Shown: in pieces, positions 1 through 64,000 of the stretch
How the letters are laid out: the number at the start of each line of letters is the position of its first letter
How positions within the stretch are numbered: the stretch's first letter is position 1
Source of the DNA: Victivallis sp. Marseille-Q1083
Lineage (GTDB): Bacteria > Verrucomicrobiota > Lentisphaeria > Victivallales > Victivallaceae
Assembly (NCBI RefSeq): GCF_903645315.1
Contig: NZ_CAHJXL010000001.1
Coordinates: 1,354,001-1,418,000 of the forward strand
Direction: 5' to 3'
Length of the DNA: 64,000 nucleotides
Notes under the pieces: generated by a model
Seen by the model: the letters and a program-made list of their open reading frames with translations, nothing else
Databases searched by the model: none
Told to the model about the DNA's origin: nothing
Translations under genes and position numbers: made by a program

Positions 1-1338
1 GGAAACATCTTCGCTCTGCCGGGCGGCATCCTTGGCTTCGAGACGAAATTGGCGCAGCTCGGCCAACAACCGGGGAAATTCGCCGAGCGTATCCCGGACC
101 GGCACCCATTTCTCCGCCAGGATAATCGACGGATACAGCGAACGCACGTCGCAATGCCAGACATTTTTGAACAGGCCATGGTCATTCGCCAGCGTCAGGC
201 CGCCGGCAAACGGCTGGGACGGCTCCGGCAGCGGCAGGCTCTCCCGCCGCGCCAGATAGGCATTGATCAAGAGCAAATCGACCCGGGTTCCATTGCCGCG
301 CACCAGGCAATCCTGATATTTCAGCGGCAGAAGCTGGGTTTGATAAAAATAACTCGGCGACAGAATCGTACTGATCGAACGGGTTTCCCGGACATCGTCC
401 AGAGCATACGCCAGCAGCCGTTCCCGGTCATGACGCCAGGCCGCGGTAATGGCGTGGCCGTCGATATACGTCCGGTCCGGCGCCGCCACGTTGAAATGGC
501 GGGCGACCGCTTTCAGGCCGTAGGAATCCAGAGAACGCCGGACAACATCATAAGCGATGCACAGATGCATCGTATCGACGACATGACGGCCGTAAAGGTC
601 GTAACGCGTATAATTGATGATGCGCTCGGCGGCAGTGAAACGGGAATTGCGGCGTTTCGGCAGCCGCTGATGGCGGCCGAGCGCCAGTTTGACGTTGTAG
701 CGCCTCGCCCGGCGCTCCAGGTAGGGCAGATCGAACCGGCAGATATTGTGCCCTTCGATGACGTCCGGATCGCGTTCCTGGACGATGCGGACGAACTCTT
801 TGAGCAATTCCCGTTCGGTGAAATCCCGCTGGGAAATCACCATCTCGAACCCGGTGCTGTCGCTGATGGAAATAATGACGATCTCATCGGCCGGCCGGTC
901 GGCGGACGGGAAATCGTAACCGGGCGACGTCAGCGTTTCAATGTCGAACTGCAAACGCCGGATCTCTTCGAACTTCAGATCGCGGAACAAACGCAGCGGG
1001 TTGGCCAGCAATCCCTGCGTTACCAGGTCGCCGAACAGCGAGTAAACGACTTTGCCCTCGGCTTTTTTCAAAAATTTGACCGCCTGCTCATACGTTTCCA
1101 ACGACGGAAAAGAAACGATGTGGCGCAACACCTGGCCGCCCTGCAGCGGCTCCGCCTCCCATTCCGCCTCCAAACCATTCAAATGCACCGGATCGTCCAG
1201 CAGCAGAAAGGGGCGGAAAGGAATACGGCGGGAATCGACCTGATCGCCGTCGCGACAAAACAATTCCAATTCGCCGCCATCGGGCTCCACCGCGACGACG
1301 CGACTGTAATCGGATTGGATCAAATGATTTAACTGCAT
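1..1338 (-). CDS. polB: DNA polymerase family B, N-terminal 446 residues (partial)
   Basis: Replicative or repair DNA polymerase with a 3'-5' proofreading exonuclease. The frame runs off the window start, so only the first 446 residues are present. Exonuclease motif I is FDIET at residues 131-135, motif II is EGHNICRFDLPYL at 195-207, and the YxxxD-type motif III is YALDD at 311-315. The start of the polymerase domain is visible as motif A, DVRSLYPSII, at 397-406. The ATG at 1338 follows a GAGGAG with 9 nt spacing; an ATG 13 nt upstream closes at once on a stop. The fold assignment is firm. Whether it acts like E. coli Pol II or is a distinct bacterial PolB cannot be judged without the C-terminus. 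Confidence 0.92.
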   Translation of the reverse strand, partial: MQLNHLIQSDYSRVVAVEPDGGELELFCRDGDQVDSRRIPFRPFLLLDDPVHLNGLEAEWEAEPLQGGQVLRHIVSFPSLETYEQAVKFLKKAEGKVVYSLFGDLVTQGLLANPLRLFRDLKFEEIRRLQFDIETLTSPGYDFPSADRPADEIVIISISDSTGFEMVISQRDFTERELLKEFVRIVQERDPDVIEGHNICRFDLPYLERRARRYNVKLALGRHQRLPKRRNSRFTAAERIINYTRYDLYGRHVVDTMHLCIAYDVVRRSLDSYGLKAVARHFNVAAPDRTYIDGHAITAAWRHDRERLLAYALDDVRETRSISTILSPSYFYQTQLLPLKYQDCLVRGNGTRVDLLLINAYLARRESLPLPEPSQPFAGGLTLANDHGLFKNVWHCDVRSLYPSIILAEKWVPVRDTLGEFPRLLAELRQFRLEAKDAARQSEDVS

Positions 1339-1585
1339 CGAATCATGCTCCTCTTGGCTGTTTATCATCGAAATCTCTCCCGGCGACCGTCGGAAAAAGA
1401 TTTGCCGGTTCCCCAAAATCAATCTCAGTCGCGGGAAGGGATTGGTTATGAAACTATACCCATCCGATGCCATTTTTACAAACCACATTTCGTCACTCTC
1501 CGTCGAAAGGACGGAGAAACCGCCGTCATTTTTCCACCGGCAGAGACCGCCACGATTTTTCTTTCCCCGATTCATGCAAAATTAT

Positions 1586-1614
1586 TTGCATGGCCGCCGG
1601 TTGTTTGTTATATT
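1586..1614 (+). promoter_or_regulatory. Candidate sigma-70 promoter for the CobS-like gene
   Basis: TTGCAT at 1586-1591 and TATATT at 1609-1614 are separated by exactly 17 bp. Transcription would start near 1621 and leave a leader of about 147 nt before the ATG at 1768. Confidence 0.5.
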
Positions 1615-1678
1615 ACCGCTGACATCTGGGGACGAAACCATCGAGCTGATAAAATCGTCGGTCTTTCGGACCCCGATT

Positions 1679-1717
1679 GCCGGGGAAAATCAAACTGGCA
1701 ACCGAGCATTCCCCGGC
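1679..1717 (+). promoter_or_regulatory. Perfect 9-bp stem-loop in the leader of the CobS-like gene
   Basis: GCCGGGGAA at 1679-1687 is exactly complementary to TTCCCCGGC at 1709-1717, with a 21-nt loop. It lies 50 nt before the ATG. No T-run follows, so it is not an intrinsic terminator; a leader structure is possible. Confidence 0.4.
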
Positions 1718-1767
1718 AGGTTGTTCCACATCTCTGAATTGAGCAATCAATCCAATCGAGGAGAATT

Positions 1768-2556
1768 ATGCGCATCAATGAAATCTGCCGGGCATTCGGC
1801 ATGGCTTGGGAACTGGTAATCGATCTGCCGTGCCCGGGATTCCTGAAAACCGGCAAAAAACCGGACTGGTCGGCCCGGCCCGGCCTGTTTCTGCTTTATT
1901 TTCCGCTGCTGGGCGGTGTAATCGGGCTGGCCTTTTTTCTCGGATTTCGTCTGCTGCAGGCAATTCTGCCCAATCATCTGATCTCGTCACTGCTGTTTGC
2001 CGCCGCCGCCCTCGTCTTGGTCGCCTGGAAGGATTCCGGCCGGTCGCTCGGCATCCTGACCTCGGCGATTGACCGTTTCTGCCAGACGAAGAGTTGGCAG
2101 GCCGCCCTGGCCGATTTGAATTCCGAATGGCGCATGACCAACAACCCGCTGGCCAATCTGGTTTCGCCGGCCGTGCTGCTCTTTCAATTCGTCGCTTTCC
2201 TGCTGATGGCGTTCGACGGCTACGCCTACTGGATCATCCCGGTGTTAACGCTGGATTTCGCGGCGCAGGCGCTGCTGGCGACGCTGCCGTCGCTGATTTC
2301 CGGCGAAGCGCTGATCGACGGGGCACGCGACGGCGAAAACCTGCTGGGCCTGGCGACGGCAGTCGTGCTGGTATTCATCCTGCCGGCGGCACCGTGGGCG
2401 CTGCTGACCACTGCCCTGCTGGCATTTTTCGGCGTTATGGGCTTCAAATCTTATTGTCTCGGCCGTTTCCACGGCATCGACGGGACGATGGTGACGCTCG
2501 GCGGCACCCTGACCCAGTTGCTGGCGCTGCTGATCGGATTGTGTTTCCTCACCTGA
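1768..2556 (+). CDS. CobS-like polytopic membrane protein (cobamide synthase family)
   Basis: A 262-residue, very hydrophobic protein with about six membrane segments. CobS joins adenosylcobinamide-GDP to alpha-ribazole in the inner membrane at the end of B12 synthesis. The N-terminus (pattern LPCPGF, then FPLLGGVIGLAFF) and the C-terminus (GRFHGIDGTMVTLGGTLTQL) resemble the start and end of CobS, where the family has RRLGG-TGDTLGA. The acidic DGLADT-type motif expected in the first third is not recognisable; WKDSGRSLG stands roughly there. It could be a diverged CobS or a relative with another substrate. A strong GAGGAG precedes the ATG. No other cobalamin gene is in the window. Confidence 0.55.
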   Translation: MRINEICRAFGMAWELVIDLPCPGFLKTGKKPDWSARPGLFLLYFPLLGGVIGLAFFLGFRLLQAILPNHLISSLLFAAAALVLVAWKDSGRSLGILTSAIDRFCQTKSWQAALADLNSEWRMTNNPLANLVSPAVLLFQFVAFLLMAFDGYAYWIIPVLTLDFAAQALLATLPSLISGEALIDGARDGENLLGLATAVVLVFILPAAPWALLTTALLAFFGVMGFKSYCLGRFHGIDGTMVTLGGTLTQLLALLIGLCFLT

Positions 2557-2885
2557 AAAGGTCCATGCTGGAACTATGGCATCCCGCGGTCAATGATGCT
2601 CCCAGGCCCGAAGACCGCCACGACGATCGCAAGACCTGTAGCAGGCGGAACGCGTTCATATCACCGGCGGCAATGATGCATTTCGTCAAGATACGGCATG
2701 AGAATTGAAAAATGCAGCGGCACCATTTTCGGATTTTATCCTCCAGCCGCATTGCGCGGGTACGATTATATCGTCTGGTTTTTAGAGAGTTCCGCCTCCC
2801 TGCAAAATAAGCGAGCCATGTCCCTATCCGCAGCCGGCAGACCGTCCCTGGCCTGGCCAGCCGTCCCCGCGCCGATCGCCCCCCC
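2557..2885. other. Intergenic region without recognisable genes
   Basis: These 329 bases lie between the convergent CobS-like and pilin-like genes. Short frames occur on both strands, but none has a ribosome binding site with a plausible start or a familiar sequence. Only the pilin terminator at its right edge is recognised. Confidence 0.5.
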
Positions 2886-2914
2886 AAAAAAACGGCCGGA
2901 AATATTTCCGGCCG
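2886..2914 (-). terminator. Intrinsic terminator of the pilin-like gene
   Basis: The 22-bp perfect palindrome CGGCCGGAAATATTTCCGGCCG lies at 2893-2914. On the minus strand it is followed at once by seven T residues. It begins 22 bp after the stop codon of the minus-strand gene. Confidence 0.85.
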
Positions 2915-2935
2915 AGCGCGAAGAACGCGATATTT

Positions 2936-3649
2936 TCACAACTGCAAATCGCGCAGAGCGTGGTACTTCACTTCGTTCCACTTCGCTTCTTCCTTCATGC
3001 CGTCGACGTGGCCGTCGACGAACAGGAAGTTGCAATTGCGGTTGTGCCGAACGTTGCCGGCCAGCCAAACCCGATCCTCCATATGAATTTCGCCGGAAGC
3101 GGCATTGTACATATAAATATCGCCCTCGGCTATCTTGATGATTTCGGAAGGGCCGACACCGTTCGGCGCGCTGGTGACTTTCAGCGGCATATCCCACGAA
3201 TCGTTGCTGAGCGCGGTCAGGGTCGACACCGCATAGCCGCAACGCCGGGCCGCGCCGAGTCCATTGTTGGAATCGAAGGGGTCGTTGTCCCAGTTCTGCA
3301 GCCAGTTATTGCCGCCGGCCTCCGGTCCATACAGGCCGCCGCCGGCATTGTCCGTCTTCGTTCCGTCACCGGCGGCCGGACAGGCCAGCAGTTCATCAGC
3401 ACAACTGTAATCCTTGCAGAGAATACCGCTGAACAGGTAATTGCCGTGCATGATCGGCAACATATATTCCATATTGTCGCCGGAATACAACTCACACGCC
3501 AGGCCGATCTGTTTCAAGTTGCTCTTGCATTTGACATTCAGCGCCGCCGCCTTCGCCCTGCCCAACGCCGGCAACAACATGCTGGCCAGAATAGCGATGA
3601 TCGCGATCACCACCAGCAATTCAATCAGCGTAAAATGCTTCTTTTCCAT
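2936..3649 (-). CDS. Prepilin-type protein with H-X9-DG domain (type II secretion / type IV pilus-like)
   Basis: A 237-residue exported protein. It starts [20 protein letters not shown], a class III prepilin signal: a short basic leader, cleavage before the F of FTLIE, and Glu+5, followed by one transmembrane helix. The globular part begins with a pattern like [13 protein letters not shown]. The C-terminus carries His, nine residues, then Asp-Gly ([12 protein letters not shown]), the processing-associated motif common in Planctomycetes, Lentisphaerae and Verrucomicrobia. The ATG at 3649 has GAAAGGA upstream; an in-frame ATG 11 codons earlier would bury the leader. It lies 37 bp downstream of the LacI-type gene on the same strand, so co-transcription is likely. 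In this phylum such pairs are often linked to polysaccharide use, but no glycosidase is adjacent. Confidence 0.9.
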
Positions 3650-3686
3650 GATGAACGTCCTTTCCGGAATGTTTGAAACCATAATT

Positions 3687-4748
3687 TTATTTTTTCAACA
3701 ACGGACCGGTGGAATTGCGGACGATGATCTCGGTGGTATTACGGTACCATTGCAGATTTTCGCTGATTTCCTGAAATGTCCGTTTTCCTTCCACCAGATC
3801 GATCAGACAACTGCCGGCCTGCTTGCCCATCGCAAAATTATGATAATCGACCGTACTCATCGGAATAACGCCATAACGGCTCAACGGCGTTTCGCTGGCC
3901 AATACGCTGATTTCCTCCGGGCATCTGCCGCCATGGCCGATAAAGCGCCCCAGGAAACCGGCGCAAAACTGATCGTCGGCAATCAGGGCGGTAAAGCGTC
4001 GTTCCGGATCGGTTTCGAACCAGCGATCCGCCAGCAATTCTCCTTCGTCGAACTCGGCCCGGGTGAAGTGCGGAAATTCCAGAATCAAATCCTGCCAGTT
4101 GAAGCGCTTCAACAGCCGCTCCCAGGCTTCCAGATAAATGCGTTCCGTCACCTCGTAATAGGCCGGAAACGCCAACCGGCGATGCCCCAGATTGTAAAAG
4201 AAGCTGATGATCTCTTCCGTCGTCTTCTTTTCATCATTGTTGATGCAGAGCACATCTTCCGGATAATGTCCGCCGACGATGACGAACGGCACATCGGTGG
4301 CCTGCAGCTCGCGAATCACCGCCAGGTCGGTAATCCCGGCCAGCACCAGGCCGTCGACGTTGCGCTGCTGAATATTCGCCGGCATGATAAAATCATTGAT
4401 ACTGCTCAAATCGTACGTCGAGATCACCAAATGATAATTCCGGCTCCGGCAGATGTCGTGGACGCCGGAAAGAATCGTCGCAAAATAATTGTTGGCCAGC
4501 CCGAGCGTCACCTTGCAGGAAAGCAGAAAACCGATCTGGAACGTCCGTTTGCCGGACAAAGTTCTGGCGGCACTCTGCGGGACATAATTGTATTTACCGA
4601 TAATATCCAGTACGCGCTGCCGGGTGGCATCGCTGGTTTTGCGGCGATTGTTCAACACCGCCGATACTGCCGCCGTCGACACGCCGGCCAGTTCCGCGAT
4701 ATCGCGAATCCGGAGATTACCAGAAGTTTTTCGAATCGTTTCCGCCAT
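3687..4748 (-). CDS. LacI family transcriptional regulator
   Basis: A 353-residue DNA-binding repressor. The N-terminal helix-turn-helix reads [20 protein letters not shown], then the hinge-helix region [17 protein letters not shown]. The rest is a periplasmic-binding-protein-like sensor core with segments such as [17 protein letters not shown] and LGHRRLAFP. The sensor presumably binds a sugar, but the ligand cannot be read from sequence. The chosen ATG at 4748 has GAAGGTG 6 nt upstream. The longer frame from 4817 adds 23 residues ahead of the HTH that do not fit the family. A strong promoter and a palindrome inside its spacer suggest autoregulation. The downstream pilin-like gene probably shares the transcript. 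Confidence 0.92.
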
Positions 4749-4824
4749 ATCGTTCACCTTCGCAATCTTATTTTTTCCGGTCCTGAATTCAGTAAACCGA
4801 AACCGGCCGTTTACCATCGTACGT

Positions 4825-4858
4825 ATTATAGTATAGTAAATCGATTAACAAAAAGCAA
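4825..4858 (-). promoter_or_regulatory. Sigma-70 promoter of the LacI-type gene
   Basis: On the minus strand TTGCTT (4858-4853) and TATACT (4835-4830) are separated by 17 bp. A second -10-like TATAAT directly abuts it at 4830-4825. No other strong promoter is seen upstream of the regulator. Confidence 0.65.
4836..4849. promoter_or_regulatory. Candidate LacI-family operator inside the promoter spacer
   Basis: GTAAATCGATTAAC is a 14-bp palindrome with one mismatched pair and a central CG, as is usual for LacI-family sites. It fits within the 17-bp spacer between the -35 and -10 boxes, where a bound repressor would block RNA polymerase. Confidence 0.5.
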
Positions 4859-4972
4859 TACCTCAATTCAAAAAAATTGAAAAAAAGTCGATTTTTTTCC
4901 CTTGTCGCCGCCAAAAACCGGCAACCCGACGCATTTGCATACAGTTCGACGGTGAAATCCGCCACAATTCCG

Positions 4973-6305
4973 GTTGCAATCCACCCCCAAACGGAACTTG
5001 GGGTATTCCGCTATTCGCCACCGCCAAGCACCTGCCGGCTTCAACTCACCCCCAGGCGGGAACTGGGTGGTATTTAACACCAGAAAAGTCAAGGAGCAAC
5101 ATGTTTCAATTCACACCCAGGCGAGAACTGGGTGGATAAGATGTCCCCACCAGCATACAGCTTGACTGTTTCAATTCACACCCAGGCGAGAACTGGGTGT
5201 TCATGGCCGGGGTAGCGGGATTGTCGGTAGTGGTTTCAATTCACACCCAGGCGAGAACTGGGTGAAATTCGGCCGAAGTCGTCGGGAACCATTCCTTGTT
5301 TCAATTCACACCCAGGCGAGAACTGGGTGTGGAGCTGGAAATTACCGACATGACCACCGGAGTTTCAATTCACACCCAGGCGAGAACTGGGTGGATTTGG
5401 TTAATCGTAAAGTTGTGAGCGACAATGTTTCAATTCACACCCAGGCGAGAACTGGGTGGCTCGATCGGGTGTTGAAAACTCATTACAAAATGGTTTCAAT
5501 TCACACCCAGGCGAGAACTGGGTGTGGATAAACGGCCTTTGTTTACCAACTTTAACGGTTTCAATTCACACCCAGGCGAGAACTGGGTGTAATACCGTTG
5601 GTATTAGGCATTCTAGTAAAACAGTTTCAATTCACACCCAGGCGAGAACTGGGTGGCTATGAATGTATTTTGGTTTTTCGCCGGCGTCTGTTTCAATTCA
5701 CACCCAGGCGAGAACTGGGTGTGGCTGGAAGCGACCAGCCACCCGAAAAATCCCGATGTTTCAATTCACACCCAGGCGAGAACTGGGTGTTCGGGCCTTT
5801 GAATGGACGGTGCCGCTGATTGTTTCAATTCACACCCAGGCGAGAACTGGGTGTAGATTTCAACAATCTTTGACCATCCATTCGGAGTTTCAATTCACAC
5901 CCAGGCGAGAACTGGGTGTCCGAAGACAAGAACATTGATCCGACTGATGTTGTTTCAATTCACACCCAGGCGAGAACTGGGTGAAACGATTTAAATAATA
6001 GATGCGAACATCAAAGTTTCAATTCACACCCAGGCGAGAACTGGGTGAATCTTGGATATACCAATAGGCATACTGCATGGGTTTCAATTCACACCCAGGC
6101 GAGAACTGGGTGAAGATGGATAGCAATAACTTGTTTCTTTGTTCTGTTTCAATTCACACCCAGGCGAGAACTGGGTGAACAAACATGGGGAGGCGTTTAT
6201 AACCTATTTGTTTCAATTCACACCCAGGCGAGAACTGGGTGATATCCGAACTCGAAAGACATCAGGAGTTTATGTTTCAATTCACACCCAGGCGAGAACT
6301 GGGTG
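4973..6305 (-). CRISPR. Type I-C CRISPR array: 21 repeats (19 identical), 20 spacers
   Basis: The repeat is 32 nt. On the plus strand it begins GTTTCAATTCACACCC and ends GAGAACTGGGTG, so the transcribed minus strand ends ATTGAAAC, the usual I-C crRNA 5' handle. Nineteen identical copies start at 5103, 5168, 5233, 5298, 5362, 5427, 5493, 5558, 5624, 5690, 5758, 5822, 5887, 5952, 6016, 6081, 6146, 6210 and 6274. A copy with four mismatches starts at 5038, and a further one with about ten mismatches at 4973, both in register. Spacers are 32-36 nt, mostly 33. Decay at the low end marks the trailer. The leader lies at the high end beside cas2. Internal AGTTCTCGCC and CCTGGGTG segments allow the hairpin that Cas5c cleaves. 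Confidence 0.98.
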
Positions 6306-6429
6306 GCCAATATTATAACTCTTTCAGACTCAGTTATCAAACAACTCATTTCCGCGAATCACTCGAAAATTGAAAAAAGGAATGTAGATAAAATCAATAA
6401 AAGCATGTTATTTCCTTGATTGATAAAAG
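6306..6429 (-). other. CRISPR leader
   Basis: AT-rich sequence between the first repeat and the cas terminator. It holds the array promoter. Cas1-Cas2 is expected to add new spacers at its junction with the repeat at 6274-6305. Confidence 0.75.
6312..6340 (-). promoter_or_regulatory. Promoter of the CRISPR array
   Basis: On the minus strand TTGATA (6340-6335) and a perfect TATAAT (6317-6312) are separated by 17 bp. The -10 box ends 6 bp before the first repeat, so transcription should begin at or just inside that repeat. Confidence 0.75.
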
Positions 6430-6473
6430 GTGCGAAGCTCAGCTCAAACGTCCCGCTGACCTGAGCTTCGCAC
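6430..6473 (-). terminator. Terminator of the cas operon
   Basis: GTGCGAAGCTCAG at 6430-6442 is exactly complementary to CTGAGCTTCGCAC at 6461-6473, with an 18-nt loop. On the minus strand the stem starts 7 nt after the cas2 stop codon and is followed by CCTTTTAT. The T-run is short, so termination may be partial. Confidence 0.65.
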
Positions 6474-6480
6474 TCAAACA

Positions 6481-6774
6481 TTACAGCAATAAAGTATCTC
6501 GCCCCAGATCGACAATTGCTCTCACGCCAAAATGTTCCACTTTACCGGCCCATTTGGCACCCAAATTATAAATCCGCAAACTATCTTCTCCCATGTTTAT
6601 TTCTCTCAGCAATCTGGCTTTCAATTCCAGAAAACCGGCCCAATCGATTTCACACTCAAAAACAGAATTCTGTACTCGCAAACCGTAATCTTTGCAAAGC
6701 TTGGCGACCCGGCGCAAACGCCGCTTACCTCCTTCGCTGTTGACCGCGACATCATAACTGACGATTACCCGCAT
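6481..6774 (-). CDS. cas2: CRISPR-associated endonuclease Cas2
   Basis: A 97-residue protein that forms the centre of the Cas1-Cas2 integrase and bridges two Cas1 dimers during spacer acquisition. The first strand MRVIVSYDVA carries the conserved Asp at residue 8. The ferredoxin-like fold continues through RRVAKLCKDYGLRVQNSVFE, the usual type I-C form. It is the last cas gene, 6 bp after cas1, and ends just before the operon terminator. Full length and intact. Confidence 0.96.
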   Translation of the reverse strand: MRVIVSYDVAVNSEGGKRRLRRVAKLCKDYGLRVQNSVFECEIDWAGFLELKARLLREINMGEDSLRIYNLGAKWAGKVEHFGVRAIVDLGRDTLLL

Positions 6775-6780
6775 AATACC

Positions 6781-7806
6781 TCACTTCCAAATATAAGGAA
6801 CATACGCCTCCACTTCCCCGCGCAAATATTTGGCCAACAATCGCGCCTGAATCCAGAACAGCAAACCGACCGGAATTTTCTCTCCGATCACCGGATGTAC
6901 CACAATTTCCTGTTTGCGCTGCTGCCAGGCTGTCAAGAACTTTTTTCGGCCTTCGTCATTCAACCAGACTGCCCCGTTGCTCAAAACCTGAAAATCACCC
7001 GCACCAATCTGTTTCAGATTAATCAAAGACAAGCTGAGCCGGTCCCCCAGACAAGCACGATACTCTTCCAGCATATCCAACGCAAGACTTGCCCGGCCCG
7101 GACGATCACAATGCAGGAAACCGGAGGCCGGATCCAATCCGACCGATTCCAGTGCGCCGACCACTTCATTCAACAGAATTGTGTAGGCAAACGACAACAA
7201 GGCATTCACCCGATCCAGCGGCGGGCGCCGACTTCGGCCCTGAAATTGAAATTCATCGCTCTTGTTCAAGATCAAATGATCGAACACCCCAAAATAGACG
7301 TCGGCAGCCTTGCCTTCAATGCCGCGCATCACTTCAACCTCCGTGGCCTGCCGTAAGCCATCAATCAACTGGCTCAACTGACGAATCGCCAGTCTCACCG
7401 GCTGGTTCTCCGGCTCATGATCCCGACAAAAGCGCCGCAGGACCGCTCGAGTATTGGCCAATTTGCCGGCCAGCAGAAACATAGTCATTCGCGCGGCACC
7501 TTCCACCGTGTCGGCCACCCGGTATTGCGCCCGCCGCAATAACACATTGCCGCTCACTGGCCCTTGAACCCGCGCTAGAAAATGGCCGTTTTCATCGCAA
7601 AAGGCAATCGAGACTTCATTTTCTGCACAAAAATGCATCAGATATGGGGAGCAGGCAACCCGGCCAAACACAACAATCCCCTTCAGATTATGGATCGGAA
7701 ACCGACCAGCCTCCTTCCCATCAATCTGTACGGCTACCGCCTGTCCGTCTTTATTTAGGTAAGCCCCTTGCGTGGTCACATATAAAACATTCTGCAGTTT
7801 TCTCAT
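6781..7806 (-). CDS. cas1: CRISPR-associated integrase Cas1 (type I-C)
   Basis: The 341-residue catalytic subunit that inserts new spacers at the leader-repeat junction. The N-terminal beta domain begins MRKLQNVLYVTTQGAYL. The C-terminal helical domain has the metal ligands: Glu in MRGIEGKAA, His in GFLHCDRPGRASLAL and the following Asp. The ATG at 7806 overlaps the cas4 stop codon as ATGA. A longer frame to 7950 would run back through cas4 and is rejected. All catalytic residues appear intact, so adaptation should be possible. This matters for the insertion seen in cas8c. Confidence 0.96.
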   Translation of the reverse strand: MRKLQNVLYVTTQGAYLNKDGQAVAVQIDGKEAGRFPIHNLKGIVVFGRVACSPYLMHFCAENEVSIAFCDENGHFLARVQGPVSGNVLLRRAQYRVADTVEGAARMTMFLLAGKLANTRAVLRRFCRDHEPENQPVRLAIRQLSQLIDGLRQATEVEVMRGIEGKAADVYFGVFDHLILNKSDEFQFQGRSRRPPLDRVNALLSFAYTILLNEVVGALESVGLDPASGFLHCDRPGRASLALDMLEEYRACLGDRLSLSLINLKQIGAGDFQVLSNGAVWLNDEGRKKFLTAWQQRKQEIVVHPVIGEKIPVGLLFWIQARLLAKYLRGEVEAYVPYIWK

Positions 7807-8435
7807 TCCAACGCCTCCTCGAATTGTTTCCAACTTGAAACATCTTCCTTTCGGATGGGCAAGCAGTAATCCGCCACCGAGCAGGCGGCACATTTTCGGC
7901 GCTGGTAGACTGCCGGTGGAGAAATTTTCTCGATAATCAATTGATGGCAAGCCATCACGTTCTCCAGTGTCAACTGCCGCAACGGCCCGTCAATCTTCAC
8001 TTCCACCCGCTCACGTGTTTCAAAATAAAATAGAAAAGCACGTTCGATCGCTCGATTCATCATTTCTTCCAGACAAAGCGCCTGTGCACACAACTGCACT
8101 TCATCACAGCGTTCCGTTTTCGGTTTCCCCCGCTTATATTCAATCGGATAAACTTCGGAAACCTTTCCTTTGACGATGAATTCAACCGCATCAGCCCGGC
8201 CGGTCAACCCCAAGCGTCTGGAACACAATGGCAGCGAATATTCCACCCGGCGACGGCCGCCAGACCGCACGCCGGGTAAATCGACCCGACAGTGAAGTAC
8301 CTTACCTGACATCGTGAAAAAATTCTCACTCCAATATTGCTCCAATTCCAAGATAGCAAACTGGCGCGAGCAGAACAAATAATGCTGCAAACGTGAAATC
8401 AGCAACCATTCTTCTTCCGGGTATTCCATCTCCAT
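7803..8435 (-). CDS. cas4: CRISPR-associated exonuclease Cas4
   Basis: A 210-residue RecB-family nuclease with an iron-sulfur cluster. In type I-C it trims prespacers and fixes PAM selection with Cas1-Cas2. Visible features are the N-terminal Cys in HYLFCSRQFAILELEQ, the acidic residue in GLTGRADAVEF, the EYKRGKPK motif, and the C-terminal cluster CAACSVADYC. The ATG at 8435 follows AAAGGA; a second ATG lies two codons in. A TTG at 8456 directly after the cas7 stop is also possible. The 3' end overlaps cas1 by 4 bp. Confidence 0.94.
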   Translation of the reverse strand: MEMEYPEEEWLLISRLQHYLFCSRQFAILELEQYWSENFFTMSGKVLHCRVDLPGVRSGGRRRVEYSLPLCSRRLGLTGRADAVEFIVKGKVSEVYPIEYKRGKPKTERCDEVQLCAQALCLEEMMNRAIERAFLFYFETRERVEVKIDGPLRQLTLENVMACHQLIIEKISPPAVYQRRKCAACSVADYCLPIRKEDVSSWKQFEEALE

Positions 8436-8456
8436 CGGTTCCTTTCGGAGCGGCAA

Positions 8457-9332
8457 TCAAAGTTTTTCGATTATTTCCACCCGGTCCGGACAAGCGCCAC
8501 GATCGATTTCCACCCGATAGTCGGCAAAAGACCGTGGCGGCAATTCGCTTGATCCGGCTTGTTCAATTTTCACCAGATCGAACAATTTCCAGGCCGGCGC
8601 GTCGCCCAGCGGATCGGCGTGTTTGAAAACGATCAACTTGCGCGTCGACATCACACCGCGTGCCGCCGAACGGTCATATTCGAACATGTTCATCAACGCC
8701 TGCCAGAACAGTTCGAGGTCCTTCCCGCAAAATCCGGTCTGCTTCGCCAGTTGCGGCGAAACGAACCCTTTGGCGACATACAATCCATATGGAACGGTGT
8801 ATTTCCGGCCCATCGTACGGTTGTCGCCTTTCTGCTTGACGGCCTCTTTCTCCGTCGCCACCGCCATCCGGGTAATGCTGTGTTCCAGTGTCACCACCGG
8901 CTCCACCGAACGGGCGAAAGTCAACTGCACCGGTCCGCGTACTTGTCCGGCATTCTCGCCGGTACTCATCACCGCACCGAAGGTACGGATGTCATAATAA
9001 TTCCGGCACATCCACTGCCGGGCGGTTTCCGTCCGCCTGCCGTCATCTTTTGCATTGACGGCCTTCACTTCCTCCGAAGCGAAAGCCCGGCTGATCTCAT
9101 CGTTGAGAATCGCCTTTTCCTTGATGAAAATATCAAATCCGTCCGCCAGTTCTTTGACCAGTTGCACATAATTGCGCACCTTACGCTTCAGACAGACATC
9201 GGTCACCAATCCGAAGCCGGTTTCAGCATCAACCCGAGGCAGATTGCCGGCATCCGGATCGCCGTTCGGATTACCGTCCTGAACATCGAAAACAATCATG
9301 AAATCATAACGGTTATTCAAAGCGTCGCTCAT
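8457..9332 (-). CDS. cas7: Cascade backbone subunit Cas7 (Csd2)
   Basis: A 291-residue subunit that polymerises along the crRNA in the type I-C Cascade. The sequence opens with the signature RYDFMIVFDVQDGNPNGDPDAGN-like region (residues 8-30), where DGNPNGDPD is typical of Csd2. Further matches are RTFGAVMSTGENAGQVRGPVQ and the later KYTVPYGLYVAKGFV. Length is normal for the family. It lies 40 bp after cas8c, with an AAGGAATG Shine-Dalgarno stretch near the start. Confidence 0.95.
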   Translation of the reverse strand: MSDALNNRYDFMIVFDVQDGNPNGDPDAGNLPRVDAETGFGLVTDVCLKRKVRNYVQLVKELADGFDIFIKEKAILNDEISRAFASEEVKAVNAKDDGRRTETARQWMCRNYYDIRTFGAVMSTGENAGQVRGPVQLTFARSVEPVVTLEHSITRMAVATEKEAVKQKGDNRTMGRKYTVPYGLYVAKGFVSPQLAKQTGFCGKDLELFWQALMNMFEYDRSAARGVMSTRKLIVFKHADPLGDAPAWKLFDLVKIEQAGSSELPPRSFADYRVEIDRGACPDRVEIIEKL

Positions 9333-9372
9333 CTTTCATTCCTTTTTTATTCATTATTATCCGTAGGTAAAG

Positions 9373-11190
9373 TTACTGCTGCGTCTTGTCCGCATTAGCC
9401 GTAAACAAATCCTTCATTTGATGATAATAGCCGATACTGAAACGGCCTTGATCTCTCAATGTCAAATGAGCCGGAAAATCATTGATTTTATCAATGATCT
9501 CTTCCAACAGTCCTTTAAAATTGATTTGCCGATCTATCGACAATTTATCCAGATGATGCCCATTCAATGCCAACAATCGGCCAAACACCACACTCGGAGT
9601 TGTCGAGGCGGCACCGTAATAGCGGTCGCGAACCGTCGCGTTGATGCCCGGCTGTGCTTCTCCTTGGCATTTTTCCAACACGGCAAACAATCGGCCGCAT
9701 AGATAACCGCTGTTGCCATTTTCCCGATCCAGTCCCATTTTTATCTCCTTTCCGTGATCTTCCGACAATTTCCGGTTCAAATACGCCTTCAAAATCGCCG
9801 CCCGGGATGCTGTAATTTCCCGGGTGGCGCGGATTCGCCGCAAACACTGCTGAAACAGGGCATCCGGATAAGGTTTTCCCTCCAGCACCGCCGACAGCGT
9901 CGCGGCGGTCAGCGGCTCAGCAACATTTTTCATTTTACAATCCAATGCCGTGGCAGCTAACAGTGACGTCAGTGATGAATAGGGATAATCGCGGGGACTT
10001 CTGACGATGATCTTCGGGTGCGCTGTAATTCTGATCGATGAAGATGAATAGGGATAATCGCGGGGACTTCTGACGATGGCCAAGTCCTCGAAATGCCGAC
10101 AAAGATTCCGGGCAAATTCCTGTACTGTTCCTACCTTCCAGCACCGGACCGCAATCCGCGTTATATTCGGAGAAAGGCTCAAAAAATAAAACTGCGTTTC
10201 CTGCCCCTCCGGTCGCCGTCCGGTATAGACAGACTTCATAAACGACTGGACTAGTTCAGTCTGGCGATCCGGGTTGTCTTTGCTATTCTGCACCATCAGC
10301 CGTATCAGTTCGTCCAACTCTTCGGCCGCCGGATTTTCCTCCGCCGCCCAGAACACCGTGGTGACGCCACCGAGAGAAAATTTATTCTCCGATCCTTTGG
10401 CCAACAACGTATTAAGCGCCGTCGAACAGGCGAATTCCGCCATCTGGCCGATTGGCGCATTGAAACACTGCTCTCTTCCATAGGAATCATAACCGCTGTT
10501 TTTCTGAAAACTGACCAATGCAGCATTACTTTTGCCGCCGGGAACCGGCGTCGCCTTGAACAAACGAGCCAGCGGGCCGTAAGTGCCGGTAACCAAACAG
10601 CGACCGGATACGCTGCCGCCCGCCTTCTCCTCCGACCTTCCCACGGCTGTCGCGGTCACATAATCCTGCACCGCCGGCCGCTCCGCCACCAGCTCCCCGT
10701 TCCGCAATTGAAAGGAGAGGTTACAACCGGAAATCGCACAGCAATCCGTCCACAACGGATCTTGCTTCACTTTTTCCAGCTCACCCCGCCGGTAGAACTC
10801 CAATACCGCATGGACCCCGGCATCCTGCCGCACCTCCTCCGGCAAATTTTGGAGCTGCTCAACGAAGCGGCCGTGCTGCAAGCGTGCCATCTCCAGGTTT
10901 TTCGCCGCCTCTTCCGCCGTTTTCGCCGCTTTCGGCTGGCCGAGCACATAACCATAATGATCCCACAACAGATAGGCGGTCTGCCAACTGCTTCTGCCGG
11001 TGCGGCCAATTCCCTGTGGCAACCTGTAAAACCGGCCGAATTTCTTTGTCTCATCCCGGAGGTCGAACAATCCGAAAAAGGTGCCGTCCTCCTCCAGAAC
11101 GATCAGAAATTTCAATTCCTTATGCTCGAAACCGGGCCTCGGCAGATTGTCGCGCCGCCGATAATATTCATATAAGGCCTGCAGAATCAT
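9373..11190 (-). CDS. cas8c: Cascade large subunit Cas8c (Csd1), carrying a 23-residue insertion
   Basis: A 605-residue large subunit that recognises the PAM and recruits Cas3 in type I-C. It matches Csd1 from end to end: the N-terminal MILQALYEYYRR, the central GGKSNAALVSFQKNSGYDSYG, and the C-terminal YLCGRLFAVLEKCQGEAQPG with YYGAASTTPSVVFGRLL. At residues about 371-406 the segment VRSPRDYPYSS occurs twice, separated by SIRITAHPKII. Removing one 23-residue unit restores the normal Csd1 path DLAIVRSPRDYPYSSLTSLL. The reading frame is kept. The 5' end overlaps cas5 by 4 bp (ATGA). The subunit may still work if the insertion sits in a loop; this cannot be decided from sequence. Confidence 0.95.
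   Translation of the reverse strand: MILQALYEYYRRRDNLPRPGFEHKELKFLIVLEEDGTFFGLFDLRDETKKFGRFYRLPQGIGRTGRSSWQTAYLLWDHYGYVLGQPKAAKTAEEAAKNLEMARLQHGRFVEQLQNLPEEVRQDAGVHAVLEFYRRGELEKVKQDPLWTDCCAISGCNLSFQLRNGELVAERPAVQDYVTATAVGRSEEKAGGSVSGRCLVTGTYGPLARLFKATPVPGGKSNAALVSFQKNSGYDSYGREQCFNAPIGQMAEFACSTALNTLLAKGSENKFSLGGVTTVFWAAEENPAAEELDELIRLMVQNSKDNPDRQTELVQSFMKSVYTGRRPEGQETQFYFLSLSPNITRIAVRCWKVGTVQEFARNLCRHFEDLAIVRSPRDYPYSSSSIRITAHPKIIVRSPRDYPYSSLTSLLAATALDCKMKNVAEPLTAATLSAVLEGKPYPDALFQQCLRRIRATREITASRAAILKAYLNRKLSEDHGKEIKMGLDRENGNSGYLCGRLFAVLEKCQGEAQPGINATVRDRYYGAASTTPSVVFGRLLALNGHHLDKLSIDRQINFKGLLEEIIDKINDFPAHLTLRDQGRFSIGYYHQMKDLFTANADKTQQ
9974..10078 (-). repeat. 36-bp exact direct repeats around a 33-bp unique segment, inside cas8c
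   Basis: Copies lie at 9974-10009 and 10043-10078. They are identical over 36 bp, starting GATGAATAGGGATAATCG and ending GACTTCTGACGATG on the plus strand. The 33 bp at 10010-10042 is unrelated to either copy. The period of 69 bp is a whole number of codons. Native CRISPR units in this window are 64-68 bp. Confidence 0.95.
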
Positions 11191-11879
11191 CTCAGTACCT
11201 CCGGCGAATCCTCCTCCGGCACTGTAATCACTCCAGCCATCAATTTCGGTCGGTAGAACATCGACTTCGGCCGGACCGGGTCGCTGAAATCCAGATCGTA
11301 AAGCATATAACCCAAATCCCGGTTTTCCGCAATCGGCGGCATCACAGCCCGGTCCGCCGCCAGTTCCGCCGGTTCAAGCAGTTGGAAATTGGCGGCAAAT
11401 TCCCGGCATCCCAGATACGGCTGATGAAACGTCTGCCCTTTGGCCGCCCGCCGGACGAACATCTCGAAATACTTTTGCGGTGTTTCCGGGCCGTTGTCCG
11501 CCAGCGGAGCGTCGTTACTTCGAACATTCGGCGGCAGAAATTCCAGTTCGGCAAACAACCGATAAGCGACATCGCGCAGGCACATCCCGGCCCGCTGCTG
11601 GCGGCGCTTTTCGATAAAGATCTCCTTCGTTGCTTTCGATGCCACCGCGTCAACTTCATTGCGCCGGACGGAAAACCAGCAGATCGCCTTCAATACCTCA
11701 ATCCGCCGGATGTGCCAACGGACCGCCGGCTTCCAGAAAACCGCCGAGAAAATCGCCCTGGCCGCCGACGGCGTGATTACATCGTAACTCACCCGTTCAA
11801 CTTTCAGCTCCGGCCGGGTAAAACAGGCGTAGTCCCCCCATACTTTCAAACAAAACTCCCGCCTTGGATATTCGCTCAA
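11187..11879 (-). CDS. cas5: crRNA-processing Cascade subunit Cas5c (Csd5)
   Basis: A 230-residue RAMP protein. In type I-C, Cas5 replaces Cas6: it cuts the repeat hairpin and holds the crRNA 5' handle. The start EFCLKVWGDYACFTRPELKVERVSYDVITPSAARAIF-type region (residues 8-44) is the family hallmark, including TPSAARAIF. The C-terminus YMLYDLDF followed by PKSMFYRPKLMAGVI also fits. The ATG follows an AAGGAGG. Overlap with cas8c is 4 bp. No cas6 is present in the window, in line with this role. Confidence 0.95.
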   Translation of the reverse strand: MSEYPRREFCLKVWGDYACFTRPELKVERVSYDVITPSAARAIFSAVFWKPAVRWHIRRIEVLKAICWFSVRRNEVDAVASKATKEIFIEKRRQQRAGMCLRDVAYRLFAELEFLPPNVRSNDAPLADNGPETPQKYFEMFVRRAAKGQTFHQPYLGCREFAANFQLLEPAELAADRAVMPPIAENRDLGYMLYDLDFSDPVRPKSMFYRPKLMAGVITVPEEDSPEVLR

Positions 11880-11913
11880 TCCTGCACCTCCTTTCGAAAT
11901 TCTGTCAATTCGC

Positions 11914-14064
11914 TTATGCCATCAGCAATTCATCATTGCCGAGCTCCACACCAACGCCTTCCCGATACCAGTTCGGCGTATTCTGCACATAAACGCCGAA
12001 CAATTCCGCCACCCGGCCGACCTCCAGCTCCCACTCCAGCCGTTTTTTCGGAACGTTCACCGTATACGGCTGCATGGCCCGGAACCGTTCGCGACTCGGC
12101 CCCTTCTCCCGCAACTCCTGAATCAACCCAGCACCCTCCCGGTAAGCCGTCACCACCGGCACTTGCCAGGCATCATCGATCAAATGAAAGTCCAAAGCAA
12201 AATCATGAAAACTGAAATACAAACTTTTACTCTCTTCCACCAACCGCTTGTTGAATTTCGCTTTATCGAAATCCCGTAAGTCTTTAAACTTACAGCAGCA
12301 GTGATAGAACTTTTCAAAATATTCCCGAAAATACTGCGGCGTCAGCGTGAAGTCAGCCGGCAACTGTTTGGCCACCTCGACGCCATGGGAAATCGTACCG
12401 GTCGGCAATCTGTTTTCCGATTCAAACAGAATGACCCGGCCATACTCCAATTTTCCTTCCCGGTTGCAACGGCCGGCCGCCTGCGCCAGCGAATCCAGAC
12501 CGGCCCATTCCCGACAAACAACCGGAAAATCAAAATCAACGCCGGCTTCAACCACTTGGGTCGCCACAACGACGACCGGCCTGTCACCGGCTAAGTCCGC
12601 CCTGATCCGCGCCAGACAACAGCTGCGGTCGACCGGACACATCGCCGCCGACAGATGATATTTGTTTTCACTGTGCAGGGCATGAAACAACTCCCGGCAG
12701 CCGGCTTTGGTATTGACGATGCACAGTGCCTGCCGCTCGTTATCCAGACGGGCCGCCAGTGCGTCCCGGGACAGCCGACCCGTCCGTTCTAGGCGAACCC
12801 GGCATAACTCCGACGCCCATTTTTCCGGGTCACTGATCAGCGGATAGACCGACGACACCCCTGGACAACAGCATTCTGAAGGGCCGATCCATTCCGCCTC
12901 TAGAGACGGCAGAGTTGCCGAGCACAACACCACACTGCAACCGAAATGCTTCACCAACATGCGCAGGACGCTCAAAATCGGCCGCAGATGATCCGGCGGT
13001 AACATCTGCACTTCATCCAGGATGACCACGCTGCGGGCGATATTGTGCACTTTCCGCACCTGAGAAGCATTGGCGCCCAACAAAGATTCCAGCAATTGTA
13101 CATTGGTAGTGACGACAATCGGCATATCCCAATTTTCCACCGCTAACTCTCTTTGCGCCGACAGTTCCGTTTTTTTGTCGTCGTCGAAAGGGATGAAGTC
13201 GGCATGGTGTTCCAGTACGTTTACCGCACCGAAAATCTTCCGGTAAATTGCCGCCGTCTGTTCGATGATCGAACAATACGGAATCGCCATGATCACCCGA
13301 TCCAGACCGAATTTCCGCCGATGCCGAAGCGCAAATGCCATTGAGGCCAACGTCTTGCCACCACCGGTCGGCACATTCAGCGAAAAAAAGCCCGGTTGCC
13401 GCTCCGCGTTTTGAAGAACCTCCGCCAATATCGCCCGCCGGGAAGCGTTGACCGAAGTAACGACGGCCTCTTGCTGCAATCCCGTCAGGTAGGCATCGAA
13501 TTTCTCTTCCAATTGTTCAAAAGATTCATACTGCCGGCGGAACGCCGTCTTCGCCGGTTCGACCGCCGCCTCGGCATTCAGCCGGTCGGCGTCGACCAAG
13601 GCCGAGAACAACATCCGAATCCAGAGATGGTAAGATTCCGGATCGGGCAGGAATGCACTGAACTCGTTGAGCAACGCCTTTTTCCCAACGGCAAAATCGA
13701 CGCTCGGCATCCATTCGATGCAGCCGTCCGGAATGACTTGCTTTCCCTTCCAATGATCAAGTCCGGCCGTATAATTCGGCAAATGGGTATGATGTCCGGC
13801 GATGGCATAAGCGGCAACCAACCCTAAATTTCCATACCGATACCAATATTCCGCCGCCGATTCATAAGCATGGTTCTCTCTGCCAACTGACGTCAACAAA
13901 TATTGCTGCCAACGCGGATCATATTTTCGCCAGTCATGTCCTTCGCCAATCCAGCCGCCCCAGGCCGGACAACCGAATTTGGCGGCGAATCCGGCGGCCA
14001 ACGCGCTGACACCCGAGAGATGCGCATGCATGGTCTGACCATGCCGCGCCATTGCCTTTCCCAT
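11914..14064 (-). CDS. cas3: CRISPR-associated helicase/nuclease Cas3
   Basis: A 716-residue effector recruited by Cascade to unwind and degrade target DNA. The N-terminal HD nuclease shows His13/His15, the HD pair in EGHDWRKYDPRWQ (residues 43-44) and HHTH at 91-94. The helicase begins with Walker A VPTGGGKT at 231-238. Walker B is ILDEVQ around 348-353, motif III is SATLPS, and motif VI is AAGRCNREG. All core residues appear present. GGAGGG lies 6 nt before the ATG. It is the first gene of the cas operon, and an upstream AT-rich stretch of about 110 bp holds a weak promoter. Confidence 0.95.
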   Translation of the reverse strand: MGKAMARHGQTMHAHLSGVSALAAGFAAKFGCPAWGGWIGEGHDWRKYDPRWQQYLLTSVGRENHAYESAAEYWYRYGNLGLVAAYAIAGHHTHLPNYTAGLDHWKGKQVIPDGCIEWMPSVDFAVGKKALLNEFSAFLPDPESYHLWIRMLFSALVDADRLNAEAAVEPAKTAFRRQYESFEQLEEKFDAYLTGLQQEAVVTSVNASRRAILAEVLQNAERQPGFFSLNVPTGGGKTLASMAFALRHRRKFGLDRVIMAIPYCSIIEQTAAIYRKIFGAVNVLEHHADFIPFDDDKKTELSAQRELAVENWDMPIVVTTNVQLLESLLGANASQVRKVHNIARSVVILDEVQMLPPDHLRPILSVLRMLVKHFGCSVVLCSATLPSLEAEWIGPSECCCPGVSSVYPLISDPEKWASELCRVRLERTGRLSRDALAARLDNERQALCIVNTKAGCRELFHALHSENKYHLSAAMCPVDRSCCLARIRADLAGDRPVVVVATQVVEAGVDFDFPVVCREWAGLDSLAQAAGRCNREGKLEYGRVILFESENRLPTGTISHGVEVAKQLPADFTLTPQYFREYFEKFYHCCCKFKDLRDFDKAKFNKRLVEESKSLYFSFHDFALDFHLIDDAWQVPVVTAYREGAGLIQELREKGPSRERFRAMQPYTVNVPKKRLEWELEVGRVAELFGVYVQNTPNWYREGVGVELGNDELLMA

Positions 14065-14122
14065 CTTATTCCCTCCGGCTGAAACTTGTTTTGATCAAGA
14101 ATCGTTTGCCCGTCCGATAAGA

Positions 14123-14151
14123 AAATTAATGGTTCTTTCAATAAAATACAA
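14123..14151 (-). promoter_or_regulatory. Candidate promoter of the cas operon
   Basis: On the minus strand TTGTAT (14151-14146) and TAATTT (14128-14123) are separated by 17 bp in the very AT-rich gap between xerC and cas3. Both hexamers are imperfect, and the AT bias makes chance matches likely. Confidence 0.35.
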
Positions 14152-14177
14152 TAATTTTATAAAAAAATAATCTGAAT

Positions 14178-15143
14178 TTATTCTTTCGAAGTTCCGGCAT
14201 CACGCCTGGCATGCGGATGCGCTTTGGCATAAGCCTCCTTCATTCGCTGAATGCTGACATGGGTATAGATCTGCGTCGTGCTTAAATTGGCATGGCCGAG
14301 CATCTCCTGGACGCTGCGCAAATCGGCGCCGGCATCCAGCAGGTGAGTAGCGAAGGAGTGACGCAACTTGTGCGGCGTCAAATCCGGAGGCAGTCCGGCT
14401 TCGGCCAAATAATTTTTCAAGTTGCGCTGAAACGAGCGCGGCGTCAACCGGCCGCCGTCCCGGTTGACGAATACCGGCGCCGCCGGGCACCGGTCGGAAA
14501 CCCGCAACCGCCGCTGCGCCAGATAAGCGTTCATCGCCGCAATGGCCGGCCGGCCCATCGCCGCCAGCCGCTGCTTTTTGCCTTTGCCTTCCACTTTGAT
14601 GATCCCTTCGGCCAGGTTGAGGCGGTCAAGGTTCAATCCCATCGCCTCGCTGATCCGCAGCCCGCCGCTGTAGATCAACTCCACCAATGCCAGATCGCGG
14701 GCGGCGGCAAATTCCGCCATTTCGTCATTCTTGCAATATCCAAGCTCAATAGCCCGCGCCCAATAACGCCGGACCGCTTCGGTCAACTGATCGATCGCAT
14801 GGACCGAAAATACCCTGGGCAAAGAAGCCTCCTTGTGCGGCAGACTCAAATTTTCAAATGGATTGACGGCGATAACCTTCTCCCGCAACAGGAAGCGGTA
14901 AAAACTGCGCAACGAAGAAATTTTGCGCAAAATGGAATTGCGCGACAACTCCAGCCGGTGCAATTCAAAGAGAAAACTCCTGGCCTGTTCGTGATCGACC
15001 GACGGCCAATCGTCGAACCGCTCGTCGCCGTCCCGCATCAAATCGACAAACTGCTGCAAATCCAGCCGATAACTTTCAACCGTATGTTCGCTGTATTCCC
15101 GCTCCGTCCGCAGATAACGGGCGAATTGTTCCCGATAACTCAT
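14178..15143 (-). CDS. xerC: Tyrosine recombinase XerC/XerD family
   Basis: A 321-residue site-specific recombinase. Xer proteins resolve chromosome dimers at dif; close relatives act as integrases. The N-terminal SAM-like domain contains EREYSEHTVESYRLDLQQF. The catalytic set is visible: Arg in SGGLRISEAM, Lys in KGKKQRL, HKLRHSFATHLL, LGHANLSTTQIYTHV and the Tyr of IYTH. Length and the lack of extra domains favour a housekeeping Xer over a phage integrase. The ATG at 15143 has GGAGG upstream; a longer frame to 15179 adds a poor arginine-rich extension. It runs in the same direction as cas3, with its own promoter. Confidence 0.9.
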   Translation of the reverse strand: MSYREQFARYLRTEREYSEHTVESYRLDLQQFVDLMRDGDERFDDWPSVDHEQARSFLFELHRLELSRNSILRKISSLRSFYRFLLREKVIAVNPFENLSLPHKEASLPRVFSVHAIDQLTEAVRRYWARAIELGYCKNDEMAEFAAARDLALVELIYSGGLRISEAMGLNLDRLNLAEGIIKVEGKGKKQRLAAMGRPAIAAMNAYLAQRRLRVSDRCPAAPVFVNRDGGRLTPRSFQRNLKNYLAEAGLPPDLTPHKLRHSFATHLLDAGADLRSVQEMLGHANLSTTQIYTHVSIQRMKEAYAKAHPHARRDAGTSKE

Positions 15144-15190
15144 CGGCAGTCGCCTCCGGCTTCTCCTGTTTCCGATCACATTATTCTCAT

Positions 15191-15219
15191 AGTATAACCC
15201 AATCAGCCTGAAAATGCAA
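15191..15219 (-). promoter_or_regulatory. Promoter of xerC
   Basis: On the minus strand TTGCAT (15219-15214) and TATACT (15196-15191) are separated by 17 bp, about 50 bp upstream of the chosen xerC start. Confidence 0.65.
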
Positions 15220-15360
15220 CAAGCCGCCGGAAAAGCGGCGCAATCAACGGAAAAATATTGCCGGAATTACGTTGTAAAGTGGCCGAAAGCATGATAGAGT
15301 TATAACAGATGGTTTAAACGCATAGTTGTCAATTTTTTCATCATCGGGAATCAAAAACCA

Positions 15361-16287
15361 ATGTTGTTCAGAGCTCTTTTCAGTACCTTATTGCTGTTCG
15401 GCATGGCAGTCGACGCCGCCCCCGGCCTGCCGGCCGCCACGGCCGGCAAAGTGAACGCCACCACGCTCAACGTCCGCGTCAAACCGCAAGGGAACGCCTC
15501 CACCGTAGCCAGATTGAAAAATGGCGACCCCGTCCAGGTTGTCGGCGCCAGCGGCGACTGGTATGAAATTCTCGTGCCGGCCAGTTGCCAGGTTTACCTC
15601 GCCGCCCAGTTCGTCAAGGACGGCAAAACGACCCGGGAGGTCAATATGCGTTCCGGCGCCGGCGTCGAATTCCAGAGCTACGGGCTGCTGCCGGCCGGTT
15701 CCACGGTGAAGGTACTCGGGACCAATGAGCGTAAAGATTGGGTGAAAATCGCGCCGCCGGCCGGTTTGACCGCGTTCGTCAGCAAAAAATACATCGAACT
15801 TGCGCCCAACGCCGCCGGGACGCCGCCGGAAAAAACGGTCCCCCCGGCGGAAACAGGCAACGGCGAGTCGGAGTCTCCGCCACCGCAACAGCAGCCGGAG
15901 AAAACGCCGCCGGCCGGCCGGATTGTTGACCAGCCGGACCAAACTGTCGCAAAACCGCCGGAAATTCCGGCCGGACCGCCGCAACTGACGCCGGAAGAGC
16001 GGGAAAAGAAATTCCTGAACATGCGTTTCATCGCCGACAGCGCCAAAGAGGTGAAAATGGTCGGAGTCGTCCGGGATTTGACCAGCAGCGACCTGGCAGT
16101 TTCCCATGCGCTGGTGGAACGCGGCGACGCCGTCGTCACGCCGACGCTCGGCTATCTCTATTGCCGCAACCAGAATCTCGCCGATTTTCTCAATAAAACG
16201 GTAAAAATCGAAGGGACGCGCCATCTGGTGGAAGGCTGGAAAGCGCCGGTAATCGAAATAGCCACCATCACCGTGGTTCACGATTGA
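15361..16287 (+). CDS. Exported protein with two bacterial SH3 domains
   Basis: A 308-residue protein with a signal peptide (MLFRALFSTLLLFGMAVDAA). Two SH3b-like repeats follow: VNATTLNVRVKPQGNASTVARL at about 31-52, and VNMRSGAGVEFQSYGLLPAG at about 93-112. A Pro/Glu-rich linker covers residues 155-205. The C-terminal part, ending VIEIATITVV, resembles a small beta-barrel of unknown role. SH3b domains often bind peptidoglycan, so a periplasmic cell-wall role is plausible. It lies directly upstream of the HtrA-like protease, which probably shares its transcript. A weak promoter (TTGTAA, 17 bp, TAGAGT) lies at 15272-15300. Confidence 0.8.
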   Translation: MLFRALFSTLLLFGMAVDAAPGLPAATAGKVNATTLNVRVKPQGNASTVARLKNGDPVQVVGASGDWYEILVPASCQVYLAAQFVKDGKTTREVNMRSGAGVEFQSYGLLPAGSTVKVLGTNERKDWVKIAPPAGLTAFVSKKYIELAPNAAGTPPEKTVPPAETGNGESESPPPQQQPEKTPPAGRIVDQPDQTVAKPPEIPAGPPQLTPEEREKKFLNMRFIADSAKEVKMVGVVRDLTSSDLAVSHALVERGDAVVTPTLGYLYCRNQNLADFLNKTVKIEGTRHLVEGWKAPVIEIATITVVHD

Positions 16288-16325
16288 ACAATGATGCACA
16301 GCACTTGAGGAGTACAAGAAAGACT

Positions 16326-17912
16326 ATGAAATTATCGCAAATTTTAGGGATCGGTGTTTTTTCGTTTTTCATCAGTTACGGAGCAATCGCCATCGAATTG
16401 CCGGACCCGGTGCCGGCGGCGGATGCCGGCCAGCAGGAGGCCGTCGAGGAAGCGCCGCTGCCGCCCCGGGAAGAACAGCCGGTCAACGAAGAACGCTGGT
16501 CTTCGATCGTCAAAGTGTTTTCCGTCTGCAGCAGCCCGAATTTTTACCAGCCCTGGCAGAATTACGCCCAGCGTTCCGGCGTCGGATCCGGCTTCGTCAT
16601 CGAAGGCAACCGGATCATCACCAATGCTCACGTCGTCGCCGACCAGACTTTTCTGATGGTGCGCCGCCCCGGCGATCAACAGCGCTATATCGCCAGACTG
16701 CTGGTGGTCGGCCATGATTGCGACCTGGCGATCCTGACCGTCGACGATCCGAATTTTTTCAAGAATATCACGCCGTTGGCCATCGGCACGCTGCCGGACA
16801 TGCAGAGTTCGGTTTCCGTGCTGGGTTATCCGATCGGCGGCGACAACATCTCGGTCACCGAAGGAGTCATCTCCCGGGTCGAACCGGTCATTTACAGCCA
16901 TAGCGGCCGCCGCCTGCTGGCGGCCCAGATCGACGCGGCGATCAATCCCGGCAACTCCGGCGGACCGGTGCTGCACGACGGCAAAGTGGTCGGTGTCGCC
17001 TTTCAGGGCTTGAGCAAGTCCCAGAATATCGGTTTCATGATCCCGGCGCCGGTATTGGAGCATTTCCTGAACGACACCGCTGACAACGATTTCGACGGTT
17101 TCCCGGATATTCCGTTCCGCTTCATGAAGATGGAAAATCCGGATTTGCGCGCCGCCCGCGGCATGAAGCCGGACCAGACCGGCATCATGATCACCAAACT
17201 GCCGCCGGCAGTCGAGGCGTTGAAGCTGCTGCAGGAAAATGACGTCGTCATGGCCATCGACGGCGTGCCGATCGCCAACGACGCCACCGTGCCGTTCCGC
17301 GACGGGGAAGTGATCTTCTTCGGCGAGCTGATCTGGCGGAAGTACCTCGGCGACACCAGCCGCCTGACCATTCTGCGCGACGGCCGGCAACTGGATGTCG
17401 ATTTCAAGCTGCTGCGGCTGCCGCGGCTGGTTCGCGACCGTTCGTTCGACCGGGCGCCGACCTATTACTTCATCGGCGGCATGGTTTTCGTTCCGCTGTC
17501 GATCAACTATCTCGACGAATGGGAGGAGTGGTACCAGGGGCCGATCGAACTGGTCAGCTACGTGCTCGACAACCAGCCGACGCCGGAACTGGAAGAGGTG
17601 GTCGTGCTGTCGATGGTGCTGGCCGACAGCGTCAACGTCGGTTACCAGGATCTCAGCGCCCAACCGGTGGTTTCGGTCAACGGCACCAACATCAAAAACC
17701 TGCGCGAACTGATTCGGCTGGTTCAGGCCATGCCGGACGGTTTTCTCGAACTGGGCTTGAAAAACGGCGACCAGGTGGTGCTGGACATCAACAAAATCCG
17801 GGAAGCGACGCCGGAAATCATGACGCGCTACCGGATTCCGCAGGATCGCAGCGAGGATCTCGCCGATACCGATCAGGTGGCGCAGCCTCAATACGGCCCG
17901 TTGAAACAATAA
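16326..17912 (+). CDS. HtrA/Deg-like trypsin-type serine protease with PDZ domain(s)
   Basis: A 528-residue exported serine protease. A signal sequence covers about 1-20. The catalytic triad is visible: His in GSGFVIEGNRIITNAHVV, Asp in HDCDLAILTV, Ser in INPGNSGGPVL. One PDZ domain follows (GIMITKLPPAVEALKLLQENDVV, then AIDGVPI), and the last 150 residues hold a second PDZ-like region (PVVSVNGTNIKNLRELIRLV). The layout resembles plant-type Deg proteases more than E. coli DegP. The ATG at 16326 follows GAGGAG at some distance; a start at 16284 would overlap the SH3 gene and place a polar stretch before the signal peptide. Likely a periplasmic quality-control protease. Confidence 0.88.
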   Translation: MKLSQILGIGVFSFFISYGAIAIELPDPVPAADAGQQEAVEEAPLPPREEQPVNEERWSSIVKVFSVCSSPNFYQPWQNYAQRSGVGSGFVIEGNRIITNAHVVADQTFLMVRRPGDQQRYIARLLVVGHDCDLAILTVDDPNFFKNITPLAIGTLPDMQSSVSVLGYPIGGDNISVTEGVISRVEPVIYSHSGRRLLAAQIDAAINPGNSGGPVLHDGKVVGVAFQGLSKSQNIGFMIPAPVLEHFLNDTADNDFDGFPDIPFRFMKMENPDLRAARGMKPDQTGIMITKLPPAVEALKLLQENDVVMAIDGVPIANDATVPFRDGEVIFFGELIWRKYLGDTSRLTILRDGRQLDVDFKLLRLPRLVRDRSFDRAPTYYFIGGMVFVPLSINYLDEWEEWYQGPIELVSYVLDNQPTPELEEVVVLSMVLADSVNVGYQDLSAQPVVSVNGTNIKNLRELIRLVQAMPDGFLELGLKNGDQVVLDINKIREATPEIMTRYRIPQDRSEDLADTDQVAQPQYGPLKQ

Positions 17913-18095
17913 AAGAACAGGAAATCCCCTCCGGCGCCCGCTTGCGGCAGCAGAATCAGCGTACACCGGTCTGCTCCGGCGACGGCTTCGCGATTGCGGC
18001 CGGCGCCGCCGGAACCGGGACGGCCGTCAGGAACAGGCCGAAATGCCGGCTTTTTGTCAAGAGCTGGCCAATACGATTTCGGCGGCAGCTTTCCG

Positions 18096-20345
18096 CTAAA
18101 ATAATTCGAGTTCGAAATTGAAAGTCGCCGTATTCGGATTGCCCCAGTCCGCCTGCCACAAATCATAGAAATCATACGTGCCCGGAATGCGCGGGACCGA
18201 AAAGACTGCGGCCGGCAACACGTAAGTCAGGCCGGAACGTTTGTCGGCCCGAACCAGGAACGCATTGCCGCGGGCATCCCTGATTTCACCTCCGGCCGGA
18301 ACGGCGGCCCGGGTCACCAGCAGCGGCGGCCGGCCAAACCGGTACACTTCAACCGGCAACGGCGATTTGTCGCGCAGCGCTTCGACGGCCGGACGTTCCA
18401 GTTCGACCTGGGCTTGCACCCTGGCGACGTTCCAATTCATCAACTCCAATGCCGCCAGCGAGTTGGCCACCGGCAACGGCAGAGAGGTCGAGATGAAGAT
18501 GTCTTCATACTCCTTCAGCAATTCCAATCCGTAAACCGCGGTAACCCGGAAACGGCGGATACCGGCAGCATAAGCCTCCTTCAGCAATTTTCGCAGGCCC
18601 GGCAGCCGTTTCTCCGAACAGAACTCCGGCAAAATAACTTCATCGCTCTTTTTGTTGAAGTCTAGAATGCTGTTCGCCTTGAGTGCCTGCGGATTGCCGG
18701 CGGTGGCGCCATGCGGCCGGACCGCCACGGTTTCCGGCAACTGGGCCGGCAACTGATAACGCGGGCGCAGTTGCTGATAAAAGCGGCGGAACTGCTCCAT
18801 GCCGACCGCGCCCGGCGAATGCAGTGACAGCGGCGAGAGTTCCGCTTTGATAAATTCCCAGCAGGCGCGGCGAAGTTTTTTCAACTCACTGGCCGGCAGA
18901 AAATAATCACCGTCGACTTCGGCCCGAACGACGGCGGCGCTGTATTGTTCGGAATTGCCGGCGGCAAATTCGCGTTCCAACGTTTCCGGCGTCAGGGCGT
19001 GTTTGGCGGCCGGCGGCAAATCCAGTTCCCGGCGCCAGATGAACGACTCCTCGGCATTGATGACTTCAACCGAAATTTCATCCCGGCGCAGCCGGACGGC
19101 CAGCTCCAGTTTGGTCCGCACCGGCGGCAGTTCAAGCGAACGCTCCGGAATGCTGGCGCCGATTTTGAAAATCCAGCCGCCCGGCACAACCTCCTTGTCA
19201 CAGCAGATGAAACAATATTGGCCGGGCAAGACCTTCCGGGCCGGCTCGCTGTCGGCAAACAGCTTGGTCACCGTCAATGCCGGCCCTTCATCGCCGCTGG
19301 CCGGCTGAACCCGCAGCCGGTCGCCGATGTGCACTTTGCGGGCGGCTTTGAAACCAAAACCGTTCGGCAGCACCCGTTCCACCTTGCCGCACAGGGTGCC
19401 GGTGGCACCCAGCGTATCATGCTGGATCAAGGTCGCCATCGCTTCCTGGCTGAAAAAACCCTGCGACCATTTGCGGCCGCAGGTCTCGCTGAGCAGATTG
19501 CGGGCTTCGCCAAGCGTTTTACGGTCGAGCGTGTCGCCGGAGGCGTCCAGCACTTTGCGGTAGGCGCTGACCGCGTTGTAAACATAATCGGCCTGCCGCA
19601 GACGCCCCTCGATTTTCAGTGAAGCGATGCCGAGCTTTTTCAATTCCGGAATCAGCTCCAGCGTGCAGAGGTCCTGGGTGGAAAAGAAGAAGCCGTTGCC
19701 CTCTCGGCTGAAAAATCGCCGCCGGCACGGCTGTTTGCATTTGCCGCGATTGCCGCTGTAACCGCCGAGCCAGCTGGAAAAGAGACATTGGCCGGACAGG
19801 GAACAGCACAAAGCACCGTGGACGAACACTTCCAATTCCAGCTGGGTCGACGCCTTGAGCATCTTCAATTCATCCAGCGGCAACTGCCGTTCCAGAATGA
19901 CCCGTTTGACGCCGGAAGCCTCGGCAAAACGGATGCCGGGAAGATTGTGAATGCCCATCTGGGTGGAAGCGTGGATCTCCAGCCCCGGGAAATATTCCCG
20001 GATGATGTGCAGCACGCCGAGGTCCTGGACGATGACGGCATCCGGCCCGATTGTCGCCAGATCACCGAGATAACCGACCAGCTCCGGCAGTTCTTTCTCC
20101 TTGATCAGCGTGTTCAACGTCGCATATACTTTGCGTTTGAGCTTGTGAGCGTATTCAACCAGTTGAGCGAATTGATCGGCGGTAAAATTTTCGCTGCGTT
20201 CCCGGGCGGTGAATTTCGGCAACCCGGCATAAACGGCGTCCGCTCCGGCGTCGAAAGCGGCGAGCGCGGTGGCCAGCGTCCCGGCCGGCGCCAGCAATTC
20301 CGGCAGCGGGTGCGGCGAAGGTTCGTTTGACTGAAGATTCGGCAT
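18096..20345 (-). CDS. Peptidase U32 family protein, RlhA-type
   Basis: A 749-residue U32 protein. Long members of the family, such as RlhA, hydroxylate rRNA or tRNA bases and carry an iron-sulfur cluster rather than acting as proteases. The N-terminal TIM-barrel part shows ELLAPAGTLATALAAFDAGADAVYAGL and ASTQMGIHNLPG. The cysteine set is HGALCCSLSGQC with GNRGKCKQPCRR at about 180-210. The C-terminal third is the extension typical of long members. The gene is alone on its strand and convergent with the protease gene across a gap of about 180 bp. Confidence 0.88.
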   Translation of the reverse strand: MPNLQSNEPSPHPLPELLAPAGTLATALAAFDAGADAVYAGLPKFTARERSENFTADQFAQLVEYAHKLKRKVYATLNTLIKEKELPELVGYLGDLATIGPDAVIVQDLGVLHIIREYFPGLEIHASTQMGIHNLPGIRFAEASGVKRVILERQLPLDELKMLKASTQLELEVFVHGALCCSLSGQCLFSSWLGGYSGNRGKCKQPCRRRFFSREGNGFFFSTQDLCTLELIPELKKLGIASLKIEGRLRQADYVYNAVSAYRKVLDASGDTLDRKTLGEARNLLSETCGRKWSQGFFSQEAMATLIQHDTLGATGTLCGKVERVLPNGFGFKAARKVHIGDRLRVQPASGDEGPALTVTKLFADSEPARKVLPGQYCFICCDKEVVPGGWIFKIGASIPERSLELPPVRTKLELAVRLRRDEISVEVINAEESFIWRRELDLPPAAKHALTPETLEREFAAGNSEQYSAAVVRAEVDGDYFLPASELKKLRRACWEFIKAELSPLSLHSPGAVGMEQFRRFYQQLRPRYQLPAQLPETVAVRPHGATAGNPQALKANSILDFNKKSDEVILPEFCSEKRLPGLRKLLKEAYAAGIRRFRVTAVYGLELLKEYEDIFISTSLPLPVANSLAALELMNWNVARVQAQVELERPAVEALRDKSPLPVEVYRFGRPPLLVTRAAVPAGGEIRDARGNAFLVRADKRSGLTYVLPAAVFSVPRIPGTYDFYDLWQADWGNPNTATFNFELELF

Positions 20346-20482
20346 GGTAACCTTTCCAAAAAAATTGCAAATAATCCGTCATATTCTCCTTACTATAGTT
20401 TTATTTGTCCGTTTTTAACAGTAAATTATGCGATAATTCGATTATTTTGAGCAACGGAACCGGAGGATTGGGCGGAACAAGC

Positions 20483-21742
20483 ATGAACAGTGAACTTTTT
20501 TTGGCCTGGCGTTATTTGCGCCCGAAACGCAATGCATTGTCGATCATCACGATTTTGTCGATCCTCGGCGTGACCCTCGGCGTGGCGGTGTTGATGGTGG
20601 TGCTGGCGGTAATGACCGGCTTTACCGATGAAATGAAAGAAAAATTGCTGCAGACCCAGGCGCATCTGCAAATCCGCAGCAGCTACGCCAATTACATCGC
20701 CAATCCGCAGGCGGCAATTGACGCGGTCAGAGCCGTCGGCGGCGAGGCAGCCGGCGTCGTTCAGAATTTCGCGATGGTGCAGAACGGCAAACGGCTGCTG
20801 CCCAAGACGGTCCTCGGCATCGATCCGGCCGATTTCATGCAGCGGATGAAACTCGGCGATGTGCTGCGGCGCGGCAGCTTCGAGCTGCAGCCGGGCGAAA
20901 TCGTCGTCAGTGAAACGATTGCCAGGGAGATGGGGCTGGATGTCGGGCGCAAATTGCTGCTGCACTCGCAGGAACGCATCGCCGGCATGTTCAACGTCGA
21001 TGAGGACGGCAGTTTCCATTTCAAGGAAGAGGAAGTGTACCTGCCGATGGAATTGAAGGTGGCGGGAATATATTCGTTCGACAAATACGATTTCGACAGC
21101 AACATCCTGTTCCTCAACCGTGACGACGCCGCCGAACTGTTCAATATGCCGTGGGGAGCGGTGTCGACCGTTTACGGCTATGTGGCGGAACCGTTCGGTG
21201 TCGAAAAGGACGTCAAAGCGTTGCGGGAGAAATTGCCGCATATGTGGATCGCCAGTTGGAAAGATTTGAACCGGCAGTTGCTCGGCGTGCTGGCGATGGA
21301 AAAGGGCATGATGTTCTACCTGTTGGTCTTTATCGTGCTGGTGGCGGCATTCAGCATCGCCAATACGTTGATTTCCAGCGTCTATCAGAAAACGCGCGAA
21401 ATCGGCGTCCTCAAGGCGCTCGGCGCCGGCGGCGGTCAGTTGATGCTGATTTTCATCCTGCAGGGAACGTTCGTCGGCGTGGTCGGCAATCTGCTCGGTT
21501 TTGCGCTGGGCTGGTCGGTGATTTTCTGGCGCAACGACATTCTGCACGGCATCGGCCGGCTGATGCAGCACGATTTCTTCCCGAAGGAAATTTATTTCTT
21601 CAGCGAGATGCCGGCCCATATCGTGCCGTTCGACGTGGCGCTGATTTTCATCGCCTCGGTGACGCTCTGCACGCTGGGAGCGGTGATCCCGGCCCTGCGG
21701 GCCGCCTGTCTGGACCCGGCCAAAGCATTGCGTTATGAATGA
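20483..21742 (+). CDS. Lipoprotein-releasing ABC transporter permease LolC/LolE
   Basis: A 419-residue inner-membrane permease that extracts outer-membrane lipoproteins for LolA. It begins MNSELFLAWRYLRPKR, followed by the first transmembrane helix (IITILSILGVTLGVAVLMVVLA) and a large periplasmic domain at about 45-280. FtsX-type membrane segments follow; ANTLISSVYQKTREIGVLKALGA is the cytoplasmic coupling helix region. The ATG at 20483 was chosen because the family begins here and GGCGGAA precedes it. LolD follows after 9 bp. Only one permease gene is present, so a homodimeric or LolF-like arrangement is possible. Confidence 0.92.
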   Translation: MNSELFLAWRYLRPKRNALSIITILSILGVTLGVAVLMVVLAVMTGFTDEMKEKLLQTQAHLQIRSSYANYIANPQAAIDAVRAVGGEAAGVVQNFAMVQNGKRLLPKTVLGIDPADFMQRMKLGDVLRRGSFELQPGEIVVSETIAREMGLDVGRKLLLHSQERIAGMFNVDEDGSFHFKEEEVYLPMELKVAGIYSFDKYDFDSNILFLNRDDAAELFNMPWGAVSTVYGYVAEPFGVEKDVKALREKLPHMWIASWKDLNRQLLGVLAMEKGMMFYLLVFIVLVAAFSIANTLISSVYQKTREIGVLKALGAGGGQLMLIFILQGTFVGVVGNLLGFALGWSVIFWRNDILHGIGRLMQHDFFPKEIYFFSEMPAHIVPFDVALIFIASVTLCTLGAVIPALRAACLDPAKALRYE

Positions 21743-21751
21743 GGTGAGACG

Positions 21752-22483
<732 letters not shown>

Positions 22484-22539
22484 TAAACGGCTTGCCGGCG
22501 GCCGGACGGTTCTTTTGCTTGAAAGCGCGCGGGCGGTGA

Positions 22540-22568
22540 TTGACAAAACCATGTTGGCCATTTACAGT
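22540..22568 (+). promoter_or_regulatory. Promoter of the gene at 22653
   Basis: A perfect TTGACA at 22540-22545 and TACAGT at 22563-22568 are separated by 17 bp, about 85 bp before the start codon. Confidence 0.6.
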
Positions 22569-22652
22569 AATGGAATCGAGCGGTTGGTGAGGATTCGTTG
22601 CCGGAACAATAAAATTCGGGTAACGGGATATCAAACAATAGGGAGAGATGCG

Positions 22653-24446
22653 ATGCTGAGAAAAATTTCAGGTTGGACCGGAGCCTTTCTGGGAGCGACT
22701 GTTTTGATCAATGGAGCGCTGGCGGCAACGCCGGCGGAAGAGTCGGAAAAGATTTTCAATACCGTTGCCGAAGAGCTCGATCGCGGCGGCTGTTATTACG
22801 AAATTGCCGCCACCAATGAATTGGCTGAAAATCTGCCGGAGACGATCAACGACATCGTCGGCTGGCTGGTGGCCGATGATATGGATGACTCCTTCAAGCT
22901 TCAGCTTGGCCAGATCATGGAAAAAGTCCGACTGGCGGTCGCTCTTGCCGGTATCGACCAGGTCGAAGGCTGGGGATTCAGCTCGGTCCGGTTGCCGGAA
23001 ACGCTGGCCGACAACAAAAAATTGTACAACAACAAGATGTTTCTGGCCCGCAACCGGAATATGGAAGCCCGCGGCTTCTGGCAGTGGCTGGCCGCCCAGC
23101 AGAAGTTCCCTGCCGCGGATTTGGGCAAATTGCCGGCCGGAACCGTGGAAGCCGGCGTGATGACGCTGAATATCGACGCGATTTTCAATGAAATGCTGCA
23201 TTCCGGCATGCTGCCGGACGAAGCGGTGATGGCAGTGACCGGTCAGTTGGATCAGCCGATCGGAAAAGACTCCGCTCTGACGCCGGCCCAGCTCATCAAG
23301 GCGGTTTCGGGAGAAATCCGTTTCGTACTGTTTTTCCTGCCGCAGGAAGACGGCGGCGAAGTGCCGGCTTTCGCCGTTCAGATCAGCGACCGGGACAACG
23401 CGCTTTTTCAGTTGATGCAAACCAAGCTGGTGCCGACCGGCTCTTTCGTCGAAGTGGATGGCCGGCTGGAACCGCTGGTGCCGGCCGGGGTGCTGCCGGA
23501 ATTCATGACGCTCGCCTTCAGCAAGGCCGACAATGCGCTGCTGCTGGTCTCCAATCCGGAAGTGATCGATTATCTGGCCAAGGCGGCAGCCGGCGAAGTG
23601 CCGACTCTGGCCGGCCAGGCGGATTATCAACTGCTGACCAAAGGGCTGCCGGAGTCTGGCGATATGGTGGTATTCGTCGGTTCGAGACTGCCGGAATTCA
23701 TGATAGACTTCCTCAAAAACATGCCGTTCATGGAAATGCAGAAAGAGTTCAATTTCGGTGATTTCATCTACCACACCGGAGGATTCGGCGTGCTGAATAT
23801 CGATGCCGACGGCTGCCGGATGGTCAACAAGGGGACGCAGGAATTCAGCGAAGCCTCGCTGTTGAGCAAAGGAGCCCTCGTCGTCATTCCGCAGGTGATT
23901 GTCGGCGCCAAGATCTATGCGCAGCAGTTCGGACACACCCAGGGCTGGGACGGTGATGAGGACGATTACGAATGGTCCGACGACAGCGTGGCGGACTGCG
24001 GACTGCAATTGGCGAATCTGAAGATGGGATTGCGCCGTTACGCCGCCACCCATGACGGCAAATATCCGGCGGCGGACGGCTTGGCCGGTCTGCAGGAAGC
24101 GTTCGGTGACGACCCGGAGGCTCTGGAGTGGCTCGTTTGTCCGGAAGGGTTGGAGGATATTGCCGATGATTGGGATTCGGTTTCGGAAGCGAACAACTCC
24201 TATGTCTATCTGGGTGGAGCGGACACCAACGGCACGCTGCCGATCCTGTTCGACAAGCCGGGCAATCATTTGAGTGAGGTCAATGTGATCTTTGCCGACG
24301 GCAGCGTCGAAGCCATCGAAGCGGAAAATCTGGACAACTGCAAGGCGATCGTCAGTGCGATCCAGACGCAAAAACGTTATCCGGAAGCCGATTTCCTGAA
24401 GTTGATCCAGCAGGCGGAAGCCTTGGACAAGGCACTCAACGAATAA
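22653..24446 (+). CDS. Exported protein of unknown function with a pseudopilin-like C-terminal domain
   Basis: A 597-residue protein with a signal peptide (MLRKISGWTGAFLGATVLINGALAA). I do not recognise residues 25-440; they are soluble, acidic and lack repeats. From about 447 the sequence turns pseudopilin-like: CGLQLANLKMGLRRYAAT and then HDGKYPAADGL. It ends with His, nine residues, Asp-Gly (HLSEVNVIFADG, about 538-549), the motif also carried by the pilin-like protein at 2936. The prepilin leader and helix are missing, so the domain is attached to a different secreted protein. The ATG at 22653 follows GGGAGAG; the longer frame runs back into lolD and is rejected. Role unknown. Confidence 0.8.
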   Translation: MLRKISGWTGAFLGATVLINGALAATPAEESEKIFNTVAEELDRGGCYYEIAATNELAENLPETINDIVGWLVADDMDDSFKLQLGQIMEKVRLAVALAGIDQVEGWGFSSVRLPETLADNKKLYNNKMFLARNRNMEARGFWQWLAAQQKFPAADLGKLPAGTVEAGVMTLNIDAIFNEMLHSGMLPDEAVMAVTGQLDQPIGKDSALTPAQLIKAVSGEIRFVLFFLPQEDGGEVPAFAVQISDRDNALFQLMQTKLVPTGSFVEVDGRLEPLVPAGVLPEFMTLAFSKADNALLLVSNPEVIDYLAKAAAGEVPTLAGQADYQLLTKGLPESGDMVVFVGSRLPEFMIDFLKNMPFMEMQKEFNFGDFIYHTGGFGVLNIDADGCRMVNKGTQEFSEASLLSKGALVVIPQVIVGAKIYAQQFGHTQGWDGDEDDYEWSDDSVADCGLQLANLKMGLRRYAATHDGKYPAADGLAGLQEAFGDDPEALEWLVCPEGLEDIADDWDSVSEANNSYVYLGGADTNGTLPILFDKPGNHLSEVNVIFADGSVEAIEAENLDNCKAIVSAIQTQKRYPEADFLKLIQQAEALDKALNE

Positions 24447-24468
24447 GGACTGTGCAAGGGGGCGAATC

Positions 24469-25152
24469 ATGCGCGATATCCGTTGCTTGGCTCAAAATGG
24501 TTTGAAGGTGTCGCCGTCTCTGCTGGCGGCGGATTTCGGCGACTTGAACCGGCAGATTGCCGAAGTGACGACTGCCGGGGCGGACCTGTTGCATCTGGAT
24601 ATCATGGATGGCCACTTCGTCCCCAATCTGACGATGGGGCCGCCGGTGCTGAAGAGCATCCGGCCCTGCAGTGAATTGATTTTCGATACGCATCTGATGA
24701 TTGCCGAGCCGTTGAAATACGTGACGGCATTCGCGGAGGCCGGCGCCGATCATCTGACGTTTCATCTGGAAAGTGAAAACGATCCGCTGGCGGTCATCAA
24801 AGCGATCCGGGCGGCCGGTTGCACCGTCGGGATCTCGTTGAAACCGGCAACTCCGCCGGAGGCAATCCACCCGTACCTGCCGGAAATCGATCTGGTGCTG
24901 GTCATGACCGTGGAGCCGGGCTTCGGCGGCCAGAGTTTCATGGCCAATATGGTGCCGAAAATCCGGGCGCTGCGGGAACGGATCGACGACTTGGCGCTGC
25001 CGATCCTTCTGGAGGTGGACGGCGGCATCGACGAACATACGGTTTCGGCGGCGGTGGATGCCGGGGCCGGGGTGCTGGTGGCCGGCACGGCGGTATTCCG
25101 TCATCCGGATGGCATGAAGGCGGCAATCGCCCGGTTGAAGGGGCAAAAATAA
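24469..25152 (+). CDS. rpe: Ribulose-phosphate 3-epimerase
   Basis: A 227-residue TIM-barrel enzyme interconverting ribulose 5-phosphate and xylulose 5-phosphate in the pentose phosphate pathway. Diagnostic segments are VSPSLLAADFGDL, HLDIMDGHFVPNLTMGPPV (metal-binding His and catalytic Asp), DTHLMI, MTVEPGFGGQSFM and LEVDGGID. All active-site residues are present. It starts 22 bp after the preceding gene. A hairpin separates it from gcvT, so linkage to the glycine cleavage genes is uncertain. Confidence 0.96.
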   Translation: MRDIRCLAQNGLKVSPSLLAADFGDLNRQIAEVTTAGADLLHLDIMDGHFVPNLTMGPPVLKSIRPCSELIFDTHLMIAEPLKYVTAFAEAGADHLTFHLESENDPLAVIKAIRAAGCTVGISLKPATPPEAIHPYLPEIDLVLVMTVEPGFGGQSFMANMVPKIRALRERIDDLALPILLEVDGGIDEHTVSAAVDAGAGVLVAGTAVFRHPDGMKAAIARLKGQK

Positions 25153-25185
25153 ACGCTGCGGACTGTATGCAAAAAAAATTGAGTT

Positions 25186-25211
25186 GCGGACGCCGGTTTT
25201 CCGGCGTTCGC
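25186..25211. other. 11-bp hairpin between rpe and gcvT
   Basis: GCGGACGCCGG, a TTTT loop and CCGGCGTTCGC form a stem with one G-T pair. No T-run follows on the plus strand. It may stabilise the rpe 3' end or weaken readthrough into gcvT. Confidence 0.45.
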
Positions 25212-25243
25212 TGTTTCGAGCAGAATAACAGGATTGATGGCTT

Positions 25244-26353
25244 ATGAGTGAGCAATTACAGCGGACGGTGCTGGCCGGCCGCCAGGTGGCGCTGGGCGCC
25301 AGGATGGTGCCGTTTGCCGGATGGGAAATGCCGGTGCAATATTCGGACGGCATCATCGCCGAACATCAACATACCCGGAATGCGGTGTCGCTGTTCGACA
25401 TCTGCCACATGGGGGAATTTCAAATCAGGGGAACCGGAGCCGTGGCGGCGCTGGACCGGTTGCTGGCCCGGCCGGTGCTGGATCAGCCGATCGGCAGTTG
25501 CCGCTATAATTTTCTGCTGAACGACGCCGGCGGCGTGCTGGACGACCTGGTGGTTTACCGGATGGCGGCGGACGATTGTTTTCTGGTGGTCAACGCCGGA
25601 ACCCGGGCCGCCGATGCGGCCCATTTGCGCGCCCTGCTGCCGGCGGGGGTGACGCTGGTGGATTTGTCGGACGGCCTGGCCAAACTGGATCTGCAGGGCC
25701 CGCGAAGCGCCGAGGTATTGGCGCAGCTCGGCGTCCCCGCCGCATCACTTCCGAAATATTTTCACTGGACGCTACTGGAAATTGCGCAAGTTCGCTGTAT
25801 TTTAAGCCGCACCGGCTATACCGGCGAACTGGGATTCGAATTGTACTTCGATGTCGAAAAAGCCGGAGCGATGTGGGATCGGCTGTTGGAGGTGGAACCG
25901 GTCAAGCCGGCCGGACTGGGCGCCCGCGACACGTTGCGGCTGGAGATGGGTTATTCGCTCTATGGCCATGAACTGACGCCGGAAGTGACGCCGCTGGATG
26001 TCGGCGCCGCGCCGCTGCTGAAGCTGGCGGAACAGCCCGGCCGGGATTTTGTCGGACGGGCGGCATTGGAAAAGGCCGGCGTGCGGCGGCGGCTGATCGG
26101 CATCGGCTGCGAAGGCCGCCGGGCGGCCCGCGGCGGATATGCCGTCCGGGCCGGAGGCCGGACTATCGGAACGGTGACCAGCGGCGCCTTCGCCCCGTCA
26201 CTCGGCGTTGCGGTGGCGCTGGCGTCGGTGACGGCGGATTGCGGACTGGAAATCGGCGATCCGGTCAGCATCGAAACGGAACGGGCGGCGATCGGCGGCA
26301 AGGTGCGGGCATTGCCGTTTTATCCGGCAGGAAGCGTTCGAAAAAAACTATGA
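25244..26353 (+). CDS. gcvT: Glycine cleavage system T protein (aminomethyltransferase)
   Basis: A 369-residue folate-dependent T protein. It takes the aminomethyl group from lipoyl-GcvH, releases ammonia and forms methylene-THF. Family segments are MVPFAGWEMPVQY, FDICHMGEFQIRG, LNDAGGVLDDLVVYR, SRTGYTGELGFELYF and GLGARDTLRLEMG. The C-terminal barrel contains RAALEKAG and GTVTSGAFAPSLGVAVAL. It begins the gcv cluster. The start ATG has no strong Shine-Dalgarno. Confidence 0.96.
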   Translation: MSEQLQRTVLAGRQVALGARMVPFAGWEMPVQYSDGIIAEHQHTRNAVSLFDICHMGEFQIRGTGAVAALDRLLARPVLDQPIGSCRYNFLLNDAGGVLDDLVVYRMAADDCFLVVNAGTRAADAAHLRALLPAGVTLVDLSDGLAKLDLQGPRSAEVLAQLGVPAASLPKYFHWTLLEIAQVRCILSRTGYTGELGFELYFDVEKAGAMWDRLLEVEPVKPAGLGARDTLRLEMGYSLYGHELTPEVTPLDVGAAPLLKLAEQPGRDFVGRAALEKAGVRRRLIGIGCEGRRAARGGYAVRAGGRTIGTVTSGAFAPSLGVAVALASVTADCGLEIGDPVSIETERAAIGGKVRALPFYPAGSVRKKL

Positions 26354-26370
26354 AAAAATGGAATTAGGAC

Positions 26371-26399
26371 TTGATTTTTAACCGGTTTAAGGGTATTAA
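26371..26399 (+). promoter_or_regulatory. Candidate promoter upstream of gcvH
   Basis: TTGATT at 26371-26376 and TATTAA at 26394-26399 are 17 bp apart in the 111-bp gap after gcvT. An 8-bp palindrome AACCGGTT lies in the spacer and could be a regulator site. Confidence 0.45.
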
Positions 26400-26464
26400 G
26401 TCACAGAAAGCTTTGTTGAAAAGAAAATCAGGATTTTTTAACCAGCAAAAAAAACAGGAAGGTT

Positions 26465-26836
26465 ATGAGATATTATTCTGAAGATCATGAATGGGTAGAG
26501 GTCAGCGGCGAGGATGCAACGATCGGGATCTCTGAGTATGCGGCCAACGAGCTTGGCGACATCACCTATGTGGAACTGCCGCATGAGGACGACGATTTCA
26601 TTGTCGGTGATATTCTCGGCGTGGTGGAGTCGGTCAAGGCGGCGTCGGATATCTACTCGCCGATTTCCGGCACGGTTACCGCGGTCAACGATGCGCTGGA
26701 GGACGATCCCGGACTGATCAACTCTTCGCCGGAGGACAAGGGGTGGATCTGCAAGCTGACCAACATCGACAGCAGCGAATTGGATGATATGATGAATGCC
26801 GCTGCTTATGCCAAATTCCTGCGGGATCTGAAATAA
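26465..26836 (+). CDS. gcvH: Glycine cleavage system H protein
   Basis: A 123-residue lipoyl carrier that shuttles the aminomethyl and hydrogen groups among the P, T and L proteins. The lipoylated Lys is in GVVESVKAASDIYSP (about residue 59). The N-terminal YYSEDHEWVEV and the GDITYVELP segment are typical. An AGGAAGGTT precedes the ATG. The L protein (lipoamide dehydrogenase) is not in this window. Confidence 0.97.
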   Translation: MRYYSEDHEWVEVSGEDATIGISEYAANELGDITYVELPHEDDDFIVGDILGVVESVKAASDIYSPISGTVTAVNDALEDDPGLINSSPEDKGWICKLTNIDSSELDDMMNAAAYAKFLRDLK

Positions 26837-26874
26837 CATTCCGGCCAGCGCGACAGAGCAGCGCTGACCTTCCG

Positions 26875-26920
26875 AATTCCGGCCAAAATGCCTGTCGATG
26901 GCGTCATGGCCGGAATTTTT
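26875..26920 (+). terminator. Intrinsic terminator or attenuator between gcvH and gcvPA
   Basis: AATTCCGGCC at 26875-26884 pairs with GGCCGGAATT at 26908-26917, a 10-bp stem. A TTTTTGTTG tail follows from 26916. A second copy of ATTCCGGCC lies just after the gcvH stop, near 26838, and could compete for the same arm. The structure lies 86 bp upstream of the gcvPA start. Confidence 0.6.
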
Positions 26921-27005
26921 GTTGTTCCGGAAGGATTTTTCAAGCGGAAATTTTCGCCAACCAACAGAGACGCCGGTTTACAGCCGGCTGTCAAGGAGTG
27001 ATACA

Positions 27006-28343
27006 GTGCCTTACATTGCCAATACTGCGGAAGACCGCCGGGAAATGCTGGCGGCGATCGGCTGCGCCGATCTCGATGAGATGTGGTCGCAGTGTCTGGT
27101 GGACAGTCCGGCGCCGGATTTGAATCTGGCCGACGGTCTATCCGAATCCGAGGTGATCGGAAAATTGCGGCGGCTGGCCGGCAAAAACGCCGTCGGTTTG
27201 ATCAATTTTCTCGGCGGCGGCTATTATGACCATCTGATTCCGGCCGCCGTCGACGACTTGTCCGGCCGCAGCGAATTCCTGACCGCCTACACGCCCTATC
27301 AGCCGGAGGCCTCGCAGGGAACGCTGCAGGCGATTTACGAATACCAGTCGCTGATCGCCCGGCTGACCGGCATGGCGGCGGCCAACGCGTCGCTGTACGA
27401 CGGCGGCACGGCGCTCTTCGAGGCGATGATGCTGGCGGTGCGCTCGACGCGCCGGCGGCAGGCGGTTATCTCCAAAGCGGTTTCGCCGATTTTCCGGCGG
27501 ATGATCCAATGCTACAGCAGCAATCTGGATGTCGAACTGATCGAAGTCGACTGCGGGCTCGACGATTCGGCGCCGGAAGCTTTGCTGGCGGCGGTAACCG
27601 AGCGGACCGCCTGCGTGATCGTGCAGTATCCGAACTTTTTCGGCACGGTGGAAAAATGGGATGATTTTGTCCGCATCGTCCATGAACGCAAAGCCCTGGC
27701 GATCTGTTCGTGTTATCCGATGGCGCTGGCCCTGCTGCGGACGCCCGGCGAGATGGGATTCGATGTGGTGACCGGCGAAGGCCAGAGCCTGGGCATACCG
27801 CTGAGCTTCGGCGGGCCGTACCTCGGTTTTATGGCGGTGACGGCCAATTATCTGCGGAAAATGCCGGGCCGCATCGTCGGACGGACGACGGACGCGCAGG
27901 GACGGGACGGCTTCGTGCTGACTCTGCAGACCCGGGAACAGCACATTCGCCGCGACCAGGCGACGAGCAACATCTGTTCCAATGAAAATTTGTGCGCGCT
28001 GCGTGCGTTGATCTATCTGAGTTGTCTGGGCAAAGAGGGATTGATCCACGCGGCGGAGTTGTGTGCGGCGAAAGCGGTGTTTGCCTGCGAAACGTTGACG
28101 GCGATCCGCGGTGTCGGGCTGGTTGGCCGCGGCGCATTTTTCAATGAATTCGTCCTCGAATTGCCGGTGGATGCCGCCGAGGTGGTCGGTTCGCTGATCG
28201 ACAAGGGATTTGCCGCCGGCTTCCCGCTGGGACGCTACTATGAGGACCGGCGCCGGCAACTGCTGGTGGCGGTAACCGAAAAACGCACCCGGGAAGAGAT
28301 CAAGAATTTTGCCAACGCGCTGGAGGCGGTATTATGGAGCTGA
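27006..28343 (+). CDS. gcvPA: Glycine dehydrogenase (decarboxylating) subunit 1
   Basis: The 445-residue N-terminal half of the P protein, in the two-subunit form. It pairs with GcvPB to decarboxylate glycine and load GcvH. Clear segments are VPYIANTAEDRREMLAAIG at the start, FLGGGYYDHLIPAAVDDL, AYTPYQPEASQGTLQAIYEYQ and the C-terminal LLVAVTEKRTREEI. The start is the GTG at 27006, with AAGGAG 7 nt upstream. The longer frame from 26898 lies within the terminator region and lacks family similarity. It overlaps gcvPB by 10 bp. Confidence 0.95.
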   Translation: MPYIANTAEDRREMLAAIGCADLDEMWSQCLVDSPAPDLNLADGLSESEVIGKLRRLAGKNAVGLINFLGGGYYDHLIPAAVDDLSGRSEFLTAYTPYQPEASQGTLQAIYEYQSLIARLTGMAAANASLYDGGTALFEAMMLAVRSTRRRQAVISKAVSPIFRRMIQCYSSNLDVELIEVDCGLDDSAPEALLAAVTERTACVIVQYPNFFGTVEKWDDFVRIVHERKALAICSCYPMALALLRTPGEMGFDVVTGEGQSLGIPLSFGGPYLGFMAVTANYLRKMPGRIVGRTTDAQGRDGFVLTLQTREQHIRRDQATSNICSNENLCALRALIYLSCLGKEGLIHAAELCAAKAVFACETLTAIRGVGLVGRGAFFNEFVLELPVDAAEVVGSLIDKGFAAGFPLGRYYEDRRRQLLVAVTEKRTREEIKNFANALEAVLWS

Positions 28344-29779
28344 TTTTTCAACAGGGCCGGCCGGGACGCCGGGGATCGTCGCTGCCGGAGTGCGACGTCG
28401 AATGCCGCTCGGCGATTCCGGCGGAACTGCGGCGGACGACACCGGCGGCGCTGCCGGAAGTGTCGGAGCTGGAAGCGGTGCGGCATTTCGTCAATCTCAG
28501 CCGCCGGAATATGAGCGTGGACACCAATTTCTATCCGCTGGGCTCCTGCACGATGAAGTACAACCCGAAATTTCATGAGCATCTGGCGGCGCTGCCGGGC
28601 TTTGCCGAATTGCATCCGCTGCTGCCGCAACTGCGGCATGGCGGCACTTTGACGCAGGGGGCGTTGGCGGTGCTCTTCGAAACTCAGAGCATTCTGGCCG
28701 AATTGATGGGCATGGCCGAATGCACGATGCAGCCGATGGCCGGAGCGCACGGCGAATTGACCGGCGTGATGATGATCGCCGCCTATCACCGGTCGCGCGG
28801 CGACCAGGCGCGCAAAGTGATGCTGATTCCGGACGCCGCCCACGGCACCAACCCGGCCAGCGCGGCGGTCGCCGGATTCAGTTGCCGGGAAGTGGCGACC
28901 GATGCGGAGGGCAATGTCGACCTGGAGGATCTGAAAAAGAAACTGACGCCGGATGTCGCCGGTCTGATGCTGACCTGCCCGAATACGCTGGGCCTCTTCG
29001 ACCGCAATGTCAAAACCATTTGCGAGCTGGTGCATGCCTGCGGCGGACTGTGCTATTGCGATGGCGCCAATTTCAATGCGATTGTCGGCCGGGTGCGGCC
29101 GGGCGATCTCGGCTTCGACGTCATGCACGTCAACGTGCATAAAACCTTTGCCACCCCGCACGGCGGCGGCGGACCGGGCGCCGGACCGGTCGGGGTCAAA
29201 GAATTATTGCGGCCGTTTCTGCCGGTTTCGCGGGTCGGCAAGCGCAGCGACGGCACCTATGCGTTGATCTATGATTTTCCGGACAGCATCGGCTATATCG
29301 CACCGTTTTACGGAAATTTCGGCGTCATCGTCAAAACCTATGCCTACCTGCTGACGCTCGGCAAGACCGGCTTCCGGCGGGTCAGCGAAAATGCCGTGCT
29401 GAATGCCAATTATCTGCGCAAACGACTGGCCTCCCATTTCGATCAGAAATACGACCGGCCGTGCATGCACGAATGCGTGCTGTCGGCCCGGAACTTAAAC
29501 CAGTACGGCGTCCATGCCCTGGATGTCGCCAAAGCTCTGATCGACCGCGGCTTCCATCCGCCGACGATGTATTTCCCGCTGATCGTGCCGGAAGCGTTGA
29601 TGATCGAACCGACCGAGACGGAAAGCAAGGAAATGCTGGACGCCTTCGCCGCGGCGCTGATCGCTGTGGCCGAACAGGCCGCCGCCGATCCGGCCGCCGT
29701 AACGGCCTGTCCGACGACGACGCCGGTAGGCCGGTTGGATGAGACAACGGCGGCCCGCCATCCTCAGGTAGCCGAATAA
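28334..29779 (+). CDS. gcvPB: Glycine dehydrogenase (decarboxylating) subunit 2
   Basis: The 481-residue PLP-binding half of the P protein. The PLP lysine is in HVNVHKTFATPHGGGGPGAG (about residue 276). Other family segments are NFYPLGSCTMKYNPK near residue 65, AHGTNPASAAVAGF and LTCPNTLGLFD. The C-terminus is intact (PTTTPVGRLDETTAAR). A strong terminator follows, so gcvPB ends the cluster. Confidence 0.96.
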   Translation: MELIFQQGRPGRRGSSLPECDVECRSAIPAELRRTTPAALPEVSELEAVRHFVNLSRRNMSVDTNFYPLGSCTMKYNPKFHEHLAALPGFAELHPLLPQLRHGGTLTQGALAVLFETQSILAELMGMAECTMQPMAGAHGELTGVMMIAAYHRSRGDQARKVMLIPDAAHGTNPASAAVAGFSCREVATDAEGNVDLEDLKKKLTPDVAGLMLTCPNTLGLFDRNVKTICELVHACGGLCYCDGANFNAIVGRVRPGDLGFDVMHVNVHKTFATPHGGGGPGAGPVGVKELLRPFLPVSRVGKRSDGTYALIYDFPDSIGYIAPFYGNFGVIVKTYAYLLTLGKTGFRRVSENAVLNANYLRKRLASHFDQKYDRPCMHECVLSARNLNQYGVHALDVAKALIDRGFHPPTMYFPLIVPEALMIEPTETESKEMLDAFAAALIAVAEQAAADPAAVTACPTTTPVGRLDETTAARHPQVAE

Positions 29780-29798
29780 CGAAAAGAACGGTGTTGAA

Positions 29799-29843
29799 AA
29801 CAGCAACCGTTCCGGAATCATCCCGGAACGGTTGCTGTTTTTT
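29799..29843 (+). terminator. Strong intrinsic terminator after gcvPB
   Basis: A 17-bp perfect stem, AACAGCAACCGTTCCGG with CCGGAACGGTTGCTGTT, has a 7-nt loop and runs into six T residues. Confidence 0.93.
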
Positions 29844-29856
29844 CACAGAAGAAATC

Positions 29857-29889
29857 GAAAAAAACACCCGAAAAAATTCCAGGTGTTTT
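29857..29889 (-). terminator. Terminator of the hydrogenase operon
   Basis: On the minus strand AAAACACC pairs with GGTGTTTT, followed by a run of T. It lies 15-47 bp after the hydA stop codon. The stem is AT-rich and weaker than its plus-strand neighbour. Confidence 0.7.
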
Positions 29890-29903
29890 CAGTTGTCCGC
29901 GCT

Positions 29904-31925
29904 TTAAACCAATGCGCGCCGGATCGCCTGCTTGGCGGCATCCGCCAAATCACTGGCGGCAGTGCATTCCACCGGCTCGTCGCCGACGGTCACACAGAGT
30001 TCGCCGTTATCCACCGGACGAGAAGTAAACGCGGCAATCAGCTCCACGCGCTCGGCCAGACCGCTCGCTTTGACGAATCCGGCCAGTTCGCCCAGCAGCG
30101 CCTGTCCCGGACAGTCCTGCAGCCTGGTGCAGATGGTGACGGTGATCGGCAGCAGCCTGGGTTCGGACCCCTTGAGGACGGTGAGCTTGGCATCGAACAA
30201 CTGACTGCGGTTCTGGTAATGCGTATGCAGGTTCTCATGCGCGTCGTGCGAACCCGGCCGGCCGCCGAACACCTCCTCGTAGCAGCGGTCCACCAGATAG
30301 TTGTCCTGCGATTTCTGCAACTGATTGGTCTTGTCGGAATTGTACAGCCCCGCCGCCCGCTGTCGGCGCACGTTGTCGTTCGGCGCCACCGGCTGGCCGC
30401 CGCCGCAGACGCAGCCGCCCGGACAGGCCATCACCTCGATGAAATCGTAATGCACCTTGCCGGCCTTGAGGTCCTCGATCAACGCCTTCGCATTGCCCAG
30501 GCCGTGCCCCACCGCCACCTTCACTTCGCCGTCGCCGACCCGGACCGCCGCTTCCTTGCGTTTGTCCAGTCCGCGCACCGCCTTGAATTCCACCTGGTTC
30601 AGCGGTTTGTTTTCCAGCTTCTCCACCGCGAACCGCAGCGCCGCTTCCATGACCCCGCCGGTCGTCCCGAAAATGACGCCGCCGCCGGTCGAAAATCCGT
30701 ACGGCATGTCGAAAGCCGACGGCTCCAGTTCGTCGAACTGGATTCCCATCGAAGCGATCATCTGCGCCACCTCGGTGGTGGTCAGCACGTAATCGACGTC
30801 CGGCTTGCCGTGGTTGGAAAACTTCGGCAGTTGCGCCTCGAATTTCTTCGCCGTGCACGGCATGATCGACACCACCACCAGGTCGGCCGGTTCGATGCCG
30901 AGCCGGGCCGGCAGCGTCTTGCGCGCTACCGAGCCGAAAATCTGCTGCGGCGAACGGGTGCTCGACAGATTCGGCAGCAGTTCCGGGTAATAAATTTCAC
31001 AGTATTTCACCCAGCCCGGGCAGCAGCTGGTGAACATCGGCATCACGCCGCCGGAGCCGACCCGGTCCAGCAGCTCGGTCGCCTCTTCGAAAATGGTCAT
31101 ATCCGCCGCGAAACAGGTGTCGTACACCTCGTCGAATCCCATCAGCCGCAGCGCCGAAACCAGTTTGCCGGCGACATTGGTGCCCGGCGCCAACTGGAAC
31201 ATTTCCCCCAGCGCCACCCGCACCGCCGGCGCGATCTGAACAACCACCTTCTTCTGCGGATTGTAGATTTCCTCCCAGACCCGGTGGCGGTCCTGTTTCG
31301 GCACGATCGCCCCGGTCGGGCAGACCGCCGCGCACTGGCCGCAGTTGACGCATTCGACCTGGCTCAGGTCCTGGTCGAAGGCCGGCGACACCCGGGCGTT
31401 CGAACCGCGGAACGCGAAATCGATGGCGCCGATGCCCTGCACCTCCGCGCAGACCCGCACGCAGTCGCCGCACAGCACGCATTTGTTCGGGTCGCGCTGC
31501 AGCGACGGCGAACTGGTGTCCAGCGGCAGCTGTTTGGTCGCCGACCGGTAACGGACCGTGTCGACGCCGAGCCGGCGGGCGACGTTCTGCAGCGTGCAGC
31601 TCGAACTGCGCGAACAGGTCGGACATTCCCGGTTGTGGCTGGCCAGCAGCAGTTCGATGTTGATCTTGCGCATCTGCCGGATCGCCTTGGTGTCGGTCCT
31701 GATCTCCATGCCGGGTTCCGGCTTCGTCGAACACGCCGCCATGATGCCCTTGCCGTCGACTTCCACCAGGCACAACCGGCAGGCGCCGTAAATCGACAGT
31801 TCCGAATGGTAGCAGAAGGTCGGGATGTCGATCCCGGCTTTCCGGATGAGTTCCAGCAAATTGCGTTCGCCTTCGATGGCGATGCCGCAGCCGTTGACTT
31901 TTACAATATTTTCAGCCGTTGTCAT
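29904..31925 (-). CDS. hydA: [FeFe] hydrogenase catalytic subunit HydA/HndD
   Basis: A 673-residue catalytic subunit that makes H2 at the H-cluster. N-terminal [2Fe-2S] domain: Cys in CYHSELSIYGACRLC with the following AACST. Next comes the His-Cys cluster HNRECPTCSRSSSC, then two [4Fe-4S] sites, CVLCGDCVRVC and CVNCGQCAAVCP. H-cluster motifs are TSCCPGW, MPCTAKK and MACPGGCVCGGGQP, all intact. After the catalytic domain there is an unusual tail of about 90 residues with CTRLQDC and GELCVTVGDE, like a thioredoxin-like [2Fe-2S] domain with altered spacing. Last gene of the rex-hndA-hndC-hydA cluster; a trimer of this kind usually couples NADH and ferredoxin oxidation. Confidence 0.95.
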   Translation of the reverse strand: MTTAENIVKVNGCGIAIEGERNLLELIRKAGIDIPTFCYHSELSIYGACRLCLVEVDGKGIMAACSTKPEPGMEIRTDTKAIRQMRKINIELLLASHNRECPTCSRSSSCTLQNVARRLGVDTVRYRSATKQLPLDTSSPSLQRDPNKCVLCGDCVRVCAEVQGIGAIDFAFRGSNARVSPAFDQDLSQVECVNCGQCAAVCPTGAIVPKQDRHRVWEEIYNPQKKVVVQIAPAVRVALGEMFQLAPGTNVAGKLVSALRLMGFDEVYDTCFAADMTIFEEATELLDRVGSGGVMPMFTSCCPGWVKYCEIYYPELLPNLSSTRSPQQIFGSVARKTLPARLGIEPADLVVVSIMPCTAKKFEAQLPKFSNHGKPDVDYVLTTTEVAQMIASMGIQFDELEPSAFDMPYGFSTGGGVIFGTTGGVMEAALRFAVEKLENKPLNQVEFKAVRGLDKRKEAAVRVGDGEVKVAVGHGLGNAKALIEDLKAGKVHYDFIEVMACPGGCVCGGGQPVAPNDNVRRQRAAGLYNSDKTNQLQKSQDNYLVDRCYEEVFGGRPGSHDAHENLHTHYQNRSQLFDAKLTVLKGSEPRLLPITVTICTRLQDCPGQALLGELAGFVKASGLAERVELIAAFTSRPVDNGELCVTVGDEPVECTAASDLADAAKQAIRRALV

Positions 31926-31988
31926 TTGGCAGTTTTCTCCTGAATGTTGTTGCCGTTTTGCTTCCGAACGCGGTGGAAAACCGCCGCC

Positions 31989-33878
31989 TTACAGTCCGAC
32001 CACCGCGCCGAATTTGCACGCCGTCTTGCAGGCGCCGCATTTGATGCATTTGTCGGCATCGATCCTGTGCGGCTGTTTCACCGCTCCGCTGATCGCGTTG
32101 ACCGGGCATTTCCGCGCGCAGGCCGTGCAGCCTTTGCACTTCTCGGCGATGATTTCCGGACGGGCCAGCGCCCGGCATTCGCCGGTCGGGCAGATCTTCT
32201 TGAAGACGTGCGACTCGTACTCGTCGCGGAAATAGCGCAGCGTCGACAGCACCGGGTTCGGCGCCGTCTTGCCCAGCCCGCACAGCGAACCGAGCTGCAC
32301 CGCTTTCGCCGTCTCCTCCAGCAGTTCCAGCGTCGTCTCGTCGGCTTTGCCGGCGATGATGTCGTCGAGCAGAGCCAGCATCTGCCGGGTGCCTTCCCGG
32401 CACGGCACGCATTTGCCGCAGGATTCGTTCTGGGTGAACTGCATGAAGAAACGGGCGATCTTGACCATGCAGGTCTGGTTGTTCATCACCACCAGGCCGC
32501 CGGAACCGACCATCGCGCCGACCGATTTGAGCGTGTCGAAGTCCATCGGCAGATCCAGCATCTCTTTGGTCAGGCAGCCGCCGGACGGACCGCCGATCTG
32601 CACCGCCTTGAAATCCTCCCCGGTCAGTTTGCCGTTGTTGTCGGTGACTCCGCCGCCGATGTTGTAAATGATCTCCCGCAGCGTCGTGCCGAACGGCACT
32701 TCGATCAGACCGGTGTTCGCCACGTGCCCGGTCAGGGCGAAGGTTTTCGTACCCGGCGACTTCTCGGTCCCGACCGCCTTGTACTGCGCCGCGCCGTTCC
32801 GGAAGATGCCCGGCACCGACGCCAGCGTTTCGACGTTGTTGATCACCGTCGGCTTGCCGTACAACCCGCTCTGCGCCGGAAACGGCGGCTTCGGCATCGG
32901 CATGCCGCGCTTGCCTTCGATCGAGGCGATCAACGCGGTTTCCTCGCCGCAGACGAAAGCGCCGGCTCCTTCCATCACCGTCACCCGGAAACTGAAATCG
33001 GTGCCGAACAGGCCGTCGCCCAGCAGCCCCGCCGCCAGCGCCGCCGCCACCGCGTTGCGCATCCGGGCCACCGCCAGCGGATATTCCGCCCGCACGTAGA
33101 CGTAACCTTCATCGGCGCCGATCGCCTTCGCCGCGATCATCATTCCCTCGATGACGCTGTGCGGGTTGCCTTCCATCACCGAACGGTCCATGAAGGCGCC
33201 CGGGTCGCCTTCGTCACCGTTGCAGATGACGTATTTCTTGTCATTCCGGCTCGCCAGCGTGAATTTCCATTTCAAACCGGTCGGAAAGCCGCCGCCGCCG
33301 CGGCCGCGCAAACCGGATTCGATCGCTGTCTGGCAGACCTCCGCCGGCGTCATTTCGCAGACCGCCTTGCGGGCCCCGAAATAGCCGCCCCGCGCGATGT
33401 ATTCGTTGACGTTGTCCGGCTCGATCATGCAGTTCGCCAGCACCACCCGCTTCTGGCGGCTGTAGAACGGAATGTCGGCGTTGCCCTTGCAGCCGCGCCC
33501 GTCCCGGTCGTGGTACAGCAGCCGGTCGATGATTTCGCCGCCCAGCAGCGTCCGTTCGACGATCTCGGTGACGTCCGACGGCTTCACTTTCGTATAGAGA
33601 ATGTGCTGCGGCTCGATGTGCAGCAGCGGGCCCTGCTGGCAGAAGCCCTGGCAGCCGCTCTTCGACACATAACTCGCTCCGGCCGCTGCCGTTTCCTCCT
33701 TCAATTCCACCACCACGGGCAAACCGCGCCCGGACAGTTGCCGCACCAATTCGTCGCGCACTTCCAGCGAACCGTTCGCCACGCAACCGGTGCCCGCACA
33801 CAATATCAACCGCTGTTTCAACTTGCCGGCCGCTGCCTGGTAGTCCAACGCGATCTGTTCCAGATTGATCTTGCTCAT
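31989..33878 (-). CDS. hndC: NADH-binding hydrogenase subunit HydB/HndC (NuoF-like)
   Basis: A 629-residue flavoprotein subunit. The N-terminal thioredoxin-like [2Fe-2S] domain has CAGTGC and CQGFCQQGP. The central NuoF part shows GLRGRGGGGFPTGLKW (NADH/FMN), CNGDEGDPGAFMDR and GAGAFVCGEETALI. The SLBB segment precedes ESCGKCVPCREGT, the N3-type [4Fe-4S] site. Two C-terminal [4Fe-4S] motifs follow: CKGCTACARKCP and CIKCGACKTAC. It takes electrons from or gives them to NAD(H), and relays between HndA and HydA. It starts 35 bp after hndA. Confidence 0.95.
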   Translation of the reverse strand: MSKINLEQIALDYQAAAGKLKQRLILCAGTGCVANGSLEVRDELVRQLSGRGLPVVVELKEETAAAGASYVSKSGCQGFCQQGPLLHIEPQHILYTKVKPSDVTEIVERTLLGGEIIDRLLYHDRDGRGCKGNADIPFYSRQKRVVLANCMIEPDNVNEYIARGGYFGARKAVCEMTPAEVCQTAIESGLRGRGGGGFPTGLKWKFTLASRNDKKYVICNGDEGDPGAFMDRSVMEGNPHSVIEGMMIAAKAIGADEGYVYVRAEYPLAVARMRNAVAAALAAGLLGDGLFGTDFSFRVTVMEGAGAFVCGEETALIASIEGKRGMPMPKPPFPAQSGLYGKPTVINNVETLASVPGIFRNGAAQYKAVGTEKSPGTKTFALTGHVANTGLIEVPFGTTLREIIYNIGGGVTDNNGKLTGEDFKAVQIGGPSGGCLTKEMLDLPMDFDTLKSVGAMVGSGGLVVMNNQTCMVKIARFFMQFTQNESCGKCVPCREGTRQMLALLDDIIAGKADETTLELLEETAKAVQLGSLCGLGKTAPNPVLSTLRYFRDEYESHVFKKICPTGECRALARPEIIAEKCKGCTACARKCPVNAISGAVKQPHRIDADKCIKCGACKTACKFGAVVGL

Positions 33879-33913
33879 CTTCTCTTTTGACTCCTGAGAA
33901 TGTTGGGGTTCGA

Positions 33914-34429
33914 TTAATGGGCGGCGTCTTTTTCGACGGTCAGTATCCCGTCGACCAGCTCGACCGCCTGCTCCGGCGTGATCTGCCCGTGCACTTCATC
34001 GTTCACCAGCATCACCGGCGCCAGGCCGCACGCTCCCAGACAGCTCACCGTCTCCACCGTGAACAGCATGTCGTCGGTCGTCCGCTTTTCGTCGCTCAGA
34101 TGCAGCTTCTCCAGCAGCGCGTTCAGCACACTGTGCGATTTCTTCACGTGACACGCCGTCCCGTCGCACAGCTTGATCAGATATTTCCCCTTCGGCTTCA
34201 TCGAAAAGTGCGCGTAAAACGTCGCAACTCCATACACGCGCGACGGCGGGACGCCCAGGCTCGTCGCCACGTAACTGATCATGTCTTTCGACAGAAATTT
34301 GTACTCTTCCTGCACCGCCTGCAGGATCGGGATCAATTTGCTCGCGTCGTAACCGTGTTCTTCCAGGATACGGTCCACCGCTGACAAATGCGACGCCATC
34401 GCCTGCGTCTTTTCCAACGTCTCTTGCAT
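33914..34429 (-). CDS. hndA: Hydrogenase subunit HydC/HndA (NuoE-like)
   Basis: A 171-residue thioredoxin-like [2Fe-2S] subunit. The cluster Cys residues are in LCDGTACHVKKS and VSCLGACGLAPV. The upstream PSRVYGVATFYAHFSMKPKGKY segment is characteristic of NuoE/HndA. The start at 34429 gives MQETLEKTQ with a GGAG upstream; an ATG ten codons earlier is possible but has no Shine-Dalgarno. It forms the diaphorase module with HndC. Confidence 0.94.
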   Translation of the reverse strand: MQETLEKTQAMASHLSAVDRILEEHGYDASKLIPILQAVQEEYKFLSKDMISYVATSLGVPPSRVYGVATFYAHFSMKPKGKYLIKLCDGTACHVKKSHSVLNALLEKLHLSDEKRTTDDMLFTVETVSCLGACGLAPVMLVNDEVHGQITPEQAVELVDGILTVEKDAAH

Positions 34430-34523
34430 GTTGTTTGTTCTCCTGTCCGGCGTCTCCATGTCACGGCGCCGAAATTGTTCTGTTTGGTGAAAAAATTCTA
34501 TCTAAAATGCGATTCAACTTCCA

Positions 34524-35180
34524 TCAGCCCCGCACCGGTCCGCCCGGCTCGCCGCGGCGGGCCAGTTTGACCGACAGCACCGCCAGCCCGCCGGCGATGA
34601 CTTCGCGCTGTACGACCACCTCATCCGGCACTTTCAAACTGACGTTGGCGAAATTCCAGATGCCTTTGACGCCGCCGGCCACCAATTGGTCGGCCACCTT
34701 CTGCGCGCAGGGGGCCGGAACGCAGATGATGCCCATCGAGACCTGCAGCCGCCTGACCAGTTCTTCGATCCGGTCGGCGGCAAAAATTTCCCGTCCATGG
34801 ATTTCGGTACCGACCTTGGCCGGATCGGCATCGAACGCCGCGATAATCCGCAGGCCATATTCTTCAAAACCATCGTATCCCAGCAGCGCGCTGCCCAGCG
34901 ACCCGACACCGATCAACACCGCTTCGGAGGTGTTGTCCCAACGCAGGAAAGTCTTGATCGCATCGATCAACTCCTTGACCTTATAACCGACACCGGGCTG
35001 GCCGGTGACACCGGTCAATGCCAGATCCTTGCGGACGACAATCGCCTCCAGATTCATATATTTGGCCAGTTGCGGAGTCGCGACGATATCGATGCCGGCT
35101 TTGCGCATTTCGGATAACTTATGCAAATAAGTCGGCATCCGCCGAATCGACGGCATTTTCTGCACTTTGATATTACCCAT
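34524..35180 (-). CDS. rex: Redox-sensing transcriptional repressor Rex
   Basis: A 218-residue NADH-responsive repressor. The N-terminal winged helix contains RRMPTYLHKLSEMRKAGIDIVATPQLAKYM-type sequence (residues 14-43). The Rossmann part shows VLIGVGSLGSALLGY, AAFDADPAKVG and VPAPCAQKVADQLVAGGVKGIWNF. High NADH releases Rex from DNA, which suits its place at the head of a NADH-linked hydrogenase operon. No clear Shine-Dalgarno precedes the ATG; a second ATG lies 8 codons in. Gap to hndA is 94 bp. Two identical 20-bp repeats flank its promoter. Confidence 0.93.
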   Translation of the reverse strand: MGNIKVQKMPSIRRMPTYLHKLSEMRKAGIDIVATPQLAKYMNLEAIVVRKDLALTGVTGQPGVGYKVKELIDAIKTFLRWDNTSEAVLIGVGSLGSALLGYDGFEEYGLRIIAAFDADPAKVGTEIHGREIFAADRIEELVRRLQVSMGIICVPAPCAQKVADQLVAGGVKGIWNFANVSLKVPDEVVVQREVIAGGLAVLSVKLARRGEPGGPVRG

Positions 35181-35198
35181 GAGCGTTGCAACTGTCCG

Positions 35199-35218
35199 TA
35201 TTTAGATATTTTTTTATC
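35199..35218. repeat. 20-bp direct repeat, copy 1 (downstream of rex promoter)
   Basis: TATTTAGATATTTTTTTATC, identical to the copy at 35264-35283. It overlaps the expected start of the rex transcript. Candidate regulator site, possibly for Rex itself; it does not match the usual TTGTGA-type Rex operator. Confidence 0.6.
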
Positions 35219-35232
35219 AAATTTAAAACGCT

Positions 35233-35260
35233 AATATAACACCCGAGCAAAAATTTTCAA
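35233..35260 (-). promoter_or_regulatory. Promoter of the rex-hydrogenase operon
   Basis: On the minus strand TTGAAA (35260-35255) and TATATT (35238-35233) are separated by 16 bp. One 20-bp repeat lies 3 bp upstream of the -35 box; the other begins 14 bp downstream of the -10 box. Confidence 0.65.
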
Positions 35261-35263
35261 CGC

Positions 35264-35283
35264 TATTTAGATATTTTTTTATC
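35264..35283. repeat. 20-bp direct repeat, copy 2 (upstream of rex promoter)
   Basis: Exact copy of 35199-35218, 65 bp apart start to start. An imperfect relative on the opposite strand (GATAGAATTTTTTCA-like) lies near 34487-34507, upstream of hndA. Confidence 0.6.
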
Positions 35284-35424
35284 GATATTATTTTCTAAAA
35301 CTCTCCGGTTATTTTGGCTCCCTTTGAAATGATTCGGAAATCAACTGCCGTGACGGTATTGCGGGCTTCGTAAACCTTCCGCCGCTGACCGGCCGGGTGC
35401 GACCGGCAAGAGCAGTCAAATCAT

Positions 35425-35461
35425 AAAAAAACCGGTCCTTTCCTTCCGGATAGGACCGGTT
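35425..35461 (-). terminator. Terminator of dut
   Basis: On the minus strand AACCGGTCCT pairs with AGGACCGGTT across a 12-nt loop and runs into TTTTTT. Between here and the rex repeats (35284-35424) I see nothing else. Confidence 0.85.
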
Positions 35462-35523
35462 CTCCGGACATTTTGTTGCCTTGACGGCGAAGAAAAGTCG
35501 GAATGATTTTGAATGATAAGCAG

Positions 35524-35970
35524 TTATTTTTTCCCGGTGCTGCCGAATCCGCCGGCGCCGCGTTCGGTTGCCGACAGTGCCGCAACCGGCTGCAGCGTCA
35601 CTTCCGGCAGACGGCTGATCACCATCTGCGCAATCCGGTCGCCGCGTTTGATCGGAAACGCTTCCGGGCCGGGATTGAACATGATGATGCCGATTTCGCC
35701 GCGATAGCCGGCATCAATGGTGCCCGGAGAATTGGTCAGCATCAGATTGTGCTTCAAAGCCAAACCGCTGCGCGGCCGGATCTGCGCTTCGAAGCCGTAC
35801 GGCAACTCCAGAAAAATTCCGGTCGGCACCAAGGTGCTGTTTCCCACCGGCAGAACCATATCCACCCGGGAACGTAAATCGTAGGCGGCATCGTCGTGGT
35901 GGGCTTTGGCCGGCAGCAAATCGTCGCAGCCGTCGAACATTGCGATTTTGATAATTGTCGATTCCGTCAT
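35524..35970 (-). CDS. dut: Deoxyuridine 5'-triphosphate nucleotidohydrolase
   Basis: A 148-residue trimeric dUTPase that hydrolyses dUTP to dUMP and keeps uracil out of DNA. All five motifs can be seen: [41 protein letters not shown] and the C-terminal [16 protein letters not shown] lies 8 nt before the ATG at 35970. It has its own terminator and is divergent from dinB. Confidence 0.96.
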
Positions 35971-36063
35971 CGGCAGGACCTCCTGAGCATGCATACTTTT
36001 TTGCTTTTGATCGGTTTGGTGATTACTGTAATGCCGAAGTGAAAATTTGAAAACGGATCAACC

Positions 36064-37155
36064 TTGGAAAATCGAAAAATCATTCATATCGACATGGACG
36101 CCTTCTACGCCTCCATCGAACAGCGCGATCATCCAGAGTGGCGCGGCAAACCGCTGATCATCGGCGGCTCCCCGGAGGAGCGCGGCGTGGTCAGCACCTG
36201 TTCGTACGAAGCGCGGGTGTTCGGCATTCATTCGGCGATGCCGACCAAAACGGCGGTGCGGCTCTGCCCTGACGGCATCTTTCAGCCGGTCGACATGCCC
36301 AAATACAAACGAGTTTCCGGCCGCATCCAGGACATTCTGCACCGCTTTTCCGACCGGGTCGAACCGGTATCGATCGACGAAGCCTACCTGGATGTCACCG
36401 AAAACGCCCAGAAACAGCCGTCGGCCACGCTGGTCGCCCGGGCCATCCAGCGCGCCATCTATGAGGAGACCATGCTGACCGCTTCGGCCGGCGTATCGTA
36501 CAATAAATTCCTGGCCAAAATCGCTTCCGACCTGCACAAACCCTGCGGTCTGACCGTAATCACGCCGAAGAACGCGACACGCTTTCTCGAACAGTTGCCG
36601 ATCGAGAAATTTCACGGCATCGGCCGGGCCACCGCCGGCCGGTTGAAGGGCATGGGGGTCAAATGCGGCGGCGATCTGAAAAAGTTCGAACGGGAAGCGC
36701 TGATCGGACTGTTCGGCAAAAACGGCTCCTACTATTACGATATCGTCCGCGGCATCGACCTGCGGCCGGTGGAAACGGAATACGAACGCAAATCCTACGG
36801 CCGGGAAATCACTTTCCCGCACGATCTGGACAATCTGGATGAGATCGTCGAACATGTCCGGCGGCTGTCCGGCCGGGTGGCCCAACTGCTGGCGCGGGAG
36901 GGATTGGCCGGCCGGACCGTGACCTTGAAAGTGCGGTATGAAAATTTTCAGACGGTGACCCGCAGCATGTCGGTAACCGTGCCGGTCGGCGAAGGCCGAG
37001 TCATCGCCGCGATCGCCGAAGCGCTGCTGAAACGAACCGAGGCCGGCGCCCGGCAGGTGCGGCTGCTCGGAGTCACCATGTCGAATTTCCCGACCGGAGC
37101 GGAACAGAATGCGCCGATTCAACTGGAGTTCGATTTCGACGCCGCCGGCAGCTGA
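36064..37155 (+). CDS. dinB: DNA polymerase IV
   Basis: A 363-residue Y-family translesion polymerase. The catalytic carboxylates are in IHIDMDAFYASIEQ and SIDEAYLDV. The steric-gate region and SYEARVFGIHSAMPT follow the family. Helix-hairpin-helix thumb: KFHGIGRATAGRLKGMG. The C-terminal little finger ends near LLGVTMSNF. No beta-clamp motif is obvious in the short tail. The best start is TTG at 36064; no ATG is available before the catalytic Asp. The Shine-Dalgarno is weak. No LexA box was recognised. Confidence 0.94.
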   Translation: MENRKIIHIDMDAFYASIEQRDHPEWRGKPLIIGGSPEERGVVSTCSYEARVFGIHSAMPTKTAVRLCPDGIFQPVDMPKYKRVSGRIQDILHRFSDRVEPVSIDEAYLDVTENAQKQPSATLVARAIQRAIYEETMLTASAGVSYNKFLAKIASDLHKPCGLTVITPKNATRFLEQLPIEKFHGIGRATAGRLKGMGVKCGGDLKKFEREALIGLFGKNGSYYYDIVRGIDLRPVETEYERKSYGREITFPHDLDNLDEIVEHVRRLSGRVAQLLAREGLAGRTVTLKVRYENFQTVTRSMSVTVPVGEGRVIAAIAEALLKRTEAGARQVRLLGVTMSNFPTGAEQNAPIQLEFDFDAAGS

Positions 37156-37168
37156 GCGCCTGCCGACC

Positions 37169-37750
37169 TCACTGCTGTTTTTGCCGGGCTTCCTCCAGTG
37201 CCTGGGACTGCATTTCAAGGAACTTGGCCTGCGCCTCCTTCCATTCGGCCATCACCTCGTCGTACCGGTCGAGTTTGGCCAGGAACAACGCCTTGACGGT
37301 AATTTCGTAAATATCTTCCATCTGGGTATCGTAGGCCACCGGATTGCCGAAGGTGTCGATATATACGCCGCCGCCGCCAACCCGCTGGTCGCTGACCGCG
37401 TCGATCATCGACACCGGGCCGCCGGCGGTATTGTCCTGCGGCACCGCCATGGCTCCCACTTTGGTCCGCTTGAATTCGACGACCTGGACGGCATTGGCGC
37501 CGACGGCCCTGGCCTTGTCGATCAATGCCGTCTTGATTTCGCCGCTCGGGGTGGAGCCGTTGCATTCGAGCAGACCGCGGCCGATGGAATGATAGGTATC
37601 CGGCGGCACCGGCGTCGCTTCGTCGTAGAATGCCACACTCTCATTTTCCGGCAGCGCCGGCAGCTTCTGGCCGACGTAATCAACGCTGAGACAGCCGCTC
37701 AATAGACCGGCCAGCCAGCCGGCCAACAATAATTTTCCTGTTTTTTTCAT
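37169..37750 (-). CDS. Lipoprotein of unknown function, downstream of mlaD
   Basis: A 193-residue predicted lipoprotein: MKKTGKLLLAGWLAGLLSGC with lipobox LSGC, Cys at residue 20. The middle contains SIGRGLLECNGSTPSGEIKTALIDKARAVGANAVQVVEF, like the heavy-metal-binding/YbjQ-like secretory folds seen in small lipoproteins (weak). The C-terminus (from about 150) is a charged helix rich in Glu, Gln and Ala. It is last in the run hisB-mlaE-mlaF-mlaD and could be an extra Mla component, as lipoproteins accompany Mce systems elsewhere. It ends 13 bp from convergent dinB. Confidence 0.7.
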   Translation of the reverse strand: MKKTGKLLLAGWLAGLLSGCLSVDYVGQKLPALPENESVAFYDEATPVPPDTYHSIGRGLLECNGSTPSGEIKTALIDKARAVGANAVQVVEFKRTKVGAMAVPQDNTAGGPVSMIDAVSDQRVGGGGVYIDTFGNPVAYDTQMEDIYEITVKALFLAKLDRYDEVMAEWKEAQAKFLEMQSQALEEARQKQQ

Positions 37751-37796
37751 CCTTGTTTCCTTCAAAATCGTCAAATTAACCTGGCACCCGGCCACT

Positions 37797-38837
37797 CTAT
37801 TGCCGCTTGAATTCCATCGGCGGCTGGCGCTTGCCCCGCAGCATGGCACTCGGGTCGTCGTTGAGGTAGGACATCAACTCGGTAACCGCATCCAACGCCC
37901 GGTTCAATTTCTGCAGCGACACCTCCAGCGTCGACATCGTCTCATCGGCGCTGCCGACCACGCCGCGGATATCGTTGCCGGCCTGGGTGACGCTGCCGGC
38001 GGCCTCGCGGAACGCCGATGCGGTCCCGGCCACATTGGCCTGGGCAAGTTGTTCGTTGACATCGTTGATCAGCGTATTGATGTTGTTCACTGCGGTCTCC
38101 AGTTGTTCGCTGAAAGTCCGCAGGCGCTCTTCGGTCAGCGTCCGGGCCAACGCGCCGGAGCTCCGTTCCAGGTTGTTGCTGATGCTCTCGATGCGCTGGA
38201 CGATCACTTTCAAATCCGGATCGGACAGCAGCGCCGTCGCTTCGCCGAGCCCGCGTTTCAATTCATTGGAAATGCCGACGAAATCGACCTGGGAAATCCG
38301 GTTCAACGAGGTGCTGAACATGCCCAGCAGATCGGTGAAGGTCGACGGCGTCGACGGCAGATAAAACTGGCCGGCGGCGAGATCCGGCGGCTGTTTGATG
38401 ATGTCCTGAGTATTGCTCGGATCGAAATAATCGAATTCGATGTATTTCAGGCCGGTGATGCCGGCGTATTCCAGCCGGGCGCGCAGCCCGGAGCTGCGTT
38501 CGCGGTCGAAAAATTCATAGAAACTTTTGAGGCTCTCGGTCGAACGCCGCTGCAGCGGTTTCGAGTCGATGAATGCCGACAGCTCGATTTCCATGTCCAC
38601 CCGGATCAATTTGTCGTTGACCTGGATGGCGATGGTCGAAACGTTGCCGATCGGCACGCCTTTGTATTTGACCGGCGACCCCACCGCCAGGCCCTGCACC
38701 GACTCGCTGAACAGCGTGGTGATGCGGGCCCGCGTCTTAAAGAGATCGGACAAGCCCAAAAAGAACATCGTCGCCAGCAGCACCGCCAGCCCGCCGAGGA
38801 CGAACAACCCGAGTTTGAATCTGCTTATCTGCGCCAT
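37797..38837 (-). CDS. mlaD: MlaD-like MCE domain protein
   Basis: A 346-residue periplasmic, membrane-anchored protein of the phospholipid transport complex. One transmembrane helix, KLGLFVLGGLAVLLATMFFLG, is followed by the MCE domain with GLAVGSPVKYKGVPIGNVSTI (about 48-68). The later half is helical with long heptad-like stretches (ISNNLERSSGALARTL, LETAVNNINTLINDVNEQL). This tail is much longer than in E. coli MlaD and like that of longer MCE proteins. GAGGGAAAT precedes the ATG. Confidence 0.9.
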   Translation of the reverse strand: MAQISRFKLGLFVLGGLAVLLATMFFLGLSDLFKTRARITTLFSESVQGLAVGSPVKYKGVPIGNVSTIAIQVNDKLIRVDMEIELSAFIDSKPLQRRSTESLKSFYEFFDRERSSGLRARLEYAGITGLKYIEFDYFDPSNTQDIIKQPPDLAAGQFYLPSTPSTFTDLLGMFSTSLNRISQVDFVGISNELKRGLGEATALLSDPDLKVIVQRIESISNNLERSSGALARTLTEERLRTFSEQLETAVNNINTLINDVNEQLAQANVAGTASAFREAAGSVTQAGNDIRGVVGSADETMSTLEVSLQKLNRALDAVTELMSYLNDDPSAMLRGKRQPPMEFKRQ

Positions 38838-38844
38838 ATTTCCC

Positions 38845-39633
38845 TCAATTTAAATCCCGTTTCAAACCGTCCCGGCTCAGGAATTGCCGTACCCACGGAT
38901 TGGACGAATGCCGTTCCAGCTCCCGGGGCGCCCCGCTGTCGACGATCGAGCGGGTTTTCTTGTCCAGCATGATAATCCGGTCGGCAATCGCAAACACACT
39001 GTCCAATTCATGGGTGACGATGACCATCGTGCTGCCCAGATCACGCCGGAGACGCAAAATCAAGCGGTCCAGCTCCGCCGACGTGATCGGATCGAGTCCG
39101 GCCGACGGTTCATCGAAAAACAACAGTTGCGGGTCCAGCGCCAGCGCCCGCGCCAGACCGGCGCGCTTGCACATGCCGCCGGACAGCTCCGCCGGCTGGT
39201 AATTGCCGAACTGCGCGAGGTCAACCCAGCGCAATTTTTCCTGCACCACCTCGTGAATCTCCTTCCGGCTCAAGTCGGTGAACTCCTCCAGCGGCAGCGC
39301 AATGTTTTCCGCCACCGTCATCGACCCGAACAGCGCGCCGCCCTGGTAAGTCACGCCGAACCGCCGCATCAACTGCCGCTTACGCTGCTCACCGGCTTTG
39401 ACGATGCTTTCGCCGAAAATCTTGATATCGCCTTTGATCGGCGTATACAAACCGATCATATGCTTCAGCAATGTGCTTTTACCGCAGCCGGAACCGCCCA
39501 TGATGGCGAAAATTTCCCCCCGGTTGACCGAAAAATTTAAATTTTCCAACACCGGGCGGTTGTTGTAGCCGACCGTCAGGTTTTTGACTTCCACCACCGG
39601 ATTTTCCGCTTTCTTCAACGCTCGATCACTCAC
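38845..39633 (-). CDS. mlaF: MlaF-like ABC transporter ATPase
   Basis: A 262-residue ATPase of the Mla phospholipid transporter. Walker A GGSGCGKST, signature LSGGMCKRAGLARAL, Walker B LLFFDEPSAGLDP and switch His in IVTHELDS. The Cys in the signature and AGLDPITSAELD are typical of MlaF. The GTG at 39633, two bases after the mlaE stop, was chosen because the conserved part starts soon after; the longer frame enters mlaE in another frame. Confidence 0.93.
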   Translation of the reverse strand: MSDRALKKAENPVVEVKNLTVGYNNRPVLENLNFSVNRGEIFAIMGGSGCGKSTLLKHMIGLYTPIKGDIKIFGESIVKAGEQRKRQLMRRFGVTYQGGALFGSMTVAENIALPLEEFTDLSRKEIHEVVQEKLRWVDLAQFGNYQPAELSGGMCKRAGLARALALDPQLLFFDEPSAGLDPITSAELDRLILRLRRDLGSTMVIVTHELDSVFAIADRIIMLDKKTRSIVDSGAPRELERHSSNPWVRQFLSRDGLKRDLN

Positions 39634-39635
39634 GG

Positions 39636-40442
39636 TCAATACCCCCAGAACGAATAGATGATCGTCAGCACCGCATCGGCGATCACCACCATGAAAATTG
39701 AACTCACCACCGCTTCGGTCGCCGCCCGGCCGACGCCCTGCGCATCGTTTTCCGCCTGAAAACCGTGCCAACAGCCGACCAGCGCAATCAAAGCGGCAAA
39801 GAAAAAACTCTTCATCACCCCCAGCAGCAGCACCGGAATGGTCAGCACCTCCTGGGTCCGGTCCAGATAGGTGACCAGCGGCAGCTTCAGCATCGTCGCG
39901 CCGACGGTCAAACCGCCGAGCAGACCGGCAATGTCGCCGAATACCGTCAAAATCGGCAATACCAGCAGCATGGCGAGCAATTTGGGCACCACCAGAAAGC
40001 GGGCTGGCGCGATGCCCATCGTCTGCATGGCGCTGACCTCTTCATTGACCTTCATCGTGCCGATTTCAGCGGCAAAAGCGCTGCCGGCCCGGCCGGTGGC
40101 AATCATCGCCACCATCAACGGCCCCAATTCCTTCAGGATGGAAAAACCGACCAGGTCGGCGACGTAAATTTCGGTGCCGAACTGCCGCATCTGGACGGCG
40201 GCCTGAAATCCCAGCACCAACCCCATCAGATAACAGATCAGCAAAACGATCGGCAGCGACTGGCTGCCGCACAAACTCATGTAGTACCAGACTTCCCGCC
40301 ACCGCATTTTCCGCGGATGCCGGAGCGTCAGCGCGAAAACCGCGGCCAACTCGCCCAGAAAGGCAATCATATCGCGGCCGCTGGCAACCCGGTCGTAAAC
40401 ATTTTCACCGGTATAATCGACGATTCGCTTCAGTTTCTTCAT
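39636..40442 (-). CDS. mlaE: MlaE-like ABC transporter permease
   Basis: A 268-residue membrane permease with about five segments. Signature regions are ELGPLMVAMIATGRAGSAFAAEIGTMKVNEEVSAM (about 116-150, the coupling helix) and the C-terminal AATEAVVSSIFMVVIADAVLTIIY. With MlaF and MlaD it moves phospholipids between the inner and outer membranes. Starts 28 bp after hisB, so likely co-transcribed with it. Confidence 0.93.
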   Translation of the reverse strand: MKKLKRIVDYTGENVYDRVASGRDMIAFLGELAAVFALTLRHPRKMRWREVWYYMSLCGSQSLPIVLLICYLMGLVLGFQAAVQMRQFGTEIYVADLVGFSILKELGPLMVAMIATGRAGSAFAAEIGTMKVNEEVSAMQTMGIAPARFLVVPKLLAMLLVLPILTVFGDIAGLLGGLTVGATMLKLPLVTYLDRTQEVLTIPVLLLGVMKSFFFAALIALVGCWHGFQAENDAQGVGRAATEAVVSSIFMVVIADAVLTIIYSFWGY

Positions 40443-40470
40443 GACGCTGACAACCTGGCCGGTTCAAACT

Positions 40471-41067
40471 TCAATCGAGCACTCCCTTGGTCGACAACAC
40501 GCCCTGAATGCGCGGATCGTATCCGGTCGCCTGGTCCAGCGCTTTGGCGAATCCTTTGAAAATCGCCTCGAAGACGTGGTGGACTTCATCGCCGCAAACC
40601 AGATGGATGTGAAGATTCAAGCCGCACTGGTTGACCAGGGCCTGAAAAAATTCCCGGAACAGCCGGACATCGATATCCTTCAGCCGCGGCGCCGGGGACG
40701 GCACGTCGTAAACCAGGCAGGGCCGCCCGGACAAATCCAGCGCGATCTGCACCAGGGTCTCGTCCATCGGCAGCAGGAAACTGCCGTAGCGGCGGATTCC
40801 GGCCTTATCGCCGGCCGCCTGGCGGATGAGGTTGCCCAGGACCAGGCCCAGATCCTCCATCGTGTGATGATAATCGACCTCCAGGTCGCCTTTGACGCTG
40901 ACCTTCAAATCGAAAAAGCCATGTTTGGCGAACAATGTCAACATGTGATCGAGAAAACCGATGCCGGTGTGCACATCGCTTTGACCGCTGCCGTCCAAAT
41001 TGATTTCGGCAAAAATATCGGTTTCCAGCGTGGTGCGTTTCCATTCGGCGCAGCGCACGGCATTCAT
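40471..41067 (-). CDS. hisB: Imidazoleglycerol-phosphate dehydratase
   Basis: A 198-residue monofunctional HisB (no phosphatase domain). It dehydrates imidazole glycerol phosphate in histidine synthesis. Manganese-binding motifs: [54 protein letters not shown] precedes the ATG. No other his gene is in the window; it is the first gene in front of mlaEFD. Confidence 0.96.
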
Positions 41068-41188
41068 GACAACCTCCTTGAAAATGAAAAATTTTTCCGA
41101 AAAAAACTTCGGATCGTCCGCTTCACGGTTTTAATTTATAACTTGTTACGGTAAATTACCAGCCGGGAATCATCGGAGAGTGGGTGCA

Positions 41189-41779
41189 ATGGGATATTTT
41201 TTTGCCTGGATCGTGGTGATCGTCACCGCCTATCTGGCGGTCGATGCCGTCAGTTCCATCGACAAATATGGAATTTTTGCAATTTTCATCGGCTTGTTCT
41301 GGGCCGGGATTTGCGGTGTGATTTTTGCGATATTATTTTCCGGCAGAATGGGTTCCATATTCGGCGGCGCCATTTTTCATCCGACCCGCTATTTGAAAAA
41401 GCGGCCGGATATTTTTTCGCCGATTCAGGGTCTGATGGCGGCCGGACACTGGCGGGAGGCCGAAGAAGCACTGCAGAATATATTCGAGCGGGACCCCGTT
41501 TCGCCGCCGGCCAATTTATTGTGGGCGGAAATCGCCATCGCGCAGGACCGCCACGATGAATTGCTCGACCGGCTTGAGTCCTATTTCCATGCCGCCGAAC
41601 CGCTGCCCTCCGAGGAACGAATGCAGTTGCTGCTGCATTACTGCGATTACGCAATACCGGCCGGCCGGCGCGCCGCGGCGGTTTCCCGCCTGTCCGAAGA
41701 GTTGAAACGGGTGAATTGGCCGTCGGCCGAACGGCAGTTGCTGACCGACCGCCTGCAGGCAATCGCCCGGCAAAAGTAA
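41189..41779 (+). CDS. Small membrane protein with a helical-repeat (TPR-like) domain, paralogue A
   Basis: A 196-residue protein of unknown function. Two N-terminal membrane segments (FFAWIVVIVTAYLAVDAV and IFAIFIGLFWAGICGVIFAIL) are followed by a soluble, helical part. DIFSPIQGLMAAGHWREAEEAL and PPANLLWAEIAIAQDRHDELLDRLESYF look like paired helices of TPR type. The next gene encodes a close paralogue. The ATG at 41189 has GGAGAG upstream; a GTG three codons earlier is possible. Confidence 0.75.
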   Translation: MGYFFAWIVVIVTAYLAVDAVSSIDKYGIFAIFIGLFWAGICGVIFAILFSGRMGSIFGGAIFHPTRYLKKRPDIFSPIQGLMAAGHWREAEEALQNIFERDPVSPPANLLWAEIAIAQDRHDELLDRLESYFHAAEPLPSEERMQLLLHYCDYAIPAGRRAAAVSRLSEELKRVNWPSAERQLLTDRLQAIARQK

Positions 41780-41865
41780 AAAAAATCCGGCGGCTTTTCA
41801 TTTATGGTTTTCATTTGGCGATTCGGGATGATAAATTATCGGTTATCAACAGCAGGAGGCGGACA

Positions 41866-42495
41866 ATGAAGCGTATTTTGGCCTGGCTCGTCATTCTTTT
41901 CTGCGGCTACAAGGCCTTGACGGCGTTCTGGTCGATTGGAGAACTTGAAGAAGAGCCGCTGGCGGCGGTGGGAATCTTCCTGGGCGGGCTGCTGTGGGCC
42001 GCGGTTTGCGCCGTGGTGCTGGCGGTGCAATTGTCCGATAAATTCGGCGGTTTGTTCAGCCGGATCTTCTACGCGGCCGATTACCTGAAGGAACCGCCGG
42101 ATATGATTTCGCCGATTCGAGGACTGATGGCCAATCAGGAGTATGAAAAAGCCGAAGAAGAGCTGCGGCAGCTCCTGGCAAAGCGGCCGTATTCGCCGAT
42201 CGCCAATCTGCTGGCGGCCGAGATTGCCATCGAACGGCAGCGCATTCCGGACGCACTGGACCGGCTGGAAAATTATTTCAACAACCCGAAAACCCGGATT
42301 ACTGAGGAAAATACCCAGATGCTGCTGCTCTACAGCGATCATGCGCCGCAATTCGGGCGGAAACAAAATGCCATCACCTACCTGGAACGGGAGTTGGCGC
42401 GCAAAGGTTATTCCGAACCGGAGCGGCAGTTCCTGTCCGCCCGGCTGGCGGCACTTCACAACGATGCGAATTTGTCAGACCGTTTGACTTCCTGA
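41866..42495 (+). CDS. Small membrane protein with a helical-repeat (TPR-like) domain, paralogue B
   Basis: A 209-residue relative of the preceding gene with the same order of parts: two membrane helices (ILAWLVILFCGYKALTAFW and GIFLGGLLWAAVCAVVLAV), then DMISPIRGLMANQEYEKAEEEL and SPIANLLAAEIAIERQRIPDALDRLENYF. Shared motifs with paralogue A are SPI-GLMA, EAE/KAEE, AEIAI and LDRLE-YF. AGGAGG precedes the ATG at 41866. Function unknown; both may present a TPR-like domain at the inner membrane. Confidence 0.75.
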   Translation: MKRILAWLVILFCGYKALTAFWSIGELEEEPLAAVGIFLGGLLWAAVCAVVLAVQLSDKFGGLFSRIFYAADYLKEPPDMISPIRGLMANQEYEKAEEELRQLLAKRPYSPIANLLAAEIAIERQRIPDALDRLENYFNNPKTRITEENTQMLLLYSDHAPQFGRKQNAITYLERELARKGYSEPERQFLSARLAALHNDANLSDRLTS

Positions 42496-42538
42496 CAATG
42501 AGCGGGGATTTACAAATGATAGGAAAGGATGTTTTGCC

Positions 42539-43504
42539 ATGCTGATCGATATGCCGCTTGAGGAGCTGAAACGTTATCAGGGACGCAATCCCAAACCGGC
42601 GGACTACGATGAATTCTGGGCCCGGTCGCTCGCCGAACTGGAAGCGATTCCGCCGGATATCGAAATGACCCCGTCGGCGTTCCAGACGCCCTACGCCGAA
42701 TGTTTCGACCTCTATTTCACCGGCACCGGCGGCGCCAGAATTTACGCCAAATTTTCCCGGCCGCGCAACGATTCGTTGTCGAAGCCGGGAGTCGTCGTTT
42801 TTCACGGTTACGGCGGCGATTCCTATGACTGGTGCGGGCTCCTGCCGTTTGTGGCCGCCAATTTCGTCGTCGCCGCGCTGGACTGCCGCGGCCAGGGAGG
42901 ACGCTCGGAAGACTGCATCCCGGTCAAGGGCAATACGCTCAACGGCCATATCATCCGCGGCGCCGCCGACGCCGATCCCAGGAAGCTCTATTTTCGCAAT
43001 GTTTTTCTCGATACCGTGCGCCTGACCAAAATTCTGATGAGTCAGCCGGACGTCGATCCCACCCGGATCGGGGCGACCGGCGGTTCGCAGGGCGGCGGTT
43101 TGTCGTTCGCCTGCGCCGGACTGGTGCCGGAAGTGAAGTGCGTAGCCGGCGCCTTCCCGTTTCTCTGCGACTATCAGCGGGTCTGGGAAATGGACCTGGC
43201 CAATAACGCCTATCGCGACATCACCGAATATTTCCGCCACTTCGACCGCACCCATGCCCGCGAAAAGGAATTTTTCACCAAGCTCGGCTATGTCGACGTT
43301 CAGTTCCTGGCGCCGCGCATCCGGGGCAAGGCATTGATGCTGACCGGCTTGATGGATACCATCTGCCCGCCGTCCACCCAATTTGCGATGTTCAATAAGA
43401 TTCGCAGCGAGAAGGAGCTGATCCTCTATCCCGATTTCGGCCATGAAGGATTGCCGGACTGGGACGATATCAAATTGCAATGGATGTTGAAAGAGCTGGC
43501 CTGA
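42539..43504 (+). CDS. Acetyl xylan esterase / cephalosporin-C deacetylase family (CE7)
   Basis: A 321-residue cytoplasmic alpha/beta hydrolase. The nucleophile is in GATGGSQGGGLSFA, the oxyanion region is VVFHGYGGDSYDW, RGQGGRSED is typical of CE7, and Asp and His of the triad lie in GLMDTICPPST and DFGHEG. Full length for the family. CE7 enzymes remove acetyl groups from xylo-oligosaccharides and related compounds; no signal peptide is present, so the substrate would be an imported oligosaccharide. Confidence 0.9.
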   Translation: MLIDMPLEELKRYQGRNPKPADYDEFWARSLAELEAIPPDIEMTPSAFQTPYAECFDLYFTGTGGARIYAKFSRPRNDSLSKPGVVVFHGYGGDSYDWCGLLPFVAANFVVAALDCRGQGGRSEDCIPVKGNTLNGHIIRGAADADPRKLYFRNVFLDTVRLTKILMSQPDVDPTRIGATGGSQGGGLSFACAGLVPEVKCVAGAFPFLCDYQRVWEMDLANNAYRDITEYFRHFDRTHAREKEFFTKLGYVDVQFLAPRIRGKALMLTGLMDTICPPSTQFAMFNKIRSEKELILYPDFGHEGLPDWDDIKLQWMLKELA

Positions 43505-43552
43505 ACGGCCGGCCGGTGACGAAAGCAACGAAAGGAATAAGGTTTTTCAGCA

Positions 43553-44623
43553 ATGCTTCTGGAATTGAAAAAAGTTGGCGACATCATCGACCGGATTCTT
43601 CGCGAAGATGATTTTCCGGATCGGATTCAACCGGATTATTTGCGTGAGGCGGTGCTCGATTATCCGGTGCGCGGCGGCAAACGGCTGCGGCCGGCATTGC
43701 TGATGTGGTCTTGCGGCATTTACGGCGGATCGGAATCGCAGGCAATGCTGCCGGCGGCGGCAGTCGAAGTGTTTCACAACTGGACGCTGGTGCACGATGA
43801 CATCATCGACGACGACGAAGTCCGGCGCGGCGCGCCCAGCTGCCACCGCCGTCTGGCGGCTCGGGCGGCGAAACGTTTTCCGAACCGGTCGGCAGGTACT
43901 GTCGATAAATTCGGCCGGGACATGGCGATTCTCTGCGGCGATCTGCAGCAGGCCTGGGCGAACAGCCTGCTGTTGAAAAGCGTCGAACACGGCGTACCGC
44001 CGGCGATAGCGGTGGCGTTGGCCCGGCGATTGCAGGAACTGACCAGCCGGGAACTGATCAGCGGCGAAGCGCTCGATGTCGAATTTCCGATGCGCGAATT
44101 GTCCGGCATCGCGGTGGCGGAAGTGGAAACGATGCTGTACCTGAAAACCGGCATCCTGCTGCAGTTCAGCGTCGAATGCGGCGCGGCACTGGCACTGGAA
44201 ACCACCGATTTTCAAATTCCGGAGATTCGCAATCTCGGCAGATTCGCGTTGGCGGCGGGCGTGGCATTCCAGCTCCGGGATGATTACCTCGGCCTTTACG
44301 GCGACTTCCGGAAATTCGGCAAGACGATCGGCGCCGATCTGCGCGAAGCCAAACCGACATTGCTGCTGCTGAAAGCGTTCGAACTTCTGCCGGAGGACGG
44401 CCGCCGGCAATTGCAGGCGCTGTTGAAACTGGAACGGTACAGCGAGGCGGCGCTGCAGCAGGCCAGGACGTTGGTCGGCGACTGCGGGGCGGCGGCGTTT
44501 GCCGCCGCCCGGGCGGAACAATTGGCCGCCGAGGCACATGACATTCTGAAGACGCTGCCGGCCAACCGTTACCGGGGATTGCTGCAGGATCTGGTCGATT
44601 ACTTATTGACCCGGGAACTCTAA
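43553..44623 (+). CDS. Polyprenyl diphosphate synthase (IspA/IspB family)
   Basis: A 356-residue trans-prenyltransferase. The substrate lysine/arginine region is GGKRLRPALLMW, and the first Asp-rich motif is LVHDDIIDDDEVRRG. The second is RDDYLGLYGD, slightly off the usual DDxxD. Such enzymes build chains for quinones or other isoprenoids; chain length cannot be read safely here. The second motif has G where the last Asp usually stands, though a following Asp could serve. Confidence 0.88.
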   Translation: MLLELKKVGDIIDRILREDDFPDRIQPDYLREAVLDYPVRGGKRLRPALLMWSCGIYGGSESQAMLPAAAVEVFHNWTLVHDDIIDDDEVRRGAPSCHRRLAARAAKRFPNRSAGTVDKFGRDMAILCGDLQQAWANSLLLKSVEHGVPPAIAVALARRLQELTSRELISGEALDVEFPMRELSGIAVAEVETMLYLKTGILLQFSVECGAALALETTDFQIPEIRNLGRFALAAGVAFQLRDDYLGLYGDFRKFGKTIGADLREAKPTLLLLKAFELLPEDGRRQLQALLKLERYSEAALQQARTLVGDCGAAAFAAARAEQLAAEAHDILKTLPANRYRGLLQDLVDYLLTREL

Positions 44624-44693
44624 GCCTATTTGGATTTCAACCCCAGCTCGCCCCCCCCGGCCGGAACGCATCGGAAGCATGCACCGCGGCGAT

Positions 44694-46310
44694 TTATGAG
44701 ATGGCATAATGACGCAGCAACGCTTCGGCGCATTTCAACCCGTCGACGGCCGCTGAAATAATGCCGCCGGCCATGCCGGCCCCTTCCCCGGCGATATAAA
44801 GGCCGGACACCGAACTGGCCAGCGTCTCCGGATCGCGCCGGAAACGCACCGGGCTGGAAACAAAACTTTCAATGCCGATCAGCTTGCCGCCGTCGACAAA
44901 TCCCGGCATCAGTCGGTCGAAATGCCGCAAACCGCCCCGCAATGGCCGGGTCACCCAGTCCGGCAGCAGCCGGTCCACCGCCGCCGGACGCAGCCCGAAC
45001 GCCGTACTGCTGTCCGGGCTTTTCAAACGGACCGTCCCCTGCAAAAACGCCGCCGCATCCTGCGCCGGAAACGTGCAGTCCCCGCCGCCGGCCTCGAACG
45101 CCCGTCCTTCCAGATCGGCCAGATAGGCGAAAGCATCGGCCGCCGAAGCAAACCGGTCCGCTTCGGAAGTGACGATCAGACAACTGTTGGCATAACGGCC
45201 GTCGCGGCGGTAATTGCTCATGCCGTTGGTCGAAAGCCGGCCGCAAGTCGCCGAGGCAAAAACGATTTCACCGCCGGGACACATACAAAACGTGCTGACG
45301 CCGCCGGTTCTGCCGCCGCCGCCCGGCCGGCAAACCATATTGTATTCCGCCGCACCGAGCACGGCAGGCCGCGGCGTCACGTGATATTGCCGATGATCGA
45401 TGAAGGACTGTTCGTGTTCGATCCGGCAACCGATCTGAAACGGCTTGAGCTGGTGCTCAACGCCGCAATCGACCAGCCGCTGGATCAACGGCCGTCCCCC
45501 CAAACCCGGCGCAATCAGCACCGCCGGCGCGGTGATGGTCTCGCCGCCGGCAACCTTCACGCCGAGGCAACGGCCGGACCGGATGACCACCTCCTCCACC
45601 CCGCACCCGAACCGGAAACTTCCGCCGCCGGCGATGATCGCCCGCCGTAAACCGGCCACCACCAGCGGCAGCCGGTCGGAACCGATATGCGGCCGTTTCA
45701 GGTAAGCGATTTCAGCCGGCGCACCGGCATTTATCATCTCCTGCAGCACGAACGCCGCCCGGGGATCGCGAATTCTGGTATAAAGTTTGCCGTCGGAAAA
45801 TGTGCCGGCGCCGCCTTCGCCGATCAGATAATTGCTGTCACAGTTCAGGTTCCGGCTTCGTTCGAACGCCTCGATATCCCGGCGCCGCCGTTCGACCTCG
45901 AAACCACGGTCCAGCACGATCGGTTCGCAGCCGGCCAACGCCAGCCGGTAAGCGGCGAACAACCCGGCCGGACCGGTTCCGACCACCACCACATGGCGCA
46001 GATCCGGCCGGAAAAATTCCGGCAATCCAGGAGCGGCAAACGCCGCCAGTTCTTCCGGACCGACTTCCTGAAATTTCGTCAGGCTGTTTTGGCCGCGGCT
46101 GACGCCGACAAGCAAGGAATAAACGATTTCCGGCCGCCCGCGCCTGGCGTCGACGCTTTTGTTGAGAATCCGGTACTCTTCCACCGCTCCCGGCGGCAAT
46201 CGCAGCATTTCAACCAGCAGCGGCGCCAGCGACTCGTCCAGATCACCCGCGGCGCAGGTCAATTTCAGGGCATTCAACCGGAAATCGTCGACTTTAAAGT
46301 AACGCGTCAA
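44694..46310 (-). CDS. FAD-dependent dehydrogenase (NAD(P)/FAD oxidoreductase)
   Basis: A 538-residue flavoprotein of unknown substrate, of the COG2509 type. The dinucleotide fold is VVVVGTGPAGLFAAYRLALAG, preceded by an N-terminal domain of about 95 residues. Later motifs are GEGGAGTFSDGKLYTR, CRPGGGGRTGGVSTFCMCPGG and the closing GLYIAGEGAGMAGGIISAAVDG. The start is the TTG at 46310, overlapping the amrA stop as TTGA, with GGAGAG upstream. An upstream ATG in this frame (46571) lies deep inside amrA and is rejected. Confidence 0.87.
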   Translation of the reverse strand: MTRYFKVDDFRLNALKLTCAAGDLDESLAPLLVEMLRLPPGAVEEYRILNKSVDARRGRPEIVYSLLVGVSRGQNSLTKFQEVGPEELAAFAAPGLPEFFRPDLRHVVVVGTGPAGLFAAYRLALAGCEPIVLDRGFEVERRRRDIEAFERSRNLNCDSNYLIGEGGAGTFSDGKLYTRIRDPRAAFVLQEMINAGAPAEIAYLKRPHIGSDRLPLVVAGLRRAIIAGGGSFRFGCGVEEVVIRSGRCLGVKVAGGETITAPAVLIAPGLGGRPLIQRLVDCGVEHQLKPFQIGCRIEHEQSFIDHRQYHVTPRPAVLGAAEYNMVCRPGGGGRTGGVSTFCMCPGGEIVFASATCGRLSTNGMSNYRRDGRYANSCLIVTSEADRFASAADAFAYLADLEGRAFEAGGGDCTFPAQDAAAFLQGTVRLKSPDSSTAFGLRPAAVDRLLPDWVTRPLRGGLRHFDRLMPGFVDGGKLIGIESFVSSPVRFRRDPETLASSVSGLYIAGEGAGMAGGIISAAVDGLKCAEALLRHYAIS

Positions 46311-46873
46311 TCCGTCTCTCCAAACACCTCGGCGGTGAACACGCTGAATTTCGCTTCCGGCTGTTTCCAGGCATCCGCCGCCAGACCGGCTTTCAAACTC
46401 AAATATTTCAACGTGGTTTCCCGGTTCCAGCCCTGCTCCAGCGCCACCTGCGGCAGAAATACCGCCCGGTGGTTGCGCAGCGACAGAATAATGCCGTGTT
46501 CGCCGACGCAGAACTCCTGCACCGAAGCGATCGGCCGCGGCGGCGACAATACCGAAACCTCCATCGTACATTCGATAAACTCATCGATATCCAGCGGCGA
46601 AAAACGCGGATCTTCAAAAGCCGCATTCAACGCGTTGCGGCGCAGGTTGTCTCCCAGCGGTTCCATGCTGCTCAAGTTGCCGATGCAGCCGCGCAATTCC
46701 CCCTCCGCATCCAGCAGCGTCACAAAGCAGGCGCCGGACTCTTCCAGTTTGCCGTCCGGCAACACCGGCGTCTCCGGCGGCGCCATATGCGTCAACTGCG
46801 ATTTTATCACATTCCGGACAAACTGCAAAATGGTTCGACGTTCGTCCGCATTGAATTTCTGACTCTCATCCAC
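46307..46873 (-). CDS. amrA: AMMECR1 domain protein (AmrA)
   Basis: A 188-residue AMMECR1-fold protein. Hallmarks are GELRGCIGNL, AFEDPRFSPL and a HGIILS segment. Biochemical role is unsettled; in bacteria it is often beside MEMO (AmrB) and radical SAM (AmrS) genes, neither of which is here. Instead it is translationally coupled to a flavoprotein gene. GGGAGGTG lies upstream of the ATG. Confidence 0.9.
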   Translation of the reverse strand: MDESQKFNADERRTILQFVRNVIKSQLTHMAPPETPVLPDGKLEESGACFVTLLDAEGELRGCIGNLSSMEPLGDNLRRNALNAAFEDPRFSPLDIDEFIECTMEVSVLSPPRPIASVQEFCVGEHGIILSLRNHRAVFLPQVALEQGWNRETTLKYLSLKAGLAADAWKQPEAKFSVFTAEVFGETD

Positions 46874-46892
46874 GTCGCACCTCCCTTTCTCG

Positions 46893-47105
46893 TTAACGGC
46901 TTATTGCCAGCAGCAACAACACTGCCGCATTGATCAGCAAAATTCCCATCACCAGTTGCGGGCCGCTATACAGCGGCCCGATCAACGGCAACTCCAGCGA
47001 TCGCGCCAGCACCGCCACCCGGTAGGCCGCATAGACATTCAATCCGGCCAGCGGCACCAGCCACCACAATCCGGGCCGTTTCGGCGCATTCTTTTTCTTC
47101 GCCAT
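46893..47105 (-). CDS. Small two-helix membrane protein
   Basis: A 70-residue protein with a basic start (MAKKKNAPKRPG) and two predicted membrane helices (LWWLVPLAGLNVYAAYRVAV and LVMGILLINAAVLLLLAI). Not recognised. It begins 1 bp after the lptG stop and ends 19 bp before amrA, so it is probably translated within that operon. Confidence 0.65.
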   Translation of the reverse strand: MAKKKNAPKRPGLWWLVPLAGLNVYAAYRVAVLARSLELPLIGPLYSGPQLVMGILLINAAVLLLLAISR

Positions 47106-47106
47106 A

Positions 47107-48267
47107 TCAAGCCCGGTCGCGCAACACCCGGAACCAGCCGTAGGCGATAAACACCAAAGTCGGCAGCAAACCGGCCACCACCGGATTCATCGCGCCGCCT
47201 TTACCGAGCACCAGAAAAGCCTGGCTGGTCGCAATATAGACGACGATGATCGCCACCGCGGTCACGATCGACAACATGATGCCGGAACGTTCGTTTTTCG
47301 TCGCCAGCGGTATTCCCAGAAAAACCGCCAGAAAACAGGCCCACGGAAAAGCGAGCCGGTAATAGAACACCGTTTCGTACATCACCCGGCGCTGTTCCGG
47401 CATGTTCGGCGTTTTCCGCAGCATGTTATAGATCACCCAGGTCGGCAATTCATCTTCATCCTTGATCGAATTCAAGATATCGTCCGGCGTCTCCGGCGCC
47501 TCCGACGGCGGCAGGGTGTATTCCTCGTAGCGTTCGGCGACTTTCGCCATCAGGCCGTCCAGCGTATACGGCGTCAGCGTCACATCGTGGAACTTCCAGC
47601 CGACGCCCGGCTCATAATCGGCAGACTTTGCAACCAAGTCCCAATCCAGCGTACCGTCCGGCCGGAAGTCCTTGACCATCACCATATGGTGCGAACCGGC
47701 CAGCTCGAATGTCCGGAAAAACCAAGTACGCGGATCGTCCGGATTCGGACTGCGGTAGGTGAGCATCGTCTGGAAAGCCGGCGCTTCGCCGCCGGTCTTG
47801 GTCCACACCTCTTTGAGAACTTCCGCCTCGCGTTCGGTATAAGGAACCAGTTGTTCGTTGAAATAAATATTGACCGCCGTCACCACCAGCCCGACCGCGA
47901 AAATCGGTCCGCCGCAGCGGAAAAGCGAAACGCCGGAAGCCCGCATCGCCGTCACTTCCATATGCTTGCCGAACATCGCCATCGTCCACATGCAGCCGAG
48001 CAGCACCGAAATCGGCAGCACGAAACGGATGTTGCCGGGCAGTTTCAGCAGAAAAAAGTAGGCGATATGGTTCCACGGAGTCCGTTTCTCCAGAAAGTCG
48101 GAAAGGTCGTTGAATACATTGCTCAAAAAGAACAGAATCCCGAAAACCAGCAGCAGAATGCTGAAATAGACCATGAATTCCCGAAAGATATACCAATCCA
48201 GCGTCGGCATGAAAAACCAACGGCGCGGCACATTGTTCAGACGTTTTACCAGTTTGCGTTCATTCAT
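47107..48267 (-). CDS. lptG: LPS export permease LptF/LptG family
   Basis: A 386-residue YjgP/YjgQ family permease that, with LptB, pulls lipopolysaccharide from the inner membrane. LDWYIFREFMVYFSILLLVFGILFFL is the first helix. The family segment LPGNIRFVLPISVLLGCMWTMAMFGKHMEVTAMRASGVSLFRC covers about 75-117. A periplasmic jelly-roll part lies between, and three helices close the protein. Only one LptF/G-type gene is in the window. It heads the run lptG-small protein-amrA-dehydrogenase. Confidence 0.9.
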   Translation of the reverse strand: MNERKLVKRLNNVPRRWFFMPTLDWYIFREFMVYFSILLLVFGILFFLSNVFNDLSDFLEKRTPWNHIAYFFLLKLPGNIRFVLPISVLLGCMWTMAMFGKHMEVTAMRASGVSLFRCGGPIFAVGLVVTAVNIYFNEQLVPYTEREAEVLKEVWTKTGGEAPAFQTMLTYRSPNPDDPRTWFFRTFELAGSHHMVMVKDFRPDGTLDWDLVAKSADYEPGVGWKFHDVTLTPYTLDGLMAKVAERYEEYTLPPSEAPETPDDILNSIKDEDELPTWVIYNMLRKTPNMPEQRRVMYETVFYYRLAFPWACFLAVFLGIPLATKNERSGIMLSIVTAVAIIVVYIATSQAFLVLGKGGAMNPVVAGLLPTLVFIAYGWFRVLRDRA

Positions 48268-48392
48268 ATTTTAATTGCCATGACAGCCCTTATTGATTAT
48301 ACTGGAAATCTCCAAATAGAATATAGCGCCTTTCCGGATAAAAAGAAAGCGTTCTGCAACCTTTGAACGCAAATCTTTTGAAAATACCTGTT

Positions 48393-49310
48393 TCAGGCCC
48401 GTCGGAACAACCGGCGGAATAACTCGTTCAACGATTTCTGCACCGTCCGGCCGGCGATAATCAGCGAGACGGAAACGATGATCAGCAGAATCCCCGCCAC
48501 CAACCGAAACGTCAGCGATTCCCCGAATACCGCCACGCCGAAAAACACGGCGGTCACCGGCTCCAACGCGCCGAGGATGGCGGTCGGCGTCGCTCCGATA
48601 TAATGAATGGCCAACGCCGTGCACGACAGCGAAACCACCGTCGGCAGCAGGGCGATGGCGACAACGTTCCCCCAGCTTTGCCAGGAGGGCACCACCTGCA
48701 ATCCGAGGCAGAAATCCAGCCGGACAATATAGATGGACAGCCCGAACAGCAATGAATAAAACGTCAGCTTGGCGCCCGACAGATTTTTCAATGCGGACTG
48801 CTTGACCCCGACGATATAAATCGCATAGGAAAGCGCCGACAGTATGACCAGCAGAATGCCGGCAAAGCTCAACGGTCCGCCATCGCCGCCCCGGTACAGC
48901 AATGCAATCCCGGACAATGCCAGCACGATGCTGGCCACCGTCACCGGAGTGGCTTTCTCATGGAAAAACAACGCCATGATGACCGCCACCATCACCGGAT
49001 AGACAAAAAGAATGGTCGAAGCGATGCCGGCATCCATATGCCGGTAACTGAGGAACAGAAACAGCGAAGAGGCCGCAAACAGCAAACCGGCGATCACCAG
49101 CGGCAGAATTTCGTTTCCGTTCAACCGGAAGGATTGTCGCTGCAGTTTCATCCAGATCCCCAGCATGACAATCGCCAATGTATAACGGTAGAACAACACG
49201 GAATCGGCATTCAAGCCTTCGCGGTACAACGGCAACGCGAAAAGCGGATTCATCCCGTAAGTGGCCGCGGCAACGGCGCCGAACAAAAATCCTTTGACCT
49301 TATCGCTCAT
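48393..49310 (-). CDS. EamA/DMT family transporter
   Basis: A 305-residue inner-membrane protein with ten predicted helices in two EamA halves. Typical marks are YGMNPLFALPLYREGLNADSVLFYRY at the start of half 1, YPVMVAVIMALFFHEK, and ALEPVTAVFFGVAVFGESLTF in half 2. Members export metabolites such as amino acids; the substrate here cannot be deduced. Confidence 0.88.
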   Translation of the reverse strand: MSDKVKGFLFGAVAAATYGMNPLFALPLYREGLNADSVLFYRYTLAIVMLGIWMKLQRQSFRLNGNEILPLVIAGLLFAASSLFLFLSYRHMDAGIASTILFVYPVMVAVIMALFFHEKATPVTVASIVLALSGIALLYRGGDGGPLSFAGILLVILSALSYAIYIVGVKQSALKNLSGAKLTFYSLLFGLSIYIVRLDFCLGLQVVPSWQSWGNVVAIALLPTVVSLSCTALAIHYIGATPTAILGALEPVTAVFFGVAVFGESLTFRLVAGILLIIVSVSLIIAGRTVQKSLNELFRRLFRRA

Positions 49311-49462
49311 AGCGGCCTTTCCAAATTTCAGGAATAAAAAAAGGAGAGTCCCTCCGTCGTGATGATCGAAGAACTCCCGATAGAATGCTATTAAAGATAC
49401 ATCCGGTTCCGGCTTCCGTCAAATGCGGTATTCTTTCTCCGGCCAGCTCCGGAACGGGTCTT

Positions 49463-50998
49463 TCAGAAAACTCCGGCCGTAAGCTGCCGGAGCGCCGTCC
49501 GGATCAACTGCGGCAAGTCGTCGGCCATCAAACCAGGACCGCCGATTTCACCGGCCAGGCCATGCAGAAAAACCGCCCGCACCGTCGAAGCGAAGCCGTC
49601 CCCCTCCAGCAGCGCCGCCGTCACTCCGGTCAGACAATCGCCGGAGCCGGCGGTAGCCAACGCCGGTGAACCGCTGGAATTGAAGCTGATCCGGCCATCC
49701 GGTCCGGCAACCACACTCAAGTTGCCCTTCAGCACCACCACCGCCTGCAACCTGGCGGCAAGTACTTTGGCGGCCCGGCAGCGCCAGTGTTCATCCTCCG
49801 GTACCGCCAGCCGCAACCCCTGCAGCAATCGCCGCATTTCCCCCGGATGGGGCGTCAACACCCGGACCGCGCCGGCCGGGCGCGAGTCCCACAATTCCGG
49901 CGACTGCGCCAACTGGTTCAGCGCATCGGCATCGAGGACCACCGGCAACGGCAGCGCCAATACCGCCGCCAGAAAATCCTTCATCCCGGCCGCGTTTCCC
50001 AGTCCGGGTCCGACGGCGATAACGCTGCTCAGCCGGGCCAATTCCAGCATGGAAGCGACACTGGCGGCATTGAAATCCGCCTTGCCGCCGGCCGGCAGCC
50101 GCCGGACGATCAATGCCGCCGGCAACGGAGTCAAGCCGCCGGACAGCTCCGGCAATCCGAGCCGGACCAGTCCGGCGCCGCTGCGCAGCGCGGCGACGGC
50201 GCTCAACACCGGCGCGCCATAATATTCGCCGCTGCCGCCGAGCACCAATACCCGCGCGCGGGTATTCTTGTGCGCATCGACCGGCAACGGCTTCAACTGC
50301 CCGGCAATTTCGGCGGCAAACACCATCTGCGGCGCCCCGTCAACGGCCGTACCATCCGCCGGCAAAGTCAATGGAGCCAGGCGCAGCAAACCGCACTGCT
50401 GCGGTCCGCGCCGGAGCAACTGCCCAATCTTCGGATGGCCGATCATGACGGTCATCGTCGCCTGAATGCAGCAATTTTCGCAAATTCCGGTATCGCAGTT
50501 CAACCCGGACGGAGTATCAAGCGCCACCACCGGCAATCCCGCCCGGTTGACAACCTCGATGTAATTTTCAAACGGCGGCCGGACCGCACCGGCAACGCCG
50601 GTGCCCAGCAAAGCATCGACGATCAAATCGCCCCGCCGCAAATCGCCGGAGGAAAGGCGTTCCGGCTGAAGGACTTCAACGGATGACGGCAGATTATCGG
50701 CATAATGACGGGCCGTTGCCGTCAATTCCGACGCCGCGAACGGAGTAATCACAGTGACGGGCAACGGCAACAATTCCATCAAACGTCCGGCAACGACATA
50801 ACCGTCGCCGCCGTTGTTGCCTTTGCCGCAAAGCACCACCACCCGCCGCAAAGCCCCCGGCAATTGACTCCGGCAGAAGCCGGCAATCACTTCAGCGGCA
50901 TTGTTTCCGGCCTCGCCCATCAAGATTTCCGGCGTCGTTCCGGCGGCAAACGCCGCCGCTTCCAGCGCCCGCATCTGTTCAACGGTTACCACCCGCAC
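49463..50998 (-). CDS. nnr: Bifunctional NAD(P)H-hydrate epimerase / dehydratase
   Basis: A 511-residue repair enzyme for damaged NADHX and NADPHX. The N-terminal epimerase shows MGEAGNNAAEVI and CGKGNNGGDGYVVAGRL. The C-terminal dehydratase begins near RARVLVLGGSGEYYGAPVLSA and has AVGPGLG, LDADALN, LTPHPGEMRRLL and the catalytic ATAGSGDCLTG. Both halves are complete. Confidence 0.95.
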   Translation of the reverse strand: MRVVTVEQMRALEAAAFAAGTTPEILMGEAGNNAAEVIAGFCRSQLPGALRRVVVLCGKGNNGGDGYVVAGRLMELLPLPVTVITPFAASELTATARHYADNLPSSVEVLQPERLSSGDLRRGDLIVDALLGTGVAGAVRPPFENYIEVVNRAGLPVVALDTPSGLNCDTGICENCCIQATMTVMIGHPKIGQLLRRGPQQCGLLRLAPLTLPADGTAVDGAPQMVFAAEIAGQLKPLPVDAHKNTRARVLVLGGSGEYYGAPVLSAVAALRSGAGLVRLGLPELSGGLTPLPAALIVRRLPAGGKADFNAASVASMLELARLSSVIAVGPGLGNAAGMKDFLAAVLALPLPVVLDADALNQLAQSPELWDSRPAGAVRVLTPHPGEMRRLLQGLRLAVPEDEHWRCRAAKVLAARLQAVVVLKGNLSVVAGPDGRISFNSSGSPALATAGSGDCLTGVTAALLEGDGFASTVRAVFLHGLAGEIGGPGLMADDLPQLIRTALRQLTAGVF

Positions 50999-51023
50999 GG
51001 CTCGACTTCCTCCTTTTCAAAAT

Positions 51024-51051
51024 AAAAAAACCGGTGCGCTGCCCACACCGG
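51024..51051 (-). terminator. Terminator of the 100-residue membrane protein gene
   Basis: On the minus strand CCGGTG pairs with CACCGG and runs directly into seven T residues. It lies 29-56 bp after the stop codon at 51080. Confidence 0.75.
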
Positions 51052-51079
51052 CAAGGAAACACTTTTATGATAAGGCGGC

Positions 51080-51382
51080 TCAGTTGCCGTTCTTCTCATC
51101 GGCGGCATTGATGGTCTCTTCGATGATCTCGGCAATCATGCCGGATTTTTGCACTTCCAGCATCTCGATCGTCAGCCGGTTGGTCCGCTGCTGCTCCAGC
51201 GTGAACTCGGTAACCTCGGCCTGCAGTTTCTTCAACTGCGACACCAGTCCGAGCAAATCGGATTCCAACGTATTCTTGAGCTCCAGAAATTGCTTGCAGA
51301 ATTTGAAAAACTTATAGAGAGCGACCAGCAGTATAATCCACGTAATTCCAACGGCAATCACGACCAGATAATGAGGCGACAT
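51080..51382 (-). CDS. Small membrane protein with coiled coil
   Basis: A 100-residue protein: one N-terminal helix (YLVVIAVGITWIILLVALYKFF) followed by a charged helix with heptads (LKNTLESDLLGLVSQLKKLQ, then VTEFTLEQQRTNRLTIEML). Unrecognised; the layout suits a membrane-anchored coiled coil. It has its own terminator. Confidence 0.65.
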   Translation of the reverse strand: MSPHYLVVIAVGITWIILLVALYKFFKFCKQFLELKNTLESDLLGLVSQLKKLQAEVTEFTLEQQRTNRLTIEMLEVQKSGMIAEIIEETINAADEKNGN

Positions 51383-51529
51383 TGTGATAACACTCCTGCT
51401 TGATTCTTTTGATAAATTTCCTGAAACCCTGCCATGCCATAAAATAAAACCGGTTACGGAAGATTACAATATGAAACCGCAAACTTTCGTTATCTTTTTT
51501 CCGGCAGCGGCAGCGAACTATATATCAAA

Positions 51530-52060
51530 TTACAGTGTTTCTTCTCCGGCGTCCAATACGGCAATATAGGGCAGTTGCCGGAACAATTCCCGCGAATCCA
51601 GGCCGTAACCGACCACATAGCAATCGGCGACGGCAAACCCGCGCCAATCGGCCCGCCGCACTACCGCGGCCGACCGCGGCCGGTCTTTTTCCAGCAGCAC
51701 ACAGGTTCGAACGCTGGCGGCCGCCCGCCGGCGGAACAACCCGACAATACCGCCCAGCGTCAAACCGGTGTCCAGCACATCGTCGAGAATCAGCACATGC
51801 CGGCCGGCGACCGGCAGCTTGACGTCGGCGCGAATTTCCAGACGCCCGCTGCTGCGGTCATCGCAATAACTGCCGGCCGCGAAAGTGTCGCACTGCAGTT
51901 CGGGCAACTGCAGATGGCGCAGCAAATCGGCGGCGAAAAACAACGCCCCGTTGAGCACGATGACCACCGTCAGCGGCTTTCCCCGGTAAAAGCAGCAGAG
52001 TTCCTCTCCCAGTTCCCGAATCCGGGCGGCCAGACGATTTTCATCAATCAAAAGCTGCAT
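51530..52060 (-). CDS. hpt: Hypoxanthine phosphoribosyltransferase
   Basis: A 176-residue purine-salvage enzyme converting hypoxanthine or guanine plus PRPP to IMP or GMP. The PRPP loop is HVLILDDVLDTGLTLGGIV, the PPi loop is VVIVLNGALFFAADLL, and VADCYVVGYGLD is the base-binding region. The ATG at 52060 matches the usual family start (MQLLIDENRLAARIRELG). The longer frame from 52177 adds a basic stretch not found in the family. Confidence 0.93.
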   Translation of the reverse strand: MQLLIDENRLAARIRELGEELCCFYRGKPLTVVIVLNGALFFAADLLRHLQLPELQCDTFAAGSYCDDRSSGRLEIRADVKLPVAGRHVLILDDVLDTGLTLGGIVGLFRRRAAASVRTCVLLEKDRPRSAAVVRRADWRGFAVADCYVVGYGLDSRELFRQLPYIAVLDAGEETL

Positions 52061-52176
52061 GATCTGTTTCCGTTCCCAAGTTGTAAGCCGGCGATGGCGG
52101 CGGCATACCATAACGATGCCGACGGCGGTTTGCAAATCCGATGTCAAAAGAATCCGGATTTTCCGGCCGAATGCCA

Positions 52177-52204
52177 TTGCATAACGACAAAGCGGTGATA
52201 CTAT
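52177..52204 (+). promoter_or_regulatory. Promoter of the aldo/keto reductase gene
   Basis: TTGCAT at 52177-52182 and TACTAT at 52199-52204 are separated by 16 bp, 40 bp before the start codon. Confidence 0.55.
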
Positions 52205-52243
52205 TTCAACAACAACACTGCATTAAAAAAAAAACGACAGGAA

Positions 52244-53239
52244 ATGATGATGTATCAACCAGCAGCAGACCGTTACGACTCGATGCCTTATCGCCGCTGC
52301 GGCGCCAGCGGTTTGAAATTACCGGCCATTTCGCTGGGCATGTGGCACAATTTCGGCAGTGTCGATGTTTACGAAAACGCCCGGGCGATGCTGCAACAGG
52401 CTTTCGACCTCGGCATCACCCACTTCGACCTGGCCAACAATTACGGGCCGGAACCCGGTTCGGCGGAAACGACGTTCGGCCAAATTTTCCGACAGGATTT
52501 CCGGGCGTACCGCGACGAGATGATTATCTCGACCAAAGCCGGTTACCTGATGTGGCCGGGGCCCTACGGCGAATGGGGATCCCGGAAAAATTTGATCGCC
52601 AGTTGCGATCAGAGCCTGAAGCGGATGCAGTTGGATTACGTTGATATCTTTTACAGCCACCGCCCGGATCCGGATACGCCGCTGGAGGAGACGATGGGCG
52701 CCCTGGATCAACTGGTGCGCAGCGGCAAGACGCTCTACGTCGGCATTTCCTCCTACCCGCCGGAACTGACCCGCCAGGCGGCCAGGCTGCTGCGGGAAAT
52801 GCGCACTCCATTCATCATCCACCAGCCGCGCTACAATTTGTTCTGCCGCGATTTTGAATTCAACGGCCTGTTCGACACCCTGTTGGCAGAAAAAATCGGC
52901 TGTATCGTCTTTTCTCCGCTCGCCCAGGGACTGCTGACCGACAAATACCTGCATGGCATTCCGGCCAATTCCCGCGCCAGCCGCAATCACTTCCTGAAGG
53001 AGTCGATGATCACCGGCGAAGTGCTGCAAAAGATCGGAGAACTCAATCAACTGGCGCAGCAGCGCGGCCAGACGCTGGCCCAGATGGCAATCAGTTTCGT
53101 CCTGCACCAGAAGGCGGTCACCTCGGCGCTGATCGGCGCCCATTCACCGCAGCAGCTCGTCGACATCGCCGGCTGTTTGAACAATCTGGAGTTCTCAACT
53201 TCGGAGCTGGCGTCGATCGACGCGATCGTCGGACGGTAA
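52244..53239 (+). CDS. Aldo/keto reductase (YghZ/Gpr-like)
   Basis: A 331-residue NADPH-dependent reductase. It has the AKR catalytic Asp, Tyr, Lys and His pattern: FDLANNYGPEPGSAE, ISTKAGYLMWPGPYG and IFYSHRPDP. Strong likeness to the YghZ (L-glyceraldehyde 3-phosphate reductase) group, e.g. QPRYNLFCRDFEF and PLAQGLLTDKYL. Three in-frame ATGs open the gene; AGGAA fits the third (52250) best. Its 3' end overlaps the LysR gene by 45 bp, tail to tail. Confidence 0.92.
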   Translation: MMMYQPAADRYDSMPYRRCGASGLKLPAISLGMWHNFGSVDVYENARAMLQQAFDLGITHFDLANNYGPEPGSAETTFGQIFRQDFRAYRDEMIISTKAGYLMWPGPYGEWGSRKNLIASCDQSLKRMQLDYVDIFYSHRPDPDTPLEETMGALDQLVRSGKTLYVGISSYPPELTRQAARLLREMRTPFIIHQPRYNLFCRDFEFNGLFDTLLAEKIGCIVFSPLAQGLLTDKYLHGIPANSRASRNHFLKESMITGEVLQKIGELNQLAQQRGQTLAQMAISFVLHQKAVTSALIGAHSPQQLVDIAGCLNNLEFSTSELASIDAIVGR

Positions 53240-54118
53240 CCGCCGGCGGCAGAAGGCGATGAACCGCTCGGCAAACTTCAGGTTTTCGTGCGGCATATAA
53301 ATGAAATGCATGGTGCGGAGCAACCGTCCTTCGGTAAATCTTGCCGCCGCCAGCGTCCCGGCGGCAAGCTCCTCCCGGATCGCCAGTTCCGAAATGACGG
53401 TGAAGCCGAATCCCAGCTTGACCAACTGCTTGAGCGCTTCAAAACCGTTGACTTCCTGGACAGCCCGAATGTCCGGCGCCGGCAGGCCGCGTTCAGCCAG
53501 AAAGCGGTCGAAACAGTACCGCGTGCCGGAACCTGGCTCCCGTAAAATCAGCCGCCGGCCGGCCGCAATCGCTTCCGCCAGCGAAAATTCGGCGGCGGCA
53601 AATCCCGGCTGGCCGGCCGCTACCAGTTCGTCCTGCACCCAGGGTTCGGCAAAGAAATAATTGCGGTCGAACGGTCCCTCCACCAGTGCCAGATCAAGCT
53701 GGTGCTTCTTCAACCGGTCGGCGATTTCGTCGGTGTTGGCGATATACAAACTCAAATTGCAGCGGGGATGCAGCTCGCTGTAAGCGGCCAGAAATCCCGG
53801 CAGCACGTAACCGCCGGCCGTCATCGTCGCTCCGAGCCGGTAATGCCGGATGGCGGAGGCGGCGTACTGCACTTGACGGATCAACTGATCTTCGGCCGCC
53901 AGCAACGATTCGCACTCCGCCTGCAACGCCCGGCCGCCCGGCGTCAACCGCAAGCGCCGGCCATCGCGTTCAAAGAGCGGGGTTCCCAGTTCGGCTTCCA
54001 ACTGGGCGATCTGCTGGGTGACATTCGGCTGCGACATTCCCAGGGCCGCGGCAGTCTCGGTGAAATTATGCAGCACCGATGCTAAATGAAATATTTTCAA
54101 CTTGCGATCTACCAGCAC
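53195..54118 (-). CDS. LysR family transcriptional regulator
   Basis: A 307-residue regulator. The winged HTH is FHLASVLHNFTETAAALGMSQPNVTQQIAQLEAELGTPLFERDGRRLRLTPGG, spanning about residues 7-58. The C-terminal effector domain has two lobes; LGATMTAGGYVLPGFLAAY and GFGFTVISELAIREELAAGTL are CysL/CbbR-like. The GTG at 54118 with GGGGGA upstream was chosen because the HTH follows at once. The longer frame to 54289 adds unrelated sequence. It is divergent from proV, and T-N11-A type boxes lie in the shared gap. Confidence 0.9.
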   Translation of the reverse strand: MLVDRKLKIFHLASVLHNFTETAAALGMSQPNVTQQIAQLEAELGTPLFERDGRRLRLTPGGRALQAECESLLAAEDQLIRQVQYAASAIRHYRLGATMTAGGYVLPGFLAAYSELHPRCNLSLYIANTDEIADRLKKHQLDLALVEGPFDRNYFFAEPWVQDELVAAGQPGFAAAEFSLAEAIAAGRRLILREPGSGTRYCFDRFLAERGLPAPDIRAVQEVNGFEALKQLVKLGFGFTVISELAIREELAAGTLAAARFTEGRLLRTMHFIYMPHENLKFAERFIAFCRRRLPSDDRVDRRQLRS

Positions 54119-54638
54119 GTCATTCCCCCCGCATTTTTTCCGATCATCGTCAAATTTTTCCGCCGCATCATTGGGGATAAAATACCGCGCCATCCACGTT
54201 TTACAAACTGCGACCGTCGCGATTGTATTTTGCCGATTTTTCAGACAGGGTGCTTTGTCCCGCATGAAACGAGACGAATGGCCGCACAACGATTATGCTG
54301 AGCGGAAGACATTACGAAATGACGCCGCCGGCGACGTCGGCTTTTTCAACCACGAACGGTCACTCCAGAAGTTCGGAATATTTACCGGCAAGCGGCACGA
54401 CTGGGACGGCGAAAACGACAGGAGAATACCTGAAATTCCAGTCGGAATTGTCCAGAATACCCTGGTCATAACAATCGAGGTAATTCGAACGTTTCCATGC
54501 CGGCCTTGCAGAATGCAAATTCCGGGGACGCCGGATTGCAGAATGCAGTCGGCCGGGCGAAATTCCGGTACGGTTTGAGCGGGGAAATACAGTTGGCATG
54601 TCAAATGCTGTCCAGAAACCTAACAACGAGGAAGGTTT
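54119..54638. other. Divergent intergenic region lysR / proV
   Basis: No gene is supported across these 520 bases. Short frames on both strands have no recognised similarity. The only clear structure is the pair of dyad sites at 54506-54547. Confidence 0.55.
54506..54547. promoter_or_regulatory. Two LysR-type boxes upstream of proV
   Basis: TTGCAGAATGCA occurs at 54506-54517 and 54536-54547, exactly 30 bp apart (about three helical turns). Each is a dyad, TGCA-GAA-TGCA. With one more base copy 1 becomes TTGCAGAATGCAA, a T-N11-A LysR box. They lie 92-133 bp before proV. Confidence 0.5.
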
Positions 54639-55865
54639 ATGGATCATATCAGAGAGCATATCCGGGAACAGATCAAGATCGAAAACTTGACCAAGATTTT
54701 CGGACACAATGAGAAGAGGGCGCTGGAGCTTCTCCGCCACGGAAAAAGCCGGGATGAAGTGTTTCAGGCGACCCGCTGCAATATCGGCTTCGCCGATGTG
54801 TCGTTTTCAGTCGGCCGCGGTGAATTGTTCGTCATCATGGGACTCTCCGGCAGCGGCAAGAGCACATTGATCCGCGCAGTCAACCGCCTGATCGAACCGA
54901 CCTGCGGCCGGGTGACTGTCGGAGGAACCGATGTGACCGCGCTGCCACGCAGGCAGTTGCTGCTCTGGCGGCGCAAAGTCGCAATGGTTTTCCAACATTT
55001 TGCGCTTTACCCGCACTTCACGGTTCTCGAGAATGCCGGCTATGCGCTGCGGTTGGCCGGGCTCCCGCCGGCCGGCTGCAACGCCCGGGCGGCCGAAGTG
55101 CTCGAACTGGTAGGGTTAAAAGGCTATGAACATCACTATCCGGACCAGCTTTCCGGGGGAATGCGCCAGCGTGTCGGCATTGCCCGGGCGCTGGCCGCCG
55201 ATCCCGAGATCATCATCATGGACGAAGCGTTGAGCGCGCTTGATCCGCTGATCCGGCGCGAGATGCAGCGGGAACTCCGGGCTCTTCAGCAGAAGCTCGG
55301 CAAGACCATGATCTTCATCACCCACGATCTCGACGAGGCAATTTATCTGGCCGACCGGGCGATGATCATGAAAGACGGCAGGATCGCCCAGATCGGCACC
55401 ATGGAGGAAATTCTCTCGCATCCGGCTGACGGTTTCGTCCGTAAATTCGGCGACGCCGCCGACAAGAGCAAGATCGTCACTGCCGGCGCGATCATGAAAA
55501 AAGGTTATGACAGCATCTATCTCACCGATGGTCCGCAGACCATGCTGCGGAAAATCCGGCAGAGCGGCCTCTCCTCTCTCTTCGTCACCAACAAGCAGGG
55601 AGTAATCTACGGAATCGTCTGGGCGCGAAAGATCCGGGCATGCGGAAACGATCATGGAACCACTGCGCAGGCACTGATGGAGGTCGAGATCAAAACGGTG
55701 CCGCTCGACGCCCCGGTTCGGGAAGTCGTCGCACTGATGGGGGAAAATTCACTTCCGATCGCCGTCGTCGACGAGGAGCGCCGTTTTTGCGGCGTCATCA
55801 CCGCCGGTTCACTGCTGGCGGCGCTGGCCGGAGAGTGTGTAGAAAGCAAGGAGCGTGTACAATGA
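54639..55865 (+). CDS. proV: Glycine betaine/proline-type ABC transporter ATPase with CBS domains
   Basis: A 408-residue ATPase of the ProV/OpuAA kind, energising uptake of an osmolyte. Walker A GLSGSGKST, signature LSGGMRQRVGIARAL, Walker B IIIMDEALSALDP, switch His FITHDLDEA. The long N-terminal stretch IKIENLTKIFGHNEKRALELLRHGKSRDEV and the C-terminal tandem CBS region (about 285-400) are hallmarks. CBS domains in relatives sense ionic strength. GAGGAAGGTTT precedes the ATG. It overlaps proW by 4 bp. Confidence 0.93.
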   Translation: MDHIREHIREQIKIENLTKIFGHNEKRALELLRHGKSRDEVFQATRCNIGFADVSFSVGRGELFVIMGLSGSGKSTLIRAVNRLIEPTCGRVTVGGTDVTALPRRQLLLWRRKVAMVFQHFALYPHFTVLENAGYALRLAGLPPAGCNARAAEVLELVGLKGYEHHYPDQLSGGMRQRVGIARALAADPEIIIMDEALSALDPLIRREMQRELRALQQKLGKTMIFITHDLDEAIYLADRAMIMKDGRIAQIGTMEEILSHPADGFVRKFGDAADKSKIVTAGAIMKKGYDSIYLTDGPQTMLRKIRQSGLSSLFVTNKQGVIYGIVWARKIRACGNDHGTTAQALMEVEIKTVPLDAPVREVVALMGENSLPIAVVDEERRFCGVITAGSLLAALAGECVESKERVQ

Positions 55866-56713
55866 TCCGTATTCCGATCGGTAACTATTTCGAACTGCTG
55901 CTGAATGCAACGGTGGAACGCTGTTCCGGACTCACCCGGACATGCGCGGCGGGCGTCGACAGTTCGGTCGAGGCGGTCAAGGATTTTCTGCTGGCGCCGC
56001 CTCCGGTGGTGACGCTCGTCGTTTTCGGCGCCTTGATCTATGTGGCGACGAAACGCCGGACGTTGACGTTCGGAGCCGTCGCCGGCATGCTGCTCATCCA
56101 GGGACTCAACCTCTGGGAGCCGACCGTCGAGACCATGGCGCTGGTGCTCTTCTGCACCGCCGCGGCCGTCGTGATCGGAGTGCCGGCCGGTATCCTGCTG
56201 GCGTTCCATCCGCTGATGAAAAAAGTGACGATGCCGCTGCTGGATGTGATGCAGACGATGCCGGCTTACGTCTATCTGGTACCGGCCATTGCATTCTTCT
56301 CCATCGGCAACACGGCGGGCGTTTTCGCCACGGTGATTTTTGCGCTGCCGCCAATGATCCGCATGACCGTTTTCAGCCTGGAGAATACCCCGGACGAACT
56401 TCTGGAGTGTTCCGACGCTTTCGGGGCATCGTCCTGGCGCCGGCTGGTCGACCTGCAGTTGCCGCTGGCACGGCCATCGCTGTTGAGCGGCCTTAACCAG
56501 ACGGTGATGCTGGCGCTTTCGATGGTGGTCATCGCTTCGCTGGTCGGCGCGAAAGGCGTCGGCTGTACCGTCTGGGAAGCGATCTGCAACGGCGAAAAGG
56601 GAATCGCCTTCGAGGGCGGTGTCGCCATCGTCATCCTGGCGGTGATTCTGGACCGCACGCTTCAACGCCTCGGCACCGCTTCGGCAAAAGGAGATGGTAT
56701 GATAAATAACTGA
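55862..56713 (+). CDS. proW: Glycine betaine/proline-type ABC transporter permease
   Basis: A 283-residue permease with about six helices. The coupling segment FSLENTPDELLECSDAFGASSWRRLVDLQLPLARPSLLSGLNQT covers about 176-220. LLDVMQTMPAYVYLVPAIAFF and MVVIASLVGAKGVGCTVWEAI are typical of ProW. The start codon overlaps the proV stop as ATGA. No substrate-binding protein (ProX) gene follows, and the permease is not fused to one, so the system looks incomplete here. Confidence 0.92.
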   Translation: MIRIPIGNYFELLLNATVERCSGLTRTCAAGVDSSVEAVKDFLLAPPPVVTLVVFGALIYVATKRRTLTFGAVAGMLLIQGLNLWEPTVETMALVLFCTAAAVVIGVPAGILLAFHPLMKKVTMPLLDVMQTMPAYVYLVPAIAFFSIGNTAGVFATVIFALPPMIRMTVFSLENTPDELLECSDAFGASSWRRLVDLQLPLARPSLLSGLNQTVMLALSMVVIASLVGAKGVGCTVWEAICNGEKGIAFEGGVAIVILAVILDRTLQRLGTASAKGDGMINN

Positions 56714-56818
56714 CGTTCGCGGAATCAGCTTTCTGCGTGTAATTTATGGCGATTAACTTACACGTTTGGAAGCGGACAGGTTGCAGACTGAATGTTTCAA
56801 TGAGGCGCATCAGAAACG

Positions 56819-56971
56819 ATGACGACCCCGGAAAGGAGATTAGTCAGATCTGTAAACCAGAGCGCCACCGTAGAGAGCGACTGATTAATCGACTACTCTG
56901 TATGGGAGGATGGTGAGGCCGTGACAGCAGTTCCGCTTCGATTCGTGAAAAACGAATGGGAGTTTTTATGA
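56819..56971 (+). pseudogene. Remnant reading frame upstream of the phage baseplate-like gene
   Basis: One frame runs 21 codons from ATG 56819 (MTTPERRLVRSVNQSATVES), meets TGA at 56882, then continues 28 codons to a stop at 56969-56971 that overlaps the next ATG as ATGA. The tail DYSVWEDGEAVTAVPLRFV looks protein-like. This may be the end of a phage gene broken by a stop; the identity is unknown. Confidence 0.3.
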
Positions 56972-57756
56972 AAGAGATTATCAAAAAAATTGCGCTGCGG
57001 CTCTGGCCGGAGCTGGAGAGCAAAACCTATTTTCCGCAACTCGCGGTCGTCGTCAACATTCCGGATCCGCCGGCGGACGGCGGCCGATGCGCGCCGGAGC
57101 GGCCGCGCTACGCCGTCGACGTGCGGCTGCTGACGCCGGAGCTGGCGGTTGACGACGCTATGCCGCTGTTGCGCGACGTGCCGGTGGCGCTCCAGGGCGC
57201 GGCGCCGGAACGCGGCTTCGCGGCGCTGCCGCTGCCGGGCACGATCGTCGAACTGGCCTTTGCGTTCGGGCGGCAAAGCCTGCCGTTTGTCCGGTCGGTA
57301 TTGCCGGACAACCTTGCGCTGCCGGCCTGCGATGGTTTGAGCCAACGCTGGCAACACTCAAAAATCAGTTACCAGGAGGTTGACGCCACCGGCAACTGGA
57401 CGCGCACCACTCCCGGCGACATCTCCGACGGCGCCGGCGGGACGATCGGGCAATATGCCGGTGATATCAGGCTGGAGGCGCAACTTGCGATCGCCCAGCA
57501 AGCCGCGGCCGCCTGGTCGGCGACCGCGCCGCAAATCTGGCTCGGCAGCAGCGCCGAAAATATGTTGGCGATTTTGTCCGAATATATGGCGGCCGTAATT
57601 GCCGCGCTGGAAACGCTGGCCGCCCACACCCACCCGGAGGTCGGCGGCATGGAGCAGGCCGACGCCGTAAACGCCCAGACCGAAGTCATAACCGCGCAAA
57701 AGGCGCGGCTCGATATCATCACCAAACCAACACCAGGAGGAACACCAAGAACATGA
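56968..57756 (+). CDS. Phage baseplate assembly protein V/gp45-like
   Basis: A 262-residue protein resembling gpV/gp45-type baseplate spike proteins: an N-terminal OB-fold region with YFPQLAVVVNIPDP, ALPLPGTIVELAFAFGRQSLPFVRSVLP (about 87-114), then a polar beta region with DGAGGTIGQYAGDIRLEA. AAHTHPEVGG near 220 is a phrase common in phage spike proteins. Start at 56968 with GGGAG 5 nt upstream; ATG 56956 is also possible. It overlaps the next frame by 4 bp. No other tail genes are present, so this is a prophage remnant. Confidence 0.55.
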   Translation: MKEIIKKIALRLWPELESKTYFPQLAVVVNIPDPPADGGRCAPERPRYAVDVRLLTPELAVDDAMPLLRDVPVALQGAAPERGFAALPLPGTIVELAFAFGRQSLPFVRSVLPDNLALPACDGLSQRWQHSKISYQEVDATGNWTRTTPGDISDGAGGTIGQYAGDIRLEAQLAIAQQAAAAWSATAPQIWLGSSAENMLAILSEYMAAVIAALETLAAHTHPEVGGMEQADAVNAQTEVITAQKARLDIITKPTPGGTPRT

Positions 57757-58265
57757 AAACAACATCGTCGCCGCCCGGCGGCGGCTGTCGCGGTATCGGG
57801 ACAACCGGTACTCCGACACCCGCTGCCGGGCCGAAACCGACGCCGTTTTACCAGGATCAATACGCGACGCTTTATTGCGGTGACTGCCGCGAAATCGTCG
57901 CGCATCTGGACGGGGCGTTCGTTTTCCTATTGCCCGCCCCGCCGTATTCCCGCGTCGTCGACGCCGCCTGGGACAAGCTCGATCGCTCGCAGCTCGGCCG
58001 GTTGCTCGATGAGATATTCCAGATGGTTCGGCCGAAGCTGGCCCACAATGCCGCCATTTATGTATTCGCATGGCCGTCGTTTGCCGGCAAACTCGAACAT
58101 ATCATGTCGCGGTATTTCAATGTGCTGCAGCATATTGTCTGGAACAAACAGGCTTTTACAGCCGATTTGAAAAAAATCCGGCCCGGCCAAGATTCGGCAC
58201 TCACCCCCGCCTCCTTTTTTCAAATCAATTTTTCAATTGTGAAGACGGTTTGTGCGAGAAAATAA
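57753..58265 (+). pseudogene. Truncated DNA (adenine/cytosine-N4) methyltransferase-like fragment
   Basis: A 170-residue frame resembling the N-terminal part of phage-borne N6/N4 methyltransferases: FYQDQYATLYCGDCREIVAHL, then a region like motif IV and AAWDKLD. The catalytic DPPY is replaced by APPY (PAPPY at 61-65), so the Asp is lost. Similarity continues to about residue 140 (LQHIVWNKQAFTADLKKIRPG) and then ends in unrelated AT-rich sequence. The target-recognition part and AdoMet motif are missing. Likely non-functional. Confidence 0.6.
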
Positions 58266-58549
58266 GGCTGAAAATTTCAAAATGCGCAGAACTATGAAGA
58301 TTTGCGGAAGTGAACTTTTTGACCGATGGCAATGTGAATTGGAACGGTTATGATTAATTTCCGTTTGGGATACCATTTTAACCTCAGAATACAAGGTTTT
58401 GTGCCGTTTTATGCCACTCTCGGCTTCCAATCCTCGGAATCAGTGTTATGTTAGTTTGAATATTGCATGAGGCTTCCGGTTTTGTGAAAAATGCTTTTCA
58501 CGAACCTGGTGATTGGCTTTTCATTAGTATTCAATTTGCGGTTCGGCCC

Positions 58550-58578
58550 TTGAAAGACTGAATTGGCAACACTACACA
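58550..58578 (+). promoter_or_regulatory. Candidate promoter of the small RNA
   Basis: TTGAAA at 58550-58555 and TACACA at 58573-58578 are separated by 17 bp. Predicted initiation (about 58585) coincides with the first base of the stem at 58586. Confidence 0.4.
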
Positions 58579-58585
58579 TTGTCAT

Positions 58586-58664
58586 GGGCAATCTTCCACG
58601 TTATACTGTTTTATAAGCGATTACAATATAATGTGTTAATCGACAGATTGCCCGTCTTTTTTTT
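58586..58664 (+). ncRNA. Candidate small structured RNA with intrinsic terminator
   Basis: GGGCAATCT (58586-58594) pairs with AGATTGCCC (58645-58653). Nested within, CGATTA (58618-58623) pairs with TAATCG (58637-58642). The outer stem is followed by GTC and eight T residues (58657-58664). With the promoter it would give an RNA of about 79 nt. No known RNA family is recognised. A lone terminator or a small inverted-repeat element are the alternatives. Confidence 0.4.
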
Positions 58665-58949
58665 CAGTTTCATGCAATATTCAGGCTAATGCATCGTTCG
58701 TTATTTTGGTTCTCCATTCGAATTATGGCATTGTAGCATTTATTGACGAGAGGATGTGATTAAGACTTCGCAACAGGGGAGACCGGGAACGGATGTCGGA
58801 AGAGTGCCGGAACAATGTTTAAAAATGTTCTAATTCCTGCTCAGAGAACACCCAAAAACGCCTTGTTACATGATGTACGGCAGGAGAAACAGAAACGGTA
58901 TTCTGAACTCATTTTGAGTTCAAAACATCGTAAAAAAGGCAAAAAAGAG

Positions 58950-59026
58950 TGGTGGGCGATGGGGGACTCGAACCCTCGACCTCTGCCGTGTGAAAGCAGC
59001 GCTCTAGCCAGCTGAGCTAATCGCCC
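58950..59026 (-). tRNA. tRNA-Val (anticodon CAC)
   Basis: Cloverleaf of 77 nt with encoded CCA. The acceptor GGGCGAT pairs with ATCGCCC. The anticodon arm is CTGCT-TTCACAC-GGCAG with CAC at 34-36. The D arm GCTC...GAGC is perfect. The T arm GAGGG-TTCGAGT-CCCCC has one A-C mismatch. Phage remnants lie on its 3' side. Confidence 0.93.
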
Positions 59027-59149
59027 GTGAGATGATGGAACTATACTATAGCCGCTGATTTTATTTTTGGAAATCCGATTTTGAAATAATTTCGATTTTT
59101 TTACCGGCCATGCCGGAACCGAAAAAAATTACGATCCGCCTTCCGGCAT

Positions 59150-59178
59150 TTGACGAATTCCGGTCAAACAGGTATATT
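59150..59178 (+). promoter_or_regulatory. Promoter of the glycosyltransferase gene
   Basis: TTGACG at 59150-59155 and TATATT at 59173-59178 are separated by 17 bp, 36 bp before the ATG at 59214. Confidence 0.7.
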
Positions 59179-59213
59179 TCTCTCATTGATCACCGCTAGA
59201 CCGGAAAAAAAGA

Positions 59214-61061
59214 ATGACACCAAAACAAAAATTCTGTTGGCTGCTCGGTGCCGTCGTCCTGTTGGGATTGCTGCTGCGACTCGGCGTCGGTTGGCAGTTG
59301 GCAACTTTCAACGACGGCCGCAACAGCGTTTTCACCCCTTCAGCTCAGACGGATTTGAAAACCTATATGACGCTGGCCGCCGAGATCGCCAACGGCTCTT
59401 TTCAGGGAGAATTTTATTACCAGCCGTTTTATTATGCGGTTTTTCTCGCCGGTTTATACTGGCTGTTCAACGGTTCCGTCTGGGCGGTCGTCCTGGCTCA
59501 GACCTTACTGGGAACGGCAACCATCGGGCTAGCCGGTTTGAGCGGCGCCCGGCTCGGCGGCCGCCGGACCGGCCTGATCGCCGCGCTGCTGACGGCGTTT
59601 TCCGCCGCGCTGGTCCTCTATACGCCTTTTCATCAAATCGCCACATTGCAGGCATTCTGGCTGGCCTTGCTGTTTTATCTGACGCTGCTGGCAATCCGCC
59701 GCAACCGCTGCCGGCTGTGGCTGGCGGTCGGCCTGGTGGCCGGCTGCAGCATTTTGACCCGCGGTAACGTCTACTTCCTGCTGCCGGGCCTTCTCTTCGT
59801 CCTCTTTCGTCGCCAATTCAAAACTTCGCCGCCGCATCGCCGCCGCGACAATTTCCGCCGCGGTGGTGTTTTTGCGCTGCTCCTGCTCGGCGGCGTCTTA
59901 CTGGTACAATTGCCCTTCATCGTTCACAATTCCCGCATACGCGGAACGCTGACCGGCCCTTCAACGGCGGCCGGCGCAGTACTGACACTCGGCAATACAC
60001 CGGAAGCCCCGCCCGGCGGCCGGGAACCTGGCTTGCCGGCCGGACCGATGGAATACCCGCGCCTTTATCAGAGCTGGATGGCCACCGAACAGGAGGTTTC
60101 CATTCCGAGGCGCATACTGGACTGGGCCGGCCGCGAGCCGCTGGCGTTCCTCGAATTTCAGGCGCGCAAATTCCTGTTGTTTTTCGATTACCGGGAAATT
60201 CCCAACAATGTTTCATTTGCCGGAGAAGGCACCCAAGCCGGGTTGTTCAAGCTGGCAGTCGCTTCCAGCGGCCTGATCATTCTGCTGGCGCTGGCCGGAC
60301 TGGTCTGGCTGTTGCCACGCGCCTGGCAAAAGCATTCTCTGGGCTATTTTCTACTCAGTTATTTTATCATCGCCTATGCGGTCGCGGTCGCGGCATTTTA
60401 CAATTTATCGCGTTTCCGGGCGCCGATTTTGCCAATATTGGCCGTAGCCGGCGCCTGGGGACTGACTGTTTTCTGGCGCAAACGCCGGCAAGGCCGGAGG
60501 ATCTACTGGCGCTACGGACTGGCGCTGGCGTTCGGCGCTTTTATCACCTTTGCCGCTTTCGATTATTACCGGTCGTTTCTGGAAAGCTGCGTCATGTGTC
60601 TGGTCCGGCCCAACGGTGTGACCGAACGCCTTGAAACCGGCGAATGGATGCAGCTCGACCACGGCCCGCAGACCTTCGGCCAGTGGGTCGGCGTCGATTT
60701 GAAATCCGGCATGAAGCTGGTCAAAAACTTTCCGCCGCTTACCGCAGCAGCCGGACCGGCCGCCGAAGTGGAAATCACCTTTCTGGCGTCAAAACCCGGC
60801 CGGCTGCAGTTCTCATTGAACGGCACCGACCGGACGGTGGAGTTTCCGGCAGCGGAATTCCGTTCCGGTCTGGCGCTGAAAACCGCCCGTTTTCCAGTCG
60901 TTTTAAACGCCGGCAACGACCTGACGCTGGCAGTAAAATCCGTTGCCGGCGACATCGCCGTATTGGCGGATTGTCAACGCGATTACGGCCGGAGCAAACT
61001 GGACGGAGAAGCGCTCGGCGCCGAATGGGTGATGCGACTGTTCCGGCCAGCCCGGCCTTGA
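59214..61061 (+). CDS. GT39-like membrane glycosyltransferase (PMT/ArnT superfamily)
   Basis: A 615-residue integral membrane protein with 10-12 helices, then a soluble C-terminal domain of about 150 residues. The first extracytoplasmic loop holds SAQTDLKTYMTLAAEIANG, with the acidic residue expected at the catalytic site, and YYQPFYYAVFLAGLYWLF follows as in the family. Such enzymes use polyprenyl-phosphate sugars to modify lipids or proteins on the periplasmic side. The C-terminus is beta-rich (AEVEITFLASKPGRLQFSLNG). Acceptor unknown. Confidence 0.8.
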   Translation: MTPKQKFCWLLGAVVLLGLLLRLGVGWQLATFNDGRNSVFTPSAQTDLKTYMTLAAEIANGSFQGEFYYQPFYYAVFLAGLYWLFNGSVWAVVLAQTLLGTATIGLAGLSGARLGGRRTGLIAALLTAFSAALVLYTPFHQIATLQAFWLALLFYLTLLAIRRNRCRLWLAVGLVAGCSILTRGNVYFLLPGLLFVLFRRQFKTSPPHRRRDNFRRGGVFALLLLGGVLLVQLPFIVHNSRIRGTLTGPSTAAGAVLTLGNTPEAPPGGREPGLPAGPMEYPRLYQSWMATEQEVSIPRRILDWAGREPLAFLEFQARKFLLFFDYREIPNNVSFAGEGTQAGLFKLAVASSGLIILLALAGLVWLLPRAWQKHSLGYFLLSYFIIAYAVAVAAFYNLSRFRAPILPILAVAGAWGLTVFWRKRRQGRRIYWRYGLALAFGAFITFAAFDYYRSFLESCVMCLVRPNGVTERLETGEWMQLDHGPQTFGQWVGVDLKSGMKLVKNFPPLTAAAGPAAEVEITFLASKPGRLQFSLNGTDRTVEFPAAEFRSGLALKTARFPVVLNAGNDLTLAVKSVAGDIAVLADCQRDYGRSKLDGEALGAEWVMRLFRPARP

Positions 61062-61104
61062 AAAAAAATGTCGAAAGGGAAGAGCGTGATTGATTGGTGA
61101 AGGC

Positions 61105-61559
61105 ATGAATGCAAAAATTTCCATTCGCTTTTTCAATGACCGCGAGGTGCGAGCCGCTTGGGAGAATGACTCCAATCAATGGCCATTCTCCGTGGCAGAT
61201 ATTGCGGGAGTATTGACCGAAAGCGCCAACCTGCGCAAATATTGGAGCGTACTGAAAACGCGGCTCAAGCAAGATCATGCTCAGTTGACTACAGCGCGTA
61301 GCCACCTGAAAATGACGACGGCGGATGGGAAAAAATATTTGACTGACTGTTTGAAACAGAAAGATCTCCTTTGGCTTGCCAGTCTTGAACCGGGAAGCGT
61401 CAAATGGTTACAGCAGATTCACGCTTATCTCTTTGGCGGACTGTACGATTTTGCCGGAAAAATTCGGAATAAGAACATCAGCAAGGCACGCGCATCTGGC
61501 TTGACCTGAATCTGAAACGTTCATTGAAAAAGTGTTGCAATGCAGTTGAAAGAACTTGA
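61105..61559 (+). pseudogene. Broken BRO-type antirepressor / Fic gene
   Basis: From ATG 61105 the frame starts as a BRO-N/antirepressor-like domain ([20 protein letters not shown], then [14 protein letters not shown] and [20 protein letters not shown]). At about residue 100 it becomes Fic-like: [20 protein letters not shown], then RNKNISK. The frame ends at 61509. In another frame from 61485 the sequence reads [16 protein letters not shown], which normally follows the Fic HPFxxGNGR active site. The segment between NISK and GTR, including the active site, is deleted and the frame shifted. Both halves are phage- or mobile-element-type genes. Non-functional as a Fic enzyme. Confidence 0.75.
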
Positions 61560-61620
61560 ACGGGTTCCTGCAAACGCCCTCCACAAACGTGGAGATAACA
61601 GAAAAAGGTGTCCGACACGA

Positions 61621-62739
61621 ATGATGATTTACCTCGATCATGCGGCGGCGATGCGGCCGGAACAGGAACTGCTGGACTATTTCTGTGCCGCCGCCTCGGA
61701 ATATTATGCCAATCAGGAGGCGGTCCATGCCGGCGCCTACCGGGTCCGGCAGCAGTTGGCAACCGCAGCGGCAGAACTTTTCGCCGCATTGCTGCCGTCA
61801 GCAAACGGCGAACAGCGGGAAGCCGCCTGGGCGGCCGGCGGCAGCGACGCATTCGGCTATCTGACCGCCCCGGTCTGGCCGAAAGGCAATCTGGTCTCCA
61901 CGGCGCTGGAACACCCGGCCTTGACGGCGGCCCTGCGGCGGACCGGATTGGAATACCGAACCGTCAACTGTCCGGGCGGTTATTTTGATCCGGATCATTT
62001 CGCCGACTGCCTGGACGCCCACACCCGGCTGGTGGCCATCCATCATGTTCAAAGCGAACTGGGATTGCAGCAGGACTGGCCGGAACTGGCATCCATCGTC
62101 CGGCGGCGGGCTCCGCAGGCGCTGTTGCTGGCCGACACCATCCAATCGGCGGCCAAACTGGACCTGCAGCCGTTACACGACGTCGATCTCCTGACCGTTT
62201 CCGGTCATAAGCTCGGCGCTCCCGGCGGCGGCGCCCTGCTGCTGAACGGCAAACGCGCCGTCAAATTCTTCGAAGCGCCGCTCGTTGCCTACCGCCACAC
62301 CGACTACCATTGCGGCCGGCCGGAATCGGCAACAATGCTGACGCTGAGCCGGGCGGTGCAATTGCAATGCCAGCGGCGCATTGCCACGGCGGCGCATTTG
62401 GAATCGCTGCAACAGTTTTTGCGCCGGGAACTCGTCCGGCTTCCGGTGAAACTGACGCTGGCCCCCGAAGCGCCGCATTCGCCTTTCATCTGCCATTTGC
62501 TGCTGCCGGGTTACCAGAGCGCCGTCGTCGTCCGCATGCTGTCGGAATCCGGCATCCTGGCCGCCGCCGGCAGCGCCTGCCAGGCGGAAAGCCCCAAACC
62601 GAGCGCCGCGCTGCTGGCGCTCGGTTATCGGGCCAAAGACGCCTATTCCGGACTGCGGTTGAGTTTCGACCGTCATACCACCCGGGAAGAACTCGGCACC
62701 TTCGTTTCAGTGCTGCAGAAGGTGCTGGCGTCTTACTGA
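61621..62739 (+). CDS. Cysteine desulfurase-like class V aminotransferase
   Basis: A 372-residue PLP enzyme of the NifS/IscS group. YLDHAAAMRPEQELLDY opens the protein, the PLP lysine is in VSGHKLGAPGGGALLL, and AAGSACQAESPKPSAALLALG carries the active-site Cys loop. The usual ETG motif is altered (HHVQSELGLQQDW), as is the conserved His region in part (ALEHPAL). It may supply sulfur for clusters or tRNA; no isc or suf gene is adjacent. The ATG at 61621 has AAAGGTG upstream; the longer frame reaches into the Fic remnant. Confidence 0.85.
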   Translation: MMIYLDHAAAMRPEQELLDYFCAAASEYYANQEAVHAGAYRVRQQLATAAAELFAALLPSANGEQREAAWAAGGSDAFGYLTAPVWPKGNLVSTALEHPALTAALRRTGLEYRTVNCPGGYFDPDHFADCLDAHTRLVAIHHVQSELGLQQDWPELASIVRRRAPQALLLADTIQSAAKLDLQPLHDVDLLTVSGHKLGAPGGGALLLNGKRAVKFFEAPLVAYRHTDYHCGRPESATMLTLSRAVQLQCQRRIATAAHLESLQQFLRRELVRLPVKLTLAPEAPHSPFICHLLLPGYQSAVVVRMLSESGILAAAGSACQAESPKPSAALLALGYRAKDAYSGLRLSFDRHTTREELGTFVSVLQKVLASY

Positions 62740-62758
62740 TCTTGATTGGCGGCGAATT

Positions 62759-63487
62759 TTACTCGACCCGGAACTCGAGCGTAACCACCGCCTTGATCTC
62801 TTTCATGATCGTCGATTTGTCATACTCTCCATAGCTGGACATCGCGCCGGAAGCGGGGGCGGTGATCTGGAAGACGCCCTGCGACGCGGAAATCAGCCCG
62901 CCAACGCTGCCGCCGGAATTTTTCGCCAGCACGCCGGCCCGTTCCGCCCCATTCCGGGTCGCTTCGGACAAAAGCTGCATCTTATATTTATCGAGATCGC
63001 GAATGATGAAACTGGCCCCATTGGAACGCGGTAAGACACCGGCTTGAATCAACGTGGTAAACTCCCGGGCAACTTTTTCGATCCGTTCCACTTTCTCACT
63101 GGAAACAACCACCTGCTGAGTGAGCAAATAATCCAGCACCGTCTGAGTGGGAATGCCTTTGGCGTCACGCTGCATATTTTCCATCACGTCGACACTCTCG
63201 AAGACGATTTCTTCGGCCGCAAAGCCGGCCTCACGGAGAAAAGCCTCCACCCGCTCCTGATCGGCGGCCAGTTCGGCATACCCGTCGGTGAGCACCGGAT
63301 TGCGCGTCGAAAAACTGCCGTACCAGATGCCGTAATCCGATTTCACCAGTCGCATGGCCGACCCTTTGACACAGATATTGTTGTTCCGCGTCACTTTCAC
63401 CGCCGCCTGAGCGATGATATAGGCGGACAGAGCGAAACCGAGCGCCAACGTGGCGCCGAGCAGAAACATGGCCATGCGATTTCTCAT
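62759..63487 (-). CDS. SIMPL domain exported protein
   Basis: A 242-residue protein with one N-terminal helix (MAMFLLGATLALGFALSAYIIAQA). The SIMPL (DUF541) domain follows: NNICVKGSAMRLVKSDYGIW, TQTVLDYLLTQQVVVSSEKVERI and LLSEATRNGAERAGVLAKNSG. Family function is unclear; members are oligomeric periplasmic or outer-membrane proteins. AAGGAG lies upstream of the ATG. Confidence 0.88.
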   Translation of the reverse strand: MRNRMAMFLLGATLALGFALSAYIIAQAAVKVTRNNNICVKGSAMRLVKSDYGIWYGSFSTRNPVLTDGYAELAADQERVEAFLREAGFAAEEIVFESVDVMENMQRDAKGIPTQTVLDYLLTQQVVVSSEKVERIEKVAREFTTLIQAGVLPRSNGASFIIRDLDKYKMQLLSEATRNGAERAGVLAKNSGGSVGGLISASQGVFQITAPASGAMSSYGEYDKSTIMKEIKAVVTLEFRVE

Positions 63488-63551
63488 TTTTGCGGACTCC
63501 TTTTCCGGTACGGTTGTTGATGGCTGAAAGTCAGGGTGGAACGAGGTGGTA

Positions 63552-63580
63552 TTATTACTCTTTCAACCAGGAATATGCAA
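63552..63580 (-). promoter_or_regulatory. Promoter of the SIMPL gene
   Basis: On the minus strand TTGCAT (63580-63575) and TAATAA (63557-63552) are separated by 17 bp, about 65 bp before the start codon. Confidence 0.55.
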
Positions 63581-63655
63581 GCCTGTTTCGGATAAAAATA
63601 TCGAAAAAAAGCGATGATGACCGCCGGCCGGCAATATGGGTCAACGCCGGATGGT

Positions 63656-64000
63656 TCAGACGTAATATTCGGCCGCCAGCAATACGGCGCACAGATAACC
63701 CGGCGCCCCGATGATCAAAGCCAACATTTCGGCATTGTAGGCGCCGCTGTCCGGTGATTCGTCCCCGGTCAATTCCCGGACCATCCGCTGCGGCAGGGTG
63801 CTCCTGACGGTCAGCCAGAGATCGGCGGCCAGCACCGCCGCCACCAATGGGGTCAGATACCAGCCGGCGACCGCCGCCGTCCATGCCGGGGTGAAATAAA
63901 TGACGGTCGACACCGCCAGAAACAGCCCGGAAAACATCTCGTAGACCAACAACCAGCGGAATTTTTTCAACCGGTTCCACATCGCCAAATCGCTCAGGGT
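63656..64000 (-). CDS. Polytopic membrane protein, C-terminal part (partial)
   Basis: The frame is open to the window edge, with three membrane segments: LLVYEMFSGLFLAVSTVIYF, WYLTPLVAAVLAADLWL and MLALIIGAPGYLCAVLLAAEY. An ATG at 63982 and a TTG at 63988 exist, but neither has a Shine-Dalgarno, so the gene may begin beyond the window. Not recognised. Confidence 0.6.
   Translation of the reverse strand, partial: TLSDLAMWNRLKKFRWLLVYEMFSGLFLAVSTVIYFTPAWTAAVAGWYLTPLVAAVLAADLWLTVRSTLPQRMVRELTGDESPDSGAYNAEMLALIIGAPGYLCAVLLAAEYYV

Follow-up and report, generated by a model that had tools for sequence, protein, structure and literature searches.

The type I-C locus and the unit in cas8c

The window analyzed here, a stretch of 64,000 nucleotides from Victivallis sp. 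Marseille-Q1083, contains a complete type I-C CRISPR-Cas locus in the order cas3-cas5-cas8c-cas7-cas4-cas1-cas2-array, with the genes on the minus strand (Table 1). The adaptation genes cas1, cas2 and cas4 are encoded intact beside the site of an insertion in cas8c. The array holds 18 spacers of 32 nt (5 spacers), 33 nt (9), 34 nt (3) or 36 nt (1) between its 19 repeats; this count bears out the native unit given in the initial annotation, a 32-nt repeat plus a spacer of 32-36 nt, most commonly 33 nt. In type I-C systems Cas11c arises from an internal start within cas8c, and solved Cas11 chains matched residues 486-602 of the window's cas8c product, with the insertion lying upstream of that part.

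Table 1. Features of the type I-C locus in the window and of the second gene carrying a spaced duplication
Feature	Position	Strand	Remarks
cas3	11914..14064	-	
cas5c	11187..11879	-	
cas8c/csd1	9373..11190	-	605 aa, carries the insertion; TIGR01863 at 455 bits (cut-off 219)
Edge resembling the leader/repeat junction, TTGGC/CATCG	10074..10083	-	agrees with the native I-C junction TTGGC/CACCC at 8 of 10 bases
Copy 1 of the duplicated 36 bp (gene order)	10043..10078	-	
Insert of 33 bp	10010..10042	-	spacer-sized, single-copy, source not found
Copy 2 of the duplicated 36 bp (gene order)	9974..10009	-	
Putative Cas11c part of cas8c	9373..9738	-	begins at an internal ATG (9736-9738); lies downstream of the insertion; match to solved Cas11 chains
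cas7/csd2	8457..9332	-	
cas4	7803..8456	-	
cas1, type I-C	6781..7950	-	listed ORF start is the longest possible
cas2	6481..6774	-	
Leader region between cas2 and the array	6306..6480	-	
I-C CRISPR array	5103..6305	- (read from minus strand)	19 exact 32-nt repeats, leader side at high coordinate
cas1 ORF of genome G220 (G220:C35)	L105 592-1695	minus	

The unit within cas8c is real and consists, as originally described, of two exact 36-bp copies around 33 bp of other sequence (period 69) inside the Csd1 gene, the 69 extra bp amounting to 23 codons and keeping the reading frame. The bases flanking the copies differ, so that 36 bp is the maximal exact length. Each copy both starts and ends with CATC, however, and the true target duplication could thus lie anywhere between 32 bp (with a 37-bp insert) and 36 bp (with a 33-bp insert). 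Taken at its exact length, the insert equals the modal native spacer (9/18), and the duplication exceeds the I-C repeat by 4 bp (36 vs 32). The initial annotation noted that chance identity at the edges could explain this excess, which is possible, but comes at a cost of about 1 in 64 and calls for an insert of 37 nt, a length that none of the 18 native spacers has. A duplication of exactly 32 bp was seen neither in the window's unit nor in that of genome G220 (see below).

We aligned 42 Csd1 homologues (34 loci from the genome search, one related locus and 7 plasmid records), of which L014 and L082 are identical, leaving 41 distinct sequences. In all 42 homologues, the HFEDL and LL motifs are joined by a loop that spans 10-21 residues (median 14), compared to 36 in the window, and the 23 codons are missing from every row of this protein-level comparison, whose rows include no same-species genome. 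The suggestion that the 23 residues are unique among Csd1 homologues was thereby upheld for these 42 rows. The extra residues are likewise absent from the alignment with the closest solved homologue, 8g9u chain H. In another genome (G212:C224:2690-4430) the Csd1 frame appears broken in the loop region that matches the window's insertion place.

A search for exact repeats (20 bp or longer, at a distance of 15-120) covered 1,246,992 bases, comprising the window, with its own array masked, and 60 further stretches (~26% of the 4.82-Mb genome). Among isolated exact repeats of at least 30 bp at a distance of up to 120, the cas8c unit alone was left after exclusion of the CRISPR array on L130, the tRNA clusters on L019, L021, L032 and L035 (confirmed with ARAGORN) and repeats in L024 and L145 that were judged by eye to be of low complexity or satellites. 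The unit, searched for as a 136-bp sequence, is single-copy in the 4.82-Mb genome. Two other kinds of repeat were recorded during this work: satellite-like CAACTTTCAACTTTC repeats with exact copies of 27-74 bp at L145:5808-6031 and L145:10534-10607 of the same genome, and an AT-rich 20-bp exact direct repeat (period 65) at 35199-35283 of the window, outside any array found.

The insert and the edge of the duplication

No second place for the 33-mer was found in the 4.82-Mb genome with up to 3 mismatches, nor for its pieces as a 23-mer (up to 3 mismatches) or a 20-mer (up to 2), and the 37-mer form was absent from 386 other genomes searched in the phylum (up to 3 mismatches). BLASTN with the insert plus 5 bases on each side gave best E-values of 0.7 in phages and 2 in plasmids. 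A phage or plasmid protospacer with a PAM, for which the initial annotation suggested a search, was found in none of the viral contigs, phages and plasmids. Exact scans of viral contigs with the insert or its pieces returned a single match of 21 nt (L126:2026-2046, minus), which covers the 3' part of the insert and lies in an 887-aa protein with tail-family matches. The odds of such a match arising by chance are perhaps ~2%, for an assumed size of the collection, and the match covers 21 of the 33 nt, the remaining 12 nt of the insert agreeing at 0/12. A degenerate 9-residue scan for the source found nothing. We rejected this phage tail gene as the source and kept it as a weak lead. The proposal that the segment was captured from an ATPase gene, based on the Walker-B-like reading IFGCAVILIDE, was given no weight and rejected, this being one of 4 open frames among the 6 in the 33-mer. 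An insertion sequence or a repeated mobile element does not fit the size of the insert (33 bp) and its single copy.

The duplicated cas8c segment showed no significant similarity to the I-C repeat, and it folds at -2.4 kcal/mol (z -0.7) compared to -10.7 kcal/mol (z -3.3) for the native repeat. Without the repeat hairpin, a working neo-CRISPR or functional I-C unit is ruled out, and the sequence would be a by-product that should not be processed as CRISPR.

The genome encodes three CRISPR-Cas systems, namely the I-C locus, a type II locus and a third, Cas3-containing locus. The type II locus lies beside the Cas3-containing one, the two being found on L130:10976-16208 and L167. The type II locus, which we read as II-C from its gene content, encodes a 1026-aa Cas9, Cas1 and Cas2, and its 13 repeats, each of 36 nt and one carrying a mismatch, are separated by spacers of 29-31 nt. 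Past its array end, at L130:16304-16335, there is a degenerate version of this repeat that is possibly the tracrRNA anti-repeat. The third locus, with Cas3 and a long array of 28-nt repeats (period 61), we read as I-E from its encoded proteins, the family test covering Cas3 only.

When the edges of the cas8c unit were compared with the leader-repeat junctions of these systems, the upstream edge in cas8c, GGACTTGGC/CATCG, agreed with AATATTGGC/CACCC, the I-C junction, at 8 of 10 positions over -5 to +5, on the expected strand and in the expected orientation (the stroke marks the boundary between leader and repeat). Matches of at least 8/10 occur at a background of 5.3e-4 of positions (1.24 Mb, both strands). 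The two sequences have 7 contiguous bases in common (TTGGC/CA), and runs of at least 7 occur at 382 of 925,060 positions (4.1e-4). Eight exact-edge comparisons were made (4 junctions of the 3 CRISPR systems on 2 strands), and the corrected probability of the match is ~0.004 for these 8 tests or ~0.04 for the 72 tests that include 9 edge shifts. The other seven comparisons gave 4/10 or less, and 5/10 at best with shifts. The match was spotted after the sequence had been seen, but ahead of the literature on it.

Over the longer interval of -20 to +32, the likeness between the cas8c site and the leader plus repeat was not significant (P 0.28), and cas8c has two further 8/10 junction-like sites in the sense and one in the antisense direction. 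An array is present in 40 of 54 related loci, where the last leader bases vary and where the leaders tend, by eye, toward a common GTTATAAT-like motif further up that the cas8c site does not have. PMC6895254 describes type II-A off-target sites as mimicking ~5 bp each of leader and repeat; Cas1 contacts lie at -4 to -1 and +1 to +2, and a ruler element in the repeat sets the second cut. According to the same paper, type I systems depend on IHF and similar host factors. By analogy, we infer that the II-A junction rule may apply to the I-C enzyme.

A second unit in a type I-C cas1 gene

Regions around I-C genes in 68 other genomes were surveyed, on 69 contigs and with a union of 996,227 bases; the cas-like part, matched by tblastn with the window's Cas proteins, comprised 420,377 bases, and the search loci were scanned too. 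One clear further unit emerged from the 68 genomes, in G220, a member of the same class (L105:606-711). It consists of 37+32+37 bp, again with a period of 69 and in frame, and sits at the 3' end of a I-C cas1 gene, whose product has a C-terminus that reads RHLRGDLDAYPPSLVRHIRASAD/RHLRGDLDAYPPFLLK. Among 28 other Cas1 proteins, the C-terminus is intact in 27, none of which has the duplication, and is cut by the contig in one.

Two native repeats are present on the G220 contig, 65 bp apart, and can be read as 32 or 33 bp long with a spacer of 33 or 32 bp. The exact duplication of 37 bp thus exceeds the repeat by 4-5 bp. Common to both units are an insert that fits the native spacers and an exact duplication ~4 bp over the repeat (36 vs 32; 37 vs 32-33), although chance edge identity could make the true duplication shorter than the exact one in either unit. 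The G220 insert has no second place within G220 and no exact 22-nt match in viral contigs, its best E-value in phages is 0.6, and neither a protospacer nor a PAM was found in any of these three. The upstream edge GGCCC/GTCAC agrees with the genome's own junction ATACC/GTCGC at 6/10 (background 0.018-0.025), which is weak when taken alone. The G220 target folds at -11.2 kcal/mol, with a z of only -1.7.

With both units counted, there are 2 in ~428 kb of I-C cas DNA and 0 in ~1.8 Mb of other DNA (~0.04); if the index case is left aside, the comparison is between 1 unit in 420 kb of cas-like DNA and 0 in ~1.8 Mb (~0.19), which is not significant. The zero in other DNA depends on satellites set aside by hand, including one of similar size on L088 (45+33), and the enrichment of units in I-C cas DNA is suggestive only. 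Because the scans dropped repeats having another within 400 bases, units near arrays or satellites would be missed. Set aside by eye as intergenic satellites were L090:4318 (29+36) and L088:1927, while L188:3766 (26+36) was discarded as repetitive, L255:3729 as a simple repeat, and the two-copy ends of native arrays likewise. Two further isolated spaced repeats, L172:8136 (26+43) and L238:3071 (25+46), were also put aside. The set-aside spaced repeats lie outside cas-like DNA, in a test that did not include L238.

Proposed off-target integration and its rivals

On balance, we favor the explanation that the I-C Cas1-Cas2 machinery of the cell itself, together with Cas4, inserted a spacer-sized fragment into cas8c. 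A loaded integrase would have taken the cas8c sequence GACTTGGC/CATCG for a leader-repeat junction and carried out the first strand transfer there; as no native repeat fixed the spacing there, the second transfer would have taken place ~36 bp downstream rather than 32, and gap repair would have copied the 36 bp onto both sides of the 33-bp insert. The product keeps the reading frame, contains no stop and lies upstream of the Cas11c part in a loop whose length varies, so that the cell probably tolerated the protein and the allele would have survived. The chance that a random 33-mer is in frame and stop-free is ~0.19. The off-target Cas1-Cas2 integration put forward in the initial annotation gains from the I-C-specific junction match, from the failure to find a donor in the genome and from the G220 unit, but no source or PAM came to light, and the event itself is still one that we infer. 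Its weak points are the duplication that is not of repeat length, the lack of a protospacer or PAM, the weak G220 junction and the number of cases, two.

A less probable account is an error of replication or repair, in which the 36-bp duplication and a 33-bp filler arose by template switching or by the joining of a break with widely staggered nicks, and in which the CRISPR-like sizes are coincidental. The CATC at both ends of both copies is microhomology that slippage could use, and the genome does contain spaced duplications of other sizes, such as one of 21 bp (period 33) at L145:513. The insert's CATCGATCAGAA also resembles the copy start CATCGTCAGAAG, with a shuffle P of 0.02 for mononucleotides and 0.07-0.11 for dinucleotides; with the latter not significant, and with the G220 insert and copy not significantly alike in any test (P 0.14 or more), we rejected the idea that the insert is a degenerate form of the segment that was duplicated. 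Against such an error stand also the failure to find a template for the filler in the genome and the lack of any similar unit in 1.247 Mb of the same genome. Moreover, it predicts neither the leader-repeat match nor a 69-bp period in a second I-C cas gene.

It is very improbable that the integrase of the same genome's type II system, rather than that of I-C, was responsible. Its Cas9, Cas1 and Cas2 genes are present and its repeat length equals the 36-bp duplication exactly, but its junctions match the cas8c edges at 4/10 or less at the exact edge (5/10 with shifts), its spacers of 29-31 nt are shorter than the 33-nt insert, and we rejected the unit as a type II product on these grounds. The type II locus is, in addition, ~0.19 Mb distant, and the same geometry recurs in a I-C gene of G220, a genome covered around its I-C genes and not for type II. 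An artefact of assembly or sequencing is more improbable still: assemblies can err at 69-bp near-tandem units, but the reading frame remains open, an independent genome (G220) has a similar unit, and a misjoined repeat does not account for the insert, of which the genome has no other copy.

Off-target integration by I-C Cas1-Cas2 would have several relatives among known reactions. In E. coli, non-canonical integration by Cas1-Cas2 places spacer-sized fragments outside the array (Nivala et al. 2018, as cited in the excerpted texts of PMC9456107 and PMC11788318), and the cas8c case is similar in that a fragment lies outside the array at a site resembling the natural docking site. The E. coli case, as summarized there, involved overexpressed Cas1-Cas2, whereas the cas8c case is natural, of type I-C, located in cas genes and marked by an exact duplication longer than the repeat. 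The S. thermophilus type II-A Cas1-Cas2 likewise uses sites that mimic the leader-repeat junction over about -5 to +5, but in the excerpts of PMC6895254 those products were made in vitro, were probably half-site and belong to another subtype, whereas the cas8c unit would be a full-site product in a genome. Ectopic acquisition within arrays, as outlined in part of PMC8047081, resembles the cas8c case in that integration occurs away from the leader-proximal repeat; its target is still an array repeat, whereas here the target is coding sequence. In the available part of this literature, the known instances of off-target Cas1-Cas2 integration come from test tubes and from overexpression, and among the titles and abstracts listed in a search of part of the literature, none describes natural off-target units within cas genes.

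More tentatively, I-C complexes may now and then insert spacers at mimics of the leader-repeat junction within their own cas operons, with a stagger ~4 bp over the repeat; the in-frame 69-bp units that result would alter Cas proteins, namely Cas8c in the window and the Cas1 C-terminus in G220; CRISPR-Cas would thus be self-mutating through its own integrase. Flanked as they are by direct repeats, such units could delete again. If the units are natural fossils of this kind, they would constitute new evidence for a known side reaction, showing that off-target integration takes place in evolution, which sites it uses and how wide its stagger is. The origin of new CRISPR loci and a possible role of the integrase as a mutagen of its host would then become testable, and the two units of period 69 offer a concrete signature that can be searched for.
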